The notes beneath the pieces were generated by a model. The model saw only the letters and a list, made by a program, of their open reading frames with translations. It ran no database searches and had not been told where the DNA came from. A stretch of DNA of 44,982 nt from a virus. The position numbers were made by a program, and so were the translations under genes. This document shows positions 1 to 44,982 of this stretch, one piece after another. The stretch spans positions 1 to 44,982 of the IMG/VR virus record IMGVR_UViG_3300037339_000394; one strand, 5' to 3'. The number at the start of each line of letters is the position of its first letter. Within the stretch, counting starts at the first letter, position 1.

Positions 1-127
1 GCCGCTGCGTCCGGGGCTACCCCGGGGGCTGGCGCCAACGGCGGCGGCGGTGGCGGTGCGGGTGGTGCAGCCAACACGAACGGTACCGATGCATCGGCCC
101 CTGGTGGAGGTGGTGGCGGCTCGGGGA
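1..127. repeat. Left copy of 127-bp terminal direct repeat
   Basis: These 127 bases are identical to positions 44856-44982. The repeat lies inside one open reading frame, and reading through the join keeps that frame, so it is best explained as the overlap of a circular assembly. The length of 127 equals a common maximum assembler k-mer. True genome length would be 44,855 bases. Confidence 0.97.
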
Positions 128-1716
128 ACAACACCGCGGGTACGAAGAAGGGCGGCCTCGGCCGGGCCGGCCAGATAATCATCACGTGGGCCGACACCCC
201 CGTAACTGTCGCCGTTGACCTCCTCGTCGGCGGTGCGGTTCAGCGAGACCCGACGATCATCGCCGTGGCGGCTGTCAACGTAACGGTTGCCGTAGACCTC
301 TTGGTGGGCGGTGCGGTTCAGCTCGGCTCACACACGAGCACGCAGACCGATATGGTCATGGAGGCGAACAGCGCGCTCCAGGCCGGGGCCGTGCTGTACG
401 AGCCGACCGTCACCGGGGTGATCGGGCCGCTCGACGTTGCGGTTTCCGCCGATCTGCTCGTGGGCGGCGCCGTTCAGCAGACCCCCACGGTTGCCACCGT
501 CCGGCATGTGACTACGGCTGTTGACCTTCTCATCGGCGGCGCGGTCCAGCCGGATGCAGCCGTCGCGTCCGACCGGCATATCATCGTTTCGCCTGACCTT
601 CTCGTGGGCGGTGCCGCCCAGCAGGAGCCCTCGGTAGCGACCGTGAGGAGCGTCACGGTTGAGGTCGGCCTTCTCGTCGGCGGTGCCGTCCTCGTCGAGG
701 CTGCGGCGGGCGGCGACCACGGCGTAACCGTTGCCGTGGACCTGCTCGTCGGCGGCGCTACTCTCCTCGGCACGCATGCCGAGACGCAGAGCGATCTCAT
801 CATGGAGGCCGATGCTCCGCTTGTGGGCGGCGCCGTTCTCCATGAGCCTACCATCGAGACGACCTCCCTCGGCGGGGATGTCACGGTTCTCGTCGACTGC
901 CTGGTGGGCGGAGCCACACAGTACGGGACGCACCAGGGCACGGACATCACGCTGACTGCTGACAGCGCGTTCCAGGCGAGCGGCGTCCTCTACGAGCCGA
1001 CGATTGTCACTCAGTCGAATGTGACGGTTGCGGTTGACCTCCTGGTCGGCGGCGCGGTACTGCACGATCCCACCGTGGGGGCCTCGGGGGCCGTCACCGT
1101 CGAGGTCGATTGCCTCGTCGGCGGAGCTGGCCTGCGCGATGCCACGGTCGCCGCTTACAAATCGGTAACGGTCCTGGTGGACTTGCTCACTGGTGGCGCA
1201 GTCCTCGAGACTCCCACCGTCCAGGTCGACCATGGCGTGACCGTGCAGGCGGACTGCCTCGTCGGCGGGGCCGCGCTGGTCGAGCCGCAGGTGGCGGCAG
1301 CGCGCAGCATCGTCATCGCGATGGATGTGCTGGTCGGGGGTGCTTCGCTTGCCGACCCCTACATCATCAGCCGCGGCGAGCAGGTCGTCCAGGTCGATTG
1401 TCTCATCGCCACGGGCGGACTGTGTGATCCGACTCTCGTCACTTCGCGCAGCGTCATCGTTCTCGTGGATGCGCTCTCTGGCGGGGCCGCGCTGGCCGAT
1501 CCCTCGGAGGCGGTCGTCCGGAGCGTGACGGTAGCGGTCGACCTGCTGACCGCCACGGGCGGACTGTGCGAGTGCATCCCGATCATCGCATGGGCCCGGG
1601 GCCTCATGACCATCGAGGTCGACGTGAGGCTGCCGTCCGTCACCATCGAGACGCGGGAGCCCAGCATCGGGGTCGCTGTCCGCAAGCCGAAGGTCACAGT
1701 CACGGCGAGTACATGA
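1..1716 (+). CDS. Glycine-rich, tandem-repeat fibre-like structural protein (C-terminal part; gene begins at 44400)
   Basis: This is the 3' part of a gene that starts at 44400 and crosses the circular join; codon phase at base 1 matches the 44400 ATG exactly, giving about 723 residues in total. After a glycine-rich stretch ending near base 190, the protein consists of 16 clear copies of a roughly 24-residue unit with consensus VTVxVDLLVGGAVxxxPTV. Three copies carry an extra diverged half-unit (around 330-420, 780-860 and 930-1010). The last ~40 residues are beta-rich without the motif. Glycine-rich N-terminal regions of this style are common in phage tail or head fibres. It sits in the decoration island upstream of the connector genes. 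A fibre or virion-surface adhesin is inferred; no enzymatic motif is visible. An apparent start at 265 is only an internal GTG. Confidence 0.85.
   Translation, partial: AAASGATPGAGANGGGGGGAGGAANTNGTDASAPGGGGGGSGNNTAGTKKGGLGRAGQIIITWADTPVTVAVDLLVGGAVQRDPTIIAVAAVNVTVAVDLLVGGAVQLGSHTSTQTDMVMEANSALQAGAVLYEPTVTGVIGPLDVAVSADLLVGGAVQQTPTVATVRHVTTAVDLLIGGAVQPDAAVASDRHIIVSPDLLVGGAAQQEPSVATVRSVTVEVGLLVGGAVLVEAAAGGDHGVTVAVDLLVGGATLLGTHAETQSDLIMEADAPLVGGAVLHEPTIETTSLGGDVTVLVDCLVGGATQYGTHQGTDITLTADSAFQASGVLYEPTIVTQSNVTVAVDLLVGGAVLHDPTVGASGAVTVEVDCLVGGAGLRDATVAAYKSVTVLVDLLTGGAVLETPTVQVDHGVTVQADCLVGGAALVEPQVAAARSIVIAMDVLVGGASLADPYIISRGEQVVQVDCLIATGGLCDPTLVTSRSVIVLVDALSGGAALADPSEAVVRSVTVAVDLLTATGGLCECIPIIAWARGLMTIEVDVRLPSVTIETREPSIGVAVRKPKVTVTAST
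202..1605 (+). repeat. Degenerate 72-bp (24-codon) tandem repeat array
   Basis: At protein level the motif D-L/C-L-V-G-G-A recurs 16 times at a spacing of about 24 residues, for example units beginning at 652 and 724, exactly 72 bases apart. The DNA copies are clearly related but diverged. Three units are longer because of an embedded diverged half-unit ending in a VLYEPT-like or VLHEPT-like segment. The last units vary the core to LIATGG or LTATGG. Confidence 0.9.
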
Positions 1717-1726
1717 GGAGACTGTC

Positions 1727-2071
1727 ATGGCGATAAACGTGCGGAAGACGGTCAACGAGGACGGGACGATCGTCTTCGATGTCAGCTTCTTCGATGAGGA
1801 CGGCATCGCCTGCACCCCGGCCTCCGCGGCGTGGACCCTCTATGACGACAACGGGGTGATCATCAATTCGCGGAGCGCCGTGGCGATCGCGCCCCTGGCC
1901 GATGTCGTGCATCTCGTGCTGTCGGGGAATGACTGTCAGACCCTCGGGGCGTCCGATTCGCTGGAGAGGATCCTCTACCTCGCGTGGACCTACAACAGCA
2001 CCCTCGGCGCCGGGCTTCCTGCCACCGAGGAGATCCTGTTCAAGGTCAAGGAAACGATCCACCGCTCATAA
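1727..2071 (+). CDS. Small beta-rich phage structural protein, unknown function
   Basis: 114 residues. The pattern of alternating hydrophobic residues and the segment reading AAWTLYDDNGVIINSR followed by VVHLVLSG resembles a widespread family of small phage proteins with an Ig-like beta fold that lie near head-tail connector genes; this is a family resemblance from memory and no function is established. It begins 10 bases after the stop of the repeat-containing fibre gene, with a GGAGA ribosome site, and precedes the connector gene. It probably encodes a virion or assembly component. Confidence 0.75.
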   Translation: MAINVRKTVNEDGTIVFDVSFFDEDGIACTPASAAWTLYDDNGVIINSRSAVAIAPLADVVHLVLSGNDCQTLGASDSLERILYLAWTYNSTLGAGLPATEEILFKVKETIHRS

Positions 2072-2086
2072 TACGGGAGGCGATAG

Positions 2087-2974
2087 ATGCTCGGCGCAAT
2101 GTTGAAGGTCCAGTATACGGGCCTCAGCGCAAGCTGTGTGCTCACGGCCAACTCGACCGCGAAGACTCTCTCCTCGGCCATCGGTGCGGCGGGGGCGGAG
2201 GTGGCCGATGCCGCCTTCGGGACCGCTGGCACCATTACCCTGACGGGGGCCACCGTCGACACGATCGAGGAACTGGCCGAGGTCATCGACGCATACACCG
2301 ACTACACCGCCTCCGTTGAGTACGGCGAGGGGCTGGACACCTCGAACATCTTCGACGCCGTGATGCAGGCGAAGACAGCCGCGGCCTACGTCGCCTTCGA
2401 TGCCCCATCGATCCTCGGCGCCTACTCCCTCGTGAGTTGGGAATATGCGAAGCTCATCCTCGACCTTTCTCCTGACGACCGGCCGAAGTCCGAGTTCATC
2501 CTCAACGCGACGACCGTGCGCGCGGAGCACATCGCGAAGCGCCTGTTCGCGGCGCGCTCGATCACGAAGGACCTCGACGGGACCGGCACACCGAAACTGA
2601 TCCTGCCGGTCTGGCCGGTGAACTCGGTCTCGCGCGTGAACATCGACAGCGCCGGCACCTTCGCCTCGGCCGACGACATCGACTCCGATGACTTCCGGGT
2701 CTACGAGGACGAGGGCTACATTGCCCTGGTCTACACCACGTTCCCCGTAGGCTTCCATAACGTTCGCGTGGTCTGGAATGGCGGCTTCTCGACGATTCCC
2801 TCCGACCTGCAGTTCGCGGCCATCGAGTGCCTGAAGTGGAACCTACTGCGGCTGTCGGGTGAGGCGATCGGCGTGCGGAACATCATCGCATCGGACGGGA
2901 GCAACACCGGCATGGAGATCACCATCCCGACCTCTGCTCAGCGGGTCTTCGAGAGCTACCGCGGGGGGCTGTGA
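2087..2974 (+). CDS. Head-tail connector (gp6-like adaptor) with N-terminal extension
   Basis: 295 residues. The C-terminal half (about residues 105-295) has the hallmarks of the head-tail connector family: a helical segment with RAEHIAKRLFAARSI, the phrase LPVWPVNSVSRV, then VVWNGGFSTIPSDLQFAAIECLKW and a final SYRGGL. These proteins form the ring below the portal that connects to the neck. The first ~100 residues are an alanine/threonine-rich beta region not usual in the family, which is normally near 190 residues. The ATG is preceded by GGGAGG, and the stop overlaps the next start (TGATG), as expected in a connector operon. Confidence 0.8.
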   Translation: MLGAMLKVQYTGLSASCVLTANSTAKTLSSAIGAAGAEVADAAFGTAGTITLTGATVDTIEELAEVIDAYTDYTASVEYGEGLDTSNIFDAVMQAKTAAAYVAFDAPSILGAYSLVSWEYAKLILDLSPDDRPKSEFILNATTVRAEHIAKRLFAARSITKDLDGTGTPKLILPVWPVNSVSRVNIDSAGTFASADDIDSDDFRVYEDEGYIALVYTTFPVGFHNVRVVWNGGFSTIPSDLQFAAIECLKWNLLRLSGEAIGVRNIIASDGSNTGMEITIPTSAQRVFESYRGGL

Positions 2975-3336
2975 TGGCGAGCAGGATGAAGGTCGAGACC
3001 GTCGTCACGGGCATGCAGCCCGCGCGCGTAGTCGCGCAGATCCAGTCGAACATCAATGACGGACTCGAGACCGTGGCTCCCCTGCTCACTGGCACGGCCC
3101 AGGCGCTCGTCCCGGTGCGGACCGGTGAGTTGCGCGATTCTATCACCGCGAAAGTCTACAGGGAGAAGGGCATTCTGATCCTGAGCGCCGGGCCCCTGAA
3201 GACCACGCATCCGCGGTTCATCGAGTATGGGACGGTCCACAACAAGCCGACGCCGTTCATCCGCCGCACGATGAAACTGATGAAGCCCACTATCGAGGCA
3301 GTGCTGAAGTCGAACGCGAAGAGGCCAGTCGCATGA
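2974..3336 (+). CDS. HK97 gp10-like neck/tail completion protein
   Basis: 120 residues from the ATG that overlaps the connector stop by one base; a GTG one codon upstream is in frame but less likely. The sequence VPVRTGELRDSI near residue 48 and the later FIEYGTVHNKPTPFIRRT are diagnostic of the HK97 gp10/tail-component family, which binds the connector and completes the neck. Its position between the connector and a DUF3168-like protein fits the usual order of neck genes in siphoviruses. Confidence 0.88.
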   Translation: MASRMKVETVVTGMQPARVVAQIQSNINDGLETVAPLLTGTAQALVPVRTGELRDSITAKVYREKGILILSAGPLKTTHPRFIEYGTVHNKPTPFIRRTMKLMKPTIEAVLKSNAKRPVA

Positions 3337-3704
3337 ACACCTCGCAGATGATCGTCGACTACCTGCTCGAGAAAGAGACCGTGACGGATATCGTCGCCGA
3401 GCGGATCTATGCCGACGAATCGCCAAAGGTGACGACCCTGGTCCATATCCGCGTGAATGAGCTCGCTGGCGGGAGGATGCATAACCTCGACCTTGCCTTT
3501 CCGCTCGTCCAGGTATCGGTTTTTGCCAAGAGTCGCGAGGACGCAATAGAGCTCCGCGACGTTCTGATTCCTCTGCTTCGGGATTCGCGTCTCGTCGTTG
3601 ACGAGACTTTCATGGTCTGCACGCTGCAGGACGACCAGCTCATCCAGGAAGACACCTGGTGGCACGCGGCCCTAACCCTCGGCGTAAAACTCCAGGAGGT
3701 GTGA
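3333..3704 (+). CDS. Tail completion protein (DUF3168-like)
   Basis: 123 residues, start overlapping the upstream stop by four bases (ATGA). Size, position directly before the tail tube gene, and composition (an N-terminal helix, then IVAERIYADESP, a central LVQVSVFAKSREDAIELRDVL and a terminal HAALTLGVKLQE strand) match the DUF3168 tail terminator group, which caps the tail tube and joins it to the neck. Identification is by pattern and synteny. Confidence 0.82.
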   Translation: MNTSQMIVDYLLEKETVTDIVAERIYADESPKVTTLVHIRVNELAGGRMHNLDLAFPLVQVSVFAKSREDAIELRDVLIPLLRDSRLVVDETFMVCTLQDDQLIQEDTWWHAALTLGVKLQEV

Positions 3705-3707
3705 GAG

Positions 3708-4508
3708 ATGTCTGCTTTTGGATCGGTTCACATCCCGGCCGGCTGCACCGTCAAGGTCGGGGACACGATCGGCACGCTCATCGATATGGGCGTGCTGAAA
3801 GGCGACTGCACAATCGAGGTCAGTTACGACAAGGTCCGAGTGCAGGGATCGAAGGCGGAGACCCTGACTGACTACGTGAAGAACATGAAGGCGACGGCTT
3901 CCTTCACGCTGTATCAGATCAACATGACGAACCTGCAGGAGATGCTGGACGGGATCGCCACGGTCACGGCCACCGCCGGGGCCCCCGTAACGAACTTCCA
4001 GCAGTTCGCGGCGAGCGGCGGTTGGGCCTACCTCGGCTTCATCCCGTTCGAGCATCAGAACGCAACGGGAGTCGTGCCGACGAACATCACCGTCATCGGA
4101 TCGGTCGACGGTTCCCTCGTGGCGGACACGGACTACTTCGTGGTGAAGGACGAGAATGGCGCATGGGGCGTCTACGTGAAGGACACCGCGACCGTAACGA
4201 CCCTGGCGCAGATCCTCACCATCGAGTACGACTACACCCCCGCGGCGAGCTACACCCTGAAGATGGGAGCCGCAAGCGACGAGCTCACCGCAAAGGTCGT
4301 CGAGTTCTCGAAGACGATCGATACGAAGGTATTCCGGGCTCGGCTGTGGTCGGCGACGAACGAGAGCGGGTTCACCCTGGCGTTCCCTGACTCGGCCAGC
4401 GACGAGCCGGCCTCCATGCCCATGACGTTGTCCGGCGACCTCGACACCACGAAGACCACGGGCGAGCAGCTCATCGAGGTCTATGACGAAATCGGGCTCA
4501 GCCTGTGA
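3708..4508 (+). CDS. Major tail (tube) protein
   Basis: 266 residues behind a strong AGGAGGT ribosome site. The protein is beta-rich and soluble with no membrane segment. It lies between the tail completion gene and the frameshifting chaperone, the invariant place of the siphovirus tail tube gene. The N-terminal GDTIGTLIDMGVLKGDCTIEV and the helix that follows resemble tube monomers. The section around residues 120-190 may be an inserted surface domain. The stop codon overlaps the next gene's GTG start. Confidence 0.85.
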   Translation: MSAFGSVHIPAGCTVKVGDTIGTLIDMGVLKGDCTIEVSYDKVRVQGSKAETLTDYVKNMKATASFTLYQINMTNLQEMLDGIATVTATAGAPVTNFQQFAASGGWAYLGFIPFEHQNATGVVPTNITVIGSVDGSLVADTDYFVVKDENGAWGVYVKDTATVTTLAQILTIEYDYTPAASYTLKMGAASDELTAKVVEFSKTIDTKVFRARLWSATNESGFTLAFPDSASDEPASMPMTLSGDLDTTKTTGEQLIEVYDEIGLSL

Positions 4509-4966
4509 GTGATGGGTTCGTAAGTCTGAATGCATCTTCCCGGCCGGTCGTCACCATCGAGGTCGGCGACCGGCGCTTTCTCATCCGGCGCGTGGTGACC
4601 GGGGTCCGCCAGCTCTGGTCGGCGTACGTCGTCGAGTTCATGAGCTATCTCGAGCGAGTGAATGCGTACGATGATGCGGTGAAGAAACTGCGCGCCGGCG
4701 GCAAACCGAACGCTGCCGAGGAAATCCGTGGACTTACGGAAGAAGTTGAAGCGGCGGTAGATGGGTTCTCGAGCAGGAAACTCGACGCGCTACTGCGGAT
4801 CATCGAGCTGCTGGTCACGAAGAACGGCTACGAGTTCGACCGGCAGTGGTGGATCGAGAATGCCGAGGAGGGCGAGTACCGTGATTTCATCGTGGCGGCA
4901 CTCGAGAAGGATTCTCCGCCCGTAAAAAAAAAGGAACCAGCGGAAGCATCGACTGGCGAAGGGTAG
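4505..4966 (+). CDS. Tail assembly chaperone, short (G-like) form
   Basis: 153 residues, GTG start overlapping the tail tube stop. The product is charged and helical and ends in the frame that stops at 4966 after passing the A9 run at 4924-4932. It lies between the tube and tape measure genes, where lambda-type phages encode the G chaperone that coats the tape measure during tail assembly. A conventional stop gives this short form; a -1 slip yields the longer form described separately. Confidence 0.85.
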   Translation: MSDGFVSLNASSRPVVTIEVGDRRFLIRRVVTGVRQLWSAYVVEFMSYLERVNAYDDAVKKLRAGGKPNAAEEIRGLTEEVEAAVDGFSSRKLDALLRIIELLVTKNGYEFDRQWWIENAEEGEYRDFIVAALEKDSPPVKKKEPAEASTGEG

Positions 4967-5208
4967 CGCTTCTCCTCGGCAAGCACTGGCCCTGGATCAC
5001 TCCCGAACGGTTGTTTTACGACCTCACCCTGGAGGATGTGCGTGCCTGCATCGAGCACGTCATCCGCTGGGATATGCCCGCGAACACGCGCGAGCAGGCT
5101 GAGGCGCAGGTCAAGGGACTGAACGAGTGGATCGCCCCGGGCGGCAAGCAGGATCTCTCCTGGCTTCAGAAGAACCGAATCGGCAAGGTGGTGAAAGCTC
5201 ATGGCTGA
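4505..5208 (+). CDS. Tail assembly chaperone, frameshifted (G-T-like) form
   Basis: Ribosomes that slip back one base at 4927-4933 leave the 4505 frame and continue to the stop at 5208, adding about 91 residues for a product of roughly 234. The downstream frame has no good start with a ribosome site, but its sequence (WRRVALLLGKHWPWITPERL then LEDVRACIEHVIRW) looks like real protein immediately after the slip site, strong support for programmed frameshifting. The long form should bind tape measure and tube protein during tail assembly, as gpGT does in lambda. Confidence 0.85.
4927..4933 (+). promoter_or_regulatory. Programmed -1 ribosomal frameshift site
   Basis: The heptamer A AAA AAG is in phase with the chaperone reading frame and lies within a run of nine A residues. 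It is the same type of slippery site as in E. coli dnaX. The slip moves translation into the frame that continues to 5208. Confidence 0.87.
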
Positions 5209-7084
5209 TTCCATTGTCGGGCGCCTGATCTACAAGATCACGGGCGACGTCTCGGATATCAAGAAATCTCTCACGAATACAGAGAAGCAGATCAAGAAGT
5301 TCACGAGGTTCGTGCAGTCCGCCGCCGGTCTCTTCGGTGCCGCTGCCGCGTTCAAGATGCTCGCGAACGTCGTGAAGAGTTTCGTGAACGAGGCGCTCGA
5401 AAGCGAGCAGGCGGAGCTGAAACTCGCGAGCGCGATGAAGATATCGGGGCAGTCAGCCGCCGGCCAGGTGAAGCAGCTCACGGGTCTCGCGAAGGCGCTC
5501 TCTCTCGTCACAACCTACACGGACGAGGAGACCGTCGCCGCCATGACGCTGTTGACGGAGACCGGCAACGTATCCGCGAAGGGCATGAGAGAGCTGATCC
5601 CGCTGGTGCAGGACATGGCGACGGGCCTCGGGATGGACCTCAATAGCGCAGCGACGGCGGTCTCGAAGGCGCTCGCCGGGAACGCGACCGGGCTCAATCG
5701 GCTGGGGGTGCAGTTCAAGAGCTCGAAGGACCCCGTCCAGCAGTTCAACAATATCGTCAAGGCGCTGACCGAGAACTTCGGCGGGATGTCCGAGGCGATG
5801 GCGAAATCTGCGGGCGGCGGGCTGAAGCAAATCACCATGCAGTTCGACGAGTTGAAAGAGGCGGTCGGCACCCGGCTGCTGCAGGCATTCAAGGGGACCA
5901 TCTCGGCGCTGTCCTCTCGGATCAAGGCCGACGTCGTACTCGGGATGAGCGTCTCGGATATCGGCAGCCCCGAAGAGGCGAAAGCGTACCTCAAAACGTT
6001 GCAGACCGAGCTCGTCAGGGTGAGTGAGGCCGCGAAGATAGCACGGCTCGCGCAGGCTGGTCTCGGCAGGTCGATGGTAACATCGAATGCCGTGATGACA
6101 GATCAGGATAAACGCGCCGCGGATCTGCAAAACAAGATCACCGCCCTCACCCGGTTCATGACCAATTGGAAAGATGTCGAAGCCTCCATGCCGCCGGTGC
6201 TTGCGAGCACCACGCGGTCCATCGAGGAACAGGCGAAGGCGGCGAAGACGGCCAGAGATGAAGCTGCCGCTGTCACGGACATGATCCTATGGCAGCTCGA
6301 CCAGGAGACGGCATCCTACCAAGAGGCCGAGGCCGCGCGCATCGCTTCCGAGGAAGCTCAGCAGGAAGCCCACGATCAGGCGGTGGAGCATACCCTGGAG
6401 AATCTTGCAGAGGAGGAGGAAGCCTACCGGAAAGCGGCTGATAAGCGAAAGCACATCGAGGAGGAGGCCGCGGACCAGATCCAGCAGATCCGCGAGGATA
6501 CTTTCTATTTCGCCATGGACCTTCTTTCCTCCCTCGGCGATCTACAGCAGGCGAAGCTGAATCATGATCTCGCGGAACTCACGGCGAAGCAGAAGGCCGA
6601 GCTCGCCTCTTTCAAGGGAACCGAGGCGCAGAAGCTCGCGCTGCAGGAAGACTTCGAGCAGGAGAAGGCGAAGCTCGAGTATGACGCGGCGCTGAAGAGC
6701 TGGCGGCTGCAGCTCGCCGCGGCGATCGTCAGCGGGGCGAAGGCTATCCTCTCGGGGTTCCAGACGCAGCCATTCATTCCCGCGGGTATCCTGGCGGGGG
6801 CCATGGCTACGGTTCTGGCGGGAGTACAGCTCGCCGCGATTCGCCAGGCGAAGCCGGTGCCCAGCTTCTCGACGGGCGCCGACTTCACCGTCCCGGCGGG
6901 CTACCCGAACGACAGCTTCCGGATGAACGCTGAGACTGGCGAGCATGTCCATATCGATCCGGCGGGGGGGGGCGGGGAGCCGATCCACGTCGTCGTCAAC
7001 CTCGACGGCAGGCCGATCCTCAACACTGTTGCCCGCGCCTCGCGCGATCGCCGCCTGCTGATCGACGCGCGCAGCGTGGTATAG
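5201..7084 (+). CDS. Tail tape measure protein
   Basis: 627 residues, ATG overlapping the end of the chaperone frame. The protein is long and mostly alpha-helical. It opens with a tape-measure-like DVSDIKKSLTNTEKQIKKF segment, has a hydrophobic stretch near residues 38-62, the conserved TLLTETGNVSAKGMRELIPLVQDMA region, long charged coiled coils (about 370-500) and hydrophobic segments near 515-550. Tape measures set tail length; at about 0.15 nm per residue this one predicts a short tail of roughly 95 nm (inference). The C-terminus includes a GGGGEPIHVVVNLDGRPI segment often seen at tape measure ends. Confidence 0.92.
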   Translation: MADSIVGRLIYKITGDVSDIKKSLTNTEKQIKKFTRFVQSAAGLFGAAAAFKMLANVVKSFVNEALESEQAELKLASAMKISGQSAAGQVKQLTGLAKALSLVTTYTDEETVAAMTLLTETGNVSAKGMRELIPLVQDMATGLGMDLNSAATAVSKALAGNATGLNRLGVQFKSSKDPVQQFNNIVKALTENFGGMSEAMAKSAGGGLKQITMQFDELKEAVGTRLLQAFKGTISALSSRIKADVVLGMSVSDIGSPEEAKAYLKTLQTELVRVSEAAKIARLAQAGLGRSMVTSNAVMTDQDKRAADLQNKITALTRFMTNWKDVEASMPPVLASTTRSIEEQAKAAKTARDEAAAVTDMILWQLDQETASYQEAEAARIASEEAQQEAHDQAVEHTLENLAEEEEAYRKAADKRKHIEEEAADQIQQIREDTFYFAMDLLSSLGDLQQAKLNHDLAELTAKQKAELASFKGTEAQKLALQEDFEQEKAKLEYDAALKSWRLQLAAAIVSGAKAILSGFQTQPFIPAGILAGAMATVLAGVQLAAIRQAKPVPSFSTGADFTVPAGYPNDSFRMNAETGEHVHIDPAGGGGEPIHVVVNLDGRPILNTVARASRDRRLLIDARSVV

Positions 7085-7093
7085 GAGGTCGCC

Positions 7094-7846
7094 GTGAGGA
7101 TCCTCTGGGACAACGATCTGGACGACTACACGCTGGTCTACTCGACGCAGCGCTCGGGGTTTCCAGCGAGCAACGTCCAGCATCCGCACCTGACCCGGAT
7201 ATGGCGCAGCCTCACATCGGAGGACGAGTACGCCGGCGTAGATGCCGGCACGGGGCTGACGATTACCGCCGACTGCGCCTTCCTCGCTGCGCACAACCTC
7301 TCCGCTACGGCCGTCGTCAAGGTGCAGGCGTGCGACGACGGGACGTACACCTCGCCCGACGTCGACGAGCCGATGACCTGGGATGCCGGGATCCTCGTCG
7401 CCTTCTTCACGGCCGACACGCGGCGGTTCTGGCGGTTCCTCATCGACGACCCCGACAACACGGACGGCTATGCTGAGATCGGTCGCCTCGCGCTCGGGTC
7501 GTACCTCCAGATGCCGCCGATCGAGCCGGGGGTGACGCTGCCATCGGGGACTACGACCGTTGTCACTACTGCGGCATCGGGTCAGTCGTTCGCCGACCTC
7601 GGCCACGTCTACCTGCAACCGGCCTTCTCCTTCCCGCTCATCACCTCTGCCGAGCGCACGAACGTCGAAGCCATGTGGCGGGCAGTCGAGCAGCATACCC
7701 CGATATTCCTCGTCGTGTGGGAGGACTCGCTCACCGTGCAGCGGCCCATCTATGCGCGCATCAATCAGGACCTGTTGTCCTGGCAGAAGGCGAGCGAGTC
7801 GGGCGTCATGTGGTCGCTTGATGTCAGCTTCATGGAGGCTTTTTAA
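7094..7846 (+). CDS. Distal tail-like protein with discoidin-type domain
   Basis: 250 residues from a GTG preceded by AGGAGGT. The middle part (FFTADTRRFWRFLIDDPDN then YAEIGRLALG) resembles galactose-binding/discoidin-like domains in minor tail proteins that follow tape measures. The remaining C-terminal half is beta-rich. By position it would be the distal tail protein linking the tube to the tip. No catalytic motif is visible. Confidence 0.7.
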   Translation: MRILWDNDLDDYTLVYSTQRSGFPASNVQHPHLTRIWRSLTSEDEYAGVDAGTGLTITADCAFLAAHNLSATAVVKVQACDDGTYTSPDVDEPMTWDAGILVAFFTADTRRFWRFLIDDPDNTDGYAEIGRLALGSYLQMPPIEPGVTLPSGTTTVVTTAASGQSFADLGHVYLQPAFSFPLITSAERTNVEAMWRAVEQHTPIFLVVWEDSLTVQRPIYARINQDLLSWQKASESGVMWSLDVSFMEAF

Positions 7847-8662
7847 ATGGCCCTTGCACAGGAACTCGTAGTCGCCACGCAGGTGGAAGTTCAGCGTTAC
7901 GGATACCAGGCCGTGAGCCTGACCAATTTCACCTCCGACACTCTTGAGCCGCAGATCGCCGCGGGGAGCCGTCTGGAAATAGGAGGGGCTCTTTTCGTCG
8001 CGGCCGGCAACGAGAGCATCACCGGGTGGGGCGGCATCTCCGTCAGCAGCGACGTCTACATCAAGCTGACGGTGAGCGGAGCCAGCGCGACGGCATCGTT
8101 CACTACGACGGCGCCGACCTGGAGCACCAGCAAGCAAGGGTTCTATGACGGCAGCGATCGCTACATCGGCGGCCTCTATAAGGACGGCAGCGGGAACTAT
8201 GCCCGGAAGTGGCTCTACGAGGAGAAGCAGATTGCGAGCGTGAAGCGATATGGCAGCAGTGCCGTCGAGTTGACCGGGGCGGTGTACGGCTCTGGCTATG
8301 GTGCTGCGCTGATTGGAGAGGCCGGGCTGAAGGCAGGAAGTGCTGACACTGCATGGCTAAGGAAAGTCGTCGAGATCGGCGACTGGAATATGGACACCAC
8401 TGTATCAGTAACAGTAACGAGCTCGATAAGCGGAGTGAAGATACGCAGGGTGAGCGTGGTGATTCGTTCTGACGGAGCCGCATCTTATCTTGCTCCGAGC
8501 TGGGATGACTCAGGGACATTGCAGCTCTGGATAAAAGATGCGAACATGAGCGTCCTCGGAGGAGTCATAATATGTAGGCTGACCGGTGGGGATTTCGATA
8601 ATTCTAGTTTTGACTCGACCTCATATAACCGAGGTTGGGTAACATTTGAGTATGAACCATGA
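7847..8662 (+). CDS. Minor tail protein, unknown
   Basis: 271 residues, starting directly after the upstream stop (TAAATG). Predicted to be beta-rich, with many serine, threonine and glycine residues and short repeats of alternating hydrophobic residues. There are no recognised motifs; the location between the distal tail and hub genes suggests a tail-tip or baseplate component. Codon use becomes more AT-rich after about 8340 than in neighbours, hinting that the 3' part may have been exchanged. Confidence 0.7.
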   Translation: MALAQELVVATQVEVQRYGYQAVSLTNFTSDTLEPQIAAGSRLEIGGALFVAAGNESITGWGGISVSSDVYIKLTVSGASATASFTTTAPTWSTSKQGFYDGSDRYIGGLYKDGSGNYARKWLYEEKQIASVKRYGSSAVELTGAVYGSGYGAALIGEAGLKAGSADTAWLRKVVEIGDWNMDTTVSVTVTSSISGVKIRRVSVVIRSDGAASYLAPSWDDSGTLQLWIKDANMSVLGGVIICRLTGGDFDNSSFDSTSYNRGWVTFEYEP

Positions 8663-8970
8663 GCGGGGTGATCCTCGCCTTTCTGCTGTCGACACAACTC
8701 ATCGGCTCCCCTGACTGGACCGAAGCCGCAATGACCGGCGGCTATCATCTCGGGCCGGCCTACGCCACGGTCACTGTCGCCACGCGGATGGAGACGATCA
8801 CTCCGCTATGGAACTACCGCCCGATGGATGTTCTATGGGACTTCCGGCTCGGCGTTCACTTCGAGGGCTTCGATGCCTCCCTCTCCCGCTACTGCCGGCA
8901 TGACGTGTTCGGCGGCAGTGAGGACATCGGCGGGCTCCGGCTCCTTCTCTCGTGGAGTAACTGGCCATGA
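8659..8970 (+). CDS. Small protein with hydrophobic N-terminus in tail operon
   Basis: 103 residues, translationally coupled to both neighbours by ATGA-type overlaps. The first ~17 residues are hydrophobic (GVILAFLLSTQLIG), like a signal peptide or anchor; the rest is rich in aromatic residues and ends in LRLLLSWSNW, resembling beta strands. Function is unknown. An exported or tip-associated role is possible but not shown. Confidence 0.65.
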   Translation: MSGVILAFLLSTQLIGSPDWTEAAMTGGYHLGPAYATVTVATRMETITPLWNYRPMDVLWDFRLGVHFEGFDASLSRYCRHDVFGGSEDIGGLRLLLSWSNWP

Positions 8971-10790
8971 GCCTCGCAACCGTAGAAGCCCTGAAGCCGA
9001 GCACCCAGAAGATCACGCTCGTCGAGCTGGACTTCGGCGCGCCGCAAACGGTCTGGTTCAACTGGGCGGCCGGGGTATGGTACGTGGACTTCGATGCCGT
9101 CTATGACCTCATCGACCCCGCACTACTCGCCGGGGTCACGGCGCAAACGACCGGTGCCATCGGCTCGGTTTCCTCGGACGCTGCTCCGCTCCTAGCTGTA
9201 GCAAGCGCCGCCGAAGTGCAGACTACCGAGTTGTCGTTCTACTACGATTCCGCCACGCGCCGGGTGTACATCCACCTTCAGAACGGCGACGAGCCGCGGC
9301 TACACCGGATCACGCTCGGGGTGGTCTACGGAGTATCGACCGTGGCCGGCACCTACAACGGCATGATCTACGAGGCCCGCCTGCGCGAGGCCCCCTCGAT
9401 CAGCAAGAGCAAGGATCCGCTGTTCTTCGGACGGATCGCCTTCGAGGGCGGCTCCATCGAGATCGACAACACGGATGGGGCCTTCGACGACCTCGGCGAG
9501 GACAACGATGTTTTCGGGAACGCCGTCCGAATCCTTCAGGGCTTCGGTGGCTTTGACTATTCCGACTTCGCGCGCATGGGCTCGGGGATCATCGAGGACA
9601 TCGAGATCGGTCCCGATAGCCTGCGCGTCTCAATGAAGGATGCGCGCTCGGCCCTCACTCGCGAGCTCCCGACCGATGCCTTCAATCAGACCACGTATCC
9701 GTACCTGAAGGACGCGAACGTCGGCAAGAGCATCCCGGTCTGCTGGGGAGTCTGCCGCAACGTGCCGGTGATCTGCACGAACGAGGACGAGACGACGCCG
9801 GCCGCCTACACCTTCAAGTTCCTCGATACGACGAACCACGAGGCGCACGCGCTGACCGCGGTCCGGGTCAACGATGCCACCGTGACCCCCACCGCGTCCA
9901 GCCTCTCGGCCGGCACGTTCTCCCTGTCGGACACCGACTACTCTCCGGGTGACAAGGTGACAGCCGACATCGAGGGTTACGAGGACGGCTCGGGCAACCT
10001 GATTTCAAATGCGTTAGATATCATTCTTGATATCTTGGAGTCGTACTTCGGCATCGAGTATGGCTCGACATCGTTCAATGAGGGGGAGTGGACCGTCGCC
10101 ACGGCCGCCGCCCCCGATATCGGATACTTCGGCGACGACCCTACCGAGGCAATCCAGATCATCGAGGAGATATGCGCGAGCGCGCGCGTATGGTTCATAA
10201 CGCAGGATGACGGCCGATACACCGCGCGCATCTACAACCCGAGCCGCGCGGTCTCCCAGACCCTCGTCCGCGCCGACCTGCTGGAAATACCCGCCGTCCG
10301 CTACGACCCCGCCGAGGTCCTAACTTCCACGCGCGTCGGCTACAACAAAGACTGGTCCGAGGGTGAGTTCGTATGGCTCCATGACACGAGTCAGGAGTCG
10401 GCGATCTTCGTGAAATACAAGACGTACCGCGAGGAATCCTTCGAGACGCTGCTCACGAATGCCCCGGATGCGCAGGCATTCTCCGATGACATCCTCGACC
10501 TGAGCGGGGAGGTCAATCGAGCGGTCCCGCTGCGCATGAAACTTCAGGGCCTCGGCCGCGAGCTCGGCGATTTCATCGTAGCCGATATCGGCAGACGACA
10601 GGGTGCCGAGAAACTCGCGAAGCTGGAGATCATGGGGATCAGCCGCGACTTGGTGAGGGCGGAGACGACGCTCTCCTGTCGCATCGTCGAGTTCCTTCCT
10701 GAGACCGTCTACGTCCAGGGCGGCTACTGGGGCGAAGACTACTGGGGCGATGAGCTCTGGTGCATGACATATGAGGAGGTTGTGGCATGA
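8967..10790 (+). CDS. Tail hub/baseplate protein
   Basis: 607 residues. The order of domains (N-terminal beta domain, a central FEGGSIEIDNTDGAFDDL segment, and a C-terminal region with VRYDPAEVLTSTRVGYNKDW) is typical of large siphovirus tail-tip hub proteins that close the tail tube and carry fibres. The extreme C-terminus has a short aromatic motif (YWGEDYWGDELW) that is echoed in a 33-residue protein at 41459. The stop overlaps the fibre gene's ATG. No peptidoglycan hydrolase motif was seen. Confidence 0.75.
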   Translation: MSLATVEALKPSTQKITLVELDFGAPQTVWFNWAAGVWYVDFDAVYDLIDPALLAGVTAQTTGAIGSVSSDAAPLLAVASAAEVQTTELSFYYDSATRRVYIHLQNGDEPRLHRITLGVVYGVSTVAGTYNGMIYEARLREAPSISKSKDPLFFGRIAFEGGSIEIDNTDGAFDDLGEDNDVFGNAVRILQGFGGFDYSDFARMGSGIIEDIEIGPDSLRVSMKDARSALTRELPTDAFNQTTYPYLKDANVGKSIPVCWGVCRNVPVICTNEDETTPAAYTFKFLDTTNHEAHALTAVRVNDATVTPTASSLSAGTFSLSDTDYSPGDKVTADIEGYEDGSGNLISNALDIILDILESYFGIEYGSTSFNEGEWTVATAAAPDIGYFGDDPTEAIQIIEEICASARVWFITQDDGRYTARIYNPSRAVSQTLVRADLLEIPAVRYDPAEVLTSTRVGYNKDWSEGEFVWLHDTSQESAIFVKYKTYREESFETLLTNAPDAQAFSDDILDLSGEVNRAVPLRMKLQGLGRELGDFIVADIGRRQGAEKLAKLEIMGISRDLVRAETTLSCRIVEFLPETVYVQGGYWGEDYWGDELWCMTYEEVVA

Positions 10791-11824
10791 AGCCGAGGAT
10801 GACGATCACGCTGACCGGGACCACGTTCACCGATACCCTACTGTCCGACGTCGGCGCAAGCGCGTTTGCGCTGGACCATGACTGGTTCACCAGGCAGAAT
10901 CTTGTCATCCGGACCGCTGCCGCCGGAGGCGGGACGCTGCTGGTCGAGGATACCGACTACACCCTCGGCACCGAGGATACGGAGCTCTCCGCTCGGGTGA
11001 CGGCAGCGGTGGGATCGGGGCGCAACGTCTTCCACACGATCACCATCACGACCGCCGGCTATCAGACGGGCAATCTGTACTTCTCGGGAAAGTACATCGC
11101 CGATTCACTCGACCCGGCGAAGCAGCCGAGCGCGCTGGTCACGGCAAGCACGTTCGCTGACATTCTCTGCCAGACGCTCCCGCCGTTCGTACCGGTCGGA
11201 ATCCATAAGGGGTTCGTAGCGGCCCTCGGAACGTACCGCGTAAGCAGCACCACGACCAGCACCAGCGCGGGGAAGCTGGTGGACACCGCGGGCGACTTCG
11301 TAAACAACGGGGTGATCGCCGGCGACTGGCTCTACAACTCGACGGACGGAACCTGGGGGCGCGTGACGGCGAGGGATAGCGCGACCCAACTCTCCGTCGA
11401 CAACGATGTCTTCCCCACGGGGAAGGCGTACGAGGTGTTCCCGACGCCGACGTGGCCCGAGAACATCCTCGAATGCGATGGCTCCACCGTCTCAGATGCC
11501 GAGAGCCCGCTGAATGGGATGAAGCTTCCCGATCTCAACACTGCCGGCGCATATGCTGACAGCAGCGTTGCGGGGGGCATGCACCTGCGTGGTGGCACTA
11601 CCGCGGGTGTGGTTCAGGAAGACCAGATGCAGGGACACTGGCATGTGCTCAATTCGGCGGGGTCATCGACCAAGGCGCCAAGCGGAGGGAATAACGACAC
11701 CTCACCATACTCATCGACCGCGGTGCGCGATCCCGTTACCGATTCCGTCAATGGCACTCCGCGCACGGGCACGGAAACCCGGGGGCGCAGCTTCAGCGTC
11801 GTCTACATCATCCGGGTCAAATAG
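10787..11824 (+). CDS. Tail fibre with collar-like C-terminal domain
   Basis: 345 residues. The C-terminal third contains the segment WPENILECDGSTVSDAESPL, then LPDLN, MHLRGG, a metal-binding-like GHWHV and a final SFSVVYIIRVK, the layout of phage tail-collar/short-fibre tips. The N-terminal part is beta-rich and should attach to the hub encoded immediately upstream. It probably acts as a receptor-binding fibre, though substrate cannot be told from sequence. Confidence 0.8.
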   Translation: MKPRMTITLTGTTFTDTLLSDVGASAFALDHDWFTRQNLVIRTAAAGGGTLLVEDTDYTLGTEDTELSARVTAAVGSGRNVFHTITITTAGYQTGNLYFSGKYIADSLDPAKQPSALVTASTFADILCQTLPPFVPVGIHKGFVAALGTYRVSSTTTSTSAGKLVDTAGDFVNNGVIAGDWLYNSTDGTWGRVTARDSATQLSVDNDVFPTGKAYEVFPTPTWPENILECDGSTVSDAESPLNGMKLPDLNTAGAYADSSVAGGMHLRGGTTAGVVQEDQMQGHWHVLNSAGSSTKAPSGGNNDTSPYSSTAVRDPVTDSVNGTPRTGTETRGRSFSVVYIIRVK

Positions 11825-11835
11825 AAAGGCACACC

Positions 11836-12189
11836 ATGAACGAGCTGATGATCGGGTTCATCGGGGCCATGCTCGGAGCCGTGGCCGCCTCCGTTGTGGC
11901 GGGGATGATCGCCTTTCTCAGGCGGCGGGTGAGGGTGAGGGGTCCGCAAGCCGATGCCGTCGAATGTCTCGAGCTCAGATTCGACCGCCTCGAGCCACTC
12001 GTCCTCATGCTCGTCACAATCCAGAAACCGACGCTCATAGCGATCCTTGGACTCGTCGAGGCACACAAGAAGGACATGAACGGAGGATTCGAGCGAGCCT
12101 ATGAAGGAATCAGGACAGCACTCGAGACCTACGACCGGACCCTCGTATCAGCTCTCGCGGGAGGTGAACGCAAGGAGCCGAAGGAATGA
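11836..12189 (+). CDS. Small membrane protein with one N-terminal transmembrane segment
   Basis: 117 residues. Residues 5-27 are strongly hydrophobic (GFIGAMLGAVAASVVAGMI), followed by arginines (positive-inside), then a helical cytoplasmic region. It precedes the putative endolysin, so it may be a holin or holin-associated protein; sequence alone cannot decide. A short interval (11825-11835) separates it from the fibre gene, and its stop overlaps the next start. Confidence 0.6.
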   Translation: MNELMIGFIGAMLGAVAASVVAGMIAFLRRRVRVRGPQADAVECLELRFDRLEPLVLMLVTIQKPTLIAILGLVEAHKKDMNGGFERAYEGIRTALETYDRTLVSALAGGERKEPKE

Positions 12190-12788
12190 TAAGCGGTGCC
12201 TCGCGCTGGAATGACAGGGACACTTTTTTCCAACAAACTAACAACCCCTCAGAGGAACTGCTGCGGAAGACCGGCGCTGTAGGATGGCTCGAAACGTGCG
12301 GGCCAACGGCAGCGGTGATGTGCATGGCGGTCCTCGGCTATGATCTGACCGTCACCTGCCCGGGCGTCTACCGGCCGCAGCCCGAAGAGGTGCTCTCCGA
12401 CTTCTTGAACGACCCTCGCAACTACCCCGACCTCGCGCTCGAGCGGAAGGACATCAGCCCCGACCGCATGCCGAACAACCGCGTGCCGCAGTACTACCCG
12501 CTGGCCGTCGAGCGGGTCTTCGGGGCAAGCGCGTTGTTCACCTGGGTCCAGGACCCCGTGGACCTGGCGAAGTACCTCACGCAGGAACGCTCCATCCAGG
12601 TTTGCCTCGAGACCCCCGGGCACTACCTCGCGGCCGTGGCATATGACGATGCGACCGACGAGATCATTTTCAATGACCCATGGCCCGAGCGGTACAAGGA
12701 CCGGAACGGATTCAACCGCCGCATGGGGCGCATGAGCATGTGGGGCAACCTGAAGAAATTCGCCATCGTGTACCGAGGGAGGCAATAG
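12186..12788 (+). CDS. C39-like cysteine peptidase, probable endolysin
   Basis: 200 residues. The papain-like C39 fold is indicated by ETCGPTAAVM (Cys38 as nucleophile), PGHYLAAVAYDD (His146) and IIFNDPW (Asp164), in the correct order and spacing. C39-type peptidases cleave peptides; phages use related folds to cut peptidoglycan cross-links. It lies between two small membrane proteins, one of them holin-like, so an endolysin role is the best inference, though a protein-processing role is possible. No signal peptide is present, as expected for holin-dependent release. Confidence 0.75.
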   Translation: MISGASRWNDRDTFFQQTNNPSEELLRKTGAVGWLETCGPTAAVMCMAVLGYDLTVTCPGVYRPQPEEVLSDFLNDPRNYPDLALERKDISPDRMPNNRVPQYYPLAVERVFGASALFTWVQDPVDLAKYLTQERSIQVCLETPGHYLAAVAYDDATDEIIFNDPWPERYKDRNGFNRRMGRMSMWGNLKKFAIVYRGRQ

Positions 12789-12991
12789 TGAGGACGCTCG
12801 CGAAGCTTGCCGAGTTCCTGCAGAACGAGAACGGCGGAATGTCCAGCCGGCGCCTCTTCGGCTCCGCGCTGGTCATCGTCTCTGTGGTGGCGATGTTCAT
12901 GGGCAAGCCGGACCAGATTGTGCTGTCGCTGCTGGGGACTGGCTCGGCGCTGCTCGGCCTCACCACGGCTGACGCCAGGTTCGTGCAATGA
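12788..12991 (+). CDS. Holin-like small membrane protein
   Basis: 67 residues from a GTG that overlaps the peptidase stop. Two hydrophobic helices (about residues 25-38 and 43-60) are separated by a short GKPDQ turn, with a charged N-terminus. This two-helix arrangement next to a peptidase gene is typical of phage holins that permeabilise the membrane for endolysin release. A longer in-frame upstream extension exists but overlaps the peptidase and is not credible. Confidence 0.65.
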   Translation: MRTLAKLAEFLQNENGGMSSRRLFGSALVIVSVVAMFMGKPDQIVLSLLGTGSALLGLTTADARFVQ

Positions 12992-13260
12992 TGATCGACA
13001 TTCTCGGCATCCCGCATGTGGTTTCCGCGGTGCCAAGTGAAAAACTTCCACCCGGGTCGTCCGGTCAGTGCGATGAGAACCGCGCCGAGATCCTGATCGA
13101 TGAAGAACTCGTCGATGGCCCACGCCGCCGCATCCTATTGCATGAAATAATCCACGCGATCGAGGAGGCACTCGAGCTGGAGTTGTCCGAGGCGCAGGTG
13201 GTAGGACTCGCGGCCGGGCTCAACAGCATCCCTCAACTGCGAATAGAGGCATCCGAGTGA
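12988..13260 (+). CDS. Small HEXXH zinc metallopeptidase-like protein
   Basis: 90 residues. The motif LLHEIIHAIEE (His52, Glu53, His56) is a perfect HEXXH zinc-binding/catalytic signature within a helix, followed by a second helix (SEAQVVGLAAGL), as in short phage-encoded metallopeptidases of unknown substrate. It is coupled to the holin-like gene. It could process phage or host proteins; a role in lysis is possible from position only. Confidence 0.7.
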   Translation: MMIDILGIPHVVSAVPSEKLPPGSSGQCDENRAEILIDEELVDGPRRRILLHEIIHAIEEALELELSEAQVVGLAAGLNSIPQLRIEASE

Positions 13261-13541
13261 GGGTCTATATCTCGGGACCCATGACGGGGATTCCTCACTA
13301 CAACGCCGGTCCCTTCCTGGCCACGGAACTCGTTCTGCTGGCTCGCGGGCATGAGGTTGTGAACCCATGGCGACTCGGCGAGGTGCACGGATGGGGACGC
13401 TATCAGTATATGCGCCGAGACATCACCGAGCTTGCCACCTGTGATGCGATCTACATGCTTCCCGGATGGTGGCGGAGCTGGGGGGCGAAGCGCGAGTTCG
13501 TCGTCGCCCGGCTCGTGTTCGGCATGAGGAGGTACAGGTGA
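13257..13541 (+). CDS. DUF4406 / nucleoside 2-deoxyribosyltransferase-like protein
   Basis: 94 residues, GTG start overlapping the upstream stop. The N-terminus MRVYISGPMTG, then VVNPW, RRDITELATCDAIYMLPGW and the final AKREFVVAR are characteristic of DUF4406, a family related to nucleoside 2-deoxyribosyltransferases. A role in nucleotide or base metabolism is inferred from the fold; activity in these phage proteins is not established. Confidence 0.85.
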   Translation: MRVYISGPMTGIPHYNAGPFLATELVLLARGHEVVNPWRLGEVHGWGRYQYMRRDITELATCDAIYMLPGWWRSWGAKREFVVARLVFGMRRYR

Positions 13542-13813
13542 CAGTGCTCCAAGAGGCGCAGGCGCTCGTCTATGGAGATCGCGAGGCGCAGTACAGCCCT
13601 CCTCAGCGTGACTTCGGGAAGACCGCCGCCATGTGGTCGGGGTTCCTGCGCGAGAAGCTGATGCCAGGCGTCGTCATCACCCCAGAGGAGGCCGTGCTCA
13701 TGATGGTGCTACTCAAGATCAGCCGCGAAGGCTTCCGCCACAAACGGGACAATCTCGTGGACGCTGCCGGGTATATCGCCTGCGCCGAGAGAATCGTCGA
13801 GGCTTCCAAGTGA
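13538..13813 (+). CDS. DUF6378-like phage protein
   Basis: 91 residues from a GTG overlapping the upstream stop. Contains LVYGDREAQYSPPQRDFGKTAA, ITPEEAVLMMVLLKISRE and KRDNLVDAAGYIACAERI, the pattern of the phage DUF6378 family found in nucleotide-metabolism neighbourhoods. Function is unknown; a MazG-like helical fold has been suggested by analogy only. Confidence 0.8.
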   Translation: MTVLQEAQALVYGDREAQYSPPQRDFGKTAAMWSGFLREKLMPGVVITPEEAVLMMVLLKISREGFRHKRDNLVDAAGYIACAERIVEASK

Positions 13814-14658
13814 TCGACATCCTCTGCCTCGGCGACACCCATTGCGGGAGCGCGACAGGGCTCACCCCGCCAGCCTACCAGTACAGCCTGAAGCCGGACG
13901 ATGAGGACCTCGACCGGGCCGCGCTGTCGGTCCGCCAGCTCTTTGCGAAGGTTCAGCGCGTGCTCTGGGATGGGTACACGGAGATCCTACAGGAGTTCGG
14001 CCCGGTCGATATCGTGGTGGCGAACGCAGACCTCACCGATGGCTCACGCTTCGAGACCATCCAGCATATCACGACCGATTCGGAGTTGCAGGCGAACATC
14101 GCCGTCGAGGCGCTCTCCGAGGTGAAGTTCCGCGGCGCCCCTGAGTGGCACTTCACCTATGGGACGCCGGTGCATACGGTGAACGGCTGGAACCATGAGC
14201 ATCTGGTCGCGGACCTCCTCGGGGGGCCGATCTCCGACACGGTCAAACTGGAACTGAACGGGCTTAAAATCCAGTGGCGACACCACGGCGGCCGCTCGGA
14301 TATCCCCACGGGGCAGGGGGGCCAACTCTCGAAGGAAGTGATCCGAGACATCCTGCGGGCCTCGATCTACCAGTACCCAGCCGCCGACGTGATCGTGCGT
14401 TCGCACACGCACTACTGGTACCATCTTGGCTTCGCTGACAAGGAAGCATTCAGCCTACCGAGCCTCGAGGTGCCGCTGTCGATCTTCGGAAGGCGGCTGC
14501 GCACGCTGTTCTACGACATGGGGATCGTGCGGCTGCGCGTGAGCAAGGGCGGGATCCTCGACTACCAGAAACGGCTGATACCGCTTCGCCTGGTACTCGA
14601 TGAAGAGTACATACCGATAGGAGACCGGGGAGATGGAACGGCAGACAATCACGATTGA
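13810..14658 (+). CDS. Calcineurin-like metallophosphoesterase
   Basis: 282 residues from a GTG that overlaps the previous stop. The N-terminal CLGDTHCGS fits the first metal-binding motif (D-x-H), VVANADLTDG the second (a variant of GDxxDG), and VRSHTHYWYH the C-terminal H-x-H motif. These coordinate two metal ions in phosphatases and nucleases. The substrate is unknown; phage enzymes of this class act on phosphoesters in DNA or nucleotides. Confidence 0.8.
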   Translation: MIDILCLGDTHCGSATGLTPPAYQYSLKPDDEDLDRAALSVRQLFAKVQRVLWDGYTEILQEFGPVDIVVANADLTDGSRFETIQHITTDSELQANIAVEALSEVKFRGAPEWHFTYGTPVHTVNGWNHEHLVADLLGGPISDTVKLELNGLKIQWRHHGGRSDIPTGQGGQLSKEVIRDILRASIYQYPAADVIVRSHTHYWYHLGFADKEAFSLPSLEVPLSIFGRRLRTLFYDMGIVRLRVSKGGILDYQKRLIPLRLVLDEEYIPIGDRGDGTADNHD

Positions 14659-14851
14659 CCGTCAGGTCGCGGAATGGCTGGAGAAACAGCCGAAGAAACG
14701 CGACGTGCGGAAGTGGGAGAGTGACCCGCTGACGGATGCGAAGATACTCGCGGGATGGCCGGTGATGACCAAGAAAGACCTGGCGGCGTCGATAGGCATT
14801 TGTGATGGCACGATCCGCCGCCGCTACCTCGAGCTCACGGGGAAGCGATGA
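14633..14851 (+). CDS. Small putative helix-turn-helix protein
   Basis: 72 residues. The C-terminal part (MTKKDLAASIGICDGTIRRRYLELTG) reads like a helix-turn-helix with a recognition helix, and the N-terminal half is basic. It could bind DNA and regulate the lysis or early genes, but no family was recognised. It overlaps the end of the metallophosphoesterase gene by 26 bases, and its stop overlaps the next start. Confidence 0.55.
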   Translation: MERQTITIDRQVAEWLEKQPKKRDVRKWESDPLTDAKILAGWPVMTKKDLAASIGICDGTIRRRYLELTGKR

Positions 14852-15309
14852 ATGCGCCACGATGGATCTTCGCCGCGGTGGCCGGATTCGCGCTGGGCGT
14901 TGCTGGCTGCTGGCTGCTGCTTGGCGCTCCTGCTACTCGCTCGGCCCGCGAGCGCACAGAACGGGAACAGCGAGCGGCTGAACTCTATCGAGGGGTCGCT
15001 GATCGACTCGCTGGAAGCATCGGCGAGGCTCAGGCAAGCGCTCAGCGAACAGAGAACCTCGCGCGAGGACTTGGAGAAGGCCTACGCCGCGCTCAAGCTA
15101 CAGTGGGCGAGCTCCGAAGAGAACGCGAAGAGCAGGATCGAAGAGCTGGCGAGGCTCTTGAACGATTCGCTGACGCGCTCCGCGGACTTGGAAGCGGAGA
15201 CCTCGCGGTTGACGGTGCTCTTGACCGCCTCGAGCGAGGAATCGCGGAAGCTCTCGCTGGCGTTCGACAGCTACAGGGCCGAGATGCAGGGGCAGGTCCG
15301 GGGCCTTGA
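14848..15309 (+). CDS. Overlapping-frame membrane/coiled-coil protein (candidate spanin partner)
   Basis: 153 residues in the frame whose ATG overlaps the upstream TGA. Residues 7-26 are a clean transmembrane segment (FAAVAGFALGVAGCWLLLG) and the remainder is a charged alpha-helical coiled coil, the layout of an inner-membrane spanin (Rz-like). It overlaps, in another frame, the coiled-coil gene starting at 14852 over its whole length. Its codons (many CGA, GGA, GCT) are unlike the phage's usual choice, so it may be either an overprinted gene or a shadow of the other frame. Treat as tentative. Confidence 0.4.
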   Translation: MNAPRWIFAAVAGFALGVAGCWLLLGAPATRSARERTEREQRAAELYRGVADRLAGSIGEAQASAQRTENLARGLGEGLRRAQATVGELRREREEQDRRAGEALERFADALRGLGSGDLAVDGALDRLERGIAEALAGVRQLQGRDAGAGPGP

Positions 15310-15394
15310 ACGGCAGGTGAGGGGCTGGAAGATCGCGGCGATCTCCGCTGGGATAGTTGCACTGGCCGCAACTATCTGGGCCGTGGCGAAATAG
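14852..15394 (+). CDS. Secreted coiled-coil protein with C-terminal anchor (spanin-like)
   Basis: 180 residues. The N-terminus has a hydrophobic signal-like stretch (residues 15-29) with a plausible signal peptidase site after ASA at 35, then a long coiled coil (about 40-157), and residues 159-180 form a C-terminal transmembrane helix ending at the lysine. Such topology, at the end of a lysis cassette, suggests a spanin acting across the periplasm, but a Cys pair at 22-23 makes only a weak lipobox. Codon use in this frame is typical of the phage (TCG, CTG, GCG rich), making it the better-supported of two overlapping frames. Confidence 0.65.
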   Translation: MRHDGSSPRWPDSRWALLAAGCCLALLLLARPASAQNGNSERLNSIEGSLIDSLEASARLRQALSEQRTSREDLEKAYAALKLQWASSEENAKSRIEELARLLNDSLTRSADLEAETSRLTVLLTASSEESRKLSLAFDSYRAEMQGQVRGLERQVRGWKIAAISAGIVALAATIWAVAK

Positions 15395-15408
15395 AGGTAC
15401 AGAGAGCC

Positions 15409-15621
15409 ATGCCAGTCCTGACGCTGACCTTCAACCTCCCCGAGGAAAAAGGGGAGGCCGACCACGCCGTGCGGGCCATGGGCTACTACTGCGCGCTGTT
15501 CGACATCGTTACCGAGGCACGCCGTAGGGTGAAGTACGACGGGGGCAACCGCGACATCGCCGACTTCTACGACTGGCTGTGGCGGGAGTTGAACGAGCGC
15601 GGCATAGACCCGCTCGCGTAG
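15409..15621 (+). CDS. Small phage protein, paralogue of the one at 29718
   Basis: 70 residues. The pattern LTFNLPEE, then GYYCALFDIVTEARR and a final LNERGIDPL, aligns over its whole length with the 70-residue protein at 29718. Members of this small acidic family occur in many phages; function is unknown. The genome thus keeps two copies, one in the lysis area and one in the early region. Confidence 0.65.
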   Translation: MPVLTLTFNLPEEKGEADHAVRAMGYYCALFDIVTEARRRVKYDGGNRDIADFYDWLWRELNERGIDPLA

Positions 15622-15862
15622 CCTTCCCCCGGTCTCGCGTGGCGGGCCGCAGGGCGATCTTCCACCGGAGGCGTATCATTCTGTCACCCCCGACCCGATC
15701 ATTCGGCGCCGGCCGGGGCCCCACGGGGGCGGGCTGGTTCCTGAGAGAGTACAGCTTTCCATCCGAAACCAGCCCGGACTGCCTCAAAATATATAGCACA
15801 AATGACCCTTATCGCAATATAACCCCAAAGGGCGCCCCCGGGAGGCAAGATGATGTATCGAA
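15622..15862. other. Intergenic region before the recombinase, with inverted repeat
   Basis: No credible gene is seen here. It has a GC-rich part (to about 15780) holding the inverted repeat at 15730-15776 and an AT-rich part (15785-15825) with a weak -10-like TATAAC at 15818. It may hold the recombinase promoter or an attachment site. Confidence 0.5.
15730..15776. repeat. 10-bp inverted repeat, CGGGCTGGTT / AACCAGCCCG
   Basis: Perfect 10-bp arms at 15730-15739 and 15767-15776 separated by 27 bases. The spacing is too long for a typical terminator loop or for simple tyrosine recombinase core arms, so it could be a binding site or part of an attachment region. Confidence 0.6.
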
Positions 15863-16414
15863 ATGGCGCGGCGGCATAGGCTCCCGCAGACGCTCACGAA
15901 AGCCGAGCAGGCCGCGATCATCTCGGCCGCGCGCAGTCAGCGCGACAAGCTCCTTCTTCGCCTCATGCTCGCCACCGGCCTCAGATCGGCAGAGGCCATC
16001 GGTCTGCGGGTCGATCAGATCGATCTCGCCTCGGGCCGCATGAGCGTCATCGGCAAGGGCAACTATGAGCGGATCCTATGGATCGCCCCGGCGCTCGCCA
16101 GGGAAATAAAGCAATACCTCCGGCAGGTCGACACCCCGTTACTGTTCACCACTCGCACGGGACGCAAACTTGCCGGCCAGTACCTTCGCGCGCTCCTCGT
16201 GCGGCTGGCCGAGAAGGCCGGCCTCAAAAAGCACATTCACCCTCACATGCTGCGGCACACGTTCGCCACCGAGATGTATTCTCGCACTCGTGATATCCTC
16301 CTAGTGCAGCGCGCCCTCGGGCACGCTCGCATCGGCACAACCGAAATCTACACCCATGTATCGGACTGGGAACTACGAGATGCGATGCGCGGGAGACGCT
16401 CACGCAAGGGATAG
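15863..16414 (+). CDS. Minimal tyrosine recombinase (integrase catalytic domain)
   Basis: 183 residues. All catalytic residues are present: Arg41 in TGLRSAE, Lys65, His128 and Arg131 in HMLRHTFAT, His154 in ALGHA and the nucleophile Tyr163 in EIYTHV. The N-terminal arm-binding and core-binding domains of phage integrases (usually adding 100-200 residues) are missing. It may integrate the phage, or resolve circular genomes, perhaps with a partner protein. The GGGAGG ribosome site at 15839-15844 is placed better for an ATG at 15850, which opens only a 9-codon frame overlapping this start; translation could be coupled. It converges with the HIRAN gene. Confidence 0.85.
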   Translation: MARRHRLPQTLTKAEQAAIISAARSQRDKLLLRLMLATGLRSAEAIGLRVDQIDLASGRMSVIGKGNYERILWIAPALAREIKQYLRQVDTPLLFTTRTGRKLAGQYLRALLVRLAEKAGLKKHIHPHMLRHTFATEMYSRTRDILLVQRALGHARIGTTEIYTHVSDWELRDAMRGRRSRKG

Positions 16415-16424
16415 TATTCGGGGG

Positions 16425-16784
16425 CTACCCCAGGTCGAGCTTGACGCCGAAGTCTCCCTCGTCACCACCGCCGCGATCCCAGCCGCCCACGATAATCGCA
16501 TCCGTAGTGAGTTGCTTCTCGGCGCGGCCATCGTTGCGAAGCTGCTGACGAATAGAACGGGCGCCCTCGCGGCTGAGGTGCCCCACGGTCTTTCCCTCGA
16601 TGTCCACGCGCACGGCCCGATCGTCGTGGGGGTTGTCGTCTTCAAGGGTCAGGGTGGCGACCACTTGCTTCCGGTACCCCTCGGGCGTCTTCCTTCCGCA
16701 GATGCGACGGAGCTCTGGCTGGTGGTACGATTCCCCTACGATATTAAAGGAGTAGGATCCATCGGTACTGATATGAAGCGGCAT
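16425..16784 (-). CDS. HIRAN-domain protein
   Basis: The only credible minus-strand gene. I chose the ATG at 16784 (119 residues) because GAGG precedes it by seven bases; a longer TTG-started form to 16832 is possible. The HIRAN pattern is clear: FNIVGESYHQ, ATLTLEDDNPHDDRAVRV, GKTVGHLSREGA and a C-terminal AIIVGGWDRG. HIRAN domains recognise DNA ends or stalled forks in SNF2-type repair helicases and occur alone in phages. It may sense DNA damage or work with the genome's SNF2-type helicase (22326). Orientation suggests separate control, as with lysogeny genes. Confidence 0.8.
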   Translation of the reverse strand: MPLHISTDGSYSFNIVGESYHQPELRRICGRKTPEGYRKQVVATLTLEDDNPHDDRAVRVDIEGKTVGHLSREGARSIRQQLRNDGRAEKQLTTDAIIVGGWDRGGGDEGDFGVKLDLG

Positions 16785-17032
16785 ATGGTGGCCTCGCATG
16801 GCGATCATAGCAGAAAAACCGAGCGAAGCCAAATCGATGCTATCTGTAACTGATTATGGTACAATGAAATACATAATCGGAAAAAAAATGTTGACAGACG
16901 CTCCGTTTGGGTGTACAAATCATATCGACCACTTCCGATAATGCATACTACGGTGTCAAGTCGATCTTCTCGGGGGTGGTCACGGGGGGTAATCTGTGGC
17001 CATTCGATGGGAGGGGAGAAGGGGGCCGTGGT
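16785..17032. other. AT-rich divergent control region
   Basis: No convincing gene in these ~250 bases. It lies between the divergent HIRAN gene and the first early genes. It holds a consensus + strand promoter (16891-16919), an A8 tract at 16881-16888 and on the minus strand a CATAAT -10-like hexamer at 16853-16858 that could drive the HIRAN gene. Confidence 0.65.
16891..16919 (+). promoter_or_regulatory. Sigma70-like early promoter
   Basis: A perfect TTGACA (16891-16896), a 17-base spacer and TACAAA (16914-16919) form a strong sigma70-type promoter, with an A8 tract just upstream that could act as an UP element. It points into the early operon that begins at about 17033. Confidence 0.75.
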
Positions 17033-17341
17033 TTGGCTACATCTCCCACATCAGAGGAACTGCTGAAAGCCTACACGGACAAGCTGCTGTCGGAGTTCGA
17101 GCAAAAGTCGGCGGTCATCTTTTACGACCTGTCAATCGGATTGCAAAACAGAATAACAAAAGAGATGAACGTCGTCACGAAGTACATCTGGCAGATCATG
17201 GACTGCGTGCGCCGCTCGGAGGCGCCGCGTGATCAAGATCAAGACGTACAAACTCGGTCGCCGCGGGGATCGTGGATCAATAATCTCCCTTCCCGCCGTA
17301 TGGATACGCGACCTCGGGCTGCGGCCCGGCGATCAGCTTAG
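17033..17341 (+). CDS. Small early protein, unknown; overlaps AbrB-like gene
   Basis: 102 residues if translation starts at TTG 17033, behind a purine-rich GAGGGGAGAAGGGGG stretch. Residues 4-60 form a natural-looking helical sequence (ELLKAYTDKLLSEFEQKSA and following). The C-terminal 35 residues overlap the AbrB-like gene in another frame and look like a shadow, so the real end may be different. It is the first gene behind the strong promoter. No family recognised. Confidence 0.4.
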   Translation: MATSPTSEELLKAYTDKLLSEFEQKSAVIFYDLSIGLQNRITKEMNVVTKYIWQIMDCVRRSEAPRDQDQDVQTRSPRGSWINNLPSRRMDTRPRAAARRSA

Positions 17342-17414
17342 CTTCTACCGCGACGAACTAGACCGCCTCATCATCGTCCCTCCCGCGAAGCCGCGGAGGG
17401 GGTCTGCCCGATGA
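17229..17414 (+). CDS. AbrB/MazE-like DNA-binding protein
   Basis: 61 residues from GTG. GSIISLPAVWIRDLGLRPGDQLSFY matches the swapped-hairpin AbrB/SpoVT fold of antitoxins and transition-state regulators. Such small proteins regulate promoters by binding as dimers. It sits just behind the early promoter, so it may repress or autoregulate it. No partner toxin was recognised nearby. Its stop overlaps the next start. Confidence 0.65.
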   Translation: MIKIKTYKLGRRGDRGSIISLPAVWIRDLGLRPGDQLSFYRDELDRLIIVPPAKPRRGSAR

Positions 17415-17707
17415 CCCTCCCCGATAGGCGCTTGGAATCAAAACTCTACTACGAGCGCAATAAAGAAAAGATTCGCCAGCGGATGCGTCTTTACTATAAA
17501 GAGCACCCCATCGAGGTTTGGGCACACAATACGTTTTTCACCGAGACCAGGGCCCGGCGAATAGAGCGCAGACCTTGCGAGATCTGCGGGAACCCCAAAG
17601 CCGACGCCCACCATGATGATCACTCGGAACCCCTCAGGGTCCGCTGGCTCTGCAGGAGTCATCATGTCCTACTGCACGCCAAGCAGCGGCAGGAGCAGAT
17701 CGCATGA
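17411..17707 (+). CDS. HNH-like zinc-binding protein
   Basis: 98 residues. An N-terminal basic helix is followed by CEICGNPKADAHHDDHSEP and WLCRSHHVLLH, a zinc knuckle with HH-D and C-x-x-H features of compact HNH-type nucleases. A sister protein of the same type lies at 27045. These free-standing proteins may nick DNA or bind it. The ATG overlaps the AbrB-like stop. Confidence 0.65.
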   Translation: MTLPDRRLESKLYYERNKEKIRQRMRLYYKEHPIEVWAHNTFFTETRARRIERRPCEICGNPKADAHHDDHSEPLRVRWLCRSHHVLLHAKQRQEQIA

Positions 17708-18150
17708 TCCACCTCTGCTCCTGCAATTTCGAGCTGGCTCCTGAGGACGGCGTGGAGCCGGTGGGCGCCATCACCACGGGTCTCTGCGCGCCGTGTGCTG
17801 CGCGGCTCATGGGGCGGTCGCGTAGGGCGTTCTGGTATCCCGTGAAGATCGCGGGGTTCAAGGTAGAGCTGCGCATCCAGCCCGGGCGCCAGGCCCCGCA
17901 CGTCGGTTTCGATTCGCCTCGTTACTGGGAGGGATCGCGCCCTATCCGCGTGATCGAACAGCGTGTCTCGCACGGCGGCGTGGCACTCGACCCCGCCGAC
18001 TTCCACGACCTGCTGTCGCTGGCCCGCGAGCGCGCGAACCTGCCGGGCGAGCGCCCGTCTGCTCGCCCGGCCTTCTCTCGGCAACTGCGGCTGAGGCTCA
18101 GCGGGCTACTGCGGACGGCGATGGAGCGGACCGGATATCAGGCGGAGTAG
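17704..18150 (+). CDS. Unknown early protein with cysteine pairs
   Basis: 148 residues, coupled by ATGA to the HNH-like gene. The first ~40 residues contain CSC and CAPCAAR, possibly binding zinc, then a basic beta region and a helical C-terminus. No recognised family. Position in the early operon suggests host takeover or DNA metabolism, which is unproven. Confidence 0.6.
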   Translation: MIHLCSCNFELAPEDGVEPVGAITTGLCAPCAARLMGRSRRAFWYPVKIAGFKVELRIQPGRQAPHVGFDSPRYWEGSRPIRVIEQRVSHGGVALDPADFHDLLSLARERANLPGERPSARPAFSRQLRLRLSGLLRTAMERTGYQAE

Positions 18151-18177
18151 GCGGTTGAAGAAACTGGGAGGAGCCGA

Positions 18178-18336
18178 ATGAGATGCACGTGCCTGAGCGT
18201 AGTCCTCGGCGGCAAGTACAAGACCTGCGAGTACCACGACTGGAAGAAGGCGCGACACGAGCGGGCACTGAAACGCCGGACTCAGCGGAACCGCGACCGG
18301 CGCATCCGGCGCAGACTGGCAAGGAGCGCGGCATGA
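18178..18336 (+). CDS. Tiny basic protein, unknown
   Basis: 52 residues, ATG 8 bases after GGGAGGAG. Begins MRCTCLSVVLGGKYKTCEYH and continues with a very basic arginine/lysine-rich tail, suggesting nucleic-acid binding. The four-base stop-start overlap with the next gene supports translation. Confidence 0.6.
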   Translation: MRCTCLSVVLGGKYKTCEYHDWKKARHERALKRRTQRNRDRRIRRRLARSAA

Positions 18337-18578
18337 ACGAGAAGCCGCTGCTCGTGAAGTGCCGCCACTGCACGAACAGCCACACGCCGAAGGTCGAGTA
18401 TCACGGTACCCGCGTCTTCACCCGCTGCCCCATCTGCGGCCACGAGATCCGTCTCGCCCGCATCCCGCGGCCGGCGAAGACGCGGGACCGGGGTCACGGG
18501 AGCAAGAAGGAACGACTGCGTCGGCGCTGGGCCGGCAGGGAGGCGGAGCGGTTCGAGAAACTGGGGGGAGCAGCGTGA
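18333..18578 (+). CDS. Zinc-ribbon protein
   Basis: 81 residues. CRHCTN near the start and CPICGHEIR about 22 residues later make a two-knuckle zinc ribbon, followed by a basic tail. Phage zinc ribbons of this kind often bind nucleic acid; no specific function is assigned. The upstream reading-frame extension overlaps the 18178 gene and is rejected. Confidence 0.65.
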   Translation: MNEKPLLVKCRHCTNSHTPKVEYHGTRVFTRCPICGHEIRLARIPRPAKTRDRGHGSKKERLRRRWAGREAERFEKLGGAA

Positions 18579-18946
18579 GCGCCGGGACATCTCTCGTACT
18601 CACGCTGCTGTTCTACTTCCTGCTGGCGCTGCTCGTCGTCTTTCTCATCGCCTCGTGCATCTACAGCGTCTTCAGACAATACGACAAGTGGAGGAGGAGG
18701 CAGACCATGGCGAAGAAGGTAAAGAGGGTGTGCGTGAAGCTGGGGCAGCGGCTCGAGGTCGAGTACATGCTCCTGCCGGCGACGAAGGGGATCCCCGCCG
18801 ACGTCGAGCTCCTCCGCGTGCTCGCGTTCCAGGGCGCGGTGTGCATCGACGTGATGCCGCTACTCCACGAGTGCGCCGAGGACACGCTGAAGTCCCTTAC
18901 CGACCGGTGCGCCGAGGCAGAGAGCCTCCGCGCAATCACGTACTGA
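18575..18946 (+). CDS. Membrane protein with a likely internal second start
   Basis: 123 residues from GTG. Residues 5-33 are a strong hydrophobic segment (LVLTLLFYFLLALLVVFLI), then a basic stretch. A second in-frame ATG at 18707 has a far better ribosome site (GGAGGAGGAGG at 18690-18700), which would give a soluble 79-residue product starting MAKKVKRV. The two may be separate proteins or fused. Function unknown. Confidence 0.55.
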   Translation: MSAGTSLVLTLLFYFLLALLVVFLIASCIYSVFRQYDKWRRRQTMAKKVKRVCVKLGQRLEVEYMLLPATKGIPADVELLRVLAFQGAVCIDVMPLLHECAEDTLKSLTDRCAEAESLRAITY

Positions 18947-18964
18947 GGACAGGAGGAGAAGGAC

Positions 18965-19246
18965 ATGACCTTGGAAATCACAGAGGAAGTCTATAACAGC
19001 CTGGCCGGCAACCTGCGCATCGCGGTGAGCGCTGCAGGGTTGGCGAGGAGCATGCTGCCGAAGTATATCAGCGACCCCCTCAGCGACAGCCTCGATGAAG
19101 CGCTCAAAGCCATGGGGGAGATTGTCGTCCCGCCGAACCGTAAGGACGAGGTGGAAGGCGACGATGATCCGGTCGCGCGCCACAACGCGCTGATGGACCG
19201 CTCCCACGATGAGAAGGTGGACCGCGAGCTCGAGGAGCGCGCATGA
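18965..19246 (+). CDS. Unknown acidic early protein
   Basis: 93 residues behind AGGAGAAGG. Helical N-terminal half and acidic C-terminal tail (EVEGDDDPVAR). No recognised family. The stop overlaps the next ATG. Confidence 0.6.
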   Translation: MTLEITEEVYNSLAGNLRIAVSAAGLARSMLPKYISDPLSDSLDEALKAMGEIVVPPNRKDEVEGDDDPVARHNALMDRSHDEKVDRELEERA

Positions 19247-19623
19247 GCCAGATACTCCATTTCCCATGCGACATCGAATCAGCACGTTCCGCGAATGTAA
19301 TGCTCGAACCCGGTGATGGCACCCGGTATTCATTCATCATCGGCGAGACCGCCAGACCGCATGATTGGGAATTCGCGGAAGGCAAGATCATCGGAGTTGC
19401 TTCCGTCAGCGGCTGTATGTTCGGCGGGATATGGATGCCCCTGCGAAGAGTTCGAGAATGGTGGCGTGACACGAAGGATATGGAACCTACGGAAAGCCTG
19501 AGTCACCATCTAGTCGACTGGATTATCGGTGAGATGCGCCCTTGCACCACAACGAATCCATGGACCGTGAGAGCTGCGCTACTTGCTGTGCTCAAGGTCT
19601 TCGGAGAGGAGGAAACCCCATGA
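19243..19623 (+). CDS. Unknown early protein
   Basis: 126 residues, coupled to its neighbours by four-base overlaps. The sequence has a beta-rich N-terminal half and a tryptophan-rich helical C-terminus (REWWRDTKD, LVDWIIGEM). AT-richer codons than the exonuclease gene downstream. No family recognised. Confidence 0.6.
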   Translation: MSQILHFPCDIESARSANVMLEPGDGTRYSFIIGETARPHDWEFAEGKIIGVASVSGCMFGGIWMPLRRVREWWRDTKDMEPTESLSHHLVDWIIGEMRPCTTTNPWTVRAALLAVLKVFGEEETP

Positions 19624-20612
19624 GCCGCCGGGGCAGCATCTACCAGATCGACGGCCTGCGCTCAACCTACGTCCTGAACATGAGCGAGGAGAAGTGGCTG
19701 GAGCTCCGCCGCCGAGGAATCGGTGGCTCTGACATCGGGGCCATCCTCGGGTTGAACCAGTACAAGACTCCGCTCACTGTGTGGATGGAGAAGCGTGGCC
19801 TCGCGAAGCCTCAGGAGCCGAACGTTCACATGGAGTTCGGTACCCGAATGGAACCGGTGCTCAGGAAGTGGGCGCAGGACGAAATCGGAGGAGGTCTCAC
19901 GGTTCTCTCCAGCCCCTATCTCTATGAGGACCCGACCGCCAATTTCCTCATTGCTAACATCGACGGCGTGGTGCTCGAGGGCGAGAACGTCATGGCTGGG
20001 CTCGAGCTGAAGACCGCGAGCGATTGGCAGGCGAAGTGGTGGAAGGGCGAGGAGATCCCCGACAGCTACTACGCGCAGGTGCAGCACTACATGGGCGTCA
20101 CGAGCATCGGGGCCTGGTACATCGGCGCCCTGGTCGGCAAGGAGTTCTTCACCCGCCTAGTGCCCGCAAATCCAGAGTTCATCGCGCAGGCGAAGCGCAG
20201 GGCTACTGAGTTCTGGACGCAGTGTGTCCTCGCGAACGTGATGCCCGCCCCCACGGGCGCGGAGGCAGACCTTGATGCCCTCGTGGAGCTCTTCCCAGGC
20301 GGAGGAGACAAGGTCATCGATGACCCCGACATGGAGCCCGCCCTTGAGAACTACCGCAACGCGAAGGCGCGCGCCAAGGAGTACGAGGAGCTGGCGAACG
20401 CTGAGAAGGCGAAGATCGAAGCACGGATTGGAGACGCAAAGGTCCTCATCGCGGGGGACCTGAAGGCATCGTGGCCCCGCTTCGATGTAGAGCGCGTGGA
20501 TGCCGACGCACTGCGGGCCAACCACCCCGAGGTATACGAGCAGGTCAAGAAAACCTCGCACCAGGGCCGGCTCACGGTCGGCCCCATCACGAAGAAGGAG
20601 AAGGCTGAATGA
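19620..20612 (+). CDS. YqaJ-like viral recombinase/exonuclease
   Basis: 330 residues from ATG 19620. It has GIGGSDIGAILGLN at residue 33, MEFGTRMEP (Glu78), NIDGVV (Asp115) and the catalytic ELK (Glu129, Lys131), then YYAQVQHYMGV, matching the lambda-exonuclease-type YqaJ family. The enzyme would resect 5' ends of double-stranded DNA, producing single strands for the RecT protein encoded directly downstream. The overlapping starts support a recombination operon. Confidence 0.92.
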   Translation: MSRRGSIYQIDGLRSTYVLNMSEEKWLELRRRGIGGSDIGAILGLNQYKTPLTVWMEKRGLAKPQEPNVHMEFGTRMEPVLRKWAQDEIGGGLTVLSSPYLYEDPTANFLIANIDGVVLEGENVMAGLELKTASDWQAKWWKGEEIPDSYYAQVQHYMGVTSIGAWYIGALVGKEFFTRLVPANPEFIAQAKRRATEFWTQCVLANVMPAPTGAEADLDALVELFPGGGDKVIDDPDMEPALENYRNAKARAKEYEELANAEKAKIEARIGDAKVLIAGDLKASWPRFDVERVDADALRANHPEVYEQVKKTSHQGRLTVGPITKKEKAE

Positions 20613-21553
20613 ACATCGACGGAAAGGGTGCGGCTGCAAAGGTCGCCCAGGTCAAGACCGAGACGATGGCGGACTACCTCCAGCGGAAGGCGCTGAGTTT
20701 CCAGCAGCTTCTTCCCCGCGGCATGGATCCCGCCCGGTTCGTCCGCATGGCGCTGAAGGCCATGATCGCAAACCCGAGGCTTCAGCATTGTGACAAGGCC
20801 AGCATGATCATCGCGCTCGGAACCGCCGCGGAACTGGGGCTCGAGCCAAACGGAGCCCTCGGATACGGCGCCATCGTTCCATTCAACAACCGTCAGCGCG
20901 GGATCCTCGAGGCAAAGTTCATGCTCGGCTACAAGGGCCTCCTCGAGCTGATGTACCGCACCGAAATCTTCCAGACCATCACGGCGCACGAGGTCTGCGA
21001 GAACGACCAGTTCGAGTACGAGTACGGCCTGAACGCGCAACTGAAGCACGTCCCGGCGATGCGCGAACGCGGACCCGTGGTCGCCTTCTATGCCTACTAC
21101 AAGACGAAGGACGGGGGCTTCGACTTCCAGGTCGCGAGCAAGGAAGAGCTGCTCGCGTGGGGCCAGAAGTACAGCCGCAGCTTCGGCGATGCCGACAGTC
21201 CATGGCGCACCGCAGAAGACGAGATGTGCAAGAAGACCCTGCTGCGGAAGCTCGGCAAATATTGCCCCGTCCAGGTGGAGATCCCTGGCGAGGAGGCCGA
21301 CTACGCGCAGAGCGAGGACCTCGGCAAGTACCAGGCGATACTCGAGGAGCCGCAGGCCCCCGCGGCACTCCCTGCTCCAGTGAAATCAGCGGAGCCGAAG
21401 GCCGAGGAGCAGCCGGGGAAACCGACCGAGACGCCGAACACCACGCAGTCACCCGAGACGAAGACCATCAGCCCCGGCTCGACTTCATCGCCGCAGCCGG
21501 TGAACACGAGCGCGGCTCCGGCCAAGCCCGCGGCTCAGCCCGAGATTTTCTGA
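20609..21553 (+). CDS. recT: RecT single-strand annealing protein
   Basis: 314 residues. The core (residues ~20-230) contains ALKAMIANPRLQHCDKASM, ALGTAAELGLEPNGALGYGA and KFMLGYKGLLELMYRTE, a hallmark of RecT/Bet-type annealases, and SPWRTAEDEMCKKTLLRKL. A proline/alanine-rich C-terminal tail follows. RecT coats single strands made by the partner exonuclease and anneals them. It overlaps the exonuclease stop by four bases, as in classic phage recombination pairs. Confidence 0.93.
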   Translation: MNIDGKGAAAKVAQVKTETMADYLQRKALSFQQLLPRGMDPARFVRMALKAMIANPRLQHCDKASMIIALGTAAELGLEPNGALGYGAIVPFNNRQRGILEAKFMLGYKGLLELMYRTEIFQTITAHEVCENDQFEYEYGLNAQLKHVPAMRERGPVVAFYAYYKTKDGGFDFQVASKEELLAWGQKYSRSFGDADSPWRTAEDEMCKKTLLRKLGKYCPVQVEIPGEEADYAQSEDLGKYQAILEEPQAPAALPAPVKSAEPKAEEQPGKPTETPNTTQSPETKTISPGSTSSPQPVNTSAAPAKPAAQPEIF

Positions 21554-21562
21554 GGCGCCACG

Positions 21563-21682
21563 ATGATCCCCTGGTGGCATCTGCTGTGGGTAGTCCCGCT
21601 GGTGCTGTCGATTGGCGTCTGCCTTGGAGGGACCCTCGCCGGCGGGAAGCTGGCGGACGACGTGCTGAGGAGGCAGCCATGA
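21563..21682 (+). CDS. 39-residue single-pass membrane protein
   Basis: Residues 4-25 form one hydrophobic segment (WWHLLWVVPLVLSIGVCLGG) with a short charged tail. It begins 9 bases after the RecT stop, and its stop overlaps the next ATG. Function is unknown. Confidence 0.55.
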   Translation: MIPWWHLLWVVPLVLSIGVCLGGTLAGGKLADDVLRRQP

Positions 21683-21918
21683 CCGACGACCGTTTCCCCA
21701 TCGCCACCGTCGCGCCGAAGCGCATCTACTCGCAGGTGACGGCGCGCGAGTTCGAGCAGTTCCGCCTGCGCGCGAAGGCAGAGGGGTTGCGCATCGACGA
21801 GGCCCTCGACGCGATAGCCGTCGCCTACGCTCACGGGGACTTCTACATCCTCAGCCGCGACCGCTCGAAGCAGCAGAGCGTCAACTGCTACCTCGAAGCG
21901 CACGGCAAGCGGGCATAG
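21679..21918 (+). CDS. Small DNA-binding-like early protein
   Basis: 79 residues from ATG 21679. Its TAREFEQFRLRAKAEGLRIDEALDAIAVAYA pattern resembles a helical or ribbon-helix-helix-type regulator, but no family was confirmed. Coupled to the preceding small membrane protein by a four-base overlap. Confidence 0.6.
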   Translation: MTDDRFPIATVAPKRIYSQVTAREFEQFRLRAKAEGLRIDEALDAIAVAYAHGDFYILSRDRSKQQSVNCYLEAHGKRA

Positions 21919-21945
21919 GCCGAAAGTACCAGAGGGGAGCATTGC

Positions 21946-22329
21946 ATGGCCGCGTTCATCGTTGGCATCTGGCGCGCGCTGACCGCCACCGGCCGGCTGC
22001 TCTTCCTCGGCGCTACCGAGGCGTGGGGTTACTGGTCGGCGACGCTGCTGCTGCTATGCGTCGTGTTCTTCGCGGTGCACCTGGCTGGCGGCGTCTTCTG
22101 GAGGTTCATCGAGGGGCGGCTGCACCCGAAGGTTGCCAGCCCTGAGGCGCTCGCGCAACTGCGCCGCATCGTCCGCGAACTGAAAGCCGACCTCTACGAC
22201 TCGCAGCGTGCGCAGGAGAAACTAGCAGCGGAGAACGCCGAGCTGACCCGTGTCGTCGAGGTGGAGCGCAACTGGTCGCGCAACTGGAACGCCGACGCCG
22301 GCAGGGTCGCAGCGGGGGCGGCGAAGTGA
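21946..22329 (+). CDS. Membrane protein with cytoplasmic coiled coil
   Basis: 127 residues, RBS AGAGGGGAG. Hydrophobic segments at about residues 14-25 and 33-52 (ATLLLLCVVFFAVHLAGGV), then a charged coiled coil (60-110). Possibly a membrane-associated replication or host-takeover factor; no family recognised. Confidence 0.6.
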   Translation: MAAFIVGIWRALTATGRLLFLGATEAWGYWSATLLLLCVVFFAVHLAGGVFWRFIEGRLHPKVASPEALAQLRRIVRELKADLYDSQRAQEKLAAENAELTRVVEVERNWSRNWNADAGRVAAGAAK

Positions 22330-24620
22330 TGGAGCAGGCTTCCTATTCTGATTTTCTTTCATCAAAAAGAAACAGGACGGAGTATCACGGCATCGCCGTG
22401 GATGACGCAAGCATTCACCCCATGCTGTATCCGTTCCAGCGTGACATAGTTCGATGGGCGTGCCACAAGGGGAGGTGCGCCATCTTTCTCGACACCGGGC
22501 TCGGGAAGACTTTCATCCAGCTTGAATGGGCGCGCCTTCTCGGCGAGCGTACCATCATCATCGCGCCGCTATCAGTAACGCGACAGACGATCCGCGAGGC
22601 CGCGAAGATCGGCATAGAAGTGAAGTACATACGAAGCATGACCGATGTCGAGGGCATGTTTTCGATATGCAACTATGAGATGATCGACGCGCTCAATTTC
22701 TCGGCTTTCGGCGCCATCGTGCTAGATGAATCATCTATCTTGAAATCCATCGGAGGAGTGACGCGGAGAACGCTCACGGACCGGTGCCAGAGCATCAAGT
22801 ATCGTCTATGCTGCACGGCCACTCCGGCGCCGAACGATCAAAGTGAGATCGGGAACCATGCCGAGTTCCTCGGGATATGCAAGGGCGTCGAGATGCTCGC
22901 TATGTTCTTTATCCACGCGAACAAACAGGACGAGCGCGAGGAATCGGACGGAAGTATCACCCGAAAAAAGCACAGCAACAAACAGGGCCAGGAGTGGCGA
23001 CTGAAGAATCATGCGCGCGGCAAGTTCTACGAGTGGATGGCGTCGTGGGCTATCGCCATGACACGGCCCGGCGAGCTTGGTTATTCCGACGAAGGCTACA
23101 CGCTTCCAAAACTAACAATCGAGCCGGTCATCGTCGAGTCGGATTATGTGCCGGACGGGGAACTGTTTCACTCTAAACTGTCCGGGATAACCGACAGAAC
23201 GAATGTACGACGCTCTACCATACCCGACCGGCTCGACAGGGTTGACGGGGTTATGAAGAAACACACCGGCCAGTGGATCATATGGGCCGGGCTACAGGCC
23301 GAGACCGATGCGCTGTCGGGGTGGATCAGGTCGGGTCGGAGAGAAGTGAAGGGCGACGATCCGCAGGAACAAAAGATAACCGACCTTCAGGATTTCCAGG
23401 ATGGACAGTATGACATCCTTATAACGAAGCCGAAGATATGCGGGTTCGGGATGAACTTCCAGAATGCGCACAACATGATCTTCTTCGGACTGAGCGATTC
23501 GTGGGAATCGTACTACCAGTGCATCCGCCGCGAATGGCGATACGGTCAAAAGAGGCCGGTGAACGTATACATCATCATGTCTGCTGCTGAGCAGGAGATT
23601 TGGGATAACGTCAAGCGAAAGGAACGGGTGGCGAAACTCATGACGAGCGAACTGCTGAAAAATATCAAGGTATATGAGCGGAGGGAGCTCGGCATGGAAA
23701 GGGGACCCGAAGTCGACGGGGAAGCGTTCTGCGAACCGGTCACCGGATCGAATTTCAAGGCCATTCATGGCGATTCGTGTTTAGAGCTTCCGAAGATCGC
23801 CGAGAACAGCATCGACCTTTCCGTGTACTCGCCGCCGTTCGCCGATCTGTACACCTATACCAATAGCGAGAAGGATCTCGGAAACTCGAAGGATTGGGGC
23901 GAGTTCTTCACTCACTATTCATTCATTATCCGCGAGGTTCTGCGCGTAACGAAGCCGGGCCGTCTGACGTGCGTTCACTCCTCTGACATCCCGGCCATGG
24001 AAGTCAAGGATGGATACATAGGAATGAAGGACTTCCCCGGTGAAGTTGTAAGGGCTTACGAGCGGGAGGGATGGGTGTTCGTCGGGAGGGCATTCATCCA
24101 GAAGAACCCGCAGGCACAGGCAATCCGCGTCAAGAGCAAGGCGCTGCTATTCGCGCAGCTTCGGAAGGATTCATCACACTCGCGGCCGGCCATCATCGAT
24201 CAGATTCTAATATTCAAGAAGCCGGGGGAGAACAATACGCAGATACGGCCGGTTGAGAATGGCGAGATGGATAATGAGACGTGGATCAATTGGGCTCACG
24301 GTATCTGGTTCGGTATACAAGAGTCTGACGTGCTACGGTACGGCGCGGCTCGAGATGCTGACGATGAAAAGCATATCTGCCCGTTGCAGCTCGGCGTGAT
24401 CGAGCGGTGCATCAAACTCTATTCAAATCCGGGAGAAACCGTACTGACTCCTTTCATGGGTATCGGTTCGGAGATATACCAGGCCGTTCGTTTCCGTAGG
24501 AATGGAATAGGAATCGAATTAAAGAAGTCATATTTCAAGATAGCGGTGCAAAACCTAGAATATGCGCAGCGTCACTTCATCGGCCAAGATTTATTCGCGA
24601 CCAATGGAGTCGCGAGTTGA
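22326..24620 (+). CDS. SNF2-type helicase fused to DNA methyltransferase
   Basis: 764 residues. Helicase part: Walker A LDTGLGKT (around residues 55-62), LDES at 133-136 in place of DEAH, TATP at 164-167, and the C-terminal helicase core with GFGMNFQNA and RREWRYGQKRPV (400-411). Methyltransferase part from about 475: VYSPPFADLY (SPPF motif, 502-505) and TPFMGIGS (708-715) followed by IGIELKKSYF, the beta-class amino-methyltransferase order in which the SPPF motif precedes the SAM loop. It probably translocates on DNA while methylating adenine or cytosine, protecting phage DNA or modifying it. Codons are distinctly more AT-rich than in flanking genes, a sign of separate acquisition. Confidence 0.9.
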   Translation: MMEQASYSDFLSSKRNRTEYHGIAVDDASIHPMLYPFQRDIVRWACHKGRCAIFLDTGLGKTFIQLEWARLLGERTIIIAPLSVTRQTIREAAKIGIEVKYIRSMTDVEGMFSICNYEMIDALNFSAFGAIVLDESSILKSIGGVTRRTLTDRCQSIKYRLCCTATPAPNDQSEIGNHAEFLGICKGVEMLAMFFIHANKQDEREESDGSITRKKHSNKQGQEWRLKNHARGKFYEWMASWAIAMTRPGELGYSDEGYTLPKLTIEPVIVESDYVPDGELFHSKLSGITDRTNVRRSTIPDRLDRVDGVMKKHTGQWIIWAGLQAETDALSGWIRSGRREVKGDDPQEQKITDLQDFQDGQYDILITKPKICGFGMNFQNAHNMIFFGLSDSWESYYQCIRREWRYGQKRPVNVYIIMSAAEQEIWDNVKRKERVAKLMTSELLKNIKVYERRELGMERGPEVDGEAFCEPVTGSNFKAIHGDSCLELPKIAENSIDLSVYSPPFADLYTYTNSEKDLGNSKDWGEFFTHYSFIIREVLRVTKPGRLTCVHSSDIPAMEVKDGYIGMKDFPGEVVRAYEREGWVFVGRAFIQKNPQAQAIRVKSKALLFAQLRKDSSHSRPAIIDQILIFKKPGENNTQIRPVENGEMDNETWINWAHGIWFGIQESDVLRYGAARDADDEKHICPLQLGVIERCIKLYSNPGETVLTPFMGIGSEIYQAVRFRRNGIGIELKKSYFKIAVQNLEYAQRHFIGQDLFATNGVAS

Positions 24621-24752
24621 GCCCCCACGCCTCCCCCAGCGGCCCCACGGCGCATCCTGTCCCGGTGGCGCATGATTCCACGTCCCCCACCACGATCGCC
24701 CGGCGCCGCCCGAAAACTCGGCCAGCCGGCCGGCTTCCCACGGAGGGCTGAG

Positions 24753-25733
24753 GTGACGCGAGAGACCTGCATCCAAATCGTTGACTGGGACGCGCACTAC
24801 GAGAACAACCGCACCCGCGAGCTGAAAAAGATGGCATGGGTACCGATGCCAAACAGCCACGACGGAGACGGGTACACGCAGCTGCTTTCACACCCGAACG
24901 GTGCCGCTCATTTCGGCGCATGGTGCGCACTCGTGGAAGTCGCATCGAGGTGCGAGCCACGCGGAACGCTTCTCAGGAAGACCGTCAGAATCCCGCAGGA
25001 GGGTGCGGTAATCCCGCAGGTGCCTGCGCAGGGGGTCCGGGAGGCCCGCGAGAGTCACAATTCGTCCTCCTTGGCCCGCATGACGCGCATCCCTGAGGAG
25101 TTATGGGATGAGGTCCTCCCGCGTCTCGTATCTATAGGCTGGATAAGGTACTACACGATCCCGCAGGAGGGTGCGGTAATCCCGCAGGTGCCTGCGGAAA
25201 TCCCGCAGGATGGTGCGCAGAAGGGAAGGGAAAGAAAGAAAGAAGGGAAGGGAGAGAAGGGAACGACCGCACCCCCCGCGGCTGCGGCCCTGACGGCCGC
25301 GCCGCAGGTGACGTCCGTCGACGGAGCCATTGCCGCGCTGAGGACCGTCAACCGTAACACGACCCTCCAGGCCGTCGACCAGCCAGCCTTCTCCGCTATC
25401 CTCGCCGCCTACGCTCTCGACCAGGTGCTCGCGGCCTACGCCGACCATCAGCGCCGCAAGCCTGGGAAGTCGTTGCACTGGTTCCTGGTCGACTTCCACG
25501 AGCACCTCGAGCGGGTGCTTTCCGAGCCTAGCAAGAAGCCATCGGCAACCGAGCCCCCCGCTACCGCCGACGATCGGCTTGCAGCTCGTGAACGCGAGGA
25601 GGCGGAGCACCCGGAGCTCGTTGCCGAAGCCGAGGCGAAGGCGGCCGAGTTGAAAGCGAAGATGAAGGGCGGCAAGCCAACGCCAGCCGACGATGACTGG
25701 GAGGCCGTGGATCCAAAGGAGGCTGGCTGGTGA
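24753..25733 (+). CDS. Phage replication initiator (O-like) with iterons in its gene
   Basis: 326 residues from the GTG at 24753 (GGAGGG upstream); an ATG at 24672 would add an implausible proline/arginine-rich extension. Residues ~10-150 have the winged-helix replisome organiser pattern: ELKKMAWVPMPNSHDGDGYTQL, a helical ALVEVASRC and RIPEELWDEVLPRLVSIGW. The centre contains a lysine-rich linker and the C-terminal half is helical (LHWFLVDFHEHLERVL). The coding sequence itself holds five 21-bp iterons and a 45-base purine tract. As in lambda O, the protein probably binds these repeats to start replication and recruits a helicase from the host. Confidence 0.78.
   Translation: MTRETCIQIVDWDAHYENNRTRELKKMAWVPMPNSHDGDGYTQLLSHPNGAAHFGAWCALVEVASRCEPRGTLLRKTVRIPQEGAVIPQVPAQGVREARESHNSSSLARMTRIPEELWDEVLPRLVSIGWIRYYTIPQEGAVIPQVPAEIPQDGAQKGRERKKEGKGEKGTTAPPAAAALTAAPQVTSVDGAIAALRTVNRNTTLQAVDQPAFSAILAAYALDQVLAAYADHQRRKPGKSLHWFLVDFHEHLERVLSEPSKKPSATEPPATADDRLAAREREEAEHPELVAEAEAKAAELKAKMKGGKPTPADDDWEAVDPKEAGW
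24989..25209. repeat. Five iterons (21-bp unit), candidate replication origin
   Basis: The core (A/G)ATCCCGCAGG occurs at 24989, 25010, 25157, 25178 and 25199. Starts are 21 bases apart within each cluster, and the clusters are 147 (7 x 21) bases apart. The rest of each unit is also related, as GAGGGTGCGGT or TGCCTGCG. This arrangement in an initiator gene matches origin iterons. Confidence 0.85.
25219..25263 (+). repeat. 45-base all-purine, near-mirror tract beside iterons
   Basis: Every base from 25219 to 25263 is A or G, built from GGGAA and AAAG units arranged almost as a mirror repeat about its middle. Its position just after the last iteron suggests a DNA-unwinding or triplex-prone element of the origin. 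Confidence 0.75.
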
Positions 25734-26077
25734 AGACGGCCTGGTCGAAGTCGGACATCGAGCGGTTCCTCGCGTTGAACGACCGGCGCAAGGCTTCTGA
25801 CCTCGCGCAACTCCTCGATAGGACGCAGCCCGCCATCGAGGGCATGCGCCGAAAGCTGAAGCGGTTGCGGGAGCTCGGGATTACCAGGCGCCCAGAGCTC
25901 AAGCGGCTGCTCGCTCTCAACGAGGGATTCGTTCAGAAGCACACTCTGGCGCAGATCCGCGCGAGGGCTCGGCAGTCGAGCATCCCCGTTCGCCCGTTCC
26001 TTCGCCGCGGTCTGCGCTATCAGCGGCCTGGTCTGGTACATGCGCACTCTCGGCTTCCGCAGGGAGGAGCAGCATGA
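25730..26077 (+). CDS. Unknown helix-turn-helix-like protein
   Basis: 115 residues from GTG overlapping the initiator stop. The region KASDLAQLLDRTQPAIEGMRRKLKRL reads like an SANT/HTH-type DNA-binding helix set. The C-terminus is arginine-rich. Its stop overlaps the ParB-like gene start. May aid replication; not established. Confidence 0.6.
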   Translation: MKTAWSKSDIERFLALNDRRKASDLAQLLDRTQPAIEGMRRKLKRLRELGITRRPELKRLLALNEGFVQKHTLAQIRARARQSSIPVRPFLRRGLRYQRPGLVHAHSRLPQGGAA

Positions 26078-26769
26078 AGGTCCGCGAGGTACCGCTCGAG
26101 AAGATCTTCGTCACGAAGAACGTGAGATTCGACACCGACGAAGAACTCGGGGAACTCATCGCGAGCACTGAGCGCATGCTGCTGCAGCCGATCGGAGTAT
26201 ACCCGCGGGGGGAAAGGTACGAGCTCGTGTGGGGCCACCGCAGACTCCGCGCCGCCCAGGCGAACAATGAGCCGACCATCGCAGCGCATATCCTCGAAAA
26301 CATCTCAGAGAGCGACATCCCGATCATCAAGCTCCAGGAGAACATGGTCCGAAAGCAGTTGACGACCGAAGAGGTTGTCGCTGCTGCCGACGAGATAAAG
26401 AAGCGGAGGCCCGAGCTCAACGACGCGGCGATCGACACGCTGCTCGGCAAGCGCAAGGGTTATCTCAGCTACCACCGCAGCACGCTGAAGACCTACCAGT
26501 GGCTCGCATCCAAGGGGCTGAAGAAGGAGCACCTAGTAGCGATGACCGGCGACGAGCTGCGGGAACTGCGATCGAAGCTCGAGGGATCTGAGAAAACTGC
26601 TGACACCCGAAAGCACACCTTTCATCGTGGCGAGCGCGTGCCCCGGGCAGGCTTCACGATTCTCACGCCAGACGGGCCGAACGTCGTCGTGGTCTGCTCG
26701 TGCTGCGCAGAGAAGCGTCGTGTCGTGAACGCCCTTCGCAGGCTGCGCGGTGACAGGAGAGCGCGTTGA
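26074..26769 (+). CDS. ParB/Srx-fold protein (ParB-like)
   Basis: 231 residues. The N-terminal ParB-like nuclease domain has VPLEKIFVTKNVRFDTDEEL, IGVYPRGERYELVWGHRRLRAA (GHRRLRA at 54-60) and DIPIIKLQENMVRKQLTTEE; the following helical region reads like a ParB DNA-binding domain. A cysteine pair (CSCC) is near the C-terminus. No ParA is seen, so a plasmid-partition system is incomplete. It may regulate or bind DNA, or hydrolyse nucleotides as ParB-fold proteins do. Confidence 0.85.
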   Translation: MKVREVPLEKIFVTKNVRFDTDEELGELIASTERMLLQPIGVYPRGERYELVWGHRRLRAAQANNEPTIAAHILENISESDIPIIKLQENMVRKQLTTEEVVAAADEIKKRRPELNDAAIDTLLGKRKGYLSYHRSTLKTYQWLASKGLKKEHLVAMTGDELRELRSKLEGSEKTADTRKHTFHRGERVPRAGFTILTPDGPNVVVVCSCCAEKRRVVNALRRLRGDRRAR

Positions 26770-26829
26770 TGATGACGAAGATGACGCGGTCGTTGACCGC
26801 TGGTGATTCTGTTCGACTGGGAGGTGTCT

Positions 26830-27003
26830 ATGGATTGGGAAAAGGTCAAGAAGATCGTCGGTCGCGCCCTGACGTTCTTGGACGCCGGCGCGCTGCTGGT
26901 CTTCGCGATCATCGGGCAGGCGCCCACATGGTGGGAGGGCGCTCTGGCTTTCGCCGTGCCCATCATCACCATCCTGATCGGCTCATGGAAGCCGATCGAG
27001 TGA
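26830..27003 (+). CDS. 57-residue two-helix membrane protein (holin-like)
   Basis: ATG behind GGGAGG. Two hydrophobic segments (about residues 17-30 and 37-52, the latter ALAFAVPIITILIGSW) flank a short turn with tryptophans. This resembles small holins but lies in the early region, so another membrane function is possible. Confidence 0.5.
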   Translation: MDWEKVKKIVGRALTFLDAGALLVFAIIGQAPTWWEGALAFAVPIITILIGSWKPIE

Positions 27004-27008
27004 CGACA

Positions 27009-27035
27009 GCCGGGCCAGCAATGGCCCGGCATTTT
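27009..27035 (+). terminator. Rho-independent terminator candidate
   Basis: Perfect 8-bp stem GCCGGGCC (27009-27016) and GGCCCGGC (27023-27030) with a 6-base loop, then A and T4. It follows the small membrane protein gene and would end the replication operon. Confidence 0.75.
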
Positions 27036-27044
27036 GGAGGTAGC

Positions 27045-27419
27045 ATGACAAGGGCCGAGAAGCGCCAGAAGAATCGAGAATACATGCGGCATTGGAGAAT
27101 CGAGCATCCCGAAGAGAACAAGAGACGCCAAGCTGTATGGCGCTTGAATAACCCCGGAAGAATGTCAGAGCTGAATAGGGCTTGGAGAGAAAAGAACCGA
27201 GCTTATGATTACAAGAGAAAGCACCAATGGGCGAGGCTCCATCCAGACGTCGTAAGGGCTGAACGGATGGCTAGAAGAAAAGTCGCCCTGGCTGACCGCT
27301 GCGAGCGTTGCGGATCGCAGGCGGAAGAGAGACATCATTCGGATTATTCTCGCCCACTGTTGGTCATGCACCTTTGCGCGAGGTGCCATGTGATGTTGCA
27401 CAGGAAAATAGCAGTATGA
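27045..27419 (+). CDS. HNH-like protein, sister of the one at 17411
   Basis: 124 residues from ATG 27045, with GGAGG upstream. A long basic helical N-terminus (many arginine, lysine and aromatic residues) is followed by CERCGSQAEERHHSDYSRP and LCARCHVMLH, the same zinc/HH motif as the 17411 protein. This could be a free-standing HNH nuclease that moves independently of its neighbours. It is more AT-rich than flanking genes and sits directly behind a terminator, fitting late insertion. Confidence 0.65.
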   Translation: MTRAEKRQKNREYMRHWRIEHPEENKRRQAVWRLNNPGRMSELNRAWREKNRAYDYKRKHQWARLHPDVVRAERMARRKVALADRCERCGSQAEERHHSDYSRPLLVMHLCARCHVMLHRKIAV

Positions 27420-27429
27420 AAAAAAGCAT

Positions 27430-27497
27430 GCCGACTCCCCGAGGTGGGCAGCGTGACCTGTAATCACGCGGCGGAGGTTCGAGTCCTCCGGTCGGCT
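27430..27497 (+). tRNA. tRNA-like element, possible tRNA-Thr(TGT), aberrant
   Basis: A 7-bp acceptor stem (GCCGACT with GGTCGGC, one G-T pair), a 5-bp T stem (GGAGG/CCTCC) with the standard TTCGAGT loop and a 6-bp anticodon stem (GCGTGA/TCACGC) fold well. The anticodon loop CCTGTAA gives TGT but has C instead of the usual T at position 33. Only 15 bases lie between acceptor and anticodon stems, so the D arm is short and poorly formed. No CCA is encoded. It may be a decayed, unusual or non-canonical tRNA. Confidence 0.55.
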
Positions 27498-27500
27498 GAG

Positions 27501-27569
27501 ATGGCGTGGCTTCTGGTGCTGCTGTTCGCGCTGTGCCTGTGCAAGGCGAGTAACGACGAGGAGGAGTGA
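27501..27569 (+). CDS. 22-residue hydrophobic peptide
   Basis: A short frame right after the tRNA-like element: hydrophobic residues 2-14 (AWLLVLLFALCLC) and an acidic end. It overlaps the next ATG by one base (TGATG). It may be a real small membrane peptide or a leader; evidence is limited to coupling and composition. Confidence 0.35.
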   Translation: MAWLLVLLFALCLCKASNDEEE

Positions 27570-27763
27570 TGAATGGTTTTATTATGGGCAACTTTCAACC
27601 GTCGGTATGGCACACATATGAAAGGATGCGAGACTTTGGTGCCATATCGTTCCGTACAAAAATGGAAGCATGGAATGAGTTGCCATTTCCTTATCACGGT
27701 TGGTTAAAAATAACATTCACGGAAGGAAATTATGCTGTGCCCCTGTCATGCAGCGAAGGATGA
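27569..27763 (+). CDS. Unknown small protein
   Basis: 64 residues; GAGGAGGAG upstream. AT-rich codons compared with the phage average. Aromatic-rich sequence with no recognised motif. Confidence 0.5.
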   Translation: MNGFIMGNFQPSVWHTYERMRDFGAISFRTKMEAWNELPFPYHGWLKITFTEGNYAVPLSCSEG

Positions 27764-27766
27764 GTG

Positions 27767-27904
27767 ATGGCTAAGCTCTATACCTTCGCTTGGTGGGATG
27801 GCGAGGAGCACATGGTATCCGTAGGCTGGATCGTGCATCTGGTGGGCCGGTGGTACCTCCAGTGGAGACTAGGACGATTGAGCATCGAGAGGAAGCCGAA
27901 GTGA
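27767..27904 (+). CDS. Unknown 45-residue protein
   Basis: ATG three bases after the preceding stop; tryptophan-rich (FAWWDGEEH, GRWYLQWRLGR). Overlaps the next possible GTG start. No family. Confidence 0.4.
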   Translation: MAKLYTFAWWDGEEHMVSVGWIVHLVGRWYLQWRLGRLSIERKPK

Positions 27905-28233
27905 ACTTGCCCCCGACCGCACCGCGAAAAGTCATCGCGGAGGCGCGACAGAAAAGGAAAGTCTGCTTCGTCAACATATGGTGGCGATGCGAAACGCCTT
28001 TTCGAGACGCCGTGCAACTCGGCGCGGGGGCTTATGCCGGGGCCGAGGAACGTGGGAGGTGTGGGTATGTCGGTGGCGGCATGGGCCGTTGTAGGCCCCG
28101 GCTTCTTTACAGGAGGAGGCGAGGGGATGAGCAAGGTACTGCGTCCCACGTGTCGGGTGCGGCAGTGGATACGGCACATCTTGCAGGTGCTACGGACGGT
28201 AGGACGGCCGGGACCGTTCTGAGGAGGAAATAG
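27901..28233 (+). CDS. Uncertain open frame
   Basis: 110 residues from GTG overlapping the upstream stop. The first ~40 residues look natural, but from about 28020 the sequence turns glycine/arginine-rich and may be a shadow of the 28067 frame; a frameshift or shorter gene is possible. Confidence 0.3.
   Translation: MNLPPTAPRKVIAEARQKRKVCFVNIWWRCETPFRDAVQLGAGAYAGAEERGRCGYVGGGMGRCRPRLLYRRRRGDEQGTASHVSGAAVDTAHLAGATDGRTAGTVLRRK
28067..28222 (+). CDS. Alternative small frame
   Basis: 51 residues from ATG behind GGGAGG. A hydrophobic stretch (AAWAVVGPGFF) then a basic segment. A strong internal ribosome site (AGGAGGAGG at 28111) precedes another in-frame ATG at 28127 giving 31 residues. Only one of the overlapping frames is likely to be used. 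Confidence 0.3.
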   Translation: MSVAAWAVVGPGFFTGGGEGMSKVLRPTCRVRQWIRHILQVLRTVGRPGPF

Positions 28234-28446
28234 ATGGACAACAGCGGATCAGCGTTCCCGTCTTTGTGGCGAAAGGAGAGACTCGGCACCCCCACCATCT
28301 ACGAAATGGGTGGCGGCCTAACGAAGCGCGAGTACTTCGCGGCGATGGCGATGCTGGGGCTAGTTGGGCGAATTGTGAGTGCCGACGAGGTGGCCAAACT
28401 CGCTTTCATACAGGCCGACGTGATGCTCGCCGAAGGGGGAAAGTGA
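28234..28446 (+). CDS. Small phage protein of a common GLTKREYFAAMA-type family
   Basis: 70 residues. GLTKREYFAAMAMLGLV and a C-terminal SADEVAKLAFIQADVMLAE recall a widespread family of small phage proteins of unknown function. RBS GAGGAGG precedes the ATG. Confidence 0.65.
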   Translation: MDNSGSAFPSLWRKERLGTPTIYEMGGGLTKREYFAAMAMLGLVGRIVSADEVAKLAFIQADVMLAEGGK

Positions 28447-28847
28447 TGGATGACCTACGGGATCTAGTGTGTTCGGCTCTCGTTGAACATATGCTGGCGC
28501 TTGATCTGCATGGCAGAGCCGAGGTGGAAGAAGTGGCCGACCGCATCCTCGCTCTGGTAGACGCCGAGCCTGGCTGGATCAGCGTGAAGGACCGGCTTCC
28601 GACAGAGGAAGAGAATACCTGTCCGTTGCCTGTTTTTCTTGTTGTCTGCCGCACGAATGGTGGTTACAACGGCGCATACCGGTCAGTACATAAGGCAGCG
28701 TTTTACCCAGACATGAAAGCCGATCCCGATATCCCGGATGATAAACCAACCGAGCATTACTGGGAAATCGAATGGGAGGGGATGTCGATACCATTCGATG
28801 TCACCCACTGGCGGCCGCTTCCCAAGCCACCGGAGGAAGAGCCATGA
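28446..28847 (+). CDS. DUF551-domain protein
   Basis: 133 residues. The C-terminal part WISVKDRLPTEEE, PVFLVVC and THWRPLPKPP is diagnostic of DUF551, common in accessory regions of phages and with unknown function. The N-terminal ~40 residues are a helical extension. The start overlaps the preceding stop. Confidence 0.8.
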   Translation: MDDLRDLVCSALVEHMLALDLHGRAEVEEVADRILALVDAEPGWISVKDRLPTEEENTCPLPVFLVVCRTNGGYNGAYRSVHKAAFYPDMKADPDIPDDKPTEHYWEIEWEGMSIPFDVTHWRPLPKPPEEEP

Positions 28848-29197
28848 CCGACCTGCTGAAGGAACTTGAGGCGCTGGCAAATCAATTGGAGATGACTCCC
28901 GATAATCAGGTTATGTTCACTCACGAAGCCGCAAAAACCATCCGCTCCCTCATCGCCGCCGAGAAGGCGCGAGGCCCCGACCCGCTGCTGGTGCAGGCGA
29001 GGGAGGCGCTGAGGTTCGTGGAGCCGCAGTATCAACGGGCACTTGAACTGATGCGCAAGGTTGGATGGAAGTTTGAGGACGCCGACGACCTGGATCAAAA
29101 GGTAGCGTTCAGCGTCTACACGTATCTCGTCAAGTGTTGCGAGAAGGCCCGTCCCGCTCTCGCCGCGCTCGACGAACGGATGGGGAGGAAGGCATGA
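28844..29197 (+). CDS. Unknown helical early protein
   Basis: 117 residues, coupled by ATGA overlaps on both sides. Helical throughout, for example DLLKELEALANQLE and LVQAREALRFVEPQYQRAL. No family recognised. Confidence 0.6.
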   Translation: MTDLLKELEALANQLEMTPDNQVMFTHEAAKTIRSLIAAEKARGPDPLLVQAREALRFVEPQYQRALELMRKVGWKFEDADDLDQKVAFSVYTYLVKCCEKARPALAALDERMGRKA

Positions 29198-29406
29198 GTA
29201 TTCCATCAAGGCAAACTATTCGTAAGTCTATCAAGGCGTTGCGAACATTAATCGATGGCGAACGTGATGATCCGATCCTTTTCCGTATAGCATATGCCGT
29301 TGAGACGGCTTTACGTTGGGTAACGGAAGATACCGTGGGATGGAGCAAGCCGGAAGTCGATGTGGTGGAAGAAGCTGCTATCTGTAAGCGGGGGATTGGG
29401 TCATGA
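29194..29406 (+). CDS. Unknown 70-residue protein
   Basis: ATG overlapping the preceding stop; helical N-terminal segment (TIRKSIKALRTLIDGE). AT-richer codons. No family. Confidence 0.5.
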   Translation: MSIPSRQTIRKSIKALRTLIDGERDDPILFRIAYAVETALRWVTEDTVGWSKPEVDVVEEAAICKRGIGS

Positions 29407-29510
29407 CCTCCTCCCGGTGGTCTGCCCGTGCTCGTGACGGCCTGAAGTTCTCAATGGCCGAGGTAGGCAAGCTGATAGCCGACCTCGCGGCGTGTGAGGC
29501 CGAGCGGTGA
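29403..29510 (+). CDS. Unknown 35-residue protein
   Basis: Coupled to the preceding gene by ATGA. One amphipathic helix (AEVGKLIADLAACEAE). Little else can be said. Confidence 0.4.
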   Translation: MTSSRWSARARDGLKFSMAEVGKLIADLAACEAER

Positions 29511-29529
29511 AGAAGCCAGCGGGAGAAGG

Positions 29530-29721
29530 ATGCTGCCGATGATAAAACACAAGGCATGCCCGTTCTGCGGGGGGAAACCATCGTGTAGGGCAACCGGAAT
29601 ACTCTTCTATCAAAGATTTTGGATAGCCTGCAAGAAATGTGGTGCCTCCCGTGATACGTCCGAAACACCAGACGACGCATGGTTCGTGTGGGACAAGCGG
29701 GCGAAGGAGGCGGGGCGGTGA
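29530..29721 (+). CDS. Lar-like zinc-ribbon protein
   Basis: 63 residues from ATG preceded by GGGAGAAGG. KACPFCGGKPSCRAT and ACKKCGASRDT, then DDAWFVWDKRA, fit the Lar family, which relieves type I restriction by acting on the host modification system. Small zinc ribbons of other function share this pattern, so restriction alleviation is an inference. Confidence 0.7.
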   Translation: MLPMIKHKACPFCGGKPSCRATGILFYQRFWIACKKCGASRDTSETPDDAWFVWDKRAKEAGR

Positions 29722-29930
29722 AGGTAACTCTCCAGTTCAACGATGACGAGGCGGGCGAGGCGAAGACTGCGCTACGTGCCGAGGACTACCGCTCTTGCCT
29801 GTTCGACGTTGCCAACCTCATGCGCAAGGCGACGCACGAAGACCCCTGGGACGCCCAGCGGATACGCGACGAGTTCTGGCGCATATGCAGCGAGGACTGG
29901 GACATCGACCCCTGGGGGGACGATGGATGA
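29718..29930 (+). CDS. Small phage protein, paralogue of the one at 15409
   Basis: 70 residues, GTG start. VTLQFNDDEAGEA, YRSCLFDVANLMRKAT and a C-terminal DWDIDP match the 15409 protein along its length. Duplicated within the same genome. Function unknown. Confidence 0.6.
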   Translation: MKVTLQFNDDEAGEAKTALRAEDYRSCLFDVANLMRKATHEDPWDAQRIRDEFWRICSEDWDIDPWGDDG

Positions 29931-30126
29931 AGACGCAAGGGTTGCCCGAGTGACGATCCCCGTGCGCCTCCGGCAGTGCCCGATGATCCCCACGCGGTTC
30001 AGGCGGGCGAAGTGTTGGAAGCGATGCCGGTTCTACGACCGCGAGTTGAAGCGATGCAAGCATGAACTGCAGAAGGGGCCGCTGCCGAAGAGCAGGCCGC
30101 CGAAGGACGGGGAGAAGAAGGAATGA
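29923..30126 (+). CDS. Small cysteine-containing basic protein
   Basis: 67 residues overlapping the upstream gene by eight bases. Four cysteines occur in PVRLRQCPM, AKCWKRCRFYD and KRCKHE, followed by a basic tail. Could bind zinc. Function unknown. Confidence 0.5.
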   Translation: MDEDARVARVTIPVRLRQCPMIPTRFRRAKCWKRCRFYDRELKRCKHELQKGPLPKSRPPKDGEKKE

Positions 30127-30485
30127 GAGAACTGAAGTTCAGGGTATGGAGCCCTATTCATAAAGCCTTCTGGCCCCTGGTGTTGGGGGATGAGTTCACG
30201 TTTAAAAATTCCGACGTTATCTGCCAGTACACCGGCCTTCACGACAAGAACGGCAAGGAGATATACGAGGGGGACATCTTCAATGCTGGAGAAGCGCCGC
30301 AGGGTGATGTTGATATGATTGGAGTCGTAAGTTGGATTTCTGTAACAGACGGTTTTATCCATACCGGCTGGTATCTACATTCTCCATGGGGAGATCACCT
30401 ATATCCAAATTACCTAGCAATCATCGGCAACATCTACGAGAATCCGGAGTTGGTAAGCGGGCAGCCCGAGAAGGTCGAAGTCTGA
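30123..30485 (+). CDS. YopX-domain protein
   Basis: 120 residues. RELKFRVWSPIHKAFWP, CQYTGLHDKNGKEIYEGDI and AIIGNIYENPEL give the YopX family pattern, found in many phages. Function is not established. Coupled by ATGA to the preceding gene. Confidence 0.85.
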   Translation: MRELKFRVWSPIHKAFWPLVLGDEFTFKNSDVICQYTGLHDKNGKEIYEGDIFNAGEAPQGDVDMIGVVSWISVTDGFIHTGWYLHSPWGDHLYPNYLAIIGNIYENPELVSGQPEKVEV

Positions 30486-30510
30486 TTCGCACTCTGGGAG
30501 GGGAAGCGGA

Positions 30511-30849
30511 TTGAATACCGATCACTGGCTCGCGTTGTGGCACGACTCGATTCTGCGAAAGTACCTCGCCTGCCTCGCCTGGGCATGCTCCCATGATGAG
30601 CACGTTAATCGTGACCTACTGGCCACCGCCTGGATCGCCATCGGTGACTGCCTTCCCGACACCGCCCCCGAGTGGGCGATGCACGTGGGCGCCATGGCCA
30701 TGATGGGCAGGTACAAGGACTGCTATCGCACGAAGGCAAAACGCCGATGGAATGATGACCCGGTCCGCAAACGCACGTGGAGAGTGACGAAGAAATATTA
30801 TTGTGTCGTGTCCTACCCCCCCCTGCTTATATGCGATAATAGAGGCTAG
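30511..30849 (+). CDS. Unknown protein before the late operon
   Basis: 112 residues from TTG, behind GGGAGGGG. The central part (LACLAWACSHDEHVNRDLL and MGRYKDCYRTKAKRRW) is helical with a basic end. It is the last early gene before the terminators and late genes, a place where late-transcription regulators are often encoded; that role is only suggested by position. Confidence 0.5.
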   Translation: MNTDHWLALWHDSILRKYLACLAWACSHDEHVNRDLLATAWIAIGDCLPDTAPEWAMHVGAMAMMGRYKDCYRTKAKRRWNDDPVRKRTWRVTKKYYCVVSYPPLLICDNRG

Positions 30850-30914
30850 CCTGTGCGAGCCTCTCCTTCCTTCTCTGGGGGCATCCGGGTCGCTTCCTCC
30901 TTCCCGGGTGCCCC
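30842..30914 (+). terminator. Tandem hairpins between early and late genes
   Basis: First hairpin GAGGCT/AGCCTC (30842-30863) followed by a pyrimidine run. Second, 12 bp with one T-G pair, GGGGCATCCGGG/CCCGGGTGCCCC (30878-30889 and 30903-30914), then GTCTTT. Terminal U runs are short, so strength is uncertain. Confidence 0.65.
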
Positions 30915-30935
30915 GTCTTTATACCAGGAGTAGCA

Positions 30936-31307
30936 GTGCCCTACCGCCCAGCTCGCGCATGCCGATTCCTTCGCTGCCCGATGCTGACCCGCGACCCATC
31001 GGGCTACTGCGAGGCACACAGACATCTGGCCCGTGGATATGATGCCAGTCGTCCAGCACCCGCCGAGCGCGGCTACGGACCTGCCTGGCGCAGGATCAGG
31101 GAGCGCGTGCTCAAACTACACGGCATCCCGATTCACGACTGGCATCTTTACGATATTCACCACAGCCCGGTCTATGACCCCGCTGTTGAGCCTGACCATA
31201 TGAAGTACAGGTTGACGCCCGTGCTACATGAGGAACATTCGAGCAGGACCGCAGCATGCGACGGAGGGTTCGGGAACGCGAGGGCACGGGGGGCGGGGGC
31301 GGGTTAA
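30936..31307 (+). CDS. HNH endonuclease of terminase module
   Basis: 123 residues from GTG behind AGGAG. Cysteines and histidines at the N-terminus (CRFLRCP, YCEAH), then GYGPAWRRIRERVLKLHG, DIHHSPVYDP, DHMKYRLTPVLHEEHSSRTA with HNH character, as in phage HNH nucleases that lie beside the terminase and are needed for efficient packaging in HK97-type phages. The catalytic HNH motif is partly degenerate, so activity is not certain. Confidence 0.75.
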   Translation: MPYRPARACRFLRCPMLTRDPSGYCEAHRHLARGYDASRPAPAERGYGPAWRRIRERVLKLHGIPIHDWHLYDIHHSPVYDPAVEPDHMKYRLTPVLHEEHSSRTAACDGGFGNARARGAGAG

Positions 31308-31384
31308 ATCTCTACGAGATACTCACCCCTGACCGTGGCGCCCCTCTGATCTAGGGCGCGCAGGTTCGCTGAAGGGGGGATTTG

Positions 31385-31867
31385 ATGTCTGGGCCGCCGA
31401 AAAGGCCGCTGGAATTGGTTCGACTCGAGGGGAATCCCGGGAAGCGGCGGCTGCCGAAGCCTGAGAACGACGTGAAGGACACCTCCGGGCTCCCTGACTG
31501 CCCCACGTGGCTGGACGCCGCGGCGCGTGCGGAGTGGAACAGGGTGGTCCCGCTGCTTGATGCCATGGGGCTTGTGGGGAAGGTGGACCGCGCGGCGCTC
31601 ACCGGCTACTGCGTGGCCTATTCGCGCTTCACTCAGGCTGAGCAGATCCTCGGTCGGCGCGGGCTGACGATGGAGATGGTCACGAAGGGCGGCGCGTTAT
31701 ACGAGATGCAGCGGCCCGAGGTGTCGATCGCGCAGAAGTACCTCGCCATCGTGAAGGCGTTCTGCGCCGAGTACGGGATGACGGCGAGCACGCGGGCGAG
31801 GATGAGCATCGACGGTGACAAGGAGAAGGACGACTTCAGCTTTCTGGATCGGGAGAAGGTCGAGTAG
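31385..31867 (+). CDS. terS: Terminase small subunit (P27 family)
   Basis: 160 residues from the ATG one codon inside a TTG alternative. The N-terminal PKRPLELVRLEGNPGKRRL, CPTWLDAAARAEWNRVVPLL and GALYEMQRPEVSIAQKYL are classic P27-type small terminase features. It recognises the packaging site on phage DNA and recruits the large subunit encoded just downstream. Confidence 0.92.
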   Translation: MSGPPKRPLELVRLEGNPGKRRLPKPENDVKDTSGLPDCPTWLDAAARAEWNRVVPLLDAMGLVGKVDRAALTGYCVAYSRFTQAEQILGRRGLTMEMVTKGGALYEMQRPEVSIAQKYLAIVKAFCAEYGMTASTRARMSIDGDKEKDDFSFLDREKVE

Positions 31868-31872
31868 CATGG

Positions 31873-33402
31873 ATGTACAGCGAGGAGAGAGCAGAGCGCG
31901 CAATAGGGTTCATTGAGCGGCTGAAGCACACGAAGGCTCCCTACCGAGGGAAGTCGTTCGTGTTGAAAGAGTTCCAGAAGGAAATCGTCAAGGCACTGTT
32001 CGGGACATTGAATGCTGACGGCACTCGGCAGTATCGAAAGGCATACGTCGAGATGCCCCGGAAGAATGGGAAGAGCGAGCTCGCGGCTGCGATCGCCCTT
32101 TACCTGCTGGCCGATGGTGATGGCGGAGACGAGATATATTCGTGCGCTGGCGACCGTGACCAGGCGGCGATCGTCTTCGACGTGGCCGCGGACATGGTGC
32201 GGCTCGGGGATCTGGCGAAGCGGTTCAAGGTAATCGACCACCGCAAGCGGATCGTGTACCTGGCGAAGGGCAGTTTCTACCACGCGATATCCGCTGAGGC
32301 CGCGACGAAGCACGGCTACAACGCGAGCGGAGTGATCTTTGACGAGTTGCACGTGCAGCCGAACCGGAAGCTGTGGGACGTCATGACGACGTCGAGCGGC
32401 ACGCGGAAGCAGCCGCTCATCTTCGCGATCACCACGGCGGGCTATGACCGGCAGAGCATCTGCTGGGAAGTGCACTCCTACGCCGATGCAATTATTCGGA
32501 GGGCGATTCAGGACCCAACGTTCTATCCGAAAATCTACTCGGCGCCCGAGCACGCGGACTGGAAGGACGAGAAGGTTTGGAAGGAGTGCAACCCCGCGCT
32601 CGGGGACTTCCGCTCGATCGAGGAGATGCGCGCGCTCTGTCGTGAGGCGCAGGCGACGCCGGCAATCGAGAACACTTTCCGCCGGTTGTACCTGTGCCAG
32701 TGGACGCAGCAGGAGAAGCGGTGGATGCCCATCGAGGCATGGGATGCTACCGCTGGTGAAGTCGATCAGGACGAGTTGAAGGGGCAGGCTTGCTATGCGG
32801 GGCTCGACCTCGCGAGCACGAGTGACCTCGCGGCGTTCGTCATGGACTTTCCCTACGGCGACGGTGAGCACCGGACGATTTGCCGGTTCTGGATCCCCGA
32901 GGAGAACATCGAGGAGCGGGTGAAGAAGGACCGCGTGCCATACGACCAGTGGCGGGCTGCTGGGCTGGTGGCGGCGACACCTGGAAATGTGATCGACTAT
33001 CGGTACATCTTCAAGGACCTCGTGGCGCTGCGGGAGCAGTACGATATCCGGGAGATCGCATACGACCGGTGGGGTGCGACGCAGCTCGTGCAGGAGCTCC
33101 AGGGCGAAGGCTTCACGATGGTACCCGTTGGGCAGGGCTTCGCTTCGATGGCCGCCCCGACGAAGGAGCTCATGGAGCTCGTGCTGACGAAGAAGCTGCA
33201 CCACGGCGGGAACCCGGTGCTGAGGTGGATGGCGAATAACATGGTCGTGCGGCAGGACCCCGCGGGGAACCTGAAGCCCGACAAGGGCAAGAGCACGGAG
33301 AAGATCGACGGGATGGTGGCGCTGATCATGGCGATCGATCGGGCCATGAGGCACGGGAGCGGTGTGAGTGTCTACGAAGAGCGAGGAGCAGTGATAATCT
33401 GA
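31873..33402 (+). CDS. terL: Terminase large subunit
   Basis: 509 residues. ATPase: Walker A-like MPRKNGKSE (61-69), Walker B VIFDELH (Glu158), AITTAG (185-190). Nuclease: AGLDLAS (Asp312), AYDRWGA (Asp398), KIDGMVALIMA (Asp479). These drive and cut DNA during packaging into the prohead. The combination with a P27 small subunit and HK97 portal is typical. Two ATG codons lie four bases apart in different frames at 31869 and 31873; the second is in frame. Confidence 0.95.
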   Translation: MYSEERAERAIGFIERLKHTKAPYRGKSFVLKEFQKEIVKALFGTLNADGTRQYRKAYVEMPRKNGKSELAAAIALYLLADGDGGDEIYSCAGDRDQAAIVFDVAADMVRLGDLAKRFKVIDHRKRIVYLAKGSFYHAISAEAATKHGYNASGVIFDELHVQPNRKLWDVMTTSSGTRKQPLIFAITTAGYDRQSICWEVHSYADAIIRRAIQDPTFYPKIYSAPEHADWKDEKVWKECNPALGDFRSIEEMRALCREAQATPAIENTFRRLYLCQWTQQEKRWMPIEAWDATAGEVDQDELKGQACYAGLDLASTSDLAAFVMDFPYGDGEHRTICRFWIPEENIEERVKKDRVPYDQWRAAGLVAATPGNVIDYRYIFKDLVALREQYDIREIAYDRWGATQLVQELQGEGFTMVPVGQGFASMAAPTKELMELVLTKKLHHGGNPVLRWMANNMVVRQDPAGNLKPDKGKSTEKIDGMVALIMAIDRAMRHGSGVSVYEERGAVII

Positions 33403-34727
33403 TGAAGCTACGAGAGCGTCTGCGATTATTCCGCGCCGCGGGAGCATGGCCGGAAATCACGCTCGAGGAGTTCGCTCAGCAGATGGATTCTGCTTTCGAT
33501 GGTGGGCAGACGAGGGCCGGTGTCCCCATGGGGCCTGCGAACGCCATGGCGATCTCGGCCTTCTTCTGCGGTGTGAATCTGATCATGGGAGCCATCGCCT
33601 CGATGCCGTGCATCCTCTACCGAAGGACGGGCGAGCTCAGCCGAGAACGGTACCGCAAGCATCCGCTGTACGGTATCCTGCACGACCAGGTCGGCCCCTA
33701 CATGACGGCGCACCAGTGGAAACGCGCGATGACCGGCCGCGTGGTCCTGTGGGGGAACGCCTACTGCATCATGATGCGGGAGCGATACTCAGGCATCGTG
33801 ACCGGCGTTGAGCGCATCCTCGACTCGTCGCAGGTGAAGGTGACGCAGGACAAGAAGTCGAGGAAGCTTTTCTACGAGATCACCCACGGGCCCGGGGAGA
33901 AGGAGACGTTGACCCGGGAAGATTCGTCGCGGTTCATATTCCACGTACCAGGGCCCGGGTTCAACGGGATCACCGGGTTCTCCCTGCTGTCCCTCGCGCG
34001 CGAGTCACTGGGGCTCACCGCGGGGATGGAGCAGTTCGGCCAGCAGTATTTCGGTCGCGGCGTGCATGCGAGCGGTTTCCTCGAGCGGCCGATCGATGCG
34101 CCGAAGCTCTCGAGCCAGGAGGCGCGCAACCGCCTCGTCGAGAGCATCGTCCAGCAGTATTCGGGTCTCGCGAACCAGGGCAAGCTCGTGCTGCTCGAGG
34201 AGGGCACGAAGTTCAACCGGAACACCATCCCCCTCGAGGATGCGCAGTTCCTCGCCTCTCGGACGTTCCAGATCGAGGAGGTAGCGCGCTGGCTCAACCT
34301 CTCGCCGGCCAGGCTGAAGGATCTCTCTCGCGCGACGTTCTCGAACATCGAGCAATTGCAGATCATGGACCTTCAGGACTGCTTCATGCCGTGGGCTTCG
34401 CTCTTCGAGGCCGAGATTCATACCCAGCTCGTCGAGGCGAGCATCAGGGAGGATGTGTTCCCAGAGTTCCTGATGGATGCGCTGCTGCGGGCCGACTCCG
34501 TGGCGCAGGCGAATGCCCTCGCCATCGAGCGGCAGTGGGGTGTTACGAGCGCGAATGAGTGGCGCGCGATGAAGAACAGGAACCCTCAGCCGGGCGACCA
34601 GGGTGACAAGTACCTGGTGCCGAGCAACTACACGATCGCCGACAAGATCGGCGAGGAGCCGGAGGCGCCGGCGTTCCAGCCGACCGCCCCGCAACCGAAA
34701 CCCGAAGAGAAGCCGCCGGCAGAGTAG
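33402..34727 (+). CDS. Portal protein (HK97 family)
   Basis: 441 residues, start overlapping the large terminase stop. It has the sequence pattern AISAFFCGVNLIMGAIASMPCILYRR, then HPLYGILHDQVGPYMTAHQWKRAM, the GNAYCIMMRE core and FLASRTFQIEEVARWLNLSP, all typical for HK97-like portals. The portal forms the ring through which DNA enters the head. A proline-rich tail ends the protein, followed by a terminator. Confidence 0.94.
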   Translation: MKLRERLRLFRAAGAWPEITLEEFAQQMDSAFDGGQTRAGVPMGPANAMAISAFFCGVNLIMGAIASMPCILYRRTGELSRERYRKHPLYGILHDQVGPYMTAHQWKRAMTGRVVLWGNAYCIMMRERYSGIVTGVERILDSSQVKVTQDKKSRKLFYEITHGPGEKETLTREDSSRFIFHVPGPGFNGITGFSLLSLARESLGLTAGMEQFGQQYFGRGVHASGFLERPIDAPKLSSQEARNRLVESIVQQYSGLANQGKLVLLEEGTKFNRNTIPLEDAQFLASRTFQIEEVARWLNLSPARLKDLSRATFSNIEQLQIMDLQDCFMPWASLFEAEIHTQLVEASIREDVFPEFLMDALLRADSVAQANALAIERQWGVTSANEWRAMKNRNPQPGDQGDKYLVPSNYTIADKIGEEPEAPAFQPTAPQPKPEEKPPAE

Positions 34728-34750
34728 GAGCCGGACGAGCGATCGAGCAG

Positions 34751-34775
34751 GCCGCCACGGGGCGGCTTTTTGTTT
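34751..34775 (+). terminator. Rho-independent terminator after portal gene
   Basis: Stem GCCGCC (34751-34756), loop ACGG, stem GGCGGC (34761-34766) and TTTTTGTTT. A textbook intrinsic terminator, unusual within a packaging-head operon; it may reduce transcription before the protease/capsid genes or have a promoter after it. Confidence 0.85.
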
Positions 34776-34795
34776 GCAGCACGAGGAGACGCGGC

Positions 34796-35650
34796 ATGAG
34801 CGAAGTCCGAAGACGGTGGTTCAGCATGAAGGCGGAGAACGACACCGCCGAAATTGCTCTGTTCGACGAAATCGGCGCGTGGGGCGTTTCTGTTTCTGAC
34901 TTCAAGAAGGAGTTCGACGCCATCAAGGGCGCGAAGGCAATCACGCTCCTGATCAATAGTCCAGGGGGATCGGTGTTCGACGGCATGGCGATTTTTAACA
35001 TCCTCGCCGGCGTGAAGGACAAGATCACCACACAGGTCATCGGCCTAGCCGCCTCCGTGTCCTCGATCATCGCCCTGGCTGGCAAGCGCCTCATCATGAA
35101 CGAGGGAACGTACTTCATGATTCACGACCCGTGGGCGCTGGCCATTGGCACGGGAGCTGAGATGCGGAAGACGGCCGACCTGCTTGACTCCATCGGTAGC
35201 GGCATGGCCGACATCTACACCGCCCGCAGCAGCCATACCCGCGAGGAGATCCTCGCGCTCATGGCCGCAGAGACCTGGCTGACCGCCGCCGAGGCAGTCG
35301 AGGCAGGCTTCGCGGACGAGGTCGAAGAGGCGCAGCAGATCGCGGCGGTTACCGACCTCTCCAAGTTCAACTACCAGCACACACCGAAGGCGGTGCTGGA
35401 TCGCATCGACGACAAGAAGAAACCGCCGGCCACGGCGCGCGACTTCGAGGCGTTCCTCCGGGATGGAGGATTCTCCTGGAAGGCGGCGGTCGCTGTTACG
35501 GCGAAGGGATTCTCCGCGGTCTCCTCTGGGATGGAGGAGGCAGAAGACTCAGGGATTGAGCCGGTCGAGGAAGCGGCCCCGGCCAAGGTTTCAGCCGAGA
35601 AGCGCCGGGCGATGTCTGCGAAGTTCCGCAGGCTCGCTCTGGTGAACTGA
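34796..35650 (+). CDS. ClpP-like prohead maturation protease
   Basis: 284 residues. INSPGGSVFDGMAIFN, IGLAASVSSIIALAG (Ser87 as nucleophile), YFMIHDPW (His110) and ETWLTAAEAVEAGFAD match ClpP/SppA-type head proteases. The C-terminal ~90 residues (about 195-284) carry a charged region that may act as scaffolding. It cleaves the delta domain of the major capsid protein during head maturation. An alternative in-frame start downstream is possible. Confidence 0.92.
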   Translation: MSEVRRRWFSMKAENDTAEIALFDEIGAWGVSVSDFKKEFDAIKGAKAITLLINSPGGSVFDGMAIFNILAGVKDKITTQVIGLAASVSSIIALAGKRLIMNEGTYFMIHDPWALAIGTGAEMRKTADLLDSIGSGMADIYTARSSHTREEILALMAAETWLTAAEAVEAGFADEVEEAQQIAAVTDLSKFNYQHTPKAVLDRIDDKKKPPATARDFEAFLRDGGFSWKAAVAVTAKGFSAVSSGMEEAEDSGIEPVEEAAPAKVSAEKRRAMSAKFRRLALVN

Positions 35651-35670
35651 CCCGAACGAAAGGACATAGC

Positions 35671-36957
35671 ATGACCAAACTGGAAAAGCTCCAGGGGGAG
35701 TTCAAGGCCATCGAAGCGAAGGCCAAGCCTCTCCACGAGAAAGAGGATCTGACCGAGCCCGAGGGTGCCGAGCTCTCCGGGTATCTCGATCAGATGCAGG
35801 CAGCGAAGGACAAGATCGACCTCGAGATCAAGGCGCAGGCCGCCTTCAGCTCCAACCCCGCAGACCGCCTCGAGGTGCACGACGTTGCCGACGAGGCGCC
35901 CTACTCCATGGGCGAGTTCCTGCAGGATGTCGCATTCGCGTCCCGCACGCAGGAGAAAAAGCCGCGCCTGGTCCGCCATCAGCAGCGGAACAAGAGCATC
36001 ATGGCGGCCGCGAGCGGCCTGAACGAGGGGATCCCCTCCGAGGGCGGCTTCCTGGTCGGGACTGACTTCACCGGCGAGATGGTGAAGAACGCCTACGACA
36101 ACTCGCAGCTCATCAGCCGCGTGCAGAAACGGAGCATCAGCGGAGCCGCAAACTCCATGGTGATGAACGGCATCGACGAGACCTCGCGCGCGAACGGCTC
36201 CCGCTGGGGCGGCGTGCAGGGGTACTGGATCGCAGAGGCCGGCTCGATCACTGCCTCCAAGCCGAAGTTCCGCAGGATCGAGTTCCTGCTGAAGAAGCAG
36301 GCGGTGCTCTACTACTCGACCGACGAGTTGCTGCAGGATGCGACGGCCCTCGAGGCCGATGCCCGCGACTCCGTGACGGGCGAGCTGCAGTTCATGCTGC
36401 AGGACGCGATCGTCAACGGGAACGGCGCCGGCAAGCCGCTCGGCATCCTCAACTCGCCCTCGCTCGTGTCGGTCGCCGCGGAGACCGGACAGGCCGCGGC
36501 AACCATCGAGTTCGAGAACATCTCGAAGATGTGGGCGGCCATGTGGGCGCCCAGCCGGCAGAACTCCGTGTGGCTCATCAATCAGGAGATCGAGCCTCAG
36601 CTCGACCTGCTCGCCATCCCGGTCGGCACCGCGGGAATGCCCGCGTACATGCCGCCCGGCGGAATCTCGGGCCAGGCCTATGGGACCCTGAAGGGCCGCC
36701 CGGTGATCCCCATCGAGCAGTGCCAGGCGCTCGGAACGGTCGGAGACATCATGCTCGTCGATCCCGGTCAGTATCGGCTGGTCGACAAGGGTGGCATTCA
36801 GAGCGCCGCGAGCATGCATGTGCTCTTCACCACGGACGAGATGTGCTTCCGCTTCATCTACCGGGTCGACGGGCAGCCCCTGTGGCACTCGGCGCTGACG
36901 CCCTTCAAGGGTTCGCAGACCCAGAGCCCGTTCATCGCGCTGGCGACCAGGGCGTAA
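35671..36957 (+). CDS. Major capsid protein (HK97 fold)
   Basis: 428 residues. The N-terminal ~60 residues are a coiled-coil delta domain (LEKLQGEFKAIEAKAKPLHE, then QMQAAKDKIDLEI) expected to be removed by the upstream protease. The rest has ASGLNEGIPSEGGFLVGTDF, RRIEFLLKKQAVLYYSTDELL, NGNGAGKPLGILNS and LKGRPVIPIEQ, patterns of HK97-like capsid proteins. Forms the icosahedral shell. Confidence 0.95.
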   Translation: MTKLEKLQGEFKAIEAKAKPLHEKEDLTEPEGAELSGYLDQMQAAKDKIDLEIKAQAAFSSNPADRLEVHDVADEAPYSMGEFLQDVAFASRTQEKKPRLVRHQQRNKSIMAAASGLNEGIPSEGGFLVGTDFTGEMVKNAYDNSQLISRVQKRSISGAANSMVMNGIDETSRANGSRWGGVQGYWIAEAGSITASKPKFRRIEFLLKKQAVLYYSTDELLQDATALEADARDSVTGELQFMLQDAIVNGNGAGKPLGILNSPSLVSVAAETGQAAATIEFENISKMWAAMWAPSRQNSVWLINQEIEPQLDLLAIPVGTAGMPAYMPPGGISGQAYGTLKGRPVIPIEQCQALGTVGDIMLVDPGQYRLVDKGGIQSAASMHVLFTTDEMCFRFIYRVDGQPLWHSALTPFKGSQTQSPFIALATRA

Positions 36958-36969
36958 AAGGAGAACGCA

Positions 36970-37446
36970 ATGAAAGCAATTGACTCTGTTCATGTCGTCC
37001 CGATTCTCGGGCCGGTGTCGATCACCGGGGCGACGAACACCGACGTGGTCGGGCTGAAGAAGTACCATGCGGCGAAGTTCCTCGTGCCCGTCGGCACCCT
37101 GGCGGTCAACCTGACCGTTACCGTGCTGAAGGGGACCACGACGGTCCCCGGGGCTTCGACTGCGATCGTGTTCCGCTACCGTCTGAGTGCGGCAGTGGGG
37201 ACCGATCTCATGGGCGCGTGGGCTGCCGCGACGGTCTCGGGTGTGGCGCTGACCGCCACCACGGACAACGGGAAGATGCTCGAGATCCTGGTGGAGAGCT
37301 CGGAGCTCACCCCGGTGACCGGCACCGAGTACCCGTTCGTCATGCTGACCCTCACGCCTGCCTCGGCGAGCGCGTGTCTCGTGGCGGCAATCGCCGTGCT
37401 CGAGCCGCGCTACGATCAGGCTGTTCCCCCGTCCGCGGTTGACTGA
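36970..37446 (+). CDS. Putative capsid decoration/structural protein
   Basis: 158 residues, GGAG ribosome site. Beta-rich and threonine/valine-rich (LAVNLTVTVLKGTTTVPGAS and the like), similar in composition to small capsid-stabilising proteins. Immediately follows the major capsid gene and precedes a strong hairpin. Function inferred from location. Confidence 0.65.
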   Translation: MKAIDSVHVVPILGPVSITGATNTDVVGLKKYHAAKFLVPVGTLAVNLTVTVLKGTTTVPGASTAIVFRYRLSAAVGTDLMGAWAAATVSGVALTATTDNGKMLEILVESSELTPVTGTEYPFVMLTLTPASASACLVAAIAVLEPRYDQAVPPSAVD

Positions 37447-37471
37447 GCCGCGGCAGAGAGCAAGTGAAGAC

Positions 37472-37509
37472 GAAACTACCGGGTAGGCTCGAGCTTGCCC
37501 GGTAGTTTC
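37472..37509. terminator. Perfect 12-bp palindromic hairpin after capsid genes
   Basis: GAAACTACCGGG (37472-37483) pairs exactly with CCCGGTAGTTTC (37498-37509), with a 14-base loop containing GCTCGAGC. Possible bidirectional terminator or transcript-processing/stability site, separating high-level capsid expression from the island that follows. Confidence 0.75.
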
Positions 37510-37526
37510 AGCAAGGAGATTTGATC

Positions 37527-38270
37527 ATGGGAAAAGCAAAGGCAAAGGGCAACTGGTACGGCAGCTCGCGGGTGGCCTACTGGGACTCGGGCACCTTCGA
37601 GACGCTGCAGGCCCTCTACCCGATCGCGTTCTATGACGACTTCCTCGGCGCCGATGTCGCCATCCCCGCGAGCGGTGCGGCGGAGTCTGGCGTCGCGTGG
37701 ACGAAGAAGCTCGTCGGTGCCGCGCCGCCTACGGTTGCCGGCACGGCGGACGGCGTCAACGGTCTGGTGGACCTCTCGCTGACTTCCGCCAGCCAGGAGC
37801 AGGACGCGGCTCTGCACATGAACGACGAGCTGAAGTTCTCGATCGCGCAGGGGGCGATCTTCGAGGCGCGGCTGGCCCTAACGACCCTCCCGACGCTGAA
37901 CGGGATCGCCTCGTTCGGGCTGTGGGGGGCATGGGCCGCTGGCGGCTCGGCTTTCCGCGTGGGCTTCGAGGTCCCGGCCGGAGGGGTCGTGGCCTGCGAG
38001 AGCGACGACGATGCGACGGACACCTCAGCATCCAGCGGCATCACGCTGGTCGCCGGCGTCTACCACATCTTCCGCGTCGATTGCACGAACCAGAGCGCAA
38101 TCCGGTTCTACATCGACGGAGCGGCGGTGGCGACGGGCACCACGTTTGTCAACGCGGCGAGCGCGTCGAACAGCAAGTGCCAGGCGCACATCGGCCTCTA
38201 CAAGGCGAGCGGCGCCGGGCTCGGGGTCATCAGCCTCGACTACGTCAAGGTCTGGCAGGATCGGAGCTAG
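37527..38270 (+). CDS. LamG/concanavalin-like structural protein
   Basis: 247 residues from ATG 37527, with AAGGAG upstream. The middle to end (FYDDFLGA, FEARLALTTLPTLNGIASFGLWG, YHIFRVDCTNQSAIRFYIDG, GVISLDYVKVWQD) resembles a concanavalin A-like/LamG beta-sandwich. Such domains bind carbohydrates or decorate virions. It precedes a set of small structural genes, so a decoration protein or head fibre is likely. Confidence 0.7.
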   Translation: MGKAKAKGNWYGSSRVAYWDSGTFETLQALYPIAFYDDFLGADVAIPASGAAESGVAWTKKLVGAAPPTVAGTADGVNGLVDLSLTSASQEQDAALHMNDELKFSIAQGAIFEARLALTTLPTLNGIASFGLWGAWAAGGSAFRVGFEVPAGGVVACESDDDATDTSASSGITLVAGVYHIFRVDCTNQSAIRFYIDGAAVATGTTFVNAASASNSKCQAHIGLYKASGAGLGVISLDYVKVWQDRS

Positions 38271-38276
38271 CCAGCG

Positions 38277-38456
38277 ATGAACGAACAGACGCAGGAACCC
38301 GTGGCGCAGACCGTGCCGGCGACGCCCGAGAAGAAGGACGTCGTCGTGTCGATGGATGCGCTCGAAGCCGAAGCCGCGCCGGCGGCGCCCGTGAAGAAGG
38401 ACGTCGTCGTGCAGGTCGAGGTACTCAGGGGCGGCGGGGCGCCGACGAGGGTATGA
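38277..38456 (+). CDS. Small repetitive protein with two KKDVVV units
   Basis: 59 residues. The proline/alanine-rich sequence has a duplicated KKDVVV segment (around 38330 and 38394). It probably is a flexible linker or small structural protein; real coding is supported by its position between stop and start of neighbouring genes with minimal gaps. Confidence 0.5.
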   Translation: MNEQTQEPVAQTVPATPEKKDVVVSMDALEAEAAPAAPVKKDVVVQVEVLRGGGAPTRV

Positions 38457-38457
38457 A

Positions 38458-38892
38458 ATGGCCTCTTTAATCTACAACCGATTCTGGATGGATCTCGGCC
38501 TGAAGGCAACCGCCCTCAGCGCCGATGACCTCCGCGTGGCGCTGGTCGACTCGACCTACACGCCGAACAAGGATAACACCCGGTGGGTCACCGGGTCGGA
38601 CCCCTACGACAGCGAGGTGGTCGGGAGCGCCTACACCGCGGGAGGCGCGATACTCAGCGGTTCGACCCTCACCCAGGACGACACGAACGACCTGGTGAAG
38701 TGGGACGCGACGGACGTCACCTGGCAGACCTCGACCATCACGGCGAGGAACGCGGTGGTGTACGACTCGACCATCGCGAACAAGAACCTCATCGCCTGCT
38801 ACCAGTTCACCGAGGACAAAGCCTCGGCGAATGGCAACTTCACCATCCAATGGTCCGGCAGCGGACTGATGGAGTTCAAGCAGGGCACATGA
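38458..38892 (+). CDS. Phage structural protein of ALVDSTYTP type
   Basis: 144 residues. LRVALVDSTYTPNKDN, AYTAGGAILSGSTLTQDD, ATDVTWQTSTITARNAVVYD and GNFTIQWSGSG match a common phage virion protein family of unknown exact role found near capsid or tail genes. A decoration protein is plausible. Its stop overlaps the glycosyltransferase ATG. Confidence 0.75.
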   Translation: MASLIYNRFWMDLGLKATALSADDLRVALVDSTYTPNKDNTRWVTGSDPYDSEVVGSAYTAGGAILSGSTLTQDDTNDLVKWDATDVTWQTSTITARNAVVYDSTIANKNLIACYQFTEDKASANGNFTIQWSGSGLMEFKQGT

Positions 38893-39548
38893 CGATAGTC
38901 TTCTGTCTCCCCGGGCAATCGTACTCCGGGCTATTTCTGGAACGCTGGAGTGACCTCCTCGCGAGCTGCATTCTGAAGGGGGTCACTCCCATCATGCGCC
39001 GGGAGTACACGTCGAACGTCTACCTGACGAGGAACATGATCCTCGAGCCGGACATCCTGAAGCGGGGATTCCCGATGAACGGTGTGCAGCCGCTTCGTGG
39101 GACCGGCTACGACTGGCTCATGTGGATCGACAGCGATGCGGTGTTCAGGTCGGAAGACGTGTGGCACCTCATGGACCACAACGTCGACATCTGCACCGGC
39201 AGCGCGATCACGAACATGGAGCAGGGCAGGCTCCAGTGGGGATTCCACAATAGCGACGGGACATGTGAGTTCGCGCGGAAGATTGACCTCGACAAGTACA
39301 ACCGCAATGATGACGGGCTGATCGAGGTCGAGTTCACCGGGTTTCACTTCCTGCTCGTGCGCCGCGGCGTCTTCGAGAAACTCGGGTATCCGTGGTTCAG
39401 GCCGGTGCCCAAAGTCATGAAGGACCAGGTGTTCTTCCCGAGCGAAGACATTTCGTGGTGCTCGCTGGCGATTGAGGCCGGATTCAAGATCCACGTGGAC
39501 CCGACGATCAAGCTGGGCCATCTGAAGGCGGTCACGCTGACGGCGTGA
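38889..39548 (+). CDS. Glycosyltransferase (GT-A fold)
   Basis: 219 residues from ATG 38889. YDWLMWIDSDAVF contains the DxD motif (Asp81, Asp83) that binds the metal and sugar nucleotide in GT-A enzymes. The C-terminal GFHFLLVRRGVFEKLGYPW and SEDISWCSLAIEAGF resemble GT2-type acceptor regions. Location within structural genes suggests it glycosylates virion proteins rather than DNA or the host surface, which remains to be shown. Confidence 0.85.
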   Translation: MTIVFCLPGQSYSGLFLERWSDLLASCILKGVTPIMRREYTSNVYLTRNMILEPDILKRGFPMNGVQPLRGTGYDWLMWIDSDAVFRSEDVWHLMDHNVDICTGSAITNMEQGRLQWGFHNSDGTCEFARKIDLDKYNRNDDGLIEVEFTGFHFLLVRRGVFEKLGYPWFRPVPKVMKDQVFFPSEDISWCSLAIEAGFKIHVDPTIKLGHLKAVTLTA

Positions 39549-39569
39549 TAGGAGAGGGAAGAAAGGTAC

Positions 39570-40148
39570 ATGAGCGAACCGATGGTGACGGTGAAGCGGA
39601 TCAGGGGCCAGGGGGTGTCCTGGCATGGGACGCGGAAGTGGATCTGCGAGTACATCGTGAACGAGATCAAGCCCCGGGTGGTGCTCGATCTCGGTTGCGG
39701 GATCGGGGTGTACGGGGCGTTCCTGCGGCAACTCAACCCGAAGATCGAGATGATCGGCCTCGACGGATTCCTGCCCTACCTGGTGCAGGAGTTCACCATG
39801 ACGCTGTACACCGCGAGGATACACACCGGCATCGAGCGGGTCATTGACGGGACGCTGAGAATCCAGGCGGACCTCGTGATCTGCATGGACGTGATCGAGC
39901 ACTTCCCGAAGGACGATGCATGGAGCGTGCTCGACCTTCAGCCGAAGGTCGCCCCCGTGATGATCGTCTCGACCCCGCTCTTCGACTACCCGCAGGAGCC
40001 CGTGGGCGGGAACCAGCTCGAGAAGCATCGGTGCTGGTTCACGGAAGAGGAGATCGCCTCGCGGGGCTACCGGGCCCTGCACATCGAGGACATGGACGAC
40101 GGGAACGGGAAGGGCAGGATCGGAGCCTTCGAGCGCAGGGGCCCGTGA
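39570..40148 (+). CDS. SAM-dependent methyltransferase 1
   Basis: 192 residues, RBS GGGAAGAAAGG. VVLDLGCGIGVYG (38-49) is the SAM-binding motif I; VICMDVIEHF and STPLF follow as in class I small-molecule methyltransferases. It is closely related to the next gene, with shared GNQLEKHRCWFT and GNALEKHQSWFT segments. Presence next to a glycosyltransferase suggests methylation of a sugar or virion glycan. Confidence 0.85.
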   Translation: MSEPMVTVKRIRGQGVSWHGTRKWICEYIVNEIKPRVVLDLGCGIGVYGAFLRQLNPKIEMIGLDGFLPYLVQEFTMTLYTARIHTGIERVIDGTLRIQADLVICMDVIEHFPKDDAWSVLDLQPKVAPVMIVSTPLFDYPQEPVGGNQLEKHRCWFTEEEIASRGYRALHIEDMDDGNGKGRIGAFERRGP

Positions 40149-40669
40149 TGGGCGACGGGCACCCGGCGATCATGCGCTACGTGCTGCTATCGCTACAGCA
40201 GCATGGGGCGCGGAGCGTGCTGGACCTCGGGTGTGGGCGGGGGCAGTACGGGCCGATGGTCAAGCGCTATCTCGGGAGAGACACGCGGACCATCGGGGTC
40301 GATGGATACCTGCCATACCTGGCGGGCGACGATGCGCGGACCTACGACGTGCTCGTGAGGGGCGACCTGTTCGATTTCGTCGATGGACGGATTGCGGCGC
40401 CGGCGGACGCGGTGCTGTGCATGGACGTGATCGAGCACTTCGACCGGGAGAAGGCGAAGCGGCTGTCGGGGTGGCTGATCGCTCAGCCGCTCGCCTACCT
40501 GAGCACCCCGCTGTTCTGGCTTGAGCAGGACGCGGCGGCGGGGAACGCGCTGGAGAAACATCAGAGCTGGTTCACGTTCGACGAGCTAGTGGGCATGGGC
40601 TGGCTGCCGCTGGCGAAAGTCCGGTGGGACGCGCGCGGGTGGATCGGCGCGTTCAAGAGTAAGGAGTGA
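40148..40669 (+). CDS. SAM-dependent methyltransferase 2 (sister of the gene at 39570)
   Basis: 173 residues from ATG 40148, overlapping the preceding TGA by one base. SVLDLGCGRGQYG is the SAM motif I (23-35), with IGVDGYLPYL, LCMDVIEHF and STPLFW. The similarity with the upstream enzyme along the whole length points to tandem duplication followed by divergence. Probably acts on another position of the same substrate. Confidence 0.85.
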   Translation: MGDGHPAIMRYVLLSLQQHGARSVLDLGCGRGQYGPMVKRYLGRDTRTIGVDGYLPYLAGDDARTYDVLVRGDLFDFVDGRIAAPADAVLCMDVIEHFDREKAKRLSGWLIAQPLAYLSTPLFWLEQDAAAGNALEKHQSWFTFDELVGMGWLPLAKVRWDARGWIGAFKSKE

Positions 40670-40672
40670 GGG

Positions 40673-40882
40673 ATGGGGGACGTTCTTCAGCAGGTCGGCA
40701 ACGCCTTCAAGGCTGCGGCGGATTTCCGCGCGCGGATTGAGGCGAGCCATCGGGAGCAGCCGAAGTGGTGGCAGCTCCGGCGCCGGCTCTACCTTCAGCG
40801 CTTGGAGCGCATCGAGGCGCTGCTGACGGACATCCTCGGCGTGCTCAACGCGGAGTTCCAGCTCAGACCGAGGGGGGAATGA
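40673..40882 (+). CDS. Unknown 69-residue helical protein
   Basis: Basic, helical (FRARIEASHREQPKWWQLRR then LERIEALLTDILGVL), ending in a possible coiled coil. ATG three bases after the methyltransferase stop. No family. Confidence 0.55.
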   Translation: MGDVLQQVGNAFKAAADFRARIEASHREQPKWWQLRRRLYLQRLERIEALLTDILGVLNAEFQLRPRGE

Positions 40883-40883
40883 T

Positions 40884-41456
40884 ATGGAACTGTTGAACGT
40901 ACCTGCGGGGACGACCTCCAGGGACATCATCGTTCCGATCTACGATTCGTCTATCACCACGGGCGCGAAGCTTTCGGGGCTGGTATACAACACCTCTGGG
41001 TTAGTTGCGTACTACACCAGACAGGGCGTGGCGGGAGCGGCTGTCCAGATCAGCCTCGCCGACAAGACAAAAGGGACGTGGGCTTCTGGTGGATTCATTG
41101 CTGCCGATGGGACGAATATGCCGGGGGATTACGAGCTTGGTGTGCCGGATGAGGCCCTGGCAGCCGGCGCGGCCTGGGTAAAGATCCAGCTCAGGGGCGC
41201 GTCGAATATGAAACCCGTGGACATCATCGTGGACCTGTCAGTGAAATCCGCTTCGAGCCTTGTGGATGATATTCATGCCGAGGTCATAGAGGGGACTCTC
41301 ACTGCGGCAGGGATCCAAAGGATACTCCTCGCGGGAATAGCCGGGATCAGCAGCGATGACGGCAAGGAGTTTTTTGGTTTGAACGGCACTACGAAGCGCA
41401 TAGATGGCACGGTCGTTGGCAGGAACAGGACCGTGGTAACGCTAGACGGGAGCTGA
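40884..41456 (+). CDS. Beta-rich structural protein
   Basis: 190 residues. SGLVYNTSGLVAYYTRQG, GGFIAADGTNMPGDYELGVPDEAL and the strand-rich centre are typical of a broad family of phage fibre or decoration proteins (BppU-like or neck-associated types in some phages). No enzymatic motif. It may support attachment of fibres. Confidence 0.7.
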   Translation: MELLNVPAGTTSRDIIVPIYDSSITTGAKLSGLVYNTSGLVAYYTRQGVAGAAVQISLADKTKGTWASGGFIAADGTNMPGDYELGVPDEALAAGAAWVKIQLRGASNMKPVDIIVDLSVKSASSLVDDIHAEVIEGTLTAAGIQRILLAGIAGISSDDGKEFFGLNGTTKRIDGTVVGRNRTVVTLDGS

Positions 41457-41458
41457 AG

Positions 41459-41560
41459 ATGTGGTACTCGGGATATTTCTGGGAAGGTTACTGGTGGGAT
41501 TCGGATTTCTGGGGAGGAGTGGAATTGTCTTTTGCTCAGACGATAAAGCTGAGGTTCTAG
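41459..41560 (+). CDS. 33-residue Trp/Tyr-rich mini-protein
   Basis: MWYSGYFWEGYWWDSDFWG is followed by a short tail. The aromatic pattern echoes the tip-protein C-terminus encoded at about 10710-10770 (YWGEDYWGDELW). It overlaps no other credible gene, and spacing to neighbours is normal, so translation is plausible. It may be an anchor or attachment peptide. Confidence 0.55.
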   Translation: MWYSGYFWEGYWWDSDFWGGVELSFAQTIKLRF

Positions 41561-41569
41561 GGGGCACAC

Positions 41570-41764
41570 ATGACGAAACCCGAGGCGGTGACCTTTCTCA
41601 ACTCACTGGTTGCGCAGCCGGTGAACATGATCACGCTGGACCCGGTACAGTGGGCGGCGTTCAAGGCCCTGGTGGTGCCTATCCTGTCGGACCCTACACT
41701 GGACCCGAAGTTCAAGAAGGCACTACAGGATGCGAATGTTATCGTCGATGCCGCGCTTGGGTGA
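41570..41764 (+). CDS. Unknown 64-residue protein
   Basis: Helical and hydrophobic (AVTFLNSLVAQPVNMITL then WAAFKALVVPILSDP). Occurs just before the beta-helix gene. No family recognised. Confidence 0.55.
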   Translation: MTKPEAVTFLNSLVAQPVNMITLDPVQWAAFKALVVPILSDPTLDPKFKKALQDANVIVDAALG

Positions 41765-41768
41765 GTAG

Positions 41769-43010
41769 ATGGCGACGTACTACGTAACGACGACCGGTAA
41801 CGACACAAATGATGGGACGGCTATCGACGCCGCTCATGCGTGGAGGACTATCCAGCACGCCGCCGATACGATGATTGCAGGGGATACGGTTAACATCTCG
41901 GCCGGTGCTTATGGCGAACTCGTCACGATGAGCACTTCAGGCACCGAAGCCAACCCCATCACGTTTACTGGTCCAGTTACCGCCACGACGACGAGATTTG
42001 TAACTTCGGGTGCAGACTGGATCGTCGTCGATGGACTCGGATTTGGTCCGGGAGCAGGCGGGGTATATGGGTCTGTTCATCTGGATGGGGATCACTCTAC
42101 ACTAAAGAACTTCCTCATCGACAATCTGACTACTGACGGCCGTATTGGCGTATGGGTTGACGGCGATTACAACACGATCTCTGACGGTGAGATAAAAAAT
42201 ATGTTCGCTACGTGCATATATGTAAACTCGGGGAATCATAACCTCGTGACACGCAATCTCATTCATGACTTGAGGAGTTGCGACGTATTCAGATGTTGGG
42301 GAACGTACAATACATTCTCCTACAACGAAACGCATACTGCAATATATTATGTTATAGAGGAGCATCCCGACTGCTTCCAAGTATTCTCATTCGATGCTAC
42401 CACAGTTGCGAACAACATCGTTTTTGACGGAAACTACTGGCATGACATGGACATGCAGGCGTTTTATATGTCCAATTCCCACGCTTCTCCAGACATCCAT
42501 GATATTACCTTCCGCAACAACATTTGGGCGAATATCACGATGCAGGGGCAAGTGGTGGCGACACCAAATATGAAGTTCCACAACAATCTGTTTTACAAAG
42601 TAGGACAGGGAACATATGATGGTATGGCAATTGACATTCAGTCAGGATCAACAACTCCGGAAGTTATCAATAACATCTTCCTCGAATGCGGAAATGATAC
42701 ATCCGACCCCGTAAAGGGCTGGTACACGATGGCCGAGAGTGGAACGAAGTTGAACAGTTATGTAGGGGGGGCGAGTTTCGCTGCGAAAACGATCACTGAA
42801 ACTGGCGTGGTGAACGGTGGCGACCCGAAGTTCAGGAATCTTTCCGGTTTAGATTTCCATCTCCTCACGGGAAGCCCGTTGATAGATGTTGGAGATACCA
42901 TAGCGTCATTCGCTACTGACAAAGATAGTATTGCGAGGCCACAAGATGCGGCATGGGATATCGGGCCATATGAATATTTTGCGAATCCTTGGGTGATGAT
43001 CTATGGATGA
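41769..43010 (+). CDS. Right-handed parallel beta-helix protein (tailspike/depolymerase-like)
   Basis: 413 residues. DUF1565-like N-terminus (YYVTTTGNDTNDGTA, AWRTIQHAADTMIAGDTVNI) leads to repeated beta-helix coils such as NLVTRNLIHDL, NNIVFDGNYW, DITFRNNIWANIT and EVINNIFLECG. This is the pectate lyase-type fold used by phage tailspikes and depolymerases to bind or cleave polysaccharides. Catalytic residues cannot be assigned. The gene is AT-rich compared with the phage average, suggesting exchange of a receptor-recognition module. Confidence 0.85.
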   Translation: MATYYVTTTGNDTNDGTAIDAAHAWRTIQHAADTMIAGDTVNISAGAYGELVTMSTSGTEANPITFTGPVTATTTRFVTSGADWIVVDGLGFGPGAGGVYGSVHLDGDHSTLKNFLIDNLTTDGRIGVWVDGDYNTISDGEIKNMFATCIYVNSGNHNLVTRNLIHDLRSCDVFRCWGTYNTFSYNETHTAIYYVIEEHPDCFQVFSFDATTVANNIVFDGNYWHDMDMQAFYMSNSHASPDIHDITFRNNIWANITMQGQVVATPNMKFHNNLFYKVGQGTYDGMAIDIQSGSTTPEVINNIFLECGNDTSDPVKGWYTMAESGTKLNSYVGGASFAAKTITETGVVNGGDPKFRNLSGLDFHLLTGSPLIDVGDTIASFATDKDSIARPQDAAWDIGPYEYFANPWVMIYG

Positions 43011-43019
43011 GGCAGACTG

Positions 43020-43709
43020 ATGGCAGTCTTTGAAGCATTCGAGAACGCATATACGCAGACATGGAGTGACTTCGCCGGGGGGGCTGGGACTTGGGACTTT
43101 GTTGCGTCTGGATCACATACGGGGAGTTCATATCATGTGACAGTTCTTCCGACGGGTTCTCAGGGAAAATATATCGCGGCGCCCGGAGGCGACGTGATAG
43201 GATATCTTGCGGGTTGGTTCAAAATAACGACAGATAATTTAGTTGACGGCTCTCAGGTATCCATAGCCGGATTGAGTAGCGGTGCCGTTACGACGCTTGC
43301 GGCGTGGATGGATATAGGCAAAACGGGTACGCAACTATGGGCGAAATTACTATATTACGACAACTATAGTACCGTTTCGAGTGATGCCGTGAATATAAGT
43401 ACGGGGACTTGGTACCATTTCGGGATCAAGTATGACACCACGGGGAATACATGGGGATTTTACTTGAGCACTGTTATTGACTTGGGTGCGGCTCAAGATA
43501 GTGGTGCGATGGATAACGTTGCGAGAGTCCCTGACATGATATGTTTGGGATCGATTTATGGTGAGGGAACATGGGGTAGTGGAGCGACCGTATTCGGCTT
43601 GGACTCGATTGATTTCAGCGATGTTTCTCTCGTCCATGATGGAGAAGACGGTGCCGGTGGCTCCATCGTCTGGACCCCCCACGTCTCGAAAAGGATGATC
43701 TTCTCATGA
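43020..43709 (+). CDS. LamG/concanavalin-like protein
   Basis: 229 residues. IAAPGGDVIGYLAGWFKITTD, AAWMDIGKTGTQLWAKLLYYD, GTWYHFGIKYDTTGNTWGFYL and LDSIDFSDVSLVHDG indicate a concanavalin A-like jelly-roll. Together with the beta-helix protein it forms an AT-rich patch that may be a host-interaction cassette. Coupled by ATGA to the next gene. Confidence 0.75.
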   Translation: MAVFEAFENAYTQTWSDFAGGAGTWDFVASGSHTGSSYHVTVLPTGSQGKYIAAPGGDVIGYLAGWFKITTDNLVDGSQVSIAGLSSGAVTTLAAWMDIGKTGTQLWAKLLYYDNYSTVSSDAVNISTGTWYHFGIKYDTTGNTWGFYLSTVIDLGAAQDSGAMDNVARVPDMICLGSIYGEGTWGSGATVFGLDSIDFSDVSLVHDGEDGAGGSIVWTPHVSKRMIFS

Positions 43710-44407
43710 GGAAAGCGGTCTTCGTGCTCAACGTGAATGACTACTCACCCGAGATCACGAAGATCACCTATCCGTTCCTGCGGCTGTACGCTGAGAAGAT
43801 CGGCGCCGAGTTCGTCGAGATCACCGAGCGCAAGTTCCCGGAGTGGCCCGTTGTGTGCGAGAAGCTCCAGATATACGACCTCGCGCGCGCGGGGGCGTGG
43901 GATTGGAACATCTACTTCGACTCGGACTGCCTGCTGCACCCGGAGGCGCCCGACTGGACGGAGCACCTCGCGCGGGACACGGTCGCGCAGAACGGGCACG
44001 ACTTCTCCAGCATCCGCCATGCTCACGACGAATACTTCCTGCGCGACGGGCGGAACATCGGCACCTGCGGCTGGCTCACGATTGCCTCGTCCTGGTGCCT
44101 CGACCTGTGGCACCCCTGTGAGGACCTCACCCCCGAGGAGGTGACGCGGCGCTGCTACCTGACCGTGAACGAAACGAACAGCGGGGTCATGGAACGATCG
44201 CATCTCGCGGACGACTACATCATGAGCCGCAACGTCGCGCGCTACGGGCTGAAGTACACGGCCATCGCTGACCTCAACGCGAAGCTGTTCCCGCAGGGCT
44301 GCGACTTCTTCTTCCACGCATACACGATCCCGGTGGCCGATAAGGTTCAGCAGTTGAGGGAGACGCTGGACCGGTGGCACCTGCTCCCGGACTACCGCCA
44401 TGCCTAA
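43706..44407 (+). CDS. Glycosyltransferase 2
   Basis: 233 residues. KAVFVLNVNDYSPEITKI, VCEKLQIYDLARAGAWDWNIYFDSDCLLHP (DSD, Asp72 and Asp74), then YLTVNETNSGVMERSHLADDYIMSRN and FFFHAYTIPVADKV resemble GT-A glycosyltransferases with a C-terminal acceptor region. It overlaps the fibre gene start (44400) and is separate from the first glycosyltransferase (38889). It could glycosylate the repeat protein it is coupled to. Confidence 0.8.
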   Translation: MRKAVFVLNVNDYSPEITKITYPFLRLYAEKIGAEFVEITERKFPEWPVVCEKLQIYDLARAGAWDWNIYFDSDCLLHPEAPDWTEHLARDTVAQNGHDFSSIRHAHDEYFLRDGRNIGTCGWLTIASSWCLDLWHPCEDLTPEEVTRRCYLTVNETNSGVMERSHLADDYIMSRNVARYGLKYTAIADLNAKLFPQGCDFFFHAYTIPVADKVQQLRETLDRWHLLPDYRHA

Positions 44408-44982
44408 CAACACCTACACCGTCGCCGGGACAAACTATTGGGTCTGCCCGAACGGCATCACCGCCGCGAACATCGAGGTGTGGGGGGGCGGAGGGTCCGG
44501 TGCCTCAACGTCGCTGACGACAGCGGCGGGAGGTGGTGGTGGCGGTGGTGCGTATGGGAGAAATAACGGCGTCACTGTCGTGCCGGGGACGAACTATACC
44601 CTCATCATCGGTGCTGGCGGTGCGGTCGGCAGCGGGAACGCGAACGGGAACAACGGAGGATACTCGGGGTTCAACGCAAACCAGGTCTCGGCCCTCGGTG
44701 GGTCGCGCGGGCTCCGTACGAACGCGGCGGGAGCGGGTGGAACGACTGGAGGCGTGGGGGCTACCGAGTACGCTGGCGGGGCTGGGGCGGCTGGTGTCAA
44801 CTCTACGCACATCGGTGGTGGCGGTGGTGCCGGCGCAGGGAACACCGCAATAGGAGCCGCTGCGTCCGGGGCTACCCCGGGGGCTGGCGCCAACGGCGGC
44901 GGCGGTGGCGGTGCGGGTGGTGCAGCCAACACGAACGGTACCGATGCATCGGCCCCTGGTGGAGGTGGTGGCGGCTCGGGGA
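44400..44982 (+). CDS. Glycine-rich repeat protein, N-terminal part (continues at base 1)
   Basis: The ATG at 44400 overlaps the glycosyltransferase stop. MPNNTYTVAGTNYWVCPNG opens a region with long glycine runs (GGGGGGGAYGR, GGGGAGAGN) up to the window end; the frame is uninterrupted across the join, continuing to the stop at 1716. Glycine-rich head regions of this style occur in phage fibre adhesins. The total length is about 723 residues. Confidence 0.85.
   Translation, partial: MPNNTYTVAGTNYWVCPNGITAANIEVWGGGGSGASTSLTTAAGGGGGGGAYGRNNGVTVVPGTNYTLIIGAGGAVGSGNANGNNGGYSGFNANQVSALGGSRGLRTNAAGAGGTTGGVGATEYAGGAGAAGVNSTHIGGGGGAGAGNTAIGAAASGATPGAGANGGGGGGAGGAANTNGTDASAPGGGGGGSG
44856..44982. repeat. 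Right copy of 127-bp terminal direct repeat
   Basis: Identical to bases 1-127. See the left copy for interpretation as a circular assembly overlap. Confidence 0.97.

Follow-up and report, generated by a model that had tools for sequence, protein, structure and literature searches.

An orphan 24-residue repeat protein encoded between the capsid and neck genes of a viral genome: a possible virion-surface adhesin and its counterparts in other phages

The viral record IMGVR_UViG_3300037339_000394, referred to here as the window (the whole stretch of 44,982 nucleotides that was analysed), opens inside a gene for a long repetitive protein. This locus raises the question of whether the repeat belongs to any described family, what the protein does for the virus and whether its units change by recombination. 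The first 127 bases of the record are the same as its last 127 (bases 44856-44982 duplicate 1-127), and when this overlap is counted once, a single ORF of 723 residues extends on the + strand over 44400..44855 and 1..1716. The ends of the record probably join at this point, which is backed by the ORF running through in frame; the protein that the first-pass annotation had described across the join is confirmed. The start of the ORF shares 8 bases with the upstream gene, and the next gene begins 10 bases past its stop, a spacing that looks like that of a tightly packed operon.

Table 1. Features of the window discussed in the text, with the corresponding genes of L167, a viral locus with a YxPTV array.
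Feature	Position	Strand	Remarks
Major capsid protein (MCP), phrog_10	35671..36957	+	upstream slot boundary; 47% identity with the L167 MCP
Gene in same order in L167	36970..37446	+	BLASTP 7e-12
LamG-like gene, same order in L167	37521..38270	+	weak Laminin_G_3 below cut-off; 3e-33
phrog_644-like gene	38458..38892	+	
Right-handed beta-helix gene (PF13229), same order in L167	41769..43010	+	
Gene directly upstream of array gene	43706..44407	+	no family match; resembles a glycosyltransferase by eye only
ORF start, Gly_rich_2 (PF21722) head	44400..44982	+	Pfam profile
Remainder of glycine-rich head, in frame over join	1..201	+	
Array, 19 units (u0-u18)	202..1602	+	consensus VTVxVDLLVGGAVLxDPTVxxxxx
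Doublet 1 (u1/u2)	280..435	+	higher-order repeat, family D5
Doublet 2 (u7/u8)	724..879	+	higher-order repeat, family D5
Doublet 3 (u9/u10)	880..1020	+	higher-order repeat, family D5
Degenerate C-terminal end, 37 residues	1603..1713	+	
Small protein gene after array	1727..2071	+	no family
Head-tail adaptor, phrog_442	2087..2974	+	downstream slot boundary; same family in L167
Tail-fibre-like gene, after tail module	10787-11824		phrog_1858 1.8e-8

The protein consists of a glycine-rich head followed by a repeat array, as had been proposed from the letters alone. The Pfam domain Gly_rich_2 (PF21722) matches the first 194 residues (1.8e-10), scoring 41.6 bits where the cut-off is 24.3, and 41.2 bits when the whole genome is searched; a weak second piece of the same domain lies at window positions 28-189. 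A further match of the head, at 1e-6, is to phrog_863, 'tail fiber assembly'. The Gly_rich_2 score exceeds the curated cut-off, and the domain is placed here N-terminal to a repeat array. The array holds 19 units, of which 14 are exactly 24 residues long and the others 23, 26, 26, 28 and 28. Three units (u2, u8 and u10) are diverged, in agreement with the earlier count of 16 clear and about 3 diverged copies. Residue identity reaches 0.291 at a lag of 24 and 0.294 at a lag of 48, against a maximum of 0.170 across lags 5-119 in 1000 shuffles. Among the 15 tabulated units (the table omits u2, u8, u10 and u18), L8 is present in 15/15 and D6, G10, G11 and A12 in 14/15 each. Three pairs of units, u1/u2, u7/u8 and u9/u10, form a higher-order doublet. 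Outside the array, a small ORF at 38277-38459, just upstream of the phrog_644-like gene, contains two KKDVVV stretches that resemble single array units (hmmsearch 9e-4).

Relatives of the unit were sought in several collections. The unit gave no match to Pfam, PHROGs, NCBIfam or the PDB sequences, and the array part, searched against Pfam at E<=1, returned one sub-threshold, unrelated match only, with neither an RTX beta-roll nor any other named repeat. The view that the repeat is not a named family thus holds for these libraries. In viral contigs, no relative was found by protein query or by two-unit alignment; a two-copy DNA pattern returned 63 stretches that were HMM-checked and included no relative, and the 5 stretches returned by a one-unit pattern were all unrelated by eye. 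The annotated phages gave no tblastn match even at E<=10, a search that was perhaps blunted by masking or composition correction, since not even chance matches appeared. No relative was confirmed in genome contigs, where the one-unit pattern occurred in at least 119 stretches and the 80 of 119 loci that were HMM-checked held single chance units only; a Methanoregula cluster among these pattern matches is, by eye, one transporter-like gene family. Nothing was found with the head-tail adaptor as the query. The terminase led to many phages, and among the 80 taken, many of them fragmentary, the array was seen in none. A strain-level relative was also not found. At the level of sequence, the VDLLVGGA unit stands as an orphan across all the collections searched.

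Arrays of a similar period are nevertheless common in other phages. They were found through a Y-x-P-T-V core pattern repeated at 72 bases and at 69 bases, which 114 viral loci match (L145-L203 and L206-L260), 109 of them with an array ORF. The units of these YxPTV arrays fall into type A (GYAPTV), type B (IATAExVYxPTV) and type C (NTFYAPTV), which are linked by profile comparison with probabilities of 88 (A-B), 91 (A-C) and 94 (B-C). Type C corresponds to phrog_8501, 'minor tail protein', in 8/8 scanned type C proteins, whereas types A and B have no repeat model in the libraries scanned, and no credible Pfam or NCBIfam repeat model was found in the YxPTV proteins scanned. YxPTV repeats of 22-24 residues are widespread in phage proteins and, judged from their profiles, mutually related. 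The class is little described and at best annotated as 'minor tail protein'; a search for papers on YxPTV motifs or a repeat model found nothing relevant among open-licence PMC papers.

The architecture of the YxPTV proteins is variable. Of 64 complete and distinct array ORFs, 20 have a domain-sized stretch N-terminal to the array, 23 have one C-terminal to it, 9 have such stretches on either side and 12 have the array by itself. An F5/8 type C domain was found in the array protein of L154 and an Ig-like domain, below cut-off, in that of L172, and the head of L167 is LamG-like by eye. The heads vary, and some look sugar-binding. At the level of the whole record, PF21722 was matched (E<=0.001) in 2 of 50 other array records. 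At L151:3938-5647, the array ORF continues C-terminally into Tail_completion_gp17 (PF11367, 6e-13); L151 and L152 count as one independent fusion because L152 is a near-duplicate. The array proteins of Gordonia and Mycobacterium phages are annotated as minor tail proteins, and their genes are near lysin genes. One of them, gp37 of Gordonia phage Gibbles (QDK01996.1), is a tail protein in which GYAPTV-type units follow one another in a run, but its array is N-terminal, its C-terminal domain is phrog_7114 and its gene is near the lysins. A C-terminal end 'RSIDI...' shared between array proteins was also considered; of 70 array C-termini, 6 show the pattern, about three of them convincingly by eye, and it was dropped as evidence.

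The order of the genes links the window to these phages independently of the repeat sequence. In the window, the MCP is followed by the 36970 gene, the LamG-like gene, the phrog_644-like gene, sugar-/methyl-transferase-like genes, the beta-helix gene, the array, a small gene and the phrog_442 adaptor. L167 (7.7 kb), from a related phage, has in turn MCP, 36970 homologue, LamG-like gene, phrog_644-like gene, beta-helix gene, GYAPTV array, small gene, phrog_442 adaptor and head closure. Besides the two matches with E-values in Table 1, the MCPs match at 3e-94, the beta-helix genes at 1e-4 and the phrog_644-like genes by phmmer at 2e-5 (BLASTP not significant), the BLAST and phmmer E-values being computed for an 11-protein set; the L167 adaptor is assigned to phrog_442 at 3e-30. 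Neither the two arrays nor the two small genes match each other in this comparison. The beta-helix gene of L167 (L167:2848-4137, - strand) itself encodes a single YxPTV-type unit close to the N-terminus. In the window, a weak Glycos_transf_2 match and two tandem methyltransferase-like genes occupy 38886-40669, between the capsid and neck genes.

The same arrangement recurs in part elsewhere. A phrog_644-like gene lies upstream on the same strand in 29/114 YxPTV loci against 0/262 background loci, where the 29 include several near-duplicates and the background loci (143 viral and 119 bacterial or archaeal) are not taxon-matched. In the 5 of 50 array records with phrog_10, the array is downstream on the same strand in G035, G038, G047 and G031 and upstream in G055/L200. 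A phrog_442 match was found in 4 of the 46 array records searched: in G047 and G038 it directly follows the array, in G031 (the record of L151) the array is further downstream, and the fourth match, in G054, is weak and on the opposite strand. In G038 (locus L165), the array lies between the MCP and the phrog_442 adaptor. The window array gene has the same setting, with a phrog_644-like gene upstream and a place between the MCP and the neck, and on the best reading it corresponds in position to the YxPTV arrays.

The suggestion that the array is a solenoid or beta-roll stalk was followed by structure prediction. An AlphaFold2 model of 510 residues, made with no alignment, is all-beta and solenoid-like, with a mean pLDDT of 59 and a pTM of 0.57; over residues 281-390, ten-residue blocks average a pLDDT of 64-80. 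Foldseek of this model against pdb and a viral library gave nothing at E<=0.001. VIA-align of the top Foldseek chains returned mostly beta-helices and solenoids, with leucine-rich-repeat receptors at lower Z. Among these are 3p4g (VIA Z 17.1, rmsd 3.8, 282 aligned) and the Pam1 tailspike 7eea (VIA Z 17.1, rmsd 4.2, 434 aligned); the highest VIA Z was 23.7, but with an rmsd of 9.4. A type C protein, that of L232, was modelled from an 18-sequence alignment and also came out solenoid-like, each 22-23 residues forming about three short strands, with a pLDDT of about 57-88 over the coils and a VIA Z of up to 19.9. Single-sequence prediction tends to give repeats a solenoid shape, so these models are taken as support and not as proof. 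The array is accordingly predicted only to form a beta-solenoid: the all-beta fold fits the suggested stalk, while the low confidence of a single-sequence model leaves that suggestion plausible and no firmer.

Taken together, we lean, with some reserve, towards a virion-surface adhesin in which a Gly_rich_2 head is carried on a beta-solenoid stalk, the protein being the positional counterpart of the YxPTV arrays. The N-terminal head would be borne by a rigid stalk of 19 coils, one per 24-residue unit, which would be roughly 9 nm long if each coil adds 0.48 nm. The protein would be mounted near the head-tail junction, probably anchored by its C-terminus with the heads facing out, and the head would be offered for a first, reversible contact with glycans of the host surface. 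In other phages, this place between the MCP and adaptor genes is taken by YxPTV proteins, which carry exchangeable heads. Since no homologue of the unit was found, the functional statements rest on position or architecture. Gene order and the one fusion in L151 point to a location in the virion, and the F5/8 type C, Ig-like (below cut-off) and LamG-like (by eye) heads of the YxPTV family suggest adhesion. Evidence against a placement at the neck comes from the actinophages, whose arrays are near lysins, and from the one of the five MCP-bearing array records in which the array is upstream of the MCP. For HFTV1, host contact through a carbohydrate-binding module on the capsid has been proposed: the turret head protein on the virion surface contains a proposed module of this kind, with a proposed role in reversible adherence to host glycans (PMC12494034). 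This is an analogy only, as HFTV1 is an archaeal virus, its turret has a trimeric head on a hexameric base and the passages on it mention no repeat array.

The protein may instead be an ordinary receptor-binding protein or fibre of the tail tip whose gene just happens to come early in the structural cluster, which we consider unlikely but worth weighing. The match of the head to 'tail fiber assembly' and that of all scanned type C proteins to 'minor tail protein' are in its favour. However, the array gene sits between the MCP and the head-tail adaptor, the L151 array is fused to a neck domain, and the window has a separate tail-fibre-like gene after the tail module. The earlier name of fibre is plausible, yet the gene is found between the capsid and neck genes and not in a tail-tip module. 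A secreted or cell-surface protein, a moron and not a part of the virion, is very improbable. In its favour, the glycosyltransferase- and methyltransferase-like genes nearby could have the cell surface as their target, but the ORF overlaps and abuts its neighbours within a run of head and neck genes, and the hydropathy maximum of the 723-residue protein is at residue 238, within the array and not at the N-terminus.

A different matter is the descent of the array, on which the virion-surface adhesin reading does not depend. VDLLVGGA may be a separate family that replaced a YxPTV array in the slot, with the same function and no common descent; we give this serious weight while stopping short of favouring it, and it is compatible with the adhesin reading. 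The two kinds of array are alike in having a beta-rich unit of 23-24 residues, P-T-V near positions 17-19 in many units, a junction with a head domain and, in L167 and L165/G038, a shared place between the MCP and the head-tail adaptor. They differ in that the window core is DLLVGGA and not aromatic-x-PTV, in the Gly_rich_2 head and in the lack of a phrog_8501 match, both at E<=1 for the protein and at E<=10 in the window genome. Separate descent is supported by the absence of HMM-level similarity, as in HMMER the type C model gives the window no higher a score than it gives permuted decoys, and by the absence of the aromatic-x-P-T-V core from most window units (Y at position 15 in 1/15, P at 17 in 9/15, T at 18 in 6/15). 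Common descent is supported by the shared period and phase, by the LYEPT of u2 and u10, which looks intermediate, and by an ungapped, in-register hhalign of the unit to type C that was reached by 1/300 permutations. A two-unit hhalign with type A was reached by 0/60 column permutations, whereas unit comparisons with types B and A were reached by 19/200 and 62/200. Of the 24 rotations, the natural phase ranks first against L167 and type A but fifth against type C, and after correction for the best of 24 rotations, with all types pooled (542/3000), significance is gone. The tests disagree and kinship is suggestive only; by sequence, the window unit is not counted as a YxPTV member.

It had also been proposed that the repeat DNA allows changes of length or sequence by recombination. 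The protein repeat is indeed tandem and the doublet is present in three copies, but a length-variable protein of this kind is scarcely credible given the codons. Where aligned unit pairs have identical residues, the same codon is used at 671/1614 positions (0.42); the expected share is 0.41 from the codon usage of the array gene itself and 0.38 from that of eight other genes. No local stretch of units has an excess of shared codons beyond a codon-resampling null (148/200 null runs reach the observed maximum), and Tandem Repeats Finder detected no tandem DNA repeat in 1-1716. The units are therefore old and maintained by selection on the protein, and are not fresh products of slippage or recombination. 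A recent duplication of units was ruled out by the same codon randomisation and resampling scan. The sole reports of Tandem Repeats Finder within the window were two short 21-bp tandem arrays at 24989-25217.

A broader reading, which we put forward tentatively and regard as short of probable, is that the protein of the window diverged within a very widespread and structurally uncharacterised superfamily of beta-solenoid stalks with 22-24-residue coils, to which the YxPTV and VDLLVGGA arrays would both belong. Such stalks would be a standard rigid mount at the head-neck junction for exchangeable sugar-binding heads (Gly_rich_2, LamG-like, F5/8 C and Ig), a modular adhesive system apart from the tail fibres. 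The recurrent slot between capsid and neck genes points to a possible second adhesive device beside the tail fibres. Stalk repeats of 23-24 residues of the YxPTV kind are common in phages, yet have no Pfam or NCBIfam model in the proteins scanned. If the position in the virion is true, it would account for a number of genes in the capsid-neck interval that are labelled 'hypothetical' and would provide a modular scaffold for the display of domains.

Two further features of the window lie away from the structural genes discussed here. One ORF at 22326-24620 has both DNA helicase and DNA methyltransferase matches and is apparently a fusion, and a tRNA-Thr (tgt) gene is located at 27430-27497.

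Follow-up and report, generated by a model that had tools for sequence, protein, structure and literature searches.

The window considered here is a virus record of 44,982 nt (IMGVR_UViG_3300037339_000394) with genes of a tailed phage (terminase, portal, major head protein). Its initiator gene is located on the plus strand at positions 24753–25733 and encodes a protein of 326 amino acids; an in-frame ATG is also present at 24672, and the best reading is a GTG start following GGAGG. RecE/RecT-like recombination genes and a helicase-methylase are found upstream. The latter is encoded directly upstream of the initiator gene (22326–24620) as a protein of 764 amino acids, with helicase domains on its N-terminal side and an N6/N4 DNA methylase on its C-terminal side. 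Two genes 3′ of the initiator gene, at 26074–26769, a ParB_N-domain protein is encoded, which is also present in 3 of 20 related records. Among the window ORFs scanned, none was recognisable as a gene for a helicase loader or a DnaB-type helicase; host DnaA boxes (TTWTNCACA) are absent from the window, and the GC skew of the window displays no clear switch at the candidate origin site.

The initiator protein is composed of an N-terminal winged-helix domain, a linker encoded by iterons, and a variable C-terminal domain. AlphaFold2 (AF2) predicts the winged-helix (wHTH) domain with confidence (pLDDT above 90 across most of it), while most iteron-encoded segments are predicted to be disordered (pLDDT about 40–67). 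The protein matched no replication model in Pfam and PHROG, and a Foldseek search of the model against the PDB alone returned no significant match. VIA-align of the AF2 model lists the N-domains of the RepA initiators 4pql, 5kbj and 4pta in its top rows, one of them as a DNA complex, with weak Z scores of 5.4–5.9 (below 8) and an rmsd of 4.9–5.3 over 80–82 residues. Judged from the model, plasmid RepA N-domains may be the top fold neighbours of this protein, a likeness that is suggestive but weak.

Iterons and purine tract within the gene

An earlier reading of the sequence alone had proposed five iterons, phased at 21 bp, inside this gene. The 11-mer RATCCCGCAGG is indeed found exactly at 24989, 25010, 25157, 25178 and 25199 on the plus strand, at spacings of 21, 147 (7 × 21), 21 and 21 bp, and no further mismatch-free copy exists anywhere in the 44,982 nt. 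The positions are thus real; the true unit, however, is the dyad CGCA-N6-TGCG, which occurs in six copies, the one at 24941 having been overlooked. All six perfect dyads of the whole window lie within 24941–25217, a stretch of 277 nt in one gene, and their spacings of 53, 21, 147, 21 and 21 bp are all near multiples of the helical repeat of 10.5 bp. First-order Markov simulations of the window yielded a mean of 1.7 dyads, with a maximum of 5 in total and of 2 per 277-nt span.

Dyad 1 (CGCATCGAGGTGCG, plus strand, 24941–24954) coincides with the V-A-S-R-C codons of the wHTH core, where codon choice is conserved in relatives; its arms extend to 5 bp (TCGCA/TGCGA, spanning 24940–24955). At 24960–24977 (plus strand) the RGTLLR codons hold the decayed remainder of a second conserved dyad. 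The window reads CGCGGAACGCTTCTCAGG at this place, and relatives have CGC GGC ACC CTC CTG CGG, that is GGCA-N6-TGCG, 22 bp after dyad 1. Compared with the four nearest relatives, the window carries an insertion of 63 bp (21 amino acids) at 24981–25043 on the plus strand, inside the wHTH domain. It contains two iteron dyads, CGCAGGAGGGTGCG at 24994–25007 and CGCAGGTGCCTGCG at 25015–25028 (both plus strand), which form a loop cluster within this domain. The linker array follows on the same strand with CGCAGGAGGGTGCG at 25162–25175, CGCAGGTGCCTGCG at 25183–25196 and CGCAGGATGGTGCG at 25204–25217. The two iterons of the insertion are an exact copy of 39 nt of this array, and this duplication (24990–25028 equals 25158–25196) lies behind the two clusters. 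A degraded dyad 1 together with iterons in nearby loops is displayed by several relatives (L111, L116, L118, L122, L135). The cluster gap of exactly 7 × 21 bp, to which the sequence-only reading had pointed, is present in the window and is shared by only two relatives, L118 and L135; as a rule for the family it was rejected.

Directly after the array, at 25219–25263 on the plus strand, stands an all-purine tract of exactly 45 nt (47% GC), as had been claimed, which is a candidate unwinding element or single-strand binding repeat. It is the sole purine or pyrimidine run of at least 18 nt in the window, the least stable 45-mer of the initiator gene, and in the top 5% of the window. The description of this tract as nearly mirror-symmetric did not hold: it scores 7, and shuffles score 5.7 on average (p = 0.30). 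Since mirror symmetry is at the level of chance and many relatives carry GGAAC or GAA repeats instead, the formation of triplex DNA is unsupported, and this reading was rejected. That the tract replaces the usual AT-rich segment was overstated: the AT-rich element of lambda is itself 73% purine and contains the longest purine run of gene O, so that the parallel with lambda is closer than first assumed, and the real difference is GC content.

The initiator family and selection on its DNA

Relatives of the initiator were found in viral contigs and in the genomes of Verrucomicrobia LW23, a Hydrogenedentes MAG and a Rhodopirellula MAG; where hosts are known, they are Verrucomicrobia, Planctomycetes and Hydrogenedentes. 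The family shares the motif string W-x3-[YF]ENNRTR-...-VPxPNKHDGDGY-...-VASKC-...-RGTLLR-...-wHTH. The C-terminal domain behind this module varies between Phg_2220_C (4 of 18 relatives scanned) and domains matched by PHROG families named 'replication initiation protein', 'O-like' and 'primosomal protein'. Phage_rep_org_N (PF09681) was matched weakly by 2 of the 18 relatives (best 7e-4), members scanned singly staying below the curated cut-off, and not by the window protein. Genes for DnaB, a primase-helicase fusion or a DnaC/IstB-like ATPase lie directly downstream in 16 of 20 relatives scanned, a count that is not a rate because the 20 genes were picked as likely candidates. In three relatives (L019 4983–6053, L131 4911–6158, L133 4938–6087), the winged-helix domain is followed by an inserted segment that resembles a zinc domain of the HNH type (CQWC ... 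ILAHH ... C-x2-C-H).

No relatives among cultured phages were obtained by tblastn with the window protein, and a first scan of genome contigs with a narrow alignment returned nothing. A search of cultured phages with a family member (L068) gave mostly matches to the C-terminal domain, plus distant Vibrio phages. One of these, Vibrio phage 1.082.O (L148, 2501–3259), carries a distant relative annotated as 'hypothetical protein', with a gene for a P-loop NTPase behind it. Downstream of its N-domain, AGTCATGACT-type repeats precede purine-rich AGATA/AGAATA repeats, which is the same layout with different sites. The sequenced Verrucomicrobia bacterium LW23 harbours two near-identical copies of the initiator region (L144 and L145, around 5001–5900), one of them with a DnaC/IstB-like ATPase behind it. 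IMG/VR contains very similar or identical stretches (L106, L109). These LW23 prophages are a possible host system for experiments. A literature search on this initiator family, by name or host, retrieved nothing.

Dyad density amounts to 2.52 per kb in 55 related genes versus 0.037 per kb in 483 kb of flanking sequence, a 68-fold difference. Sorted by codon phase, 76 copies encode PQEGA and its relatives, 40 encode PAPACG or VASKCD, and 3 use the third frame; for example, the window has IPQEGA, L017 has NPAPSC and L068 has KPAGRCG. As the dyads are kept in different reading frames and are denser than in the flanks, selection acts on the DNA. Among 52 non-redundant initiator genes, taken from viral contigs and from genomes of PVC-type bacteria, 119 dyads were counted, compared to a mean of 9.2 (maximum 17) after synonymous codon shuffling within each gene. 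A scan of conserved codon columns that was blind to the motif ranked VA of VASKC (GTC GCA) and all six RGTLLR codons at or near the top; these two fixed dyads represent the strongest departures in codon choice among conserved columns. Conservation at synonymous sites had been set beforehand as part of the refuting test, and it showed the iterons to be kept beyond the requirement of the protein, by the shuffling counts as well as by biased codon choice.

Close spacings between dyads are exactly 21 bp in 40 of 41 cases, and longer gaps display a phasing of about 10.5 bp (R = 0.5, with related genes and gaps not all being independent). When IMG/VR was scanned with DNA only, dyad pairs at 21 bp fell in or adjoined the family in 29 of 100 loci, compared to 1 of 91 loci for pairs at 24 bp, this one being a family member with a 24-bp gap. 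In 25 of 52 genes, namely that of the window and 24 others, the purine tract goes beyond what shuffled synonymous codons produce (p ≤ 0.01); in relatives it is often a tandem repeat of the GGAAC, GGAAG or GAA type, and L110, L127 and L135 display significant asymmetry on the opposite strand. The purine tract next to the array is partly conserved across relatives.

CGCA-N6-TGCG is absent from 14 of the 52 family members, several of which have variant dyads, often at the same places (CGGCA-N6-TGCCG in L112, GGCA/TGCC in L103, and a GTCA type in L143 and L146). An acidic residue follows ENNRT[RK] in 33 of 34 members of the CGCA type and in 2 of 14 others; Fisher's test gives p = 1.6e-8, uncorrected for the roughly 1,700 tests made. 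On the tree, this covariation amounts to 1 independent pair on supported branches and to 5–6 on all branches; because the tree allows too few independent changes, it is suggestive only. We treat this residue as a lead for a possible specificity determinant, and not as a result. We put forward, as a tentative and rather doubtful model, that in this family the initiator's own recognition site would be written both into the linker and into codons for the folded DNA-binding domain, placing site and protein under a double constraint. Where fixed dyads decay, as in the window, new iterons would appear in another permissive loop, half-site changes (CGCA to GGCA or GTCA) would go along with the residue next to ENNRT, and GGAAN-type repeats would be a single-strand element for the initiator.

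Dyad clusters directly after an HTH were also observed in other genes. L153 (identical to L161 and L162) carries a CGCA-N6-TGCG cluster at 5035–5102 in a different phage HTH gene, with a different N-domain (TQGTPTAKLIAVLIASGITDTKELAEITGLKIRAVQ...) and a C-terminal domain that matches PHROG primosomal and replication initiation families. In-gene clusters of the same dyad also directly follow the HTH, with an N-domain of this kind (TQGTPTAKLIAVLIASGITDTKELAEITGLKIRAVQ...), in L180 (589–688), L201 (13928–14027) and L219 (6068–6188), and L222 (3217–3273) has an in-gene dyad cluster directly after the HTH with yet another N-domain. In-gene origins of this type may be more widespread.

The candidate origin and its alternatives

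The locus combines tandem sites in an initiator gene that are conserved as DNA with an adjacent, locally unstable and strand-asymmetric tract, which are two features of an in-gene iteron origin such as lambda ori. We consider it very probable that the region 24941–25263 is the replication origin of the phage, placed inside its own initiator gene, and that the winged-helix initiator binds the iterons in dimeric form. The proposal of an in-gene origin resembling that of lambda O is strongly supported by comparison, through the wHTH fold, the conservation of the iterons as DNA, and the initiator C-domains and replication neighbours of relatives. The identification of a winged-helix initiator gains from the confidently predicted N-domain, from the initiator C-domains of relatives, and from their DnaB, primase-helicase or DnaC-like neighbours.

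With regard to mechanism, the winged-helix N-domain would bind CGCA-N6-TGCG iterons two helical turns (21 bp) apart, probably as one dimer per dyad, and several bound dimers could build an O-some-like complex, by which the DNA would be wrapped or bent. Such a complex may strain the adjacent purine tract, which would melt, and the variable C-terminal domain could then recruit the replicative helicase or its loader. We infer all of these steps, from binding and dimerisation up to the recruitment of helicase or loader.

Other explanations of the repeats were considered. They might exist at the level of the protein, as a heptapeptide linker repeat (IPQEGAx) of which the DNA pattern is a mere by-product; the period in the window, 21 nt or 7 codons, and the predicted disorder of the encoded segments would fit. 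Relatives, however, preserve the DNA dyad in other frames, where it encodes other peptides, and it is lost when synonymous codons are shuffled (119 versus 9.2). It is also found in the folded core, in codons whose choice is biased, so that this explanation appears extremely unlikely. The dyads could instead be operators of a repressor or autoregulation sites of the initiator, without any origin. Dyad sites suit dimeric regulators, and one copy in L001 lies 59 bp upstream of a mapped open frame; yet nearly all copies are located within coding sequence and not at promoters, and tandem 21-bp arrays by a melting-prone tract in an initiator gene match known origins. We regard operators without an origin as quite improbable. 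A dual role of the dyads in origin function and regulation is possible.

Partition is another process in which such sites might serve, given the ParB_N-domain gene two genes downstream, whose product would read the dyads as parS-like sites. ParB_N was detected in only 4 of 21 dyad-bearing records, many of which are fragments, and the dyads track the initiator gene instead; ParB was rejected as the reader of the dyads, and parS-like sites at this locus are barely conceivable. It is known that iteron arrays of plasmids can act as control sites. The repeats may accordingly bind the initiator mainly for limiting replication by handcuffing or titration, with the true start elsewhere. However, an asymmetric and locally least stable tract is conserved beside the array in many relatives, as at lambda ori, which renders a mainly limiting role highly improbable. 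An origin within 24941–25263 is hence the reading that we prefer.

If so, the initiator gene is a protein code and a candidate replication origin at once. In-gene origins are known so far from few model phages and plasmids, and the family offers dozens of natural variants differing in the set, reading frame, position and sequence of their sites, by which the co-evolution of initiator and origin may be tested directly. The pattern also provides a sequence signature by which origins can be sought in uncultured phages of PVC-type bacteria, and it clearly exemplifies a functional DNA element that is kept via synonymous codon choice inside a folded domain.

Comparison with known systems

The kind of system described here is already known; new are the initiator family, the dyad, its placement in multiple frames, and sites in codons of a folded DNA-binding domain. 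Lambda O binds inverted-repeat iterons as dimers, and unwinding requires at least two iterons together with the AT-rich region (PMC7466680). As in lambda and in the O genes of Stx phages, the candidate origin lies in the middle of the initiator gene, the iterons are inverted repeats (imperfect ones in lambda), and the array is followed directly on its 3′ side by an asymmetric tract, easily melted in lambda and a candidate for melting here, which is likewise purine-biased in lambda (73%). In both cases the protein becomes longer with additional iterons, by 13 amino acids in Stx phage O with 6 iterons (PMC7466680) and by 21 amino acids for two iterons here. In contrast, the iterons of lambda are 18-bp units 20–24 bp apart, and not CGCA-N6-TGCG at exactly 21 bp; here, sites are also placed in codons of the folded DNA-binding domain, and the tract has 47% GC. 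PF04492 (Phage_rep_O) matched neither the window protein nor its relatives, lambda O itself scoring 6e-36, and hhalign of the family versus lambda O gave a probability of 2.4% over 31 HTH columns. Judged by these profile comparisons, the family does not appear to be recognisably related to lambda O.

The pSK41-type initiators of the RepA_N group share the winged-helix N-domain, sites (Rep boxes) in the centre of their own rep gene, and a variable C-terminal domain. pSK41 Rep uses its N-domain to bind boxes that lie in its own gene, the linker encoded by the origin is dispensable, and a chimaera with an N-domain of the phage type is known (PMC5703833). Differences are the dyad sites described here, some of them upstream of the linker, and the setting of a phage versus a plasmid. 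The RepA_N Pfam domain was not matched by any member scanned, and a PDB sequence search gave no match to Rep at E ≤ 1. Likened by description, gp38 of phage SPP1 has its sites within its own gene as well, binding direct repeats of oriL inside gene 38 with an AT-rich DUE (PMC6316719); SPP1 possesses a second origin, oriR, whereas no second dyad cluster is present in the window. Replisome organisers of Gram-positive phages are linked to the family through the Phg_2220_C domain of 4 of 18 relatives and the 2 weak matches to Phage_rep_org_N, whereas the window protein matches neither, and the hosts, where known, are Verrucomicrobia, Planctomycetes and Hydrogenedentes. By analogy, the system would work like lambda O, SPP1 gp38 or pSK41 Rep, in what present matches suggest to be a family of its own.
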